From: an uncultured Chloroflexus sp.
GTDB taxonomy: Bacteria > Chloroflexota > Chloroflexia > Chloroflexales > Chloroflexaceae
DNA length: 32,054 nt
Assembly (NCBI RefSeq): GCF_937129525.1
Contig: NZ_CAKZNK010000141.1
Span: forward strand, 1-32,054
Direction of reading: 5' to 3'
Under the pieces are notes generated by a model. It did not search any database. It was not told the origin of the DNA and worked only from the letters and a program-made list of their open reading frames with translations. Positions 1-32,054 of the stretch are shown here, piece by piece; the first letter of the stretch is position 1; each line of letters begins with the position of its first letter. Made by a program: the position numbers and the translations under genes.

Positions 1-285
1 GCGGAACGCGAAGCAATCAATGCGCCGATTCAGGGTACGGCTGCCGACCTGATGAAGATGGCGATGGTCAATGTGCGACGAGCGTTGCGTGAACGCAACC
101 TGCAAACACGCCTGCTTTTGCAAGTCCACGACGAACTGATCGCCGAAGCTCCTGTTGACGAAGTTCCTACCGTCGCCCACTTGCTGCGCGAGGTGATGAG
201 CAGCGTCTACGATCTCAAAGTGCCGCTGGGCGTGAATCTGGAAACTGGCCCTAACTGGGAAGAGATGGCACCATTTACTGGCTAA
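1..285 (+). CDS. polA: DNA polymerase I, C-terminal end (partial)
   Basis: The window opens inside this gene; the frame is open from base 1 and ends with TAA at 283-285, leaving the last 94 residues. The visible part is the end of the family A polymerase domain: the segment AINAPIQGTAADLMK belongs to the fingers/O-helix-following region, and LLLQVHDEL is motif C, with the His-Asp-Glu that helps hold catalytic metal in the palm. The enzyme fills gaps and processes Okazaki fragments and repair patches in the cytoplasm. Whether the 5' nuclease and 3'-5' proofreading domains are present cannot be judged from here. No strong terminator follows; a small GCAGCA/TGCTGC pairing lies in the 127-bp gap before the glycosyltransferase. 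Confidence 0.95.
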   Translation, partial: AEREAINAPIQGTAADLMKMAMVNVRRALRERNLQTRLLLQVHDELIAEAPVDEVPTVAHLLREVMSSVYDLKVPLGVNLETGPNWEEMAPFTG

Positions 286-387
286 AGCATTGCCGATCTC
301 AACGCAAAAGGTCTGGCACAGCTTGGGTGAATTGTGATCCGGCTTGTGTTGTTCAGCAGCAATTCCGTGGCCTTAAGCCTGCTGCTA

Positions 388-408
388 CCGTCTGTCCAGA
401 CGGGGAGG
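388..408 (+). promoter_or_regulatory. hairpin abutting a strong Shine-Dalgarno
   Basis: CCGTCT (388-393) can pair with AGACGG (398-403) across a 4-nt loop. The 3' arm runs into the Shine-Dalgarno GGGGAGG (402-408) of the glycosyltransferase that starts at 413. The ribosome site decides that start. Whether the hairpin modulates access is inference; only two bases of the site are in the stem. Confidence 0.35.
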
Positions 409-412
409 TCAT

Positions 413-1441
413 ATGTCACTATCGCATCTGCAACCTACATTTTCAGTGGTTGCACCAGTCTACAACGAAGAACAACTGATTGCCGAATTTTGCCGGCGGG
501 TCATTGCCGCGCTTGAACCTTTGGGCGAGCCATTTGAGATTGTTCTGGTCAATGATGGTTGTCGTGATCGCTCGCCCGAAATTATGCGCGAATTGCACGA
601 GCGCGATCCGCGGATCAAGGTGATCAACTTTTCGCGCAATTTTGGGCATCAGATTGCGATTACTGCCGGCACTGATTACGCTTCCGGCAAGGCGATTATC
701 GTGATCGATTCCGATTTGCAAGATCCGCCTGAGGTGATTCCTGATCTGATCGCTCGCTGGCGCGAAGGGTATCAGGTGGTATACGGTGTGCGCGAAGAGC
801 GCGAGGGTGAAACGTGGTTTAAGAAAACGACGGCAGCTATTTTCTACCGGTTAATTGTGCGGATTACCAATGTGAATATTCCGGTTGACACCGGCGATTT
901 TCGCCTGATGGATCGCAAGGTGGTTGATGCGCTCAAGAAGATGCGTGAACACCACCGTTTTATGCGCGGTCTGTCGGCCTGGGTAGGGTTTCGTCAGACC
1001 GGCGTCCCATACCGTCGTCGCGCTCGCGCGGCTGGCGCCACCAAATACCCACTGCGCAAGATGTTACGCTTCGCGCTTGATGGCATTACCAGTTTTTCGT
1101 ATTTACCGTTGCAACTGGCAACCTACCTCGGCTTTGTTGTGGCCGCGATTAGTATGATCTTTCTCCTCATCGTGTTTGTGATGCGTCTGGCCAATCCGAG
1201 CGCGGCGGAACCAGCCTTCTACGGCCAGGCCAGCACGCTGGCGAGTGTCCTCTTCCTCGGCGCCGTACAACTGATTTCGCTCGGTATCATCGGCGAATAC
1301 GTTGGTCGCATCTATGATGAAGTGAAGGGTCGGCCTCTTTACATCGTTGCCGAAACGCTTGGTATTGCCGATTCGGCTGCAACTTCACCCGTTGATACAC
1401 GTACTACTACTCAACAGGAACATACGTCGTTACCGACGTAG
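413..1441 (+). CDS. GT2 family glycosyltransferase, DPM1/GtrB/ArnC-like membrane enzyme
   Basis: 342 residues. The N-terminal ~220 residues form a GT-A fold: [11 protein letters not shown] near residues 10-20, [10 protein letters not shown] near 45-54 (in place of the common DDGS-D), and the metal/nucleotide-sugar motif DSDLQDPPE at 99-107. Two hydrophobic segments at roughly 230-260 and 270-295 follow, the layout of polyprenyl-phosphate mannosyl/glucosyl transferases such as DPM1, GtrB and ArnC. It probably moves a sugar from a nucleotide sugar to undecaprenyl phosphate at the cytoplasmic membrane for surface glycans; the sugar cannot be told. The start has GGGGAGG five bases upstream. The end carries a Thr-rich low-complexity tail. 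The next gene (SPFH protein) follows by about 50 bp and may be co-transcribed. Confidence 0.88.
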
Positions 1442-1493
1442 AGGGGATATGGCAATGAGCCATCGTGTATCACGCTCAGGCGGAGGAGGGACA

Positions 1494-2489
1494 ATGAACA
1501 CTCGATTATCGCTGGTAAGTGGGTTTATTTTGCTGTTGATCATTGTCGGTATCGGCTTGAGCACGATGAAGTATGTACAGGTCGATGAAGGACAGGCTGC
1601 CATCGAGCTGGTACAGGGACGGATCGTTGCAGTTCATGGGCCGGGGCCGATCTTCCGTCCATTTGCGCCCTTTACCGAAATCGAGCTGGTCAATATCCGA
1701 CGCCAATCGCGTCAGATCTCGCAAAACGTCGCGAGCAGTGACAAACAACTGTACGATATTGACATTCAGGTCGATTTTCGTCGCTTGCCGAATGAAGCAG
1801 CACTCAGGGCAGCCTATTCTGAAATCGGGGTAAGTGATATTCAGCTCAACGACTTTCTCGATGGTTTTATCAACGATGCGCTCAAGAGTGCCAGCACACA
1901 GTTTACCCTCGATGAAGCACTCTCGGATCGTGGCGCTTTTGCTGAGCGCATTCGCCGTTTTCTCACCACCCCTCCCGGCGATGGTCAACGCGCGCCAGTT
2001 GATCAGCTTTATATCACCATCGAAGCGGTAAAAGTGCTGGACATCAAGGTTGGTGAGACATACGCTCAATTGCTGGCCGAGAAGGCGAATCTCGAAGTTC
2101 AAATCGAGACTGAGCAGAAGCGCCGCCAGCAGATTGAGGCGCAGCAGGCGAATAATCTTTTCCAGGCCGAACAGGAAGCGCTGGTTGCCCTGACCCGCGA
2201 GAGGGGTATTACCGCTGCCGCCCTTGAAGCGGCAAACCGCGAAGCTCAGGTGCGCGCAATTGAGGGTCGTTATTGGCGTGAAAATCCTGAGCTGTTCGAG
2301 CTGCGGAAACGTGAATTGCTTGTGCAGATGATGGCAAACGGCAATGTCTGGTTTGTTGATCCGAATACTAATCTGACCATCCTGCTTAACAATCAGACTG
2401 CTGAAGGTCAGGCGTTAGTGATTCCGCAGCCCGGCAACAGTCGGCAAACGACTCCATCGGCGCCTGGTGAGGGGGCAGTGAGTCCGTAA
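1494..2489 (+). CDS. SPFH/band-7 domain membrane protein
   Basis: 331 residues from ATG 1494, which has a GGAGGAGGG ribosome site at 1482-1490. ATG 1455 behind GAGGGG (1441-1446) is in frame and would add 13 residues, so the start is not certain. An N-terminal membrane anchor (about residues 5-25, LVSGFILLLIIVGIGL) is followed by a band-7 domain (roughly 30-200) and a Glu/Gln/Ala-rich coiled-coil stretch around 195-260 (KANLEVQIETEQKRRQQ), then a low-complexity Pro/Thr/Gly tail. SPFH proteins form large membrane-bound rings that act as scaffolds for proteases and lipid domains. The partner here is unknown; the preceding membrane glycosyltransferase is its closest neighbour. A second SPFH protein lies at 11469-12401. 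Confidence 0.85.
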   Translation: MNTRLSLVSGFILLLIIVGIGLSTMKYVQVDEGQAAIELVQGRIVAVHGPGPIFRPFAPFTEIELVNIRRQSRQISQNVASSDKQLYDIDIQVDFRRLPNEAALRAAYSEIGVSDIQLNDFLDGFINDALKSASTQFTLDEALSDRGAFAERIRRFLTTPPGDGQRAPVDQLYITIEAVKVLDIKVGETYAQLLAEKANLEVQIETEQKRRQQIEAQQANNLFQAEQEALVALTRERGITAAALEAANREAQVRAIEGRYWRENPELFELRKRELLVQMMANGNVWFVDPNTNLTILLNNQTAEGQALVIPQPGNSRQTTPSAPGEGAVSP

Positions 2490-2595
2490 CCGGCGGTTTC
2501 AGTGGACATCAACGCTCGTTGAATACCCGCCCATGTGGTGAAGTCGTAGTGTGGGTGCGCCACCAGTGCAACTTTCACGAATGCGGGAATATTGC

Positions 2596-2624
2596 GCAGG
2601 GGTACGGCGCTGCCGTGCCCCTGC
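2596..2624. repeat. GC-rich intergenic palindrome (GGGGyACGGC type)
   Basis: Arms 2596-2608 and 2612-2624 pair over 13 positions with one G-T wobble around a 3-nt loop. The same arm sequence (GGGCACGGC / GCCGTGCCC) recurs as a perfect 11-bp palindrome at 32009-32033, and a decayed version lies near 2734-2755. It sits in the 278-bp non-coding gap between the SPFH gene and the convergent thioredoxin gene, so it may also end transcription, though no T run follows. Confidence 0.6.
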
Positions 2625-2767
2625 GGACTGCTAAAGGATGCGGTCATTGTGCCGGCGCGTATGCAGATGCGTTAGTCTGGTGCCAGTGCTGCGCCGCACT
2701 CCCCCTGCAAACACGGGTACAACCGGTTGTGGAGGGGCACATCACCGCCGTGCCCACTCTCCTTACC

Positions 2768-3544
2768 TTATCTCACATGGCGCGCCAATGCCTGTTGCAC
2801 GACTTGATATGGCTGCGCGCCAACCAGCCGATCGACCACGCGCCCGTCTTTAAAGATGTAGAGCGCCGGTATTCCGGTGATGCCAAAGCGCTGCGCCGTG
2901 TAAGGATTTTCATCGACGTTGAGCTTGGCTACCACTGCTTTGCCGGCAAACTCTTGCGCCAGTCGTTCAATGACAGGGGCAACGGCCCGGCACGGCCCGC
3001 ACCATGGCGCCCAAAAATCGACCAGTACCGGTTGTCGACTCTGTCCGATTATCTGATCAAACGTACTGTCGCGCAGAGTGACCGGCCCGCTCGCCCCGTG
3101 CTGCCCATTGGTAGACGGGCGCTGCGGCGAAGAACCGGTTGTTGAACCTTGTCCGGTCGGTGCGGCGCGATGGAATGGGACGCTTGGCCCGGCTGGTAGT
3201 GGTGGTTGTGAGCCTTCACCACACATATATTGCAGCCACGCCTCCAGGGAAGACTCGGTAACAACGCCTGCGGTGCGTCCTAAGATCGCGCCACCTCTTG
3301 AGAAGACGATCCCTGGCAGATCGGTGATATTGTATTTGCGCGCGAGCGCCGGGTTATCATCGGCATCAATCCGGGCAATCAATGCCTTACCGGCAAACCG
3401 TTGCGCTAACCGTTCAAGGGTTGGTTCGAGCTGCTGGCAGGTGGGGCATCCCCGACGGTCAAAGACCAGCAGTACCGGCAACCCCGCGCGCAATACCCGC
3501 TCGACACTCTGTTCACTGGTGCGTATCGGTGTCGCGAAGACCAT
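2768..3544 (-). CDS. Tandem thioredoxin-domain protein
   Basis: 258 residues with two thioredoxin folds joined by a Pro/Ser/Gly/Thr-rich linker (about 110-150). Domain 1 has an atypical active site C33-P-T-C36 preceded by DRRG rather than W-A-x-W, and a cis-Pro in ITDLPG. Domain 2 has the canonical WCGPC (C182/C185) and cis-Pro in ITGIPA. No signal peptide is seen, so it is probably a cytoplasmic dithiol-disulfide oxidoreductase. The CPTC site suggests that domain 1 has a different redox potential or acts as relay to domain 2 (inference). The start is supported by GAGGAA about 5 bases upstream on the minus strand. Transcription is convergent with the SPFH gene and divergent from the small gene at 4025. 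Confidence 0.9.
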   Translation of the reverse strand: MVFATPIRTSEQSVERVLRAGLPVLLVFDRRGCPTCQQLEPTLERLAQRFAGKALIARIDADDNPALARKYNITDLPGIVFSRGGAILGRTAGVVTESSLEAWLQYMCGEGSQPPLPAGPSVPFHRAAPTGQGSTTGSSPQRPSTNGQHGASGPVTLRDSTFDQIIGQSRQPVLVDFWAPWCGPCRAVAPVIERLAQEFAGKAVVAKLNVDENPYTAQRFGITGIPALYIFKDGRVVDRLVGAQPYQVVQQALARHVR

Positions 3545-3804
3545 AGTTGTTCCTCATGGTGGTTGTAGTGCATAAGTGCTCTCAGCCTGTAGCAGCCTCT
3601 TGCCGGTCGCTGTGGCAATGCCTTCCGGCACAGGAGCGGCTATTTCTGCTTACACTCTACCTTATCGCCGTTAGCAGGACGGTAACGAAGTGTTAGCGCC
3701 GCGTTATAGGCTGGTGATTCAGAGGTCAATCGGCGCGCATTGCTTCAGTTGAGGATATGGAGGTTGCCCGATCTGACGAGCAGGATTCTGTCTTGGGCAG
3801 CAGG

Positions 3805-3866
3805 CTTACCTCGTCCAGGTAAGTGTCACGAGTGTAGCATTTTTTGAAAAAGATCACATTTGTGAT
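3805..3866. promoter_or_regulatory. two inverted repeats, candidate operators
   Basis: CTTACCT-N5-AGGTAAG (3805-3823) is a perfect 7-bp inverted repeat. ATCACA-N2-TGTGAT (3853-3866) is a perfect 6-bp one, with half-sites like those of the Crp/Fnr family but with too short a spacer for a classical Crp site. A T6/A5 run lies between them. They lie 34 bp and more upstream of the promoter at 3900-3928, within the 480-bp gap 3545-4024 between divergent genes; the rest of that gap (3545-3800) shows no other clear signal. Confidence 0.45.
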
Positions 3867-3877
3867 TTATTTTTGAA

Positions 3878-3928
3878 TTGCAACACTTCTGCACGATTGT
3901 TGCAAAAATTGTGCAATGCCGGTATACT
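3878..3928 (+). promoter_or_regulatory. sigma70-type promoter with overlapping inverted repeats
   Basis: TTGCAA (3900-3905), a 17-bp spacer and TATACT (3923-3928) make a good housekeeping promoter for the small gene at 4025. The -35 box is the right arm of TTGCAAC-N14-GTTGCAA (3878-3884/3899-3905), and ATTG-TG-CAAT (3908-3917) lies in the spacer, positions typical for a repressor or activator. Binding protein unknown. Confidence 0.6.
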
Positions 3929-4024
3929 TTATCTTTGGGAGTAGTCGCGGCGACGGTGCCGCTCAGGACATTGTCGCCGCGGCGCGTGAAGTGCGTCCGG
4001 CGAATGTGTGTGGAGGTCAATGAC

Positions 4025-4291
4025 ATGCAAGATTATTTTCGCCGGCGTATCGAGGAATTGACTGCTCGTCTTGAAAGTCTGCGTCCAGGCATTGAGCGAG
4101 CGCAGCGCTCGGTGGCTCAGCTTGAGAGTGAAGCCGTTCCTGCTGGCGCCGCAGCGCTGGCCCGCGCAGCTAGATTATCGGCGGCCCGCGCTATGGCGGC
4201 GACTCTGGCCGAGCGTGAGCGCCATTTGCTGGTGGCGATCAGCGCGCTGCAAGCTGAACTAGTCGATCAGCAATTGACCGGACGTGAGTAG
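4025..4291 (+). CDS. Small coiled-coil protein of unknown function
   Basis: 88 residues from ATG 4025, chosen because GGAGG (4012-4016) lies 8 bases upstream; the frame stays open further upstream across the promoter, but that part would precede the predicted transcription start. The protein is nearly all helical in character: an acidic/basic heptad-rich region (IEELTARLESLRPGIERAQ), an Ala/Arg-rich middle and a Glu/Leu end, with no Cys and no membrane segment. I do not recognise a family. It is monocistronic: own promoter upstream, bidirectional hairpin terminator downstream. A DNA- or envelope-associated structural role would be a guess. Confidence 0.7.
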   Translation: MQDYFRRRIEELTARLESLRPGIERAQRSVAQLESEAVPAGAAALARAARLSAARAMAATLAERERHLLVAISALQAELVDQQLTGRE

Positions 4292-4298
4292 GAGCATA

Positions 4299-4330
4299 CT
4301 GTAGGGGCTGCTGTCGTGTTGCCCCTACAG
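4299..4330. terminator. bidirectional hairpin terminator
   Basis: CTGTAGGGGC (4299-4308) and GCCCCTACAG (4321-4330) form a perfect 10-bp stem with a 12-nt loop between two convergent genes, the small coiled-coil gene and lysY. There is no long T run on either side. The arms resemble the GTAGGGGCAGG palindrome at 12958-12988. Confidence 0.65.
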
Positions 4331-4338
4331 TTGCTACC

Positions 4339-5373
4339 TTACGGATGCAGGCCGCTAAACGTCAAAGCGGTCGTCTCGTTGAAACCGCACATCAAATTCA
4401 TACACTGTACCGCACTGCCAGCCGCCCCCTTCATTAAATTGTCAATCGCGCAGATACTGACAATTCGTCCCGAATCCGGTTCATAGGCAAAGCCAATGTC
4501 GGCATAGTTTGTTCCTGCCAGTATTTTTGGTTCGGGATAGCGATAGATTCCCTGACGCTCTTTGACGATGCGCACAAAAGGCTGTTCACGGGCAAACCCC
4601 CGGTACGCCGACCACAACTCTTTTTCACTTAGCTCGCGCGCGGCAAATGCGTGGACGGTTGCCAGTGCGCCGCGGACAAGCTCGATTGCAGTGATTGACA
4701 TGTGGACGTTGCGCAGGCCGGTGACCTGTTCAACTTCGGCGAGATGGCGATGTCCGACCGGAGCAAATGAGCGCACTGCGCCGGATCGTTCCGGGTGATG
4801 GCTGGCCTCACTCACGGTCGCGCCACCCTCTGATGAACCAACCTTGACATCGGCGATAATCGGACGGTTACGGTCGATGAGGTCGGCCTGCACCAGTGGC
4901 AGCAGTGCCAGATTCGTGGCTGTAGCGTTACAGCCGACGCCGCTGGCGTAGCGCGCGCCGGTCAAGGCAGTGCGATTGACTTCGGGTAGTCCGTACACAA
5001 ACCGTTCGAGCCAGGCTGGCGCCGGATGTTGTCCTCCGTACCAGCGCTGGTAGACCGCTGGATCGCGCAGGCGAAAATCGGCTGAACAATCAATGATCCG
5101 CTCCGCCAGAGTGGCGTAGCGCTCGATAGCCTGCGCCGCTTCACCGTGTGGAAGAGCCAGAAAGAGGAGATCGCACGGCTGTAACGTGTCGGGATGAATG
5201 AATTGCAGGCTGGTGCGTCCGCGCAAGTTTGGATGGATCTGGTAGAGGTACTTGCCCGCATTGCGCGCGCTGGTCGCCTGCGCAATCGTGACATGCGGGT
5301 GATCGAGCAGGAGCCGCAGCAATTCGCCGCCGACATAACCGCTCGCGCCCACAATACTCACTCGTAGAGTCAT
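4339..5373 (-). CDS. lysY: LysW-aminoadipate semialdehyde-forming reductase (ArgC family)
   Basis: 344 residues. It reduces LysW-gamma-aminoadipyl phosphate to the semialdehyde with NADPH, the step after LysX and the kinase. The N-terminus has the nucleotide-binding motif GASGYVGGE; the catalytic Cys lies in SGVGCNATA, where the N-A-T-A following Cys is typical of LysY and of archaeal LysY/ArgC rather than the C-Y-P-T of common ArgC; a catalytic His is in PVGHRH. The start ATG 5371-5373 has GAGGAAA just upstream; a GTG at 5385 in frame overlaps that site and is less likely. It is the last gene of the lysine gene train, 225 bp after lysX. A role in arginine synthesis too (bifunctional ArgC/LysY) cannot be excluded. 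Confidence 0.88.
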   Translation of the reverse strand: MTLRVSIVGASGYVGGELLRLLLDHPHVTIAQATSARNAGKYLYQIHPNLRGRTSLQFIHPDTLQPCDLLFLALPHGEAAQAIERYATLAERIIDCSADFRLRDPAVYQRWYGGQHPAPAWLERFVYGLPEVNRTALTGARYASGVGCNATATNLALLPLVQADLIDRNRPIIADVKVGSSEGGATVSEASHHPERSGAVRSFAPVGHRHLAEVEQVTGLRNVHMSITAIELVRGALATVHAFAARELSEKELWSAYRGFAREQPFVRIVKERQGIYRYPEPKILAGTNYADIGFAYEPDSGRIVSICAIDNLMKGAAGSAVQCMNLMCGFNETTALTFSGLHP

Positions 5374-5487
5374 TGCTTTCCTCACACAATGTCTACCCAG
5401 TCGATGTAGCCGGTGGAGCCATAAGTTGTTCTTGTCTGAGACTCATTATCGGGTATGAGCCATTTCATGCATCTGCCATTCGCTGTG

Positions 5488-5535
5488 GCCGGCCAGCCTC
5501 CGCTTCCATTGGCGAGCAAGCGATGGCTGGCCGGC
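5488..5535. other. long hairpin between lysX and lysY
   Basis: GCCGGCCAGCC (5488-5498) pairs with GGCTGGCCGGC (5525-5535), and after a 2x2 internal loop CGCTT pairs with AAGCG (5501-5505/5518-5522), leaving a 12-nt loop. It is in the 225-bp gap of the lysine operon. It may cause partial termination or protect the upstream mRNA and so lower lysY expression relative to lysX (inference). No T run follows in the direction of transcription. Confidence 0.5.
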
Positions 5536-5598
5536 GCTGCATTCAGCTCAATTCTTTATTCATCCTGACGCGCCCACCGACTAACGTGATGCGTGTCA

Positions 5599-6447
5599 TT
5601 ATCCGCGCCCCCGCCCCACTTCCAGCACGTAATCAATGATCCGGGCCGGAATATCGACACCAGTTGTATCGATGCTATTGCGGAACTCCATCGTGTAATT
5701 GACCTCATTGACCAGGAGTTCACCTTCTGGAGTTTCCAGCAGATCGATGGCGACCACACCGCCACCAACTGCATGCGCGGCCCGGATACTGAGATCGGCA
5801 AGCTCTGGCGTCACCGGGCAATTGGTCGCCACGCCGCCGCGAGCGGTGTTGGTGATCCAGTGCGGACTGGTACGATAGATCGCGCCGATGCACTCATCAC
5901 CGATCACGAAGCTGCGAATATCCCGACCCGGCTTGTCGATGTATTGCTGAATGTAAAAGATCGAATGTTGATAGTTCCCCAGCACATCACGATGTTCGAG
6001 GATTGCTTCGGCAGCATCACGGTCATTGATCTTACTAACCATGCGGCCCCACGAGCCGATCACCGGTTTGAGCACAACCGGATAGCCAAGCTGCTCGATC
6101 GCTTCCAGCGCGCTTTCTGGCGTGAAGGCTAGCAAACAACGTGGTGTTGGCACGCCAGCGTGGATCAATGCCTGAGTGGTGAGGAATTTATCGCCACATG
6201 TGAGAGCAACGTGGTAGGTATTGACGGTTGGCACGCCGGCATCATTAAGAATTTTCAGCATGTACAATGCCCGGCTGTGCTGGATGCAGCGTTCGAGCAC
6301 AACGTCAAACGGATAGCTGGTCTGATGCAGGTCAAAGATCTGCTCGCGGTCATCAACTTTGACATAATCAAGACCGCGGCGTTCCAGCTCCTGAAAGAGC
6401 AGCTTCTCTTCGGCGCGGATGCGCGAACAGAGGACGGCGATGCGCAT
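5599..6447 (-). CDS. lysX: Alpha-aminoadipate--LysW ligase
   Basis: 282 residues, the usual length for LysX. It is an ATP-grasp enzyme that joins the amino group of alpha-aminoadipate to the gamma-carboxyl of the C-terminal Glu of LysW. Visible family marks are [12 protein letters not shown] near 97-108, the ATP-grasp lysine segment [14 protein letters not shown], the acid pair region [26 protein letters not shown] and the metal-binding [11 protein letters not shown] near the C-terminus. Start ATG 6445-6447 is preceded by AGGAG, which overlaps the stop codon of the last lysW copy 11 bp away. Tight coupling to lysW fits joint production of enzyme and protein substrate. An ArgX activity is the main alternative, but the homocitrate-pathway genes upstream favour lysine. 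Confidence 0.93.
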
Positions 6448-6458
6448 AGCGATTTCTC

Positions 6459-6626
6459 CTATTCACCCCAATCCTCTTCAACCTCAGGGGCGAGGGCGAG
6501 AGTGGGCGGGTTCAGGCTAATGACTTCCAGTTCGGCGCCGCAGTCGGGGCAGGCAATGATCTCGCTTTCCAGCGTACTGGCCGGGAGCGTGATTTCAGCA
6601 ACGCATTCAGGGCACTCGGCATGCAT
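6459..6626 (-). CDS. lysW: LysW amino-group carrier protein, copy 3
   Basis: 55 residues, too short to be called easily. It has the Zn-ribbon pairs CPEC (5-8) and CPDC (26-29), a conserved [10 protein letters not shown] centre, and the C-terminal EDWGE whose last Glu receives aminoadipate. It differs from copy 2 by three bases and one residue (Ala31 in place of Thr31). ATG 6626 (Met-His-Ala) has GGAG 8 bases upstream; a second in-frame ATG at 6632 is only 2 bases from it. All key residues are intact, so the copy looks functional. It is the copy next to lysX. Confidence 0.92.
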
Positions 6627-6648
6627 GAGCATCACTCCTTTCGGTCAA

Positions 6649-6816
6649 CTACTCACCCCAATCCTCTTCGACCTCAGGGGCGAGGGCGAGAGTGGGCGGG
6701 TTCAGGCTAATGACTTCCAGTTCGGTGCCGCAGTCGGGGCAGGCAATGATCTCGCTTTCCAGCGTACTGGCCGGGAGCGTGATTTCAGCAACGCATTCAG
6801 GGCACTCGGCATGCAT
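6649..6816 (-). CDS. lysW: LysW amino-group carrier protein, copy 2
   Basis: 55 residues with both CxxC pairs and the terminal EDWGE. It lies exactly 190 bp upstream (in transcription) of copy 3 and is almost identical to it: bases 6652, 6670 and 6726 are the only differences within the gene, and the ribosome-site region is identical. Thr31 replaces Ala. As in copy 3, two starts are possible (6816 or 6822); 6816 has the better Shine-Dalgarno spacing. LysW protects the amino group of aminoadipate and later intermediates, and presents them to LysX, LysZ, LysY, LysJ and LysK through its acidic surface. Confidence 0.92.
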
Positions 6817-6838
6817 GAGCATCACTCCTTTCGGTCAA

Positions 6839-7006
6839 CTACTCACCCCAATCCTCTTCGACCTCAGGGGCGAGGGCGAGAGTGGGCGGGTTCAGGCTAA
6901 TGACTTCCAGTTCGGCGCCGCAGTCGGGGCAGGCGATGATCTCGTTTTCCAGCGTATTGGCCGGGAGCGTGATCTCAGCGGCGCATTCAGGGCACTCGGC
7001 GAGCAT
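6839..7006 (-). CDS. lysW: LysW amino-group carrier protein, copy 1
   Basis: 55 residues, first of the three in transcription order, 15 bp after homoisocitrate dehydrogenase and preceded by AAAGGAG. The Zn-ribbon CPEC/CPDC and C-terminal EDWGE are present. It is the most divergent copy: relative to copy 2 it has Leu2 for His, Ala9 for Val, Asn17 and Asn21 for Ser, Ala31 for Thr, and a different upstream sequence. It therefore probably represents the ancestral position, and copies 2 and 3 a later duplication (inference). Confidence 0.92.
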
Positions 7007-7021
7007 CGTATAGTTCTCCTT

Positions 7022-8026
7022 TCAAACCTGAGCAGTTGTCAATCGTTCAAGCAGAGCATCAGCAACTTCACGAGTAGTTGCGTTACCGCCAACGTCAGGT
7101 GTAGCGATGTCGTCAGCGGCAACTTCCGCCATCGCCTGGCGCAGTCGTTCGGCGGCAGGCAGGCGTCCAAGCCATTCCAGCAGCATCACCACGCAGTTGA
7201 GCGCTGCGGTTGGATTGGCAATCCCGCGACCGGCAATGTCGGGAGCAGCGCCATGCACCGGCTCGAACAACGCCTGACCGTGGCCGAGATTGCTGCTGGC
7301 TGCGACTCCCAAACCACCGCCGTGAATACAGGCAATATCAGAGAGGATGTCTCCAAAGAGGTTGGTCGTGACAATCACATCGAACCGTTGCGGTTGCGCG
7401 GCCAGTTGCATCGCTGCCACATCAACCAGCCGCTCTTCAAACGTAAGGTCGGGATAGTCAGCGGCAACTTCGAAGGCTACCGCGCGGAAGAGACCATCGC
7501 TGAGGCGCAATACGTTGGCCTTATGCACGATGGTGACTTTGCCAGGATGGCCGGCAGCCTGACGCGAGCGAGCCAGTTCACAGGCAGTGCGCGCGATACG
7601 AGCTGAGGCAGTCCGCGTGATAACTCGCTCAGCGATCGCGGTGTTGCCGTCATCTTCCAGCCGCTCGCGTCCGCTGTACAGGTCTTCGGTGTTTTCACGC
7701 ACTACAACAAGGTCAACACCCGGCCCGGTTGTGGGTCGAATGTTGGCGTAGAGATCGAGCGCGCGGCGTAATTCGACAATCGGACTGCGGTAGCCGGGTA
7801 CCGGATGACTCGGTGACGCGACGGCGCCAAACAGGATGGCGGTCGCCGAGCGAGCTGCTGCGAGGGTTTCAGCAGGGAGGGCGACGCCGGTGCGCTGGAA
7901 GACCCCCCACCCCGCTTCCGCTTCGGTGAGGGTCATGTCAGGCGCCAGCGCGCGCAACGCTGCCGTCGCCACTGCCATGACTTCGGGTCCGATCCCATCA
8001 CCGGGAATGACACAGATCTGCATCAT
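7022..8026 (-). CDS. hicd: Homoisocitrate dehydrogenase
   Basis: 334 residues, as in the Thermus enzyme. It oxidatively decarboxylates homoisocitrate to alpha-ketoadipate with NAD, the fourth step of the AAA route. Family marks: IPGDGIGPEV at 8-17, LDLYANIRP, RENTEDLY, VHKANVLRLSDG with the catalytic Lys, DVIVTTNLFGDILSD with metal-binding Asp residues, and EPVHGAAPDIAGRG. The family includes 3-isopropylmalate and isocitrate dehydrogenases; the neighbouring homocitrate synthase, homoaconitase and LysW genes argue for homoisocitrate, though LeuB-type side activity is possible. The start overlaps the stop of the small homoaconitase subunit (ATGA), a sign of translational coupling. Confidence 0.85.
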   Translation of the reverse strand: MMQICVIPGDGIGPEVMAVATAALRALAPDMTLTEAEAGWGVFQRTGVALPAETLAAARSATAILFGAVASPSHPVPGYRSPIVELRRALDLYANIRPTTGPGVDLVVVRENTEDLYSGRERLEDDGNTAIAERVITRTASARIARTACELARSRQAAGHPGKVTIVHKANVLRLSDGLFRAVAFEVAADYPDLTFEERLVDVAAMQLAAQPQRFDVIVTTNLFGDILSDIACIHGGGLGVAASSNLGHGQALFEPVHGAAPDIAGRGIANPTAALNCVVMLLEWLGRLPAAERLRQAMAEVAADDIATPDVGGNATTREVADALLERLTTAQV

Positions 8027-8523
8027 GCCACCTCACCGGGGAAGCGACCATACTGCCGGTAAAAGGGAACGATCCCGCCGGCAGCCCATACTTCACGCAG
8101 GAATAGTGGCGGCGGCGGCAGATGGATAGAGCGGCCATTACCGGTCGTAATGATGCCATTCTCCAGATCAAGCTCTACCTCATCGCCATCGGTCAGCTCA
8201 CTGGTCAGATCGGCGGTAAAGCAGGGAATGCCGAGGTTGAGCGCATTGCGGAAGAAGATCCGGGCGAACAGCGGGGCAATGATTGCCCCAATACCGACCA
8301 TACGAAGCGCCAGCGGAGCGTATTCACGCGAGCTACCGCAGCCAAAATTCTTGCCAGCAACAATGATGTCTCCTGGACGGACACTGGCAGCAAAGTCAGG
8401 GCGATGCTCAATAAAAGGATAGCGCCGCAATTCACTCTCGTCTTTCAGCATGTACGGCGCATAACGGCCAGGAACGATCTGATCAGTATTAATATCGGGG
8501 CCAAACAGCCAGACGCGAGCCAT
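8023..8523 (-). CDS. lysU: Homoaconitase small subunit (LeuD family)
   Basis: 166 residues from ATG 8521-8523, chosen for the upstream GAGAGG at 7-bp spacing; the frame extends 20 codons further without support. It is the swivel domain that completes the active site of the large subunit. GPDINTDQIVPGRY near the N-terminus and FGCGSSREYAP (serine loop) are visible. With LysT it converts homocitrate to homoisocitrate. LeuD of leucine synthesis is nearly indistinguishable by eye; position in the lysine operon decides the call. Confidence 0.85.
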   Translation of the reverse strand: MARVWLFGPDINTDQIVPGRYAPYMLKDESELRRYPFIEHRPDFAASVRPGDIIVAGKNFGCGSSREYAPLALRMVGIGAIIAPLFARIFFRNALNLGIPCFTADLTSELTDGDEVELDLENGIITTGNGRSIHLPPPPLFLREVWAAGGIVPFYRQYGRFPGEVA

Positions 8524-8600
8524 AAATATGCCTCTCTTTCTGATGTATGCAGCCAGATGTGCTGGTGTGTGTCGGTAATGCACGCACTACCCGGCGTAGC

Positions 8601-9872
8601 TTACCCAGCCTGAACCGTTCCATTGCCGGTTGTTACCGGCAGCCCTTCTACGACCGAGCGCGGATCGGTCAGATAACCGGTCAGCGCAGTTGCTGCTGCC
8701 ACTGCCGGTGAAGCCAGATAGATCTGCGCTTCAGGACTGCCCATGCGCCCACGGAAGTTACGGTTACCGGTGAACAGACAGACTTCACCGGGAGCCAGCA
8801 CTCCCATATGGCGACCGATACAGGCACCGCATCCCGGCGTGCCGATTGTTGCGCCGGCGGCCAGGAGAGTGGCAAGCGTGCCGTCGGCGGCAGCGCGGTG
8901 CAGAGCCTGGGCGCTGGCCGGCACGACGATCATACGCACGCCAGGGGCGATGCGACGACCGGCCAGGATTTGGGCCGCGACTGCCATATCTTCATAGTGG
9001 CCGTTGGTACAGGTGCCGAGGTATACCACATCGACGGCTACCCGGCCCAGTTCGCTCAGGTCGGCAACATTATCGACATAATGCGGAGCGGAGATCTGTG
9101 GCTCGAGCTGACTGAGATCAATCTCAACGACCTGCAGGTACTGCGCATCGGCATCGACGGTAGGGACGAGCGGGCCGGTGAGATCGAGACCTGCTGGCGG
9201 GATAAGACCGGCCTTTGCGCCCATTTCAATCGACAGTGTTGCCAGGGTCATCCGCTCCATCACGCTGAGTTGTTCTACGCCATGCCATTCGATAGTGGCG
9301 TAAGTTGCGCCGTCGGCGCGGAGGAGACGGGCAGCGCGGAGGGCGAGATCCTTCGGACCAACGCCAAACCCGAAAGAACCACGGGCGCGCGCGACAATCG
9401 TCTCTGGCACGCGCAGCCAGGTCTTACCGGTAGCCAGCGCCAGCGCGATGTCGGTGCTGCCCATACCGGTACCAAATGCCCCCACACACCCATAAGCCGT
9501 ACTGTGGCTATCGCTACCCAAAATCAACATCCCCGGCTGCGCCAGACCCTCTTCGACCAGCACCGGGTGCGAGATACCGCGCCCCACATCAAACAGGTTG
9601 GGAATACCCTGCGCGCGCACCCATCGGCGCACTTCCTGCTGCTTTTCCGCCGTCTGCACGCTGGCGGCAGGCGCAACGTGATCGATCACCACTGCAACCC
9701 GCCGGGGATCCCAGACCCGTTCGGCGCCTAGCTCGTTGTGCAGAATGCGAATAATACCGGGAGCCAGACTGTCGTGAACCATTACCAGATCGACATTGGC
9801 TGTTACCACCTCACCGGCACGCACCGGGCGACCGGCGACACGGCTCAAAATCTGTTCGCTCATGGTTGGCAT
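8601..9872 (-). CDS. lysT: Homoaconitase large subunit (LeuC family)
   Basis: 423 residues, the length of LysT and archaeal-type LeuC. It binds a [4Fe-4S] cluster through Cys in GTCTNG (about residue 290) and the pair in PGCGACIG (about 350-357). Other marks are VMVHDSLAP, LILGSDSHSTAYG with the substrate-binding serines and His, and FTGNRNFRGRMGS. Start ATG 9870-9872 has GGAGAGGG 7 bp upstream; an ATG at 9863 is a weaker alternative. It is 141 bp downstream of homocitrate synthase and 77 bp upstream of lysU. The same complex could also serve isopropylmalate if no separate LeuCD exists, which the window cannot show. Confidence 0.87.
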   Translation of the reverse strand: MPTMSEQILSRVAGRPVRAGEVVTANVDLVMVHDSLAPGIIRILHNELGAERVWDPRRVAVVIDHVAPAASVQTAEKQQEVRRWVRAQGIPNLFDVGRGISHPVLVEEGLAQPGMLILGSDSHSTAYGCVGAFGTGMGSTDIALALATGKTWLRVPETIVARARGSFGFGVGPKDLALRAARLLRADGATYATIEWHGVEQLSVMERMTLATLSIEMGAKAGLIPPAGLDLTGPLVPTVDADAQYLQVVEIDLSQLEPQISAPHYVDNVADLSELGRVAVDVVYLGTCTNGHYEDMAVAAQILAGRRIAPGVRMIVVPASAQALHRAAADGTLATLLAAGATIGTPGCGACIGRHMGVLAPGEVCLFTGNRNFRGRMGSPEAQIYLASPAVAAATALTGYLTDPRSVVEGLPVTTGNGTVQAG

Positions 9873-10013
9873 TGTCGTACCCTCTCCGTTACTATCACCT
9901 TGCTCTCCAGGTTGACGCGGCGTCGCTGATTGCAGCCGTAGCTCTCATTGTGTGAGCGCGGAGAGCAGACTGCAACTTTCCCCCGGCGTCAGTTGACCGG
10001 TCTGACAATCGGA

Positions 10014-11141
10014 TTACTCGGCATAGCTATACAGAATCTCGTCGATCATCGCCCCATCGAGATCGTGCTCATCACCGAGCGCTTTGATACGGGCAGCGGC
10101 AGCGCGGGCCTGCGCTTCACTCAGAGTAATGCCCAGCTCGCGGGCCCGTTCGGCAACCGCATGCCAGCCAACCAGGCGATGGGCAACGGCAATCGTGCGC
10201 TGGCGACCAAACAGGCTGGGATCGAGGACTTCGTAGCTGCGCGGATCGGCCAGCACAGCTTTGGTGTGCATCCCGGCCTTGTGATGAAAAGCTGTCGGGC
10301 TGGTGATGCACTGATTGAAAGGTATCTCGATACCGAGCATTGTCGCAACTGTCTCATCAATCTTGGGGAGCAGATCGAGGCGGTAACGCTGCACACGCGA
10401 GGGGTCAACACTGGCAATACGGGCAATCATCCCGCTCAGGCTGGCGATACCGTTGCGTTCACCAATGCCGAGCACTGTGACATCGAGATGGGTAGCGCCG
10501 GCTTCAGCGGCGCAGAACGTGTTGGCGATAGCGCAACCGCTGTCATTATGGCCGTGAAACTCAATATCGCAGCGCACTTCAGCGCGCACTGCACTCACAA
10601 TGTCATAGACTTGCCGTGGCGTTGCGATACCGACCGTATCGGCCAGGCCGATACGCTGCACTCCCATCGCTTCGACGGCGCGGTAAATCCGAATGAGGTC
10701 GGCCAGATCGGTGCGAAAACTGTCTTCGCACGAAAAGCGCACTTCAACATCGTGGTCGCGCAGATAGGTAATCACCTGCTCAGCTTCGGCCAGAATCTCG
10801 CTCAAGCTGCGACCGTGACTAACCGCGCGCAGTGGTTCTGACGTGGCGAAGAGCAGGTTCGCGCCTTGAGCGCCGTGTTCGACGGCGAGGCGTGCATCGG
10901 CCATGTGACAGCGAATATGGGTGAGGATACGGGCGCGCAACCCGTGACGAGCGATAGTAGCGAGATCACGCGCACTCTGCGGTGAGGCGGCAGGAGAGGT
11001 GAGTTCAATATACTCTACGCCGAAGGCGTCGAGCATCTCAGCGATAGCGATCCGTTGAGCGGTTGTAAAGCGGGCGCTGGCGAATTGTTCGCCTTCGCGC
11101 AGGGTCGTATCGACAAAGAACAGGCGCTCAGGCAGCGACAT
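10014..11141 (-). CDS. hcs: Homocitrate synthase
   Basis: 375 residues. It condenses acetyl-CoA with 2-oxoglutarate, the committed step of AAA lysine synthesis and the usual target of lysine feedback. The TIM barrel begins with FVDTTLREGEQF, then TSPAASPQS, THIRCHMADAR, ADTVGIATPR, the metal-binding HGHND, GIGERNGIASL and HHKAGMHTKA; these match bacterial/archaeal LysS-type enzymes rather than LeuA. The start ATG 11139-11141 has GAGAGG at 9-bp spacing and lies inside the end of a 36-codon upstream ORF. It is the first large gene after the promoter at 11405-11433 and the attenuator-like leader. Confidence 0.92.
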   Translation of the reverse strand: MSLPERLFFVDTTLREGEQFASARFTTAQRIAIAEMLDAFGVEYIELTSPAASPQSARDLATIARHGLRARILTHIRCHMADARLAVEHGAQGANLLFATSEPLRAVSHGRSLSEILAEAEQVITYLRDHDVEVRFSCEDSFRTDLADLIRIYRAVEAMGVQRIGLADTVGIATPRQVYDIVSAVRAEVRCDIEFHGHNDSGCAIANTFCAAEAGATHLDVTVLGIGERNGIASLSGMIARIASVDPSRVQRYRLDLLPKIDETVATMLGIEIPFNQCITSPTAFHHKAGMHTKAVLADPRSYEVLDPSLFGRQRTIAVAHRLVGWHAVAERARELGITLSEAQARAAAARIKALGDEHDLDGAMIDEILYSYAE

Positions 11142-11238
11142 ACAGTAGTACCTCTCTCACTTGACAGGAACCAAACAGCTCAGGCCGGCAGTAGCGTGGC
11201 GTGTAAGCAATCGGGCTGACAGTGCGTATGCGTTTCAT
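11128..11238 (-). CDS. 36-residue upstream ORF overlapping hcs start
   Basis: A short ORF (starts MKRIRTVSPIAYTPRY) begins at ATG 11236-11238 with a strong GGAGG (11244-11248) five bases upstream, better than the site of hcs itself. It ends with TGA at 11128-11130, 14 bases inside hcs. It contains six Arg (counting MKRIR and later RYCRPE, VRE) and two Cys. It lies after the attenuator hairpin, so it would be translated only from read-through transcripts. It may couple translation to hcs; a chance ORF is the alternative. Confidence 0.5.
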   Translation of the reverse strand: MKRIRTVSPIAYTPRYCRPELFGSCQVREVLLYVAA

Positions 11239-11262
11239 CGCTTCCTCCATTCACAAACAATC

Positions 11263-11337
11263 GACCCGGCGCACCGTTGGTCTGGCGAGCCGGGTCTTGT
11301 CTCTTCCACACAGCAGACAAGGTGAGCTAACCAGACC
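11263..11337 (-). promoter_or_regulatory. attenuator-like hairpins in the hcs leader
   Basis: In RNA order: GGTCTGG (11337-11331, the last codons of the leader peptide), CTTGTCT/AGACAAG hairpin (11321-11315/11302-11296), then GACCCGGC/GCCGGGTC (11296-11289/11270-11263), a GC-rich 8-bp hairpin followed by a moderately T-rich GATTGTTTG. CCAGACC (11285-11279), in the loop of the last hairpin, is complementary to GGTCTGG. A ribosome reaching the leader stop would cover GGTCTGG and let the terminator-like hairpin form; one stalled at the Lys pair would leave it free to pair with CCAGACC. Confidence 0.6.
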
Positions 11338-11395
11338 TTTCGTCCGGCTTCTTCGCGCGCTTGCTCTGCTTGGTGAAAGAAGTTTCGTTTCTCAT
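11327..11395 (-). CDS. Lys-rich leader peptide of the lysine operon
   Basis: 22 codons from ATG 11393-11395 to TAG 11327-11329. Lys occurs at residues 9, 12, 15 and 16, all AAG, with Arg at 2, 13 and 20. The predicted transcription start (about 11398) is only ~3 nt before this ATG, so it would be read from an effectively leaderless mRNA end; no Shine-Dalgarno is possible. Its position before homocitrate synthase and the alternative hairpins after it match classical amino-acid attenuation. Translation is unproven. Confidence 0.65.
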   Translation of the reverse strand: MRNETSFTKQSKRAKKPDERSG

Positions 11396-11404
11396 AGCGG
11401 TACG

Positions 11405-11433
11405 ACTATAGCAGAAGTTGAAAACCGTGTCAA
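11405..11433 (-). promoter_or_regulatory. consensus promoter of the lysine operon
   Basis: Read on the minus strand: TTGACA (11433-11428), 17-bp spacer, TATAGT (11410-11405). Five of six -10 bases and all six -35 bases match the sigma70 consensus. It gives an untranslated or peptide-coding leader of about 257 nt before hcs. Confidence 0.85.
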
Positions 11434-11468
11434 GCTACACGTCCGTCACTCTTTGCATCACTACCACC

Positions 11469-12401
11469 TTATGGCGTTGTTTCCAAAGATGGCGCGGCAT
11501 TTTGGCCGGGCGTGGCGCGAGTAGCTGCCGGCTCAGTCAAAATGTCTTCGGTAGGAATGCTGAGCATGGTTAACAGGCCATTATCACCGCCGACGAAGCG
11601 AGGCAAGATTCCATCCCAGCGCTCGATGAAGCGCAATTGCAGCAACTGCGGCGAGACAACCTCGCCGAGCAGACGCAACGACTCAGCTTCGGCGCGCGCA
11701 ATTTCCAGTCGGGCCTTGGCTTCAGCTTCAGCGCGCGCCACTTGTTGCTGAGCCTCAATCCGCGCTCGCTCAAGCTCGCGCGCCGCGCGCAGCGCATCTT
11801 GTTCGGCTACCTGCTTGGCCTCAATCGCGCGCGCGAATTCGGCGCTGAAATTGAAGTCGGTGATCGAGACACTTTCCACAATCACCCCACGCGGAGTCAG
11901 ACGTTCGCTCAAGACGCTCAGAATCAGATCTGAAACTTCGGGCCGGCGAGTGATCAACTCTTCGGCAGTGAAGCGAGCAGTGGCTGCTTTGATAGCCTCT
12001 TGAATGGCCGGATCGACAACCCGTCGCTCGTAATCAACCCCGATCTCACGCACCAGGCGGTCAACCTGAGTTGCATCAGGCCGGTAGTTAATCACGACCT
12101 GAGTTGTAACCGTTTGCAGGTCACGCGAAGCGGCACTCGAATTCGACTCATAGCGCTGCGTGCGCACTTCAACTACCGTCACCGACGTGATAAATGGCAC
12201 GCGAAAGTGCAACCCTTCATCAAGGATGCCGGTAATCTCGCCGAAGGTTTTCAACACTCCGCGAGTGCCGGCTTCGATGGTGGTCACCGAATTGCTCACG
12301 CCAAAAATTCCTACCATAGCGATCAGGATAATTCCAACCAGGAATGACATCGACCATCCTGGCATTGCAGGAGTGGGAAATGTTTGACGACTCTGGTTCA
12401 T
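11469..12401 (-). CDS. Prohibitin-like SPFH protein
   Basis: 310 residues with one N-terminal membrane segment (about 17-38, MSFLVGIILIAMVGIFGV), a band-7 domain (about 40-200: GTRGVLKTFGEITGILDEGLH) and a long Ala/Glu/Arg coiled coil (about 205-260: AEAEAKARLEIARAEAES), closing with a Thr/Pro-rich tail. This is the prohibitin/HflC arrangement; such proteins form membrane-anchored rings around proteases such as FtsH. The second SPFH protein of the window (1494-2489) is only distantly similar. The gene has its own upstream region with an AGATCA palindrome and is transcribed toward the lysine operon promoter, 35 bp away, so read-through is possible. Confidence 0.9.
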   Translation of the reverse strand: MNQSRQTFPTPAMPGWSMSFLVGIILIAMVGIFGVSNSVTTIEAGTRGVLKTFGEITGILDEGLHFRVPFITSVTVVEVRTQRYESNSSAASRDLQTVTTQVVINYRPDATQVDRLVREIGVDYERRVVDPAIQEAIKAATARFTAEELITRRPEVSDLILSVLSERLTPRGVIVESVSITDFNFSAEFARAIEAKQVAEQDALRAARELERARIEAQQQVARAEAEAKARLEIARAEAESLRLLGEVVSPQLLQLRFIERWDGILPRFVGGDNGLLTMLSIPTEDILTEPAATRATPGQNAAPSLETTP

Positions 12402-12474
12402 AGCGATATCTCTTTCTAACTAGTCTGAAAAGCGATGACAGGCAATGCGCCAATCTTAAAGCTTTATCCCATCA

Positions 12475-12493
12475 AGATCAGTATACTTGATCT
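12475..12493 (-). promoter_or_regulatory. palindromic operator-like site with -10 box
   Basis: AGATCA-N7-TGATCT forms a perfect 6-bp inverted repeat centred on a TATACT-like -10 element read on the minus strand, 75-90 bp upstream of the prohibitin-like gene. No good -35 box is present 17 bp upstream, as would fit an activator-dependent or repressed promoter. Both the promoter and operator roles are inference. Confidence 0.35.
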
Positions 12494-12831
12494 GAAAGAT
12501 GGAATGATGGGGGATTTATCCCGTGCTTAACGGTTGAAGCAACCTCTGCGTCGTCGGTTACAAGGCTTGATTGCTGTGCGTCGAGATGATTGACCAATAC
12601 GATGTGATTCACGCAAGATGGATTTTAATACTGTGTTCCAATCATAGTGATGGTCTCTGATCGCATTTAGATATGCTTCACTCTCTATAATGCTGGTTTC
12701 CTGGTTTTTGATAGTACCGACACTTCTCCCTGCAAGGTGTGGTTGGATATGGTAAAGGTGGACGAGCTGGGGCAGGTTTGAAGCTGGCTCACACGACTAT
12801 CGTCTAGACGGTGACATCACGTCAGCGTCAG

Positions 12832-12988
12832 GGCGGGAGGTAGGAGCAGGCTGCAACCCGGCCCCAGCCAGTCGGGGGCGGGAAGTAGGGGCAGGTTGCA
12901 ACCCGGCCCCAGACCGCCGGTGGCGGTGCGACTGGCGGCGGAGGCATCAAGGCGGAAGGTAGGGGCAGGTTTCAAACCTGCCCCTACC
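12832..12988. repeat. three degenerate copies of a GTAGGGGCAGG repeat, last one a perfect palindrome
   Basis: Copies at 12832-12867 and 12877-12912 are 45 bp apart and differ at only a few of 36 positions. A third at 12951-12988 shares the first half and then turns back on itself: 12958-12972 and 12974-12988 are 15-bp perfect inverted arms around one base. The spacers are unequal and contain further CCGCC/GGCGG. It looks like a REP-like intergenic element in several states of decay, not CRISPR. Confidence 0.7.
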
Positions 12989-13365
12989 TCGGTCACGCTG
13001 AACGGGTTGGCCGCTGGCCAGTTGTTACTCGTCGGATGTCGGTAACAAGCCCAAGGCTCCGGAAACGTCCTGTATTCCGGTTAGATTCATCACTGATTCG
13101 TTGTCGTTTCACAGTCAGCGCACACATTGTAAAGTAGAAAAACGATATTTGTTAAGTCTGGTACTAACTCACCCACAGTCGTTTGCTGGATCAGGCGGGT
13201 AATGCTCACCTCTGGCGTTGTCCAGGTGAGAAACAGTATACTGATTCAGAACCCTGAGCGGCTACAGCTTCCGCTCTAACACATTATTAGCAACCTGTTG
13301 ACCGCCAATTAATACCGGTTCATCATAATACCGCTTAGCAGAAGATCATGAGGGGAGGTGCGGCT

Positions 13366-13587
13366 ATGACCGAGCTAGGACGATGGTTGATTGGCGTCGG
13401 TCTCTTGCTGATCATTGTCGGAGTGGTGATCCTGGCCGCCGGTCGGCTGCCCTGGCTGGGCCGTTTGCCTGGAGATATTCTGATCGAGCGCGATAATCTG
13501 ACGATCTTCATTCCGCTGGGTACGATGCTGGTAGTGAGTCTGGTATTGACCGTCATCGCTAACCTGATTGCGCGCTGGTGGCGATAA
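13366..13587 (+). CDS. DUF2905 small membrane protein
   Basis: 73 residues from ATG 13366, which has GGGGAGG about 8 bp upstream; ATG 13348 lacks a ribosome site. Two membrane helices (about 6-27 and 48-70) flank a cytoplasmic or periplasmic loop with LPWLGRLPGDILIERDN, the hallmark of the DUF2905 family. Function unknown. It is 21 bp upstream of the release-factor-like gene and probably co-transcribed with it. Confidence 0.88.
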   Translation: MTELGRWLIGVGLLLIIVGVVILAAGRLPWLGRLPGDILIERDNLTIFIPLGTMLVVSLVLTVIANLIARWWR

Positions 13588-13608
13588 CGGTCGGAAAGGA
13601 ATGGACGT

Positions 13609-14790
13609 ATGATTGATCGCGAGATGGTGCATCAGCTCCGCACCGAGTTGGGTGAATTGCAGCCGCCGGTGTTGTCGCTGTACGTTGAAGTTAATCCGGC
13701 TCAGCCAGAGAACGAGCGGCGGGCCTGGGAATTGCGGGCACGCAATGCAGTCAAAGCTCTGGGCGCGCCGACAGAGATTGAAGAGGCAGTGCTGGCTGCG
13801 CTCGAGGCTGAAATTGCGCCGGAAGCGCGCACACTGGCGCTCTTTGCCGCTTCGCCGGTTGCCGAACGCAAGAGCGCAACTGTGGCGATAACCAGGTTGC
13901 CGCTGCACATTTCGTTGCCGTTGCTGGATTTGACCAATGGCCGGGTTGAGGCGCGCTGGGGCGATCCGTATATCGCACCCCTCATTTATGCGCTCGATCA
14001 ATACGAGCGCACTGCCGTGGTCTGGCTGCGTGGCGAGGGCTGGCGCTTCTTCGAAGTCTTTCTTGGTGAGATTGTCGAACACACTGATGTCTTCCGCAGC
14101 GTTGAGGCCGATCTGTGGCGTGAGGTAGCCCAGTTCGATCCAAACCGGTTGCGCGAGCAGTTGCGCGCGCAGGCGATGGGCAACCGCGACCGTTTCGCGC
14201 GCCGTATGGAGAATATCGCCACGCGCTATTTGCAACGGCTGGCCGGTCTGACCGAGCGCGCGCTCTCGCATTTTGGTATCCGCCGCCTGATATTGCTGGG
14301 TCGAGAAGAGGCAACGAAGCAGTTTGCCGACCTTTTGCCGCGTACCGTGCAGGCGATGATCGTGGCTCACGTAGCCGATCTCCCCCATCCTGAGGCGTCG
14401 CCTGCCCACGTGCTGGCAAAGGTCTTGCCGGCGCTTGCGCAGGCCGAGCAAGACCATGAACAGCGTTTGCTTGAGCAGATTGCGCGCCAACCCGGCATAT
14501 GGGGGATCGATCCAACCCTAACGGCTCTCCAGGAGGGTCGCCTTAGTGTGCTGGTAGCGCCCTGGCGACTCGACGCTCAGGTCTGGATGTCTGGAGCCGG
14601 TCTGCTGGCCGCCAGTCGCGAGCAGGCAGCGCTGCTGGCGCCTGACAGTGAACCGCAGCCGGTGGCGTTGCGTGATGTGATTGTCGATCTCTGTGCGGCC
14701 TTTGCAACCCGCCTGGAGTTTGTCGCTGGCCCGGCAGAAGATCGGCTACTGCGCGATTTCAGTGGGCTGGCCGGTCTGCTCCGCTGGTAG
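13609..14790 (+). CDS. Release-factor-like protein (baeRF/VLRF1-type), tentative
   Basis: 393 residues, soluble, no signal peptide. The N-terminal part (PPVLSLYVEVNP near 20-31, then TLALFAASP near 80-88) and the middle strands (TAVVWLRGEGWRFFEVFLGEI near 135-155) followed by a helix rich in Arg (GNRDRFARRMENIATRYLQRL) and an L7Ae-like end (RRLILLGREEATKQFADLLP; later GIDPTLTALQEGRLSVLVAP) match the layout of bacterial archaeo-eukaryotic release factor-like proteins. Those act, or are thought to act, on stalled ribosomes or peptidyl-tRNA. I see no clear GGQ motif. The downstream chaperone/protease genes fit a role in protein quality control. Family call is by pattern only. Confidence 0.6.
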   Translation: MIDREMVHQLRTELGELQPPVLSLYVEVNPAQPENERRAWELRARNAVKALGAPTEIEEAVLAALEAEIAPEARTLALFAASPVAERKSATVAITRLPLHISLPLLDLTNGRVEARWGDPYIAPLIYALDQYERTAVVWLRGEGWRFFEVFLGEIVEHTDVFRSVEADLWREVAQFDPNRLREQLRAQAMGNRDRFARRMENIATRYLQRLAGLTERALSHFGIRRLILLGREEATKQFADLLPRTVQAMIVAHVADLPHPEASPAHVLAKVLPALAQAEQDHEQRLLEQIARQPGIWGIDPTLTALQEGRLSVLVAPWRLDAQVWMSGAGLLAASREQAALLAPDSEPQPVALRDVIVDLCAAFATRLEFVAGPAEDRLLRDFSGLAGLLRW

Positions 14791-14862
14791 ACTGTTGCCC
14801 CAATGCCGGGCACAAGGCGGTTTGCGCGGTGGAATAACAAAACATAACCTGTCGGAAAGACT

Positions 14863-15789
14863 ATGGAATTCAAAGATTACTATGCCATCTTAGGGGTAAG
14901 CCCGGATGCTGATGATCAGGCTATCAAGCAGGCCTACCGCAAGCTGGCGCGGCAGTATCACCCTGATGTCAATCCGGGTGACAAAAAAGCCGAAGAGCGC
15001 TTCAAAGAGATCAATGAGGCTTATCAGGCCCTCAGTGATCCTGAGCGGCGACGCAAGTATGATGAGTTGCGCTCGTATTACCAGCGCTGGCAACGGAGTG
15101 GTGGCCGCGGCGATTTCAACTGGAGCCAGTGGCAGGCGGCGCCGGGTCAACAAGTCTATACGTACAACGTCTCGCCCGAAGACCTGGAAGACCTGTTCGG
15201 GGCCGATAGCCCCTTCTCCGACTTCTTTAGCTCGATCTTCGGGCAGCCGCAGTTCCGTCGCTCAAGCCGACCGGCGCGCGGGCGCGATCTGGAAGTGCCG
15301 GTGACTGTCTCGCTTGAGGAAGCCTTCTCAGGCGCGACCCGATCGTTGCAGGTTGGCGATCGCCGCATCGAGGCGCGCATTCCTCGCGGTGTGCGTACCG
15401 GCACTCGCATCCGCCTGAGTGGGCAGGGCGCTCCCGGTATTGGCGGTGGCCCGGCTGGCGATCTCTATCTGGTTGTTGAAGTCGAACCGCATCCGCAGTA
15501 CGAGCGCGATGGCGATGACTTGACGACCACTATCGACGTTGATGCTTTTACCGCGGCAGTGGGTGGCGAGGTGCGTGTTCCTACCATTGACGGAACGGTG
15601 ACGCTCAAGATACCGCCACGCACTCAGGCTGATAAGGTCTTTCGCCTGCGCGGGAAGGGGATGCCACGCCTGGAAAACCCGGCTGAGCGAGGCGATCTCT
15701 TTGCGCGGGTGAAGCTGGTATTGCCTGAGCCGTTAACCGACGCCGAGTTGCAAACGTTGCGCGAGCTGGTGCGTAACCGTAGACGGTAG
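14863..15789 (+). CDS. cbpA: CbpA-like DnaJ co-chaperone
   Basis: 308 residues. A J domain at 1-70 has the H33-P-D35 tripeptide that stimulates DnaK ATPase. A Gly/Ser/aromatic linker follows (about 75-140), then the two beta-sandwich C-terminal substrate-binding domains (about 145-305: GRDLEVPVTVSLEEAFSGA, GDLYLVVEV, VPTIDGTVTLKIPP, FRLRGKGMPRL). The Cys-rich zinc finger of DnaJ is absent, as in CbpA. It starts the clearest part of the proteostasis cluster. Upstream GGAAAG is the ribosome site. The CbpM-like gene two loci downstream supports CbpA rather than DnaJ. Confidence 0.92.
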   Translation: MEFKDYYAILGVSPDADDQAIKQAYRKLARQYHPDVNPGDKKAEERFKEINEAYQALSDPERRRKYDELRSYYQRWQRSGGRGDFNWSQWQAAPGQQVYTYNVSPEDLEDLFGADSPFSDFFSSIFGQPQFRRSSRPARGRDLEVPVTVSLEEAFSGATRSLQVGDRRIEARIPRGVRTGTRIRLSGQGAPGIGGGPAGDLYLVVEVEPHPQYERDGDDLTTTIDVDAFTAAVGGEVRVPTIDGTVTLKIPPRTQADKVFRLRGKGMPRLENPAERGDLFARVKLVLPEPLTDAELQTLRELVRNRRR

Positions 15790-15799
15790 CGCCGCCTGC

Positions 15800-15818
15800 C
15801 GGCTAATCTCTTTAGCCG
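15800..15818. other. small hairpin between cbpA and htrA
   Basis: CGGCTAA (15800-15806) pairs with TTAGCCG (15812-15818) across a 5-nt loop. No T run follows, so attenuation rather than full termination, or an mRNA processing site, is possible. Remaining gap sequence contains a GATAAT-like -10 at about 15875 without a -35. Confidence 0.35.
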
Positions 15819-15904
15819 CGTAGTGCAGTGGCGCAATGATGCAGGAGTGAGGAACGGGAAAGTGGTGGTAGGGATAATATGCTTTGAACCGATGAGGTGA
15901 GCGT

Positions 15905-17095
15905 ATGGAACGCCAAAGGGGTCGTGGCCGGTGGCTGGTATTGTTCATCGAACTGGCGCTGCTGGCAGTGATTGCCGGCGCTTTCGTCTGGGCTGCCTTT
16001 ACGGGGAATCGCCAGCCGGCTGCGGCTGTTAGCCCTTCGCCAACACCAGCCCTGATCATTGCGCCAACTGTTGTTCCGGTTACGGCGACCGATCTGGAAG
16101 CGCAGATTGCCGCTGTGTATCGCGAGGCCGGGCCAAGCGTGGTTAACATTGTCAGCCGTTCGATTAGCTACGACTTCTTCTTCAATCCGGTGCCGCGCCA
16201 GGGGAGTGGATCAGGCTTTTTCTACGATACGCTAGGCCATATCATTACGAACTATCACGTTATAGCCGACGCCGATGAATTGCAGGTGACGCTCGCCGAT
16301 GGGCGAGCTTTGCCGGCCCAAATTGTCGGTGTCGATCCATCGAACGATCTGGCAGTGATCAAGGTGGATCTACCGGCAAACGAGATCCGGCCTCTTCCAA
16401 TCGGCGACTCGACGAGCGTTTATGTCGGCCAATTTGTGCTCGCCATTGGGAATCCATTCGGCCTGGAACGAACGCTCACCTTTGGGATTATCAGCGCGCT
16501 GGGCCGTGTGATCGAGAGTCCTAACCAGCGTTTCATCGGCGAGGTGATTCAGTCGGATGTGGCTGTTAATCCCGGTAATTCGGGTGGACCGCTGCTCGAC
16601 TTGACGGGCCGGGTGATCGGTGTCAATTCGGCTATCCTCAGCCCAAGTGGGGCCAACGCCGGGATCAGCTTTGCCATCTCAGCGCGCACAGTACAACGGG
16701 TGGTGCCGGTCTTAATCCGCGAGGGGCGTTATCCCCATCCTTCGCTTGGTGTGCGGGTCATCGAATTGACGCCACAGCGAGCCGCATTGTTTGAGCAGGC
16801 CGGGATGCGGTTGCCTGTGACGCAAGGCTTGCTGATCGCCGATCTGATTGCCGGTGGGCCGGCAGAACAGGCCGGGTTGCGTGGCCCTGATCGACTGGCG
16901 CGGGTAGGGAACTTGAATCTGCCGATTGGCGGCGATGTGATTGTGGCAATCAATGGGCAGGTAATTGCCACCTCTCAGGAGCTGCTGGTCTATCTGGAAA
17001 CTGAAACGCAGGTTGGTGAAACCGTGCAGGTCACGGTGATCCGTGATGGTCGTGAGTTGACTTTACCGGTCACCCTGGCCGAGTTGCGCTTTTAG
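15905..17095 (+). CDS. htrA: Membrane-anchored HtrA/DegP-family serine protease
   Basis: 396 residues. A single N-terminal membrane helix (about 10-32) follows basic residues, so the protease faces outside the cytoplasm. A Pro/Ser-rich linker leads to a trypsin-like domain with the catalytic triad H118 (NYHVIADADE), D148 (SNDLAVIKVD) and S226 (GNSGGPLLD). A single PDZ domain spans about 275-390 and carries the GGDVIVAINGQ motif. It degrades or refolds misfolded envelope proteins. GAGG about 8 bp upstream supports the ATG. The 115-bp gap before it may hold a separate promoter. Confidence 0.95.
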   Translation: MERQRGRGRWLVLFIELALLAVIAGAFVWAAFTGNRQPAAAVSPSPTPALIIAPTVVPVTATDLEAQIAAVYREAGPSVVNIVSRSISYDFFFNPVPRQGSGSGFFYDTLGHIITNYHVIADADELQVTLADGRALPAQIVGVDPSNDLAVIKVDLPANEIRPLPIGDSTSVYVGQFVLAIGNPFGLERTLTFGIISALGRVIESPNQRFIGEVIQSDVAVNPGNSGGPLLDLTGRVIGVNSAILSPSGANAGISFAISARTVQRVVPVLIREGRYPHPSLGVRVIELTPQRAALFEQAGMRLPVTQGLLIADLIAGGPAEQAGLRGPDRLARVGNLNLPIGGDVIVAINGQVIATSQELLVYLETETQVGETVQVTVIRDGRELTLPVTLAELRF

Positions 17096-17136
17096 GCTGC
17101 AACTCTTGCCGGATTTGAAACGTGGAGATGCTGACT

Positions 17137-17454
17137 ATGCTGGTGCGACGCGCGAGTCTGGAAGATCTGGCAATGGATGTTGGTCTGCCGGTATCTATCT
17201 TGCAATATCTGGCCGACCTGGGGTACATTCACCCCATTCCTCAATTGCCGGCGGTTGAGTTTGATGAATTGCGCCGGATCCGTCGCCTGATCGACGATCT
17301 GGGCGTGCCTTTCGATGCCATTGATCTGGTGTTGCATATGCGTCGGCGCATGCTGGCGATGCAGCGGGAAATCAATCGGTTGCGGGCTGAACTGGCATAC
17401 CGGCGCGCGTTTGACCGCGTAACGTCCTGGGTCGATGCGGAATGGTATGAGTAA
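17137..17454 (+). CDS. CbpM-like chaperone modulator / MerR-type HTH protein
   Basis: 105 residues from ATG 17137 (GGAG at 17124-17127, nine bases upstream); GTG 17122 and ATG 17128 are other in-frame starts. The N-terminal half is a winged-helix of the MerR/CbpM type (SLEDLAMDVGLPVSILQYLADLGYI), followed by LRRIRRLIDDLGVPFDAIDLVLHMRRRM, a helical segment typical for CbpM and MerR dimer helices. CbpM binds the J domain of CbpA and restrains it. Two genes from a CbpA-like DnaJ, this is the likely role; a stress-gene regulator of this cluster is the alternative. Confidence 0.75.
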   Translation: MLVRRASLEDLAMDVGLPVSILQYLADLGYIHPIPQLPAVEFDELRRIRRLIDDLGVPFDAIDLVLHMRRRMLAMQREINRLRAELAYRRAFDRVTSWVDAEWYE

Positions 17455-17565
17455 ATTCTGCCGGGAATCATCTGCCGGCTTGCGTCGTGACCCAGATCGC
17501 TACCGGCTTGCGACGCGCAGTCGCGAATGCGAAAAAACAAGTCTATCATAGAAAGGAGGTTACCA

Positions 17566-17826
17566 ATGACGGTATACTCGATTGATTTTCGGCCCTTTGA
17601 CTATCTGACCGCTGAACTCTCGGCGCTCTGGTGGTTTTACCTTTCGCAAGGTGTCGCGCTAATTGCGCTCGGAATCGCGGTGATCATCTGGCCGGAGTTG
17701 CTCGCTTTTCTGGCTGCAGCCTTCTTCATCGCCATCGGGATCGTGCTACTGGTGCTTGGTTGGCGTGTGCGACAGGTCAAACGTCGCTACGAACTCTTCA
17801 AACGCGCGTTTCTGATTGAGCCGTAA
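17566..17826 (+). CDS. Small two-helix membrane protein in the stress cluster
   Basis: 86 residues from ATG 17566, behind a near-perfect GAAAGGAGG site; the frame extends 13 codons upstream without one. Two long hydrophobic helices (about 23-45 and 47-70: FYLSQGVALIALGIAVIIW and LAAAFFIAIGIVLLVLGW) are followed by a basic tail (RVRQVKRRYELFKRAF). The pair resembles one repeat of HdeD/DUF308 proteins, too short for the whole family. It lies 20 bp before hsp20, so both are probably translated from one mRNA. Function unknown. Confidence 0.72.
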   Translation: MTVYSIDFRPFDYLTAELSALWWFYLSQGVALIALGIAVIIWPELLAFLAAAFFIAIGIVLLVLGWRVRQVKRRYELFKRAFLIEP

Positions 17827-17846
17827 GCACAACAAGGAACCAAACA

Positions 17847-18248
17847 ATGAGTGACTCTCAGTATATTCGCATTCTCCGCAGCCGGTTGCCCTACGCCCAG
17901 TTTGACACCCGGCCATGGTCACCACCGCTAAATGTGTTCGAGACCGATCGCGAGATGGTGGTGGTGCTCGAACTGGCCGGGGTTGACCCGGCGACGTTGC
18001 AGATCGAAGCCTTTCCTGAGTTCGTCAGAATTGCCGGCGCGCGTCAATTGTCGCTGCCGCCGGGTTTGCGTCGCCTGCACCGAATGGAGATCGCCGCCGG
18101 CGTGTTTCAGATCGAGGTGCCATTTGAGCGTCCGATCGATCCCGATCAAACCAGCGCGCGCGCGCTGCACGGCTTGCTTGAGATCCGGTTACCTTTTGCC
18201 AGGCGCGCATTGCGGCAGGTGATCATTCCGGTGTCAGAGGGAGAATGA
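17847..18248 (+). CDS. hsp20: Hsp20-family small heat shock protein
   Basis: 133 residues. An alpha-crystallin domain runs from about 28 to 128: WSPPLNVFETDREMVVVLELAGVD at its start and the conserved A-x-x-x-GLLEIRLP (here ARALHGLLEIRLP) near 108-120. The I-x-I-like C-terminal motif could be VIIPV. The N-terminal arm is short. It holds unfolding proteins in an ATP-independent way. Its stop overlaps the start of lon (ATGA at 18245-18248), so holdase and protease are translationally coupled. Confidence 0.88.
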   Translation: MSDSQYIRILRSRLPYAQFDTRPWSPPLNVFETDREMVVVLELAGVDPATLQIEAFPEFVRIAGARQLSLPPGLRRLHRMEIAAGVFQIEVPFERPIDPDQTSARALHGLLEIRLPFARRALRQVIIPVSEGE

Positions 18249-20617
18249 CTGTGAGTGAAGCTACCACTGTTCAGCGTCCAACAACATCGGAGATTCCCGA
18301 AGTGTTGCCGGTGTTGCCGATCAACAATGCTGTGCTCTTCCCCGGCATGTTTTTGCCGTTGGTTGTCAGCGGCGACGCCTGGGTGCGGCTGGTTGATGAA
18401 GCCGCGCTCTCAAACAAGATCATAGGCGTCTTCCGCCGGGTGCAAACCGGCGAAGAGTTTGAGCCGACAATGCTGGCGCCTACTGGCACTGCGGCATTGA
18501 TTGTGCGCATGATGCGGCTGCCACAAGGGGGGGTGCAGTTGCTGTTGCAGGGACAGGCGCGCATCAAAGTGCAGCAGTGGGTGACAATCAAGCCTTACCC
18601 TCAAGCGCGGGTGAGTGTCTCGCGCGATCCAACCGATGTGTCGATGGAGGTGTCGGGGTTGGCGCGGGCCGCGCTGGCCGGCTTCCAGCAGATCGTTGAG
18701 CTTAGCCCGAACCTGCCTGATGAACTGGCTCTTGCCGCTGCCAATGCTCCTCATCCCGGTATGCTGGCCGACCTGATTGCGGCCAATCTCAATCTAAGTC
18801 TCGATGATCAGCAGGCCGTGCTCGATATGCTCGATGTCTCCGAGCGCATGCAGCATGTCTTACGCTTGCTTGAGCGCGAGCGTGAGATACTGATGATCGG
18901 GCGCAAGGCTCAGGAAGAGGTTTCAAAGAATCAGCGCGAGTACGTGTTGCGGCAGCAGCTCGAGGCGATTAAGCGCGAGTTGGGCGAAACCGACGATCGC
19001 GCTGCCGAGATCGCCGAACTGCGGCGTCGCCTGGAAGAAGCGCAATTGCCCGCCGAAGCGCGCCAGGAGGCCGAGCGCGAGTTGGCTCGCCTCGAACGCA
19101 TGCCTCCCGGCGCTGCCGAGTATACCGTAACTCGCACGTATCTCGATTGGCTGCTCGATTTACCGTGGCACACAAGCACTGAAGACAACCTTGATATGGC
19201 CAGGGCGCGCCAGGTGCTTGATGAAGACCATTACGATCTTGAGCGGATCAAAGAGCGGATTATCGAGTATCTGGCGGTGCGCAAACTCCGGCAGGAAGCG
19301 GGGGCCGGTGGCGAGGCGCGCGGTCCGATCCTCTGTTTTGTCGGCCCTCCCGGTGTCGGTAAGACCAGTCTGGGCGCCTCGATTGCCCGCGCTCTCGAAC
19401 GTAAATTTGTCCGGGTGGCGCTCGGTGGAGTGCGCGACGAGGCAGAGATTCGCGGTCATCGACGCACCTACATCGGTGCGCTGCCGGGCCGTATCATTCA
19501 AGGCATCAGCCGCGCCGGTAGCAACAATCCGGTAGTGTTGCTCGACGAGGTTGATAAGCTTAGTATCGGGTTTCAGGGCGATCCGGCGGCAGCGTTGCTC
19601 GAAGTGCTCGATCCCGAACAGAATGTCGCGTTCGTCGATCGCTACCTCGATGTGCCGTTCGATTTGAGCAAGGTGCTGTTTGTCTGCACTGCCAATCGCG
19701 CTGACACCATCTCACCAGCTTTGCTCGACCGTATGGAGCTGCTGGAGCTGGCCGGTTACACCGAGCAGGAAAAGTTAGAGATTGCCCGCCGCTACCTGAT
19801 CCCCCGCCAGCGCAGCGAGCAGGGGATGTCAACGCGCGGGCCGGAACTTACGACGGCTGCCCTGCAACGACTTATTCGCGAATATACCCACGAAGCTGGT
19901 GTGCGTGATCTCGAACGGCGGATCGGTGCCATCTACCGCAAGATGGCAACCCGCCTGGCTGAAGGTAAAGAGCTACCCGCTCAGATCGATGCCGTCGATC
20001 TCGACGATCTGCTGGGGCCACCACGTTTCCGCAGCGAGACACTGTTAGGCGAAAACGAGGTCGGGGTTGTGACCGGCCTGGCCTGGACGCCGACCGGTGG
20101 TGATGTGTTGATGATTGAAGTTAGCGTCATTCCCGGCAACGGTCAATTGATCCTTACTGGCCATCTGGGTGATGTGATGAAAGAGTCGGCCCGCGCTGCC
20201 CTCACCTACGCTCGTTCACGGGCTGCTGCGCTAGGGATCGACGCCGAGGTATTCGCCAAGAGCGATATTCACATCCACGTGCCTGCCGGCGCAGTGCCCA
20301 AAGATGGCCCTTCAGCCGGAATTACTATCGCCAGCGCTCTCATCTCAGCGCTCACCCGGCGAGAAGTCGATAAGCGCATCGCTATGACCGGTGAAGTGAC
20401 ACTGCGCGGGAAAATTCTGCCCATCGGTGGCGTAAAAGAGAAATTGCTCGCCGCGCAGCGGGCTGGCGTGCGCAAGGTTTTGCTGCCGAAAGAGAACGAG
20501 ATCGATCTGCGCGAAGTGCCGGCAGAGACGAAAGAGCAACTGGAGATCGTCCTGGTCAAGCATATGGATGAAGTGCTGCGCGAGCTAGGACTGGTCGCGG
20601 TGCCGGTGAGCGGGTAG
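18245..20617 (+). CDS. lon: ATP-dependent Lon protease
   Basis: 790 residues, normal for LonA. Order: N-terminal substrate domain (about 15-210, PEVLPVLPINNAVLFPGM), a coiled-coil segment (about 215-290), the AAA+ module with Walker A GPPGVGKTS at 367-375 and Walker B LLDEVDKL around 433-438, and the protease domain with S690 in PKDGPSAG and a Lys at 733 (same spacing as the E. coli dyad). It degrades damaged and regulatory proteins in the cytoplasm. It closes the operon; only a weak inverted repeat follows. Confidence 0.96.
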   Translation: MTVSEATTVQRPTTSEIPEVLPVLPINNAVLFPGMFLPLVVSGDAWVRLVDEAALSNKIIGVFRRVQTGEEFEPTMLAPTGTAALIVRMMRLPQGGVQLLLQGQARIKVQQWVTIKPYPQARVSVSRDPTDVSMEVSGLARAALAGFQQIVELSPNLPDELALAAANAPHPGMLADLIAANLNLSLDDQQAVLDMLDVSERMQHVLRLLEREREILMIGRKAQEEVSKNQREYVLRQQLEAIKRELGETDDRAAEIAELRRRLEEAQLPAEARQEAERELARLERMPPGAAEYTVTRTYLDWLLDLPWHTSTEDNLDMARARQVLDEDHYDLERIKERIIEYLAVRKLRQEAGAGGEARGPILCFVGPPGVGKTSLGASIARALERKFVRVALGGVRDEAEIRGHRRTYIGALPGRIIQGISRAGSNNPVVLLDEVDKLSIGFQGDPAAALLEVLDPEQNVAFVDRYLDVPFDLSKVLFVCTANRADTISPALLDRMELLELAGYTEQEKLEIARRYLIPRQRSEQGMSTRGPELTTAALQRLIREYTHEAGVRDLERRIGAIYRKMATRLAEGKELPAQIDAVDLDDLLGPPRFRSETLLGENEVGVVTGLAWTPTGGDVLMIEVSVIPGNGQLILTGHLGDVMKESARAALTYARSRAAALGIDAEVFAKSDIHIHVPAGAVPKDGPSAGITIASALISALTRREVDKRIAMTGEVTLRGKILPIGGVKEKLLAAQRAGVRKVLLPKENEIDLREVPAETKEQLEIVLVKHMDEVLRELGLVAVPVSG

Positions 20618-20706
20618 CGTAAGCGTGGCGCGGCGTTTTGGTAGGCCAGCGGGTCTTCCGTCCGGCCTTCTGCTGTCGCCCTGCGTATCACTGTGTGCTT
20701 CAGGAA

Positions 20707-20736
20707 CGCAACAGTGATTTTCGCAACAGTGATTTT
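20707..20736. repeat. two perfect 15-bp tandem repeats at a gene end
   Basis: CGCAACAGTGATTTT occurs twice head to tail (20707-20721, 20722-20736). The second copy supplies two of three bases of the TAA stop (20735-20737) of the convergent lipoprotein gene. It lies in the 117-bp gap after lon. Confidence 0.75.
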
Positions 20737-21952
20737 ATGGCGCTCTACCCCAGGCGATCTCGTAAATATCCTGGCCGCGATACAGCTCAACCGTCGGATC
20801 GCCATTTGCAGGTACCCAGAGCACACGCACCTGCATCGGATCGCTGCTCTCGAAAATAACCGCGCCCGAACCATTGTCGGCCCAAAGTGTCTGATACAGC
20901 GTGAAGGCATCGTTTCGCAGGGGAAGCAACAAACCGCCGGTCAGCGAAACACTGCTCATCGTGAACGGCATCTCTGGGTATGGTGGAACATCCAGATCGG
21001 CAACCTGAGCGGGAAATGGTGTCACAAAAGCGTATAGTCGCTCTTGTGTGGCGAATGGCGCGCGAACCAACACATTTGCCGGCTCGAGTGGGAGCGCAGT
21101 GGAGATGCCATCGACTGCGTTCCCCTGCCAGAGACCGGGTTCGTTAAACAGGTTTGATGGGTTGACAACGCTGAAGTAAATGCTCTGGCTATCTGCTGAC
21201 CAGGCAGCGGTAGCGCAGGAAGGAATCAACTCTGGCGCTTTCAGGTAGGTGATGGCTCCACTGCTCAGATCGACGACTGCCAGCTCACAACGCTCTACTG
21301 TGAGCGAGTAGGCATGAACCAGCAGTCTGGCGCCATTCGGCGACCAGGCGGCAGGCGCGAAGCCGCGGCCATCACCGCCGGAAACTGTCAGATCGGTGAC
21401 CGGTTGATTTGGCAGAATCAGGCGTGGTTCGCCACCGGCGACCGGCATGACATACAGACCTTCATCAAATGCGGAAAAGGCAACCGTTGAACCATCAGGT
21501 GAAAGCAATGGGAAACTAACAAACCGATCGTCTAACAAGACGCTGCGCCAGTTACCATCGGCGTCAGTGCGGATCAGGAGCGATGGCTTGTCGATGTTCT
21601 GAACAACGTAGACCAGTGTTGCTGTTGCTGGCGCTATGTCAAACGCAACAATTGCCAGCGCGTCCACAGCGGGTGGTGTTTCAGTGGTAATCTGGGTTTG
21701 GGTAACGCCATCGCGTTCAATCCGCACAATCTGGCCGCCGGCAAGGATGTACAGCGGCGCGGGTAACACTGCTCGATCGGGTGTTGGCTGCGTAGTCGGT
21801 ATCGATGCTGCATCTGGCAATGGCGCGCTGGTCGAGGTGACCGTTGGCGCAGCAGGTGGCGTAGAAGCTGAGGGCGGAATATTCGCCACGCTCGCGCAGC
21901 CGCTCATCAGCGCAAGCATTCCGAGCAATAAGATGAAACGGTGGTAGTGCAT
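20735..21952 (-). CDS. Lipoprotein with TolB/WD40-like beta-propeller
   Basis: 405 residues from ATG 21950-21952; the frame is open 107 codons further upstream but those look non-coding. A lipoprotein signal (FILLLGMLALMSGC, lipobox LMSG-C18) is followed by a Pro/Thr/Ser-rich spacer and then repeated propeller blades with the PD40/TolB signature (FPLLSPDGSTVAFSAFDEGLY, AAWSPNGARLLVHAYS, AAWSADSQSIYFSVV). It is exported and tethered to the membrane; such proteins commonly sense or scaffold envelope partners. No partner gene is adjacent. The start has AAAGG about nine bases upstream. Confidence 0.8.
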   Translation of the reverse strand: MHYHRFILLLGMLALMSGCASVANIPPSASTPPAAPTVTSTSAPLPDAASIPTTQPTPDRAVLPAPLYILAGGQIVRIERDGVTQTQITTETPPAVDALAIVAFDIAPATATLVYVVQNIDKPSLLIRTDADGNWRSVLLDDRFVSFPLLSPDGSTVAFSAFDEGLYVMPVAGGEPRLILPNQPVTDLTVSGGDGRGFAPAAWSPNGARLLVHAYSLTVERCELAVVDLSSGAITYLKAPELIPSCATAAWSADSQSIYFSVVNPSNLFNEPGLWQGNAVDGISTALPLEPANVLVRAPFATQERLYAFVTPFPAQVADLDVPPYPEMPFTMSSVSLTGGLLLPLRNDAFTLYQTLWADNGSGAVIFESSDPMQVRVLWVPANGDPTVELYRGQDIYEIAWGRAP

Positions 21953-22474
21953 CCAGTTGCGCCTTTCGTTAACGCTGCAGCGAGAACGTGTTCCGCAGCC
22001 TTTGTATCTTAATCTCGATACGAACTGGCGCCAGGTGTGTTGCGCGGTTGAGAGAGTCATTGCGGTCCTGAGAGAGCGCCAATCTCCAGGACAAAGCCGG
22101 TGGCGCTGACATTCGGCGACTGCTGACCACAAAAATGTACAGCAGAAAAGGGGACAGCGCCGTGTCGTTCTTTGCCAACTACTCTTGAGTCGCATTCGCC
22201 AATGGAAAAGCTTCGAATAAGTGATACCCTTTACACGTTTTCGCCTGCAACCTGATCGTACTGCAATAACCACTCTTGCGCAGTGCCAGCGGGAGACAGG
22301 GGAACAACCGCTCCAGTTCCGATCCCCCTCGGCGGATGCCTGCGCGCCCGGCGACCATTCTCTGGCCTTGAACCAGGCAGAGGGTTAGCGATAAGGATAG
22401 CGCTGGTACTTCGCGCCGACTCACAGTACAATACAGATCAAGTTTAAGACTCATAGTTAACATACAGATAAGCT
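21953..22474. other. 522-bp intergenic region between divergent genes
   Basis: No supported gene. Open frames on the minus strand (for example 22179-22463) show no ribosome site or protein-like composition. A TACAAT at 22427-22432 could be a weak -10 for thpR, but no -35 matches. The GAACGTGTTC at about 21975-21985 is a short palindrome with unsuitable spacing for a LexA box. Confidence 0.5.
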
Positions 22475-23038
22475 ATGTCATCCGCTGAATCCACAATGCG
22501 CCTCTTCATCGCGCTTGATCTTTCGGTTGAAGTGCGCCGGGAGCTGCGTGACGTGCAACTGCGTCTGAGTGAACACAGTCGCGCCGTGCGTTGGAGCGAT
22601 CCGATGGGGATGCATCTGACTCTGCAATTTCTTGGTGAGACGCCGGCATCATTGGCGCAGCCACTGGTCACCGCGCTCAACGCAATCGAGACGCCCCCGT
22701 TCACCCTCCACCTCGACCGGTTAGGCTGCTTTCCTGCAACCGGTTCGCTGCGGGTAGTCTGGGTTGGCATTCGCGGTGATCTTACCGGCTTAACCTCCCT
22801 CTACCAGGCAGTGACAACGGTGACGCAGGAATTAGGCCTGCCAGCCGACTCACGTCCATTTACCCCCCATATCACCCTGGCTCGCGCTCGTCCGGCGGCG
22901 ACACCGGCAGAATTGCGCGCATTGCGTCTGGTATTGCCTGCTGTCAACCCCAAACCGGTGAGCTGGCAGCCGCAGCGCCCCATTCTGTTCCGCAGTCAAT
23001 TGACATCCAGAGGCGCAATCTACACCGCTCTCAACTGA
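22475..23038 (+). CDS. thpR: RNA 2',3'-cyclic phosphodiesterase
   Basis: 187 residues. It has the two HxT motifs of the 2H phosphoesterase superfamily, H47-L-T49 (HLTLQFLGE) and H132-I-T134 (FTPHITLARAR), spaced as in ThpR/LigT. It opens 2',3'-cyclic phosphates on RNA ends. MRLFIALDL, the usual N-terminus of the family, begins at residue 8, so an internal start at ATG 22496 is possible; neither start has a good Shine-Dalgarno. Gene neighbours give no further hint. Confidence 0.92.
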   Translation: MSSAESTMRLFIALDLSVEVRRELRDVQLRLSEHSRAVRWSDPMGMHLTLQFLGETPASLAQPLVTALNAIETPPFTLHLDRLGCFPATGSLRVVWVGIRGDLTGLTSLYQAVTTVTQELGLPADSRPFTPHITLARARPAATPAELRALRLVLPAVNPKPVSWQPQRPILFRSQLTSRGAIYTALN

Positions 23039-23143
23039 CAATCAGTTGCGCTATTCTTACCAATCTGTTGGGTGTTTAGCTCTTTCATTGCGCCATAACA
23101 ACCAATATGATGAATGCGAAAGCATGAGCCAAAGGTGGTTGTT

Positions 23144-24184
23144 ATGCGCTATTATCGCATACTCATTTATCTCTTCGGGATGTGGTTGCTGTTCGGTGTG
23201 ATGGTGCAGTCGGCTGCTGCCCAAACAATAATCGCGGCGCGAGCTGTGCTCTTCTTTTCGCCATCGTGCCCCCACTGCCATGTAGTGCTCAATGAAACCC
23301 TGCCGCCGCTTCAAGAGCGCTACGGTGATCGCTTGCGAGTGTTGATTGTTGACGTAACAACTCCAGATGGTCAGGCGTTGTATGTCGCTGCGCTGGAAGC
23401 TTTCGCTGTTCCGCGTGAGCGGTGGGGTGTGCCGGCCCTCTTCTTCGAGCAGCGCCATCTGGTTGGGAGTATGGAAATTCCCACTTACCTGCCGGCCCTG
23501 ATCGAACAGTCACTGGCGCATGGCGGCAACAACTGGCCATCAATTCCTGGACTCGAACCACTCACCGCGCCGATCGATGCGGGGATAGCGCCTGCGCCGG
23601 CGCCGGAAACAGCGCCGTTTAACCGCGATCCGCTGGCTAATAGTCTGGCCCTGTTTGTGTTAGGTGCGATGGCAATCAGTCTCGTTGCGACCGTACCGCG
23701 TCTGCGCCGCTCATTTGCGCATTCGTTACCATTCCAACGGAGCCGTTTGATACCCATACTGGCCGGTCTCGGTCTGCTGCTGGCCGGATATCTATCCTGG
23801 ATTGAGCTGGGTCAGCAAGCGGCGGTTTGCGGCCCGATCGGCGACTGCAATCTTGTTCACCAAAGCCCTTACGCCCGTATCGCCGGCATACCGGTCGGAG
23901 TAATCGGGGTTGGTGGCTATCTGGCGATCCTCGTAACCTGGTTGATCGCTCATTTCACGCAGGTTCGCCGGGCCTGGCAGACACTTAGCGGCCTGATAGT
24001 GGTTGGCGTGCTCTTTTCTCTCTACCTGACGTTCCTCGAGCCATTCGTCATCGGGGCAACCTGCCTGTGGTGTCTATTCTCGGCTATCACGATGACCGCA
24101 CTGCTCTGGTTGATTGCGTCACCGACATCGCATCATGTTGTCCGTGGTCGGCGACCTTTGACTCCGGCGCCCAAACGCCATTGA
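23144..24184 (+). CDS. Thioredoxin-VKOR fusion, disulfide-forming membrane protein
   Basis: 346 residues from ATG 23144 (AAAGGTGG upstream); ATG 23114 would add ten residues. An N-terminal membrane/signal segment (about 5-27) is followed by a thioredoxin-like domain with C42-P-H-C45 (FFSPSCPHCH), a Pro/Ala linker, and from about 165 a four- or five-helix vitamin K epoxide reductase domain with the loop pair C229/C235 (VCGPIGDC) and the quinone-side C307-L-W-C310. VKOR reoxidises the thioredoxin partner and passes electrons to quinone, making disulfides in exported proteins. The thioredoxin domain precedes VKOR, the opposite of the well-known cyanobacterial fusion. Confidence 0.88.
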   Translation: MRYYRILIYLFGMWLLFGVMVQSAAAQTIIAARAVLFFSPSCPHCHVVLNETLPPLQERYGDRLRVLIVDVTTPDGQALYVAALEAFAVPRERWGVPALFFEQRHLVGSMEIPTYLPALIEQSLAHGGNNWPSIPGLEPLTAPIDAGIAPAPAPETAPFNRDPLANSLALFVLGAMAISLVATVPRLRRSFAHSLPFQRSRLIPILAGLGLLLAGYLSWIELGQQAAVCGPIGDCNLVHQSPYARIAGIPVGVIGVGGYLAILVTWLIAHFTQVRRAWQTLSGLIVVGVLFSLYLTFLEPFVIGATCLWCLFSAITMTALLWLIASPTSHHVVRGRRPLTPAPKRH

Positions 24185-24551
24185 GCCGTGGAAATGAATG
24201 GCGCGACTGCTGGTCAGCGTCACCGGCAGTGAACTGGTTAGAGCCGGTTTGCAACGCGACTCATCGTCTATTCTCGCTTTTATCCCTCGGCGGCGTCATC
24301 ATTGCCGGCAGCGCATCGCGTGGCTGCCGGCAATCTGCGCTGTCTCTGTTTGAGAACAGCAGGTTTGATAACTTTAGTGTACCGGCCCGCGCTGTCGGCG
24401 ACAGGCATGCGTGCCGGCGGTGATCATCCTTTTCCCAGCGCGTCGAGCACCACATACGTTAGGTGAACCCTGTAACCTTCACCCAAGATATTGCATCTTC
24501 TTTGCGAAAGGTGAAAATCGCATCGACAACTTGTAAGGAGGTTACACGCTC
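24185..24551. other. 367-bp gap with GGTGAA-N10-TTCACC inverted repeat
   Basis: Non-coding. The inverted repeat at 24462-24467/24478-24483 and a further AAAGGTGAAAA near 24505 lie 70-90 bp upstream of the TsoY-like gene and may bind a regulator. A strong AGGAGG (about 24536) serves the next start. Nothing else is recognised. Confidence 0.4.
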
Positions 24552-25787
24552 ATGAGTCAGTTGATCGGTCGTTTGACAGGCTTGCGCGCCATGGGAGAAC
24601 GCTACACGCCAACCTACTTCCTGGCCGCGCTCGGTAATGGTGGCACTGCCATTACCTTCTTTATCTGGCTCAATTTCCTCGTTCCACATCCCAATACGCC
24701 GATTGTCACCTTTGACAGTATTGCCGCGCTGTGGAGCAAGTCGGATCTTATCGGTCAGTTGTTGTTGTTACTGGCGTTGAGCGGTGTCGCCATTTTTGCT
24801 CTGCGCCATATCCAGTTGCTGATCTGGAATCTGGCCGAATACAGCCGGTTTCGCCGCAGTGGCGCATATCTCCAGCTCCGCGAAACGAACGGGGCAGTCA
24901 TGTTGATGGCATTGCCATTGACGCTGGCAATGACGATCAACGTACTCTTCGTAAGCGGTGCCGTCTTCGTGCCCGGTTTGTGGAACGTGGTTGAATATCT
25001 CTTCCCCTTCGCGATGATGGCGTTTGTGGCCGTGGGCGTCCTGGCGCTGCGCACCTTTGCCGATATTTTTGGCCGCGCCGTGGCCAATGGTCACTTTGAT
25101 TGCGCCCGCAACAACAACCTGACCCAGTTGCTCGCCGCATTCGCCTTCGCTATGGTGGGTGTCGGTCTGGCTGCGCCGGCGGCGATGAGCAAGATCAAGC
25201 TGACCATCGGTGTCGCGATGCTCGGCTCGATCTTCTTTACCACCGCGGCTATCGTGCTCGGGCTGGTGTTGCTGGTGCTGGGTGTGCGGGCAATGCTGAC
25301 CAACGGATTGGCAGTTGAAGCCGGGCCGAGTCTGTGGATGCCGATCCCGCTGATGACCCTGATCGGTATCGCTTTCCTGCGCCTCAGCCATGGTCTGCAC
25401 ACCGGTTTCGAGCTGCATATCGAGGCGCCGCATCGCTTGCTGATTACCGCCGTCTTCTTCAGCCTGCAAATCCTGACCGGTCTGTTCGGTTGGTCGGTGT
25501 TGCGGCGAGTGGGTTATTTCCGCACCTATCTGAATGGCCCATCTCGCAGCCCTGGCTCTTACGGTTTGATCTGCCCGGCGGTTGGTCTGTTCGTGCTCGG
25601 TATGTTCTTCCTGCACGTTGGTCTGGTGCAGAACGGTCTGGTTGAAAAGTTCTCGCCGATCTACTTCGTCTTGCTGGCAGCTCTGGCCGCGGTTCAGGGA
25701 CTCGGTATTGTGACAATGTTCCGTCTTGATCGCCGTTTGCTGTCGGCTCCTGCCAAAGCGCTGGCCGAAGCCGAGAGCGCAGCGTAA
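24552..25787 (+). CDS. TsoY-like multi-pass membrane protein (tentative)
   Basis: 411 residues with about ten hydrophobic helices and no signal peptide. The N-terminal ERYTPTYFLAALGNGGTAITFFIW and the following PHPNTP resemble proteins that I associate with the TsoY family, distant relatives of TehA/SLAC1 anion channels; some TsoY members are selenoproteins, but no in-frame TGA is seen here. The region RETNGAVMLMALPLTLAM, GHFDCARNNNLTQLLAAF and RLSHGLHTGFEL contain polar residues inside helices. A role in transport or handling of a sulfur or anion species is a guess. The start has a strong AGGAGG. A hairpin terminator follows. Confidence 0.6.
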   Translation: MSQLIGRLTGLRAMGERYTPTYFLAALGNGGTAITFFIWLNFLVPHPNTPIVTFDSIAALWSKSDLIGQLLLLLALSGVAIFALRHIQLLIWNLAEYSRFRRSGAYLQLRETNGAVMLMALPLTLAMTINVLFVSGAVFVPGLWNVVEYLFPFAMMAFVAVGVLALRTFADIFGRAVANGHFDCARNNNLTQLLAAFAFAMVGVGLAAPAAMSKIKLTIGVAMLGSIFFTTAAIVLGLVLLVLGVRAMLTNGLAVEAGPSLWMPIPLMTLIGIAFLRLSHGLHTGFELHIEAPHRLLITAVFFSLQILTGLFGWSVLRRVGYFRTYLNGPSRSPGSYGLICPAVGLFVLGMFFLHVGLVQNGLVEKFSPIYFVLLAALAAVQGLGIVTMFRLDRRLLSAPAKALAEAESAA

Positions 25788-25797
25788 TCATAAAGAA

Positions 25798-25821
25798 GGC
25801 TGGCGCGCATCAGCGCCAGCC
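25798..25821 (+). terminator. hairpin terminator after the TsoY-like gene
   Basis: GGCTGGCGC (25798-25806) and GCGCCAGCC (25813-25821) form a 9-bp stem with a 6-nt loop. It begins 11 bp after the stop codon of the upstream gene. A CTTCAGGTG rather than a pure T run follows. Confidence 0.65.
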
Positions 25822-25878
25822 CTTCAGGTGCCTGAGACTGTTTTGCCGCGCCCCGCCGCTCGACGCTATCATCCAAAT

Positions 25879-25914
25879 AATGCCGGCAACGCCGACACTG
25901 GCGCTGCCGGCATT
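25879..25914 (-). terminator. hairpin terminator after serA
   Basis: AATGCCGGCA (25879-25888) and TGCCGGCATT (25905-25914) pair over 10 bp; after one mismatch CGCC/GGCG extends the stem. On the minus strand it comes 11 bp after the serA stop and is followed by TATTTGG, a short T-rich stretch. Confidence 0.7.
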
Positions 25915-25925
25915 GCTGTTGCCGG

Positions 25926-27503
25926 TTACAGAGTTACGCTGAAGGCTGCATCAATCCCTGGAATCGCCGCTACCTGCTCCATCACGGTCGGCGGCGCCGG
26001 TTCATCGAGCGTCAGCACCATCACCGCCTGCTCGCGCGGCGCGCGTCGGCCTACGTACATACCGGAGATATTAACATCGGCGGCGCCGAGTAATTGCCCG
26101 ACTTTGCCGATCATGCCAGGCTGGTCGTGATGGTAGGTGATCAAGAGTGATCCCTGTGGGATAAAATCGACAAAGTAACCATCCATTTGCACGATATGCG
26201 GCTCGCCGCGCAACACCGTTCCGCTAAAACTGCGGGTGCGCTCGGCAGTTTGCACGTGCAACGTGATCAGGCCGGCGTAGTTCTCGGCCTCGGGACTCAC
26301 CCGTTCGGTCATACGCAAGCCACGTTCACGCGCGATAATGGGCGCATTGACCGGCGTAATCCGCTCAATGCTGCTGGCCGCGAGCAGACCTTGCAAAACT
26401 GCCAGCCGCACCGGTTGCGTATCCATCTCGGCCAGTTCGCCACCGAGTTCGAGATCGTAGCTCCGCACCGGTTCTTTCACCAGATGCATCACCAGCGTGC
26501 CGAGCAACCGCCCTAGCCCAAGGTAGGGTTGCAACACATTCCATGCTTCAGGCGCTACAAATGGCGCGTTCACAGCGTAGCGTGGAGTCCCTCCGGCCAG
26601 CGCTGTAACGACCCCTTCGGCCATCTCGGTACCGGCGCTCAATTGAGCTTCGGCGGTTGAAGCGCCGATGTGTGGCACGGTAATGACTTTGGGGTGTCCC
26701 AGCAGCGGGCTATCGGCAGGCGGTGGCTCTTTGGCGTAGACATCGAGCGCAGCGCCACCCAGATGCCCATCATTCAACGCCTCAACCAGCGCCGTTTCAT
26801 CAACGATACCACCGCGGCTGGCGTTGATCAGGTAGGCGCCGCGCTTCATCTGCCTGATCCGGTCACGGTCGAACAGATTGCGGGTGCTCTCGATCAGCGG
26901 AACATGCAGTGAGATCACATCGCTCCGGTGTGTCAGCTCATCCAGAGTCACCAGCGCGACCCCCAGTTGTTCTGCGCGGTCGAATGAGACAACCGGATCA
27001 TACGCGATCACGTCCATCTCCATCGCCCGCGCCCGCCGCGCCACTTCCGAGCCGATCCGACCGAGGCCGACCAGCCCTAGCGTCTTGCCGCGCACCTCCC
27101 AGCCAACGAAGTCATTGCGCGCCCAGCGTCCGCTCTGCAACGAGATATGTGCCTGCGGAATGCGTCGGGCCAGACAGAGCAACAGGCCAATGGTCAGCTC
27201 GGCGACGGCAACGTTATTGGAAGCCGGCGCATTGACAACAATGATGCCGCGTCTGGTCGCTGCCTCAACATCGATGTTGTCAACCCCGGTGCCGGCCCGC
27301 CCAATCACCCGCAACCGTTCACCGGCAGCGATTACGTCGGCGGTGACTTTGGTAGCCGAGCGCACAACCAGGGCGTCGTACTCACCAATGACCGATAACA
27401 GCGCCGATTTGTCGAGATCCAGCCGCACATCAACGGTACCGGCCTGACGCAAGACATCGAGACCTTCAGTGGCGATCTTTTCGGTGACAAGGATGCGGTT
27501 CAT
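25926..27503 (-). CDS. serA: D-3-phosphoglycerate dehydrogenase
   Basis: 525 residues, the long form. It oxidises 3-phosphoglycerate, the first step of serine synthesis. The Rossmann motif GLGRIGSEVARRA lies near 147-160; the catalytic Arg/Glu/His are visible in INASRGGIVDE, and VPHIGASTAEA near 280-290. An intervening allosteric-substrate domain (about 320-450) and a C-terminal ACT domain (about 455-525, LLITYHHDQPGMIGKVG) can sense serine. ATG 27501-27503 is preceded by GAGGGAG. It is 121 bp after gmhA on the same strand, with a short CCGTT/AACGG repeat in between. Confidence 0.94.
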   Translation of the reverse strand: MNRILVTEKIATEGLDVLRQAGTVDVRLDLDKSALLSVIGEYDALVVRSATKVTADVIAAGERLRVIGRAGTGVDNIDVEAATRRGIIVVNAPASNNVAVAELTIGLLLCLARRIPQAHISLQSGRWARNDFVGWEVRGKTLGLVGLGRIGSEVARRARAMEMDVIAYDPVVSFDRAEQLGVALVTLDELTHRSDVISLHVPLIESTRNLFDRDRIRQMKRGAYLINASRGGIVDETALVEALNDGHLGGAALDVYAKEPPPADSPLLGHPKVITVPHIGASTAEAQLSAGTEMAEGVVTALAGGTPRYAVNAPFVAPEAWNVLQPYLGLGRLLGTLVMHLVKEPVRSYDLELGGELAEMDTQPVRLAVLQGLLAASSIERITPVNAPIIARERGLRMTERVSPEAENYAGLITLHVQTAERTRSFSGTVLRGEPHIVQMDGYFVDFIPQGSLLITYHHDQPGMIGKVGQLLGAADVNISGMYVGRRAPREQAVMVLTLDEPAPPTVMEQVAAIPGIDAAFSVTL

Positions 27504-27624
27504 AACTCCCTCTTTGTTGCTGGTGTGAAACGAGCGGTGGCGGTATGGTCATCTGGTTCATTCCGTTTTACAGATAACGGAGTAAACCGGTATCGTTCGT
27601 TGCCGGGCTATTTCATCGATCATC

Positions 27625-28197
27625 TCATCTATTTCCCGATCCGATCATTCGCTGTTCGACCTCTTCACAAACTGCGTGCAAGATGAGCGTATGCACTTCC
27701 TGGATGCGGGCGGTATTAGCGCTGGGTACAATCAGCGTGTGATCGGCTAATTCGCGGGCTGCGCCGCCATCTTTACCCAGCAGAGCAATGGTGATCATAC
27801 CGTTGGCGCGCGCAGTGCGCAATGCATTCAGAATGTTGGGTGAATTACCGCTGGTGCTGAATACCACCAGGACATCGTCGGGTTTGCCCAGTGCGGCAAG
27901 CTGACGGGCAAAGATCTCGTCGTAGCCAAAGTCGTTGGCGATGCAGGTTAACGCGCCGATGTCGGCGTTGAGGCAGATGGCGGGCAACGGGCGGCGATTG
28001 CTGCGGTAACGTCCGATCAGCTCTTCGGCCAGATGCAATGCGTCGGCGGCGCTGCCGCCATTGCCGGCGGTGTAGAGCGTGTGGCCGTTCAGTAAGGCAG
28101 CAGTGGCTACTGCCACAATCCGATCGATGTCTGGCGCCAGCTTTCGACAGTCCTGCAATACATCAATCGCTTCTTCTAATTGCTGTTGAAAAGACAT
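27625..28197 (-). CDS. gmhA: SIS-domain phosphoheptose isomerase-like protein
   Basis: 190 residues, the length of GmhA. It has GNGGSAADALHLAEEL near 42-57 and STSGNSPN near 110-118, the sugar-phosphate-binding loops of the SIS fold, plus a Glu/His end (QEVHTLILHAVCEEVE) with the catalytic His/Glu typical of the sedoheptulose-7-phosphate isomerase. It makes D-glycero-manno-heptose 7-phosphate for surface glycans. No other heptose genes are adjacent. A GGGGAG site precedes the ATG. Confidence 0.88.
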   Translation of the reverse strand: MSFQQQLEEAIDVLQDCRKLAPDIDRIVAVATAALLNGHTLYTAGNGGSAADALHLAEELIGRYRSNRRPLPAICLNADIGALTCIANDFGYDEIFARQLAALGKPDDVLVVFSTSGNSPNILNALRTARANGMITIALLGKDGGAARELADHTLIVPSANTARIQEVHTLILHAVCEEVEQRMIGSGNR

Positions 28198-28227
28198 AGC
28201 TGCTCCCCTACTTCAACTACGCGCCTC

Positions 28228-28233
28228 ATTATA
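28228..28233 (-). promoter_or_regulatory. perfect -10 box upstream of gmhA
   Basis: TATAAT on the minus strand, 30 bp before the gmhA ATG, giving a 5' UTR of about 24 nt. The -35 region (CTCCC) is poor. It suggests gmhA, perhaps with serA, starts here rather than from the Hsp70-like gene. Confidence 0.45.
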
Positions 28234-28366
28234 CGCGCAGGTGTTACGTTGGGAGCAGCGCAGGAATGGGTGAACGTCAGTGGCGGTTAATTGCGTGATC
28301 GCAGGAGCGGATCTCAGTTGGGTATTTGCCGCTCTCACCTGTCTTTGTCACGCGCATCTGTTCATC

Positions 28367-29701
28367 TCAGTTCTCACTGGCTTTAATTGCCAACCCTGCC
28401 GCTACACTGGTAAATACGTCCATCTCTTGCAGCCGGTCAGCGCCAAACTTCTCACTCAGCATACGCGCGAAGCGGGGCACTCGCGAACTCCCGCCGGTGC
28501 GTAAAACGACATCGATCTGCTCTGGTCGCAAGTTCGCTGCCTTGAGTGCCCGGTCGATACAGGCTTCGACCGTTCGCACATCAGGCCCAATCAGACGCTC
28601 GAAATCCCAACGCGGAATCTCGTCGCGCACGGTTATATCATCCATATCTAGCTTGAAAACAGCGCGGTCGGCCTGAGAAAGCGCCACTTTTGTCTGTTCC
28701 ACAGCCTCATACATCGGCAGGCCATAGTTTTTGCGCACCAGCGTGCGCAAGGCCTGCAATTCACGCGGACGGTCACCAATGGCTACCGCTTCATCGATGA
28801 TAGCCAGGTATTTAGGCTGAGTGAGATCGATGATCGTCTGCCACTCGCTGAGGTGGTCAAGCACGTGATTGGGAAACGGCAGGCGGCGCGGCCCAAGCGT
28901 TGCTCCTTCGCCAAAGTGGCGCAACAAACGACCCATTACAATCCGGCGGTCGAGCAGATCGCCACCCACCGGTACACCGTCGGTTGCCAGCACAGTTGGT
29001 CGTCCGCGCTCATCAAGTTCCATGATGGTGATGTCGAGCGTGCCGCCGCCAAAATCAAACACCAGTGCCCGTTGGGCCTGGCGGTTGGCGCGCGCATACG
29101 AGAGTGCGGCAGCCGTCGGTTCTTCGAGAAAGCTAAACGACGTTATCCCGGCTAACCGACATGCCGCCTGCATCCGCTGAAAAGCCAGCTCATCGCTGGC
29201 CGGGTCGGTCGCGTAATGCACCGGTCGCCCGATGACCAGATGGCTGATCGGCGCGCCGAGTTGCTGTTCAATCCGCTCGACGATCATGCGCAAGACCAGC
29301 GCAATCAGCTCTTCCAGGGTGTAGTATACGCCGAAGACGTTGGTCTTCTGAAAGCTGCGATCACGCAGGCTACTCTTCAATGATTGAAACAACCGACCGG
29401 GCGCGTTTGCGTCTACCTTCACGTACAGCGCCTGCATCACCGTACCGCTTTCGGCAAAGGTCAGCTCGGCGTCACCGATATATTTCCAAACATACTCGAT
29501 CTCACGCCCGACGTTGCCTTCAGTAAAGCGGTTGATCGCTTCGCGGCCAATGAATGGCACACCTTCGCGGGTGATAAAGAGCGTCGAGCGTAAAATCGCC
29601 GGTTGCGTGTTGATTGGGTCAAGGTCGATCAGGCGCAAGGTATGGCCGTCATATACCGCAGCGCTAGAGTTGGTTGTGCCGAAGTCAAGCCCAACACGCA
29701 T
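28367..29701 (-). CDS. Hsp70-like ATPase without substrate-binding domain (YegD type)
   Basis: 444 residues from ATG 29699-29701, 8 bp after GAGG; GTG 29710 and ATG 29707 overlap that site. The actin-like ATPase motifs are all present: GLDFGTTNS (phosphate 1) at 4-12, LEEPTAAALSYA, VFDFGGGTLDI (phosphate 2) and RTGGSSRVP (adenosine). The chain ends shortly after the adenosine motif, so the beta-sandwich peptide-binding domain and lid of DnaK are missing. Two insertions (about 240-330) are unlike DnaK. YegD-like proteins of this kind have no settled role. Neighbours do not include a J protein. Confidence 0.85.
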   Translation of the reverse strand: MRVGLDFGTTNSSAAVYDGHTLRLIDLDPINTQPAILRSTLFITREGVPFIGREAINRFTEGNVGREIEYVWKYIGDAELTFAESGTVMQALYVKVDANAPGRLFQSLKSSLRDRSFQKTNVFGVYYTLEELIALVLRMIVERIEQQLGAPISHLVIGRPVHYATDPASDELAFQRMQAACRLAGITSFSFLEEPTAAALSYARANRQAQRALVFDFGGGTLDITIMELDERGRPTVLATDGVPVGGDLLDRRIVMGRLLRHFGEGATLGPRRLPFPNHVLDHLSEWQTIIDLTQPKYLAIIDEAVAIGDRPRELQALRTLVRKNYGLPMYEAVEQTKVALSQADRAVFKLDMDDITVRDEIPRWDFERLIGPDVRTVEACIDRALKAANLRPEQIDVVLRTGGSSRVPRFARMLSEKFGADRLQEMDVFTSVAAGLAIKASEN

Positions 29702-29740
29702 CTTCATCACCTCGTGTTTGATCTGAATAGTCGAATTTTT

Positions 29741-29769
29741 AGCCTAGCGGATGTTTCTGATTCTGTCAA
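29741..29769 (-). promoter_or_regulatory. candidate promoter of the Hsp70-like gene
   Basis: On the minus strand TTGACA (29769-29764), 17-bp spacer and TAGGCT (29746-29741). The -35 is perfect; the -10 is weak. It gives a 5' UTR of about 33 nt. Confidence 0.45.
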
Positions 29770-29979
29770 TCAGACCTGAGACTGAGATAGAGTTTCATTT
29801 CGCTCCTGCCAACAGCGTCGGTTATCGACTGTGCGCCTTCCGCCGCGTCGAAGTGACCGGAACAGGTTGCGCTCTGCGCCGAAGCGCGAGCTATTCCAGG
29901 CCGGTCGGTGGTTCGATAGAAGAAGCTTTCCCGGTTCGATCTGCTGAGATGGTCAAAGCCCGTAGCGCGCAACGCATCC

Positions 29980-29988
29980 TGCTATAAT
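29980..29988 (+). promoter_or_regulatory. extended -10 promoter of the solute-binding protein gene
   Basis: TGC followed by TATAAT (29983-29988) is a perfect extended -10 element; a -35 box is not evident, as is common with this type. Transcription should begin near 29995, after the ATG at 29987, which therefore cannot be the start codon. Confidence 0.7.
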
Positions 29989-30019
29989 GAAAGCGCCCGG
30001 CTTCGTCTGCGAGGATGTT

Positions 30020-31300
30020 GTGCGTTACCAGTTCTTGTTTCGTCATCTGTTCCTGCTCTGGCTGCTGGCATGCGTCGCGTGTGCCGCTCCCTCAACCGGA
30101 GTGCCGTCAGCTCAATCGAATCGAGTCATTTTGCGACTGTGGCACGCCTGGCCGGCAGCGGATAGTCGTGTGTTACAGACGTTAGTCGATCAATTTAATC
30201 AGGCTCATCCGCAATGGCAGATTGTTGTGCAGGCGCGCCCGGCAGTGTCTCTGCCGACCGATCTGGTAACCGCCGTCAATGAAGGCAGCGGTCCGCATCT
30301 GGCCCTGGTGCAAAGCCATACACTCGGCCTCCTGGCAAGTGCCGGTTCCATTCGCTCACTCGACGATCTACTTTCACCGGCAGATTTACAGAGCCTCTTG
30401 CCTGCCGCCGTTGGCGCCGCTCGCGCAACCGTTGGCGATCAGCCGGCACTGTTTGGCATGCCGATCAACTTTGACACCCTGGCACTCTACTACAATCGCG
30501 CCAACGTGCTTCAGCCACCGACCAGCGTTGATGAACTCTTGCTTATGGCCCGCGCGCTAACCGATCGTGATCGGGTTCCGCCAGTGTGGGGGTTAGCGTA
30601 CAATCTCTCGCTCGATCGAACCATCGGTTACCTCTATGCGTTTGGAGGTCGGGTATTTGATGAACAGGGTGCGGTTGTGCTCGGTGACAGTGGCCGTCCT
30701 GGTACCGAACGCTGGCTGGCCTGGCTTGCCGGACTGTATCGTGACGAACAGGTGCTGGCAACGCTCGATGGCGTGGTTGTGGATCGGGTCTTGCAGGCTC
30801 GTGAGGCAATCATGACGATTGATTGGGCCCATGCTCAGGCCGACTACCGCGCTATCTGGAACGATCAACTTGGCGTGACCACGCTTCCCATTCTCGCCGA
30901 GACCGAGCAGGCGCCACAACCGTATGTGCAGGCTGATGTTATTGTCGTCAATGCGCGCTTAACCGACCCGGATGCTCAGGCTGCTGTTCAGGCCTTTATG
31001 CGCTATATGGTTGCAGTCGATAGCCAGCGCATGCTTCTGGCAATCGGTCGCCAGCCGACGCAGCTCGCCCTCCAGTTGAGCGATAACGATCTCGCCGATC
31101 GCGTGCAACTGGCTGCCGCGCGCGCGTTTCGCGCTCAGGCCCAGCACGGCTTGCCTATGCCGGCAGACCGGATTGCCAATGAACTGGTCTGGACAACCCT
31201 GTCCGATATGCAACTGAGCGCAGTGCGTGGTTTACTTACTCCCGAGCAGGCGGTTACCGTGGCCGATGAGACGCTACGCCGGGTCTTTCCCGCCCCTTAG
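30020..31300 (+). CDS. ABC-type sugar-binding lipoprotein (SBP family 1)
   Basis: 426 residues from GTG 30020, with GAGG at 30011-30014; the in-frame ATG 29987 lies inside the -10 box. A lipoprotein signal (FLLWLLACVAC) puts the lipid-bearing Cys near residue 21. The mature part shows the cluster B fold: VILRLWHAWPAADSRVLQ at its start, LVDQFNQAHPQWQIVV, and GMPINFDTLALYYNRANV near 160. It captures an extracellular carbohydrate for an importer. No permease or ATPase gene follows; the next gene is a roadblock protein. The substrate cannot be told. Confidence 0.9.
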   Translation: MRYQFLFRHLFLLWLLACVACAAPSTGVPSAQSNRVILRLWHAWPAADSRVLQTLVDQFNQAHPQWQIVVQARPAVSLPTDLVTAVNEGSGPHLALVQSHTLGLLASAGSIRSLDDLLSPADLQSLLPAAVGAARATVGDQPALFGMPINFDTLALYYNRANVLQPPTSVDELLLMARALTDRDRVPPVWGLAYNLSLDRTIGYLYAFGGRVFDEQGAVVLGDSGRPGTERWLAWLAGLYRDEQVLATLDGVVVDRVLQAREAIMTIDWAHAQADYRAIWNDQLGVTTLPILAETEQAPQPYVQADVIVVNARLTDPDAQAAVQAFMRYMVAVDSQRMLLAIGRQPTQLALQLSDNDLADRVQLAAARAFRAQAQHGLPMPADRIANELVWTTLSDMQLSAVRGLLTPEQAVTVADETLRRVFPAP

Positions 31301-31334
31301 TGCGCTCTCAATCCATCAATCTGTCATAAGCCAT

Positions 31335-31363
31335 TTGACCAACTGCGCAAAACCTCTTACAAT
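31335..31363 (+). promoter_or_regulatory. upstream promoter (P1) of the roadblock gene
   Basis: TTGACC (31335-31340), 17-bp spacer, TACAAT (31358-31363), a close match to the sigma70 consensus. A CTGG/CCAG mini-hairpin lies in the transcript at about 31406-31418. Confidence 0.6.
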
Positions 31364-31418
31364 AGCGCTAAAGCGCAGGTTTCCAAAACGGTTAACGGGT
31401 AAAATCTGGTAAAACCAG

Positions 31419-31447
31419 TTGCCGCTCGCGCAAAGATGTAGTAGAAT
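31419..31447 (+). promoter_or_regulatory. second promoter (P2) of the roadblock gene
   Basis: TTGCCG (31419-31424), 17-bp spacer, TAGAAT (31442-31447). It lies 84 bp after P1 and about 110 bp before the gene. Confidence 0.5.
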
Positions 31448-31557
31448 AATCGACGTGTAGGCCGTCTTGATGTTAGTTCTGCCCTAATTGGTGTTTTAAG
31501 GCCCACACGATCTCGTTCCTGTCCCGAACTGGCTGACGGCCTCTAAGGAGGATATGA

Positions 31558-31926
31558 ATGGCAAGCAGAACCGAAGAAATGGTGCGGCATCTGAAGGCCC
31601 TGTCAATGAACACGCCCGATATTGAGGCCTCCGCCGTAGTAAGCGTCGATGGCCTCATCATGGCTTCGGCGCTGCCGGCAGATGTCGAAGAAGACCGCGT
31701 CTCGGCTATGAGCGCGGCTATGCTGTCGCTGGGTGAGCGCATTGCCAGTGAACTGCGGCGCGGGCAACTTGATCAGGTCTTCGTGCGCGGTGAAGACGGT
31801 TACGTGATCCTGATGGCTATTGGTGAGGAAGCAGTGTTGACTGCGCTGGCGCAAAGCCGGGCCAAGCTGGGGTTGGTCTTCCTCGATATGCGTCGCACGG
31901 CAAATGAGCTGGTGAATCTTGTGTAG
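31558..31926 (+). CDS. Roadblock/LC7-domain protein (MglB-like)
   Basis: 122 residues covering one roadblock domain: TEEMVRHLKAL, then IEASAVVSVDGLIMASALP, the helix RVSAMSAAMLSLGERIASEL, and strands FVRGEDGYVILMAIG and ALTALAQ. Bacterial roadblock proteins such as MglB are GTPase-activating partners of Ras-like MglA and affect polarity and motility. No MglA-like gene is in the window, though the window ends soon after. AGGAGG precedes the start, and a strong terminator follows, so it is probably monocistronic or ends its transcript. Confidence 0.9.
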   Translation: MASRTEEMVRHLKALSMNTPDIEASAVVSVDGLIMASALPADVEEDRVSAMSAAMLSLGERIASELRRGQLDQVFVRGEDGYVILMAIGEEAVLTALAQSRAKLGLVFLDMRRTANELVNLV

Positions 31927-31976
31927 CCATTGCTCGCTCAGCCAGCCGGGCAAGTGGGGATACGACTGTTCATCGT

Positions 31977-32004
31977 AAACAGCCTGCTGACAAGTGGGCT
32001 GTTT
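31977..32004 (+). terminator. intrinsic terminator after the roadblock gene
   Basis: AAACAGCC (31977-31984) and GGCTGTTT (31997-32004) form an 8-bp stem with a 12-nt loop; the right arm runs into five Ts. It is the clearest rho-independent terminator of the window. Confidence 0.8.
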
Positions 32005-32008
32005 TTGT

Positions 32009-32033
32009 CAGGGCACGGCAGCGCCGTGCCCTG
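32009..32033. repeat. GC-rich intergenic palindrome, GGGCACGGC type
   Basis: CAGGGCACGGC (32009-32019), three bases, GCCGTGCCCTG (32023-32033): a perfect 11-bp palindrome. It shares its arm with the palindrome at 2596-2624, so it is a dispersed element rather than part of the terminator just upstream. Confidence 0.7.
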
Positions 32034-32054
32034 TTCTCATTGTCTCTCGCTAAT

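Follow-up and report, generated by a model that had tools for sequence, protein, structure and literature searches.

The window, i.e. the whole stretch of DNA analysed here (32,054 nucleotides), is the contig G000:C141 of a 4.48-Mb, Chloroflexus-like genome. Its minus strand carries a putative lysine operon headed by the gene of homocitrate synthase (hcs), which is preceded by a promoter, a short leader ORF, a series of RNA helices and a second small ORF, as follows:

11405-11433, minus strand: sigma-70-type promoter, TTGACA-N17-TATAGT with TG before the -10 hexamer (11/12 consensus matches)
11327-11395, minus strand: leader ORF of 22 codons, MRNETSFTKQSKRAKKPDERSG and stop, with the putative control codons Lys15-Lys16 at 11353-11348
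11342-11349, minus strand: region 1 (AGCCGGAC), forming the 5' side of protector hairpin 1:2 (folding)
11326-11337, minus strand: region 2 (GGTCTGGTTAGC), 5' arm of the antiterminator, holding the leader stop (folding and comparison)
11296-11321, minus strand: hairpin CTTGTCT/AGACAAG, intervening between region 2 and region 3 (folding)
11279-11290, minus strand: region 3 (GCTCGCCAGACC), which forms the 3' side of the antiterminator and overlaps the terminator's 5' arm (folding and comparison)
11263-11296, minus strand: terminator hairpin 3:4, GACCCGGC-t-CGCC ... GGTG-c-GCCGGGTC (folding)
11253-11262, minus strand: interrupted U-tract, GATTGTTTGT (sequence)
11128-11238, minus strand: second small ORF of 36 codons, MKRIRTVSPIAYTPRYCRPELFGSCQVREVLLYVAA, with its stop 14 nt beyond the start of hcs and GGAGG just upstream
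10014-11141, minus strand: hcs, homocitrate synthase (TIGR02146, 422.1 bits, cutoff 413.55), the putative regulated gene and first of the operon
4339-9872, minus strand: remainder of the putative lysine operon, from the homoaconitase-family to the ArgC-family genes

Profile searches revealed, after hcs, the homoaconitase-family large and small subunits, a dehydrogenase, three LysW-like ORFs, LysX and an ArgC-family reductase. The dehydrogenase is of the isocitrate/isopropylmalate type and scores under the cutoff of every specific model, so that it is named homoisocitrate dehydrogenase by position only; the ArgC-family reductase is similarly assigned as LysY by position. Judged from its gene content, the operon is that of the AAA/LysW lysine route. 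The LysW-like ORFs encode carrier proteins arranged in tandem between the dehydrogenase and lysX genes (6459-7006, minus strand), two of them being near-identical at 58 aa and one having 55 aa, all ending with EEDWGE.

Concerning the promoter, its hexamers TTGACA (11433-11428) and TATAGT (11410-11405) are separated by N17 on the minus strand and represent the best of seven promoter-like sites in the segment 8000-15000, for which shuffled sequences gave a mean of 3.0 sites; the leader ATG (11395) is located 9 nt past the -10 hexamer. The leader ORF has its Lys codons at positions 9, 12, 15 and 16 and ends with KQSKRAKKPDERSG and a TAG stop, the latter sitting within the 5' arm of the antiterminator. 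Both the consensus promoter ahead of the leader and the 22-codon ORF with four Lys codons, two of them adjacent at 15-16, had been put forward in the original prediction and were found as described there.

With regard to the RNA helices, the antiterminator joins GGTCTGGTTAGC and GCTCGCCAGACC by 11 pairs around one mismatch and includes the segments GGTCTGG (11337-11331) and CCAGACC (11285-11279). In the terminator, the 8-bp GC stem (11296-11289 with 11270-11263) continues beyond one T.C mismatch by 4 more pairs (-25.2 kcal/mol, z -4.85), and the CC of CCAGACC thus lies in the stem. The complementarity between GGTCTGG and a CCAGACC located in the terminator loop, as originally proposed, is therefore real with respect to the pairing, which is even longer, but not with respect to the place of the CC; the further hairpin expected between the two segments is present as CTTGTCT/AGACAAG and may possibly act as a pause hairpin. 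The protector hairpin is a third structure, absent from the original prediction, in which AGCCGGAC at 11349-11342 pairs, according to folding, with GTCTGGTT at 11336-11329 (fold z -3.45 for 11350-11255). The elements follow the standard order 1-2-3-4, the predicted antiterminator and terminator being mutually exclusive and accompanied by the protector. The terminator is followed by GATTGTTTG, containing 5 T in 8 positions with the longest run of 3. A terminator-like site on the plus strand (11279-11296) was set aside as the complement of the same hairpin region; there were 4 such sites versus 5.6 in shuffled sequences.

We consider it highly probable that the element is a ribosome-mediated transcription attenuator sensing charged tRNA-Lys and controlling the AAA/LysW lysine operon, with its core being reused elsewhere with Arg and probably with Gln codons. 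The parts, their conservation, the covariation and the match between codons and pathway come from the in silico analysis; from it we infer the transcription start, the ribosome geometry and the dependence on the lysine level. A ribosome translating the 22-codon leader would follow the RNA polymerase and, if Lys-tRNA were scarce, would stall with Lys15 or Lys16 in its A site, covering region 1 and leaving region 2 free. Region 2 would then pair with region 3 to form the antiterminator, enclosing the intervening hairpin, so that the terminator would be blocked and hcs transcribed. If lysine were plentiful, the ribosome would reach the stop inside region 2 and cover that region, region 3 would pair with region 4 and transcription would end. 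Should translation be absent, the 1:2 hairpin would form, and the terminator would form by default; with a ribosome stalled at Lys codon 9 or Lys codon 12, region 1 would stay uncovered, and termination is predicted for this case as well.

Counted from the A-site codon, the ribosome footprint extends over ~12 nt. A ribosome having codon 16 in its A site would cover the RNA to 11338, one base before region 2, which begins at 11337; one having the stop there would reach ~11317 and hide region 2. According to this coordinate arithmetic, the control codons and the stop appear to be placed so as to free or cover region 2.

The family hcs loci were found by hcs alone, with the upstream sequences located by tblastn, and the element was present in all 30 loci with fetched upstream sequence; in one of them (L028), the contig end cuts the element before the Lys codons. 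A covariance model constructed from these 30 sequences, including the Lys cassette (model R1), matched in 32 of the 32 family genomes with full or near-full hcs (41 genomes in total) at E <= 7.4e-12, 30 of these 32 genomes having supplied the sequences of the model. Among the other nine family genomes, one of which (G025) has an hcs fragment, six had no R1 match at 0.01, and the remaining three (G018, G029 and G031) exhibited weaker matches before a homoaconitase or argG gene. In the order, R1 matched in 68/82 genomes at E <= 0.01, this count including Arg and Gln versions and a few chance-like matches; in the sample of the phylum, there were 33 genomes with a match out of 301, i.e. 23 in the order and 10 outside it, the latter covering three Lys-rich leaders before lysX-like genes (L069, L071 and L072) and two chance-like matches (L066 and L070). 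It should be noted that R1 may favour Lys-rich sequences among distant matches because it includes the Lys cassette.

A further 57 hcs loci, the majority of which belong to other Chloroflexota and to other phyla, were inspected, and 11 of the 57 have an R1 match at E <= 0.001 just upstream of hcs; a short ORF with at least four Lys in eight codons was seen at 14 of the 57, a count made without a shuffled control. No convincing element was found at the remaining further hcs loci, records from Planctomycetota and Holophagales being among them. In two of the loci, two lysine-type attenuators are found in tandem before hcs (L161, 2114-2419; L177, 2196-2474). Several matches were rejected: those of the Holophagales type at the hcs start (E ~0.1 or more), four from the order (L109, L113, L119 and L125; E 4.9e-5 to 0.0098) and two from the phylum sample (L066 and L070; E 3.4e-6 and 3.7e-4), these six resembling a gene end with a terminator or coding sequence, as well as the opposite-strand matches that reflect the palindromic terminator.

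The codon cassette of the leader is well preserved. Its four positions are occupied by Lys in 26, 29, 27 and 28 of the 29 family leaders with a full cassette, 103 of these 110 Lys codons being AAG, whereas AAG and AAA are found in the ratio 36:21 in 11 window ORFs. In the cassette codons KQxKRxKK, codon pairs with a single difference were synonymous/nonsynonymous in the ratio 387/331 versus the expected 158/560, these being pairwise and thus non-independent counts; the cassette is, as far as substitution patterns tell, under protein-level constraint and is presumably translated. Lys occupies codon 15 or 16 in 48/49 scored lysine-operon leaders, the exception being L088 with Lys at neither position. 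By codon content and constraint, the ORF thus has the properties expected of the leader peptide of a ribosome-mediated attenuator. The leaders L171, L176 and L181 end with KPD, their stop immediately preceding region 2, which would result in the same occlusion of region 2.

A lysine riboswitch or a T-box, i.e. an RNA sensing the metabolite or the tRNA, with the ORF being incidental, would also have a terminator hairpin before a lysine gene as its output. The window yielded no Rfam match at gathering scores, with the lysine riboswitch and T-box families included, and six relatives searched at E<=1 gave no T-box, their only matches being three sub-threshold ones to microRNA families. Since the cassette codons are constrained at the level of protein (387/331 vs 158/560) and, as described below, agree with the pathway, such a sensor seems exceedingly improbable, and we retain the translating ribosome as the sensing device.

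The helices of the terminating conformation are supported by covariation. In the 30 family sequences, 88.9% of cells were paired and 28 double-change cells were counted versus 11.5 in shuffles (0/500 shuffles reaching the value); in 82 CM-aligned rows, the corresponding numbers were 197 versus 54.4 (0/500), the latter alignment leaning to the model structure and containing seven short rows in which the palindromic terminator was matched on the opposite strand. Among the CM-aligned relatives, the 6-pair core of the protector had 91.9% of cells paired, with one of its six pairs changing on both sides, and the intervening hairpin had 76.4% of cells paired, with all five modelled pairs changing on both sides.

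The antiterminator, which is not part of R1, covaries only modestly because the helix hardly varies. Paired cells amounted to 83.8% in the family, where its score was reached by 13/500 shuffles and its number of covarying pairs by 182/500. In the larger set, 91.2% of cells were paired versus 19-42% when the helix was slid, with 10 double-change cells versus 5.5 in shuffles (11/500), a score reached by 20/500 and a number of covarying pairs reached by 239/500. Given a mixed alignment in which 38 cores of the Lys, Arg and Gln-rich types were combined, RNAalifold itself picked the antiterminator helix; both its pairing and covariation score were reached by 0/500 shuffles and its number of covarying pairs by 47/500, and a control slid by -3 had a similar score (0.189 vs 0.199) but only 41% of cells paired versus 92.9%. 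When folding was confined to the part between the start of region 2 and the end of region 3, 8-11 antiterminator pairs formed in 30/30 loci, whereas in the whole RNA from region 2 on, the antiterminator was kept in 6/30 loci and the terminator won, by predicted energies, in 24/30. The decision must therefore be kinetic, made in the course of transcription, as in known attenuators.

The relatives also bear on what had been expected from them at the outset. The original prediction took the Lys codons and the complementarity in relatives as one of its tests, and both are kept, with Lys at 15 or 16 in the above-mentioned 48/49 leaders; it also called for covarying stems, which hold for the terminating helices and only modestly for the antiterminator. 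The idea that the position of the ribosome, at the Lys pair or at the stop, would select between the two pairings gains support from the conserved codons, the covariation, the antiterminator folds obtained in 30/30 loci and the Arg cassettes at Arg operons.

It should be pointed out that the U-tract is interrupted in all eight loci of the window's genus, whereas a run of at least four T follows the terminator in 16/22 other family loci. One could thus think of a constitutive or processing hairpin in the genus, the translated leader merely damping transcription and, the U-tract being weak, no response to lysine taking place. This has little chance of being correct, as the genus loci kept 5 T in 8 positions in 7/8 cases as well as the other parts of the switch, and their terminator stem exhibits a compensatory A-U/G-C change in L002 and L008 versus the other six.

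As for the beginning of the transcript, a TTGACA/G-17-TATxxT site scoring at least 9/12 was detected in 25/30 family loci, that of the window included; the other five have too short an upstream sequence, no good match or were unscored (L026). The ATG is found 9 nt after the -10 hexamer in 7/8 genus loci and in L027; in the genus exception (L007), a duplication puts it 32 nt after -10. In the other family loci with a scored promoter, the ATG or GTG follows -10 at a distance of ~33-55 nt that varies with the choice of start; L018 has further ATGs 24 and 12 nt after -10. The near-leaderless character that had been proposed for the leader thus applies to the window, to most of its genus and to L027, but not to the remaining scored family loci, and because of the ~33-55 nt gap in the latter, near-leaderlessness is regarded, on predicted transcription starts, as a lineage feature mostly confined to the window's genus. 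Initiation without a Shine-Dalgarno sequence is plausible at this leader; the mechanism does not require it.

Between the terminator and hcs there is the second small ORF, its length being 31-43 codons wherever a start was assigned (19 loci). Its segment TPRxxRPELFGxCQVR is kept in 29/30 loci (RPELFGSCQVR in the window), and single differences were synonymous/nonsynonymous in the ratio 2397/357 versus the expected 765/1989 (again pairwise and non-independent); in these 29 loci, the ORF is, on this comparison, under protein-level constraint. In 24/29, the ORF stops 14 nt beyond the aligned start of hcs. The ORF is missing from L026, while L017 has an in-frame TAA after the expected ATG, which requires one to assume either that a GTG serves as start or that the copy is broken. 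The profile of this ORF (A3) matched at E <= 1.1e-12 in 30/82 genomes of the order, all from the window's family and all adjoining hcs, the weaker matches (E down to 0.0035 and below) being chance-like; an RPELFxGC-like segment is, in addition, visible in the loci L111 and L116 of the family f2. No match to the ORF was found in Pfam or NCBIfam, and a coupled regulatory peptide would be a guess at its role.

A further model, R2, covers the core only, with most of the cassette left out. The shared core consists of the protector CCGGAC, the antiterminator GTCTGG/CCAGAC, the GCTTG hairpin and the terminator. All eight genomes of the genus have at least two R2 matches, and in the phylum sample, a match at E <= 0.001 was recorded in 38/400 genomes, 31 of them in the order. 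The seven outside the order are represented by L063, L065 and L068 (from one family, Gln-rich, before LysE-type genes), L277, L276 (argC), L275 and L064. The window's own genome possesses an Arg-type copy (L217; G000:C25:6265-6357), whose leader ends with RHRRRRRCCCQSIARSG and a stop and which precedes a histidine-phosphatase gene (PF00300) and an argJ-like gene. In G010:C607, the Arg core occurs twice, ~1.8 kb apart, apparently by duplication (L219/L220). Two further observations concern L236 (G056:C9:17909-18004), a weak core match (E 1.4e-5) before what by eye is the start of a glutamyl-tRNA synthetase-like gene, its leader having no clear codon bias, and L064 (G256), a core match before a metallophosphoesterase-like gene (by eye) with a Pro/Glu-rich leader.

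For the scoring of codons, 111 loci were entered with labels given by hand, of which 101 were scored and 10 skipped: L028 for having its cassette off the contig, and L085, L096, L105, L111, L116-L118, L123 and L277 for an unmatched end motif. Inspection of the skipped leaders by eye showed several Lys codons in each of L085, L105, L111 and L116-L118 and an abundance of Gln in L096 and L277. L050, L059, L064, L068, L069, L071, L072, L275 and the further hcs loci searched with R1 were left out of the scoring. Gene names were assigned as argJ by NCBIfam in L120, argG in L112 and argC in L276, and elsewhere by motif. The motif check of the labels agreed for argG in 21/21 and for the homoaconitase group in 11/12 (L084 unconfirmed); in the argJ group, the phosphatase gene was in view in 13/14, with the argJ motif, too, in 12 of these. 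The fourteenth, L228, has no motif in its 236 downstream bases; it has at least three Arg codons. L098, with lysX downstream, was scored as label-less, and L220 (the duplicate) and L236 (gltX-like) belong to no group.

The cassettes follow the pathway. At least three Lys codons were counted in 35/36 hcs, 11/12 homoaconitase-group and 1/1 lysX leaders (47/49 lysine-gene leaders), and at least three Arg codons in 21/21 argG, 13/13 argJ-operon and 1/1 argC leaders (35/35, L228 being left out for want of a visible gene); not a single Arg leader reached three Lys codons, nor did any Lys leader reach three Arg codons. As the Arg and Gln cassettes are not in R2, this match of codons to pathway was not built into the R2 search. 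Before the LysE-type genes outside lysine operons, at least three Gln codons are present in 5/6 scored leaders, the sixth (L115) having been misframed in the scoring and reading KQQQQSQ by eye; it should be noted that this threshold is less specific for Gln than for Lys or Arg, being reached also by 4/12 homoaconitase-group, 1/21 argG and 3/14 argJ-group leaders. The downstream genes are thus those for biosynthesis of the amino acid presumably sensed, in the window as well as in relatives, with the LysE-type cases being transporters.

Leaders rich in Gln codons occur on this core ahead of LysE-type transporter genes in L063/L278, L065/L279, L068, L237, L277, L107, L104 and L115, the LysE type being assigned by PF01810 in L063, L126 and L277 and otherwise by motif. 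The leader of L277, a locus belonging to a distant family of the phylum, reads LQQQQGNQP by eye. It is possible that these leaders represent glutamine-sensing attenuators. In the family f4, where a LysE-type transporter is found in or heading lysine-gene clusters, 5/7 scored leaders are Lys-rich and the skipped L096 is Gln-rich.

The sorting of cassettes is of importance for a further explanation, according to which the KR..KKP peptide would slow the ribosome by its charge or by the Pro context rather than through tRNA-Lys, the switch thus reporting the general rate of translation. Basic residues do stand just before Pro in most Lys and Arg leaders. Charge alone, however, would not explain why the cassettes sort by pathway, with Arg operons using Arg and Lys operons using Lys without any exchange of rich cassettes, and the uncharged Gln is abundant in 5/6 scored leaders of the LysE type outside lysine operons; this explanation is, therefore, regarded as quite improbable, and the sensing of charged tRNA-Lys remains the favoured one for the lysine operon.

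The trp, his and leu attenuators of enterobacteria have codons of the product in the leader peptide, mutually exclusive 1:2, 2:3 and 3:4 pairings, a region 2 covered by the ribosome at the stop and a biosynthetic operon downstream. All these features are predicted for the present element, too. It differs from them in the putative lysine signal, in the one core common to its Lys, Arg and Gln-rich versions, in having—in the window's genus—hardly any predicted 5' untranslated region and in that its terminator is followed by a conserved small ORF. In Thermus thermophilus, a leader peptide with Lys codons has reportedly been described as attenuating the hcs lysine cluster, and this system would share with the window the AAA/LysW pathway, the hcs cluster and the leader Lys codons; we know of no Lys/Arg/Gln core shared in that work. 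The originally proposed attenuation of the AAA lysine route in a non-model phylum is thus supported before hcs, such attenuation not being without precedent.

In the parts of the literature searched, which included portions of PMC3556520, PMC2965389 and PMC3150298, there was no description of a lysine attenuator from Chloroflexota. The RNA regulatory elements predicted for amino-acid genes of Actinobacteria (PMC1262725) were likewise obtained by comparison and lie outside the classical groups, the phylum being other than Chloroflexota. Nor did the literature searched contain a description of a shared core re-codable for Lys, Arg and Gln. The mechanism is thus of a known kind, and the shared re-codable core is apparently undescribed in that literature.

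Since the core is reused with Arg and probably with Gln codons, a modular family of attenuators suggests itself. On balance, we favour the view that Chloroflexota possess an old family of this kind, having one core that was copied before various operons, its cassette being re-coded in the process between Lys, Arg and Gln, with the Gln version sensing glutamine on a LysE-type transporter and with the Lys codons 9 and 12 possibly restoring termination under extreme starvation. To our knowledge, the classical attenuators for different amino acids have been treated as separate inventions. Here, the codons before the conserved Pro change while the core stays, and since the Lys, Arg and Gln-rich versions share that core, the question of how an attenuator changes its amino-acid specificity becomes one that can be asked. 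For the AAA lysine route of Chloroflexota, the locus itself offers a switch that is open to testing, together with a neighbouring conserved and unannotated peptide ORF.
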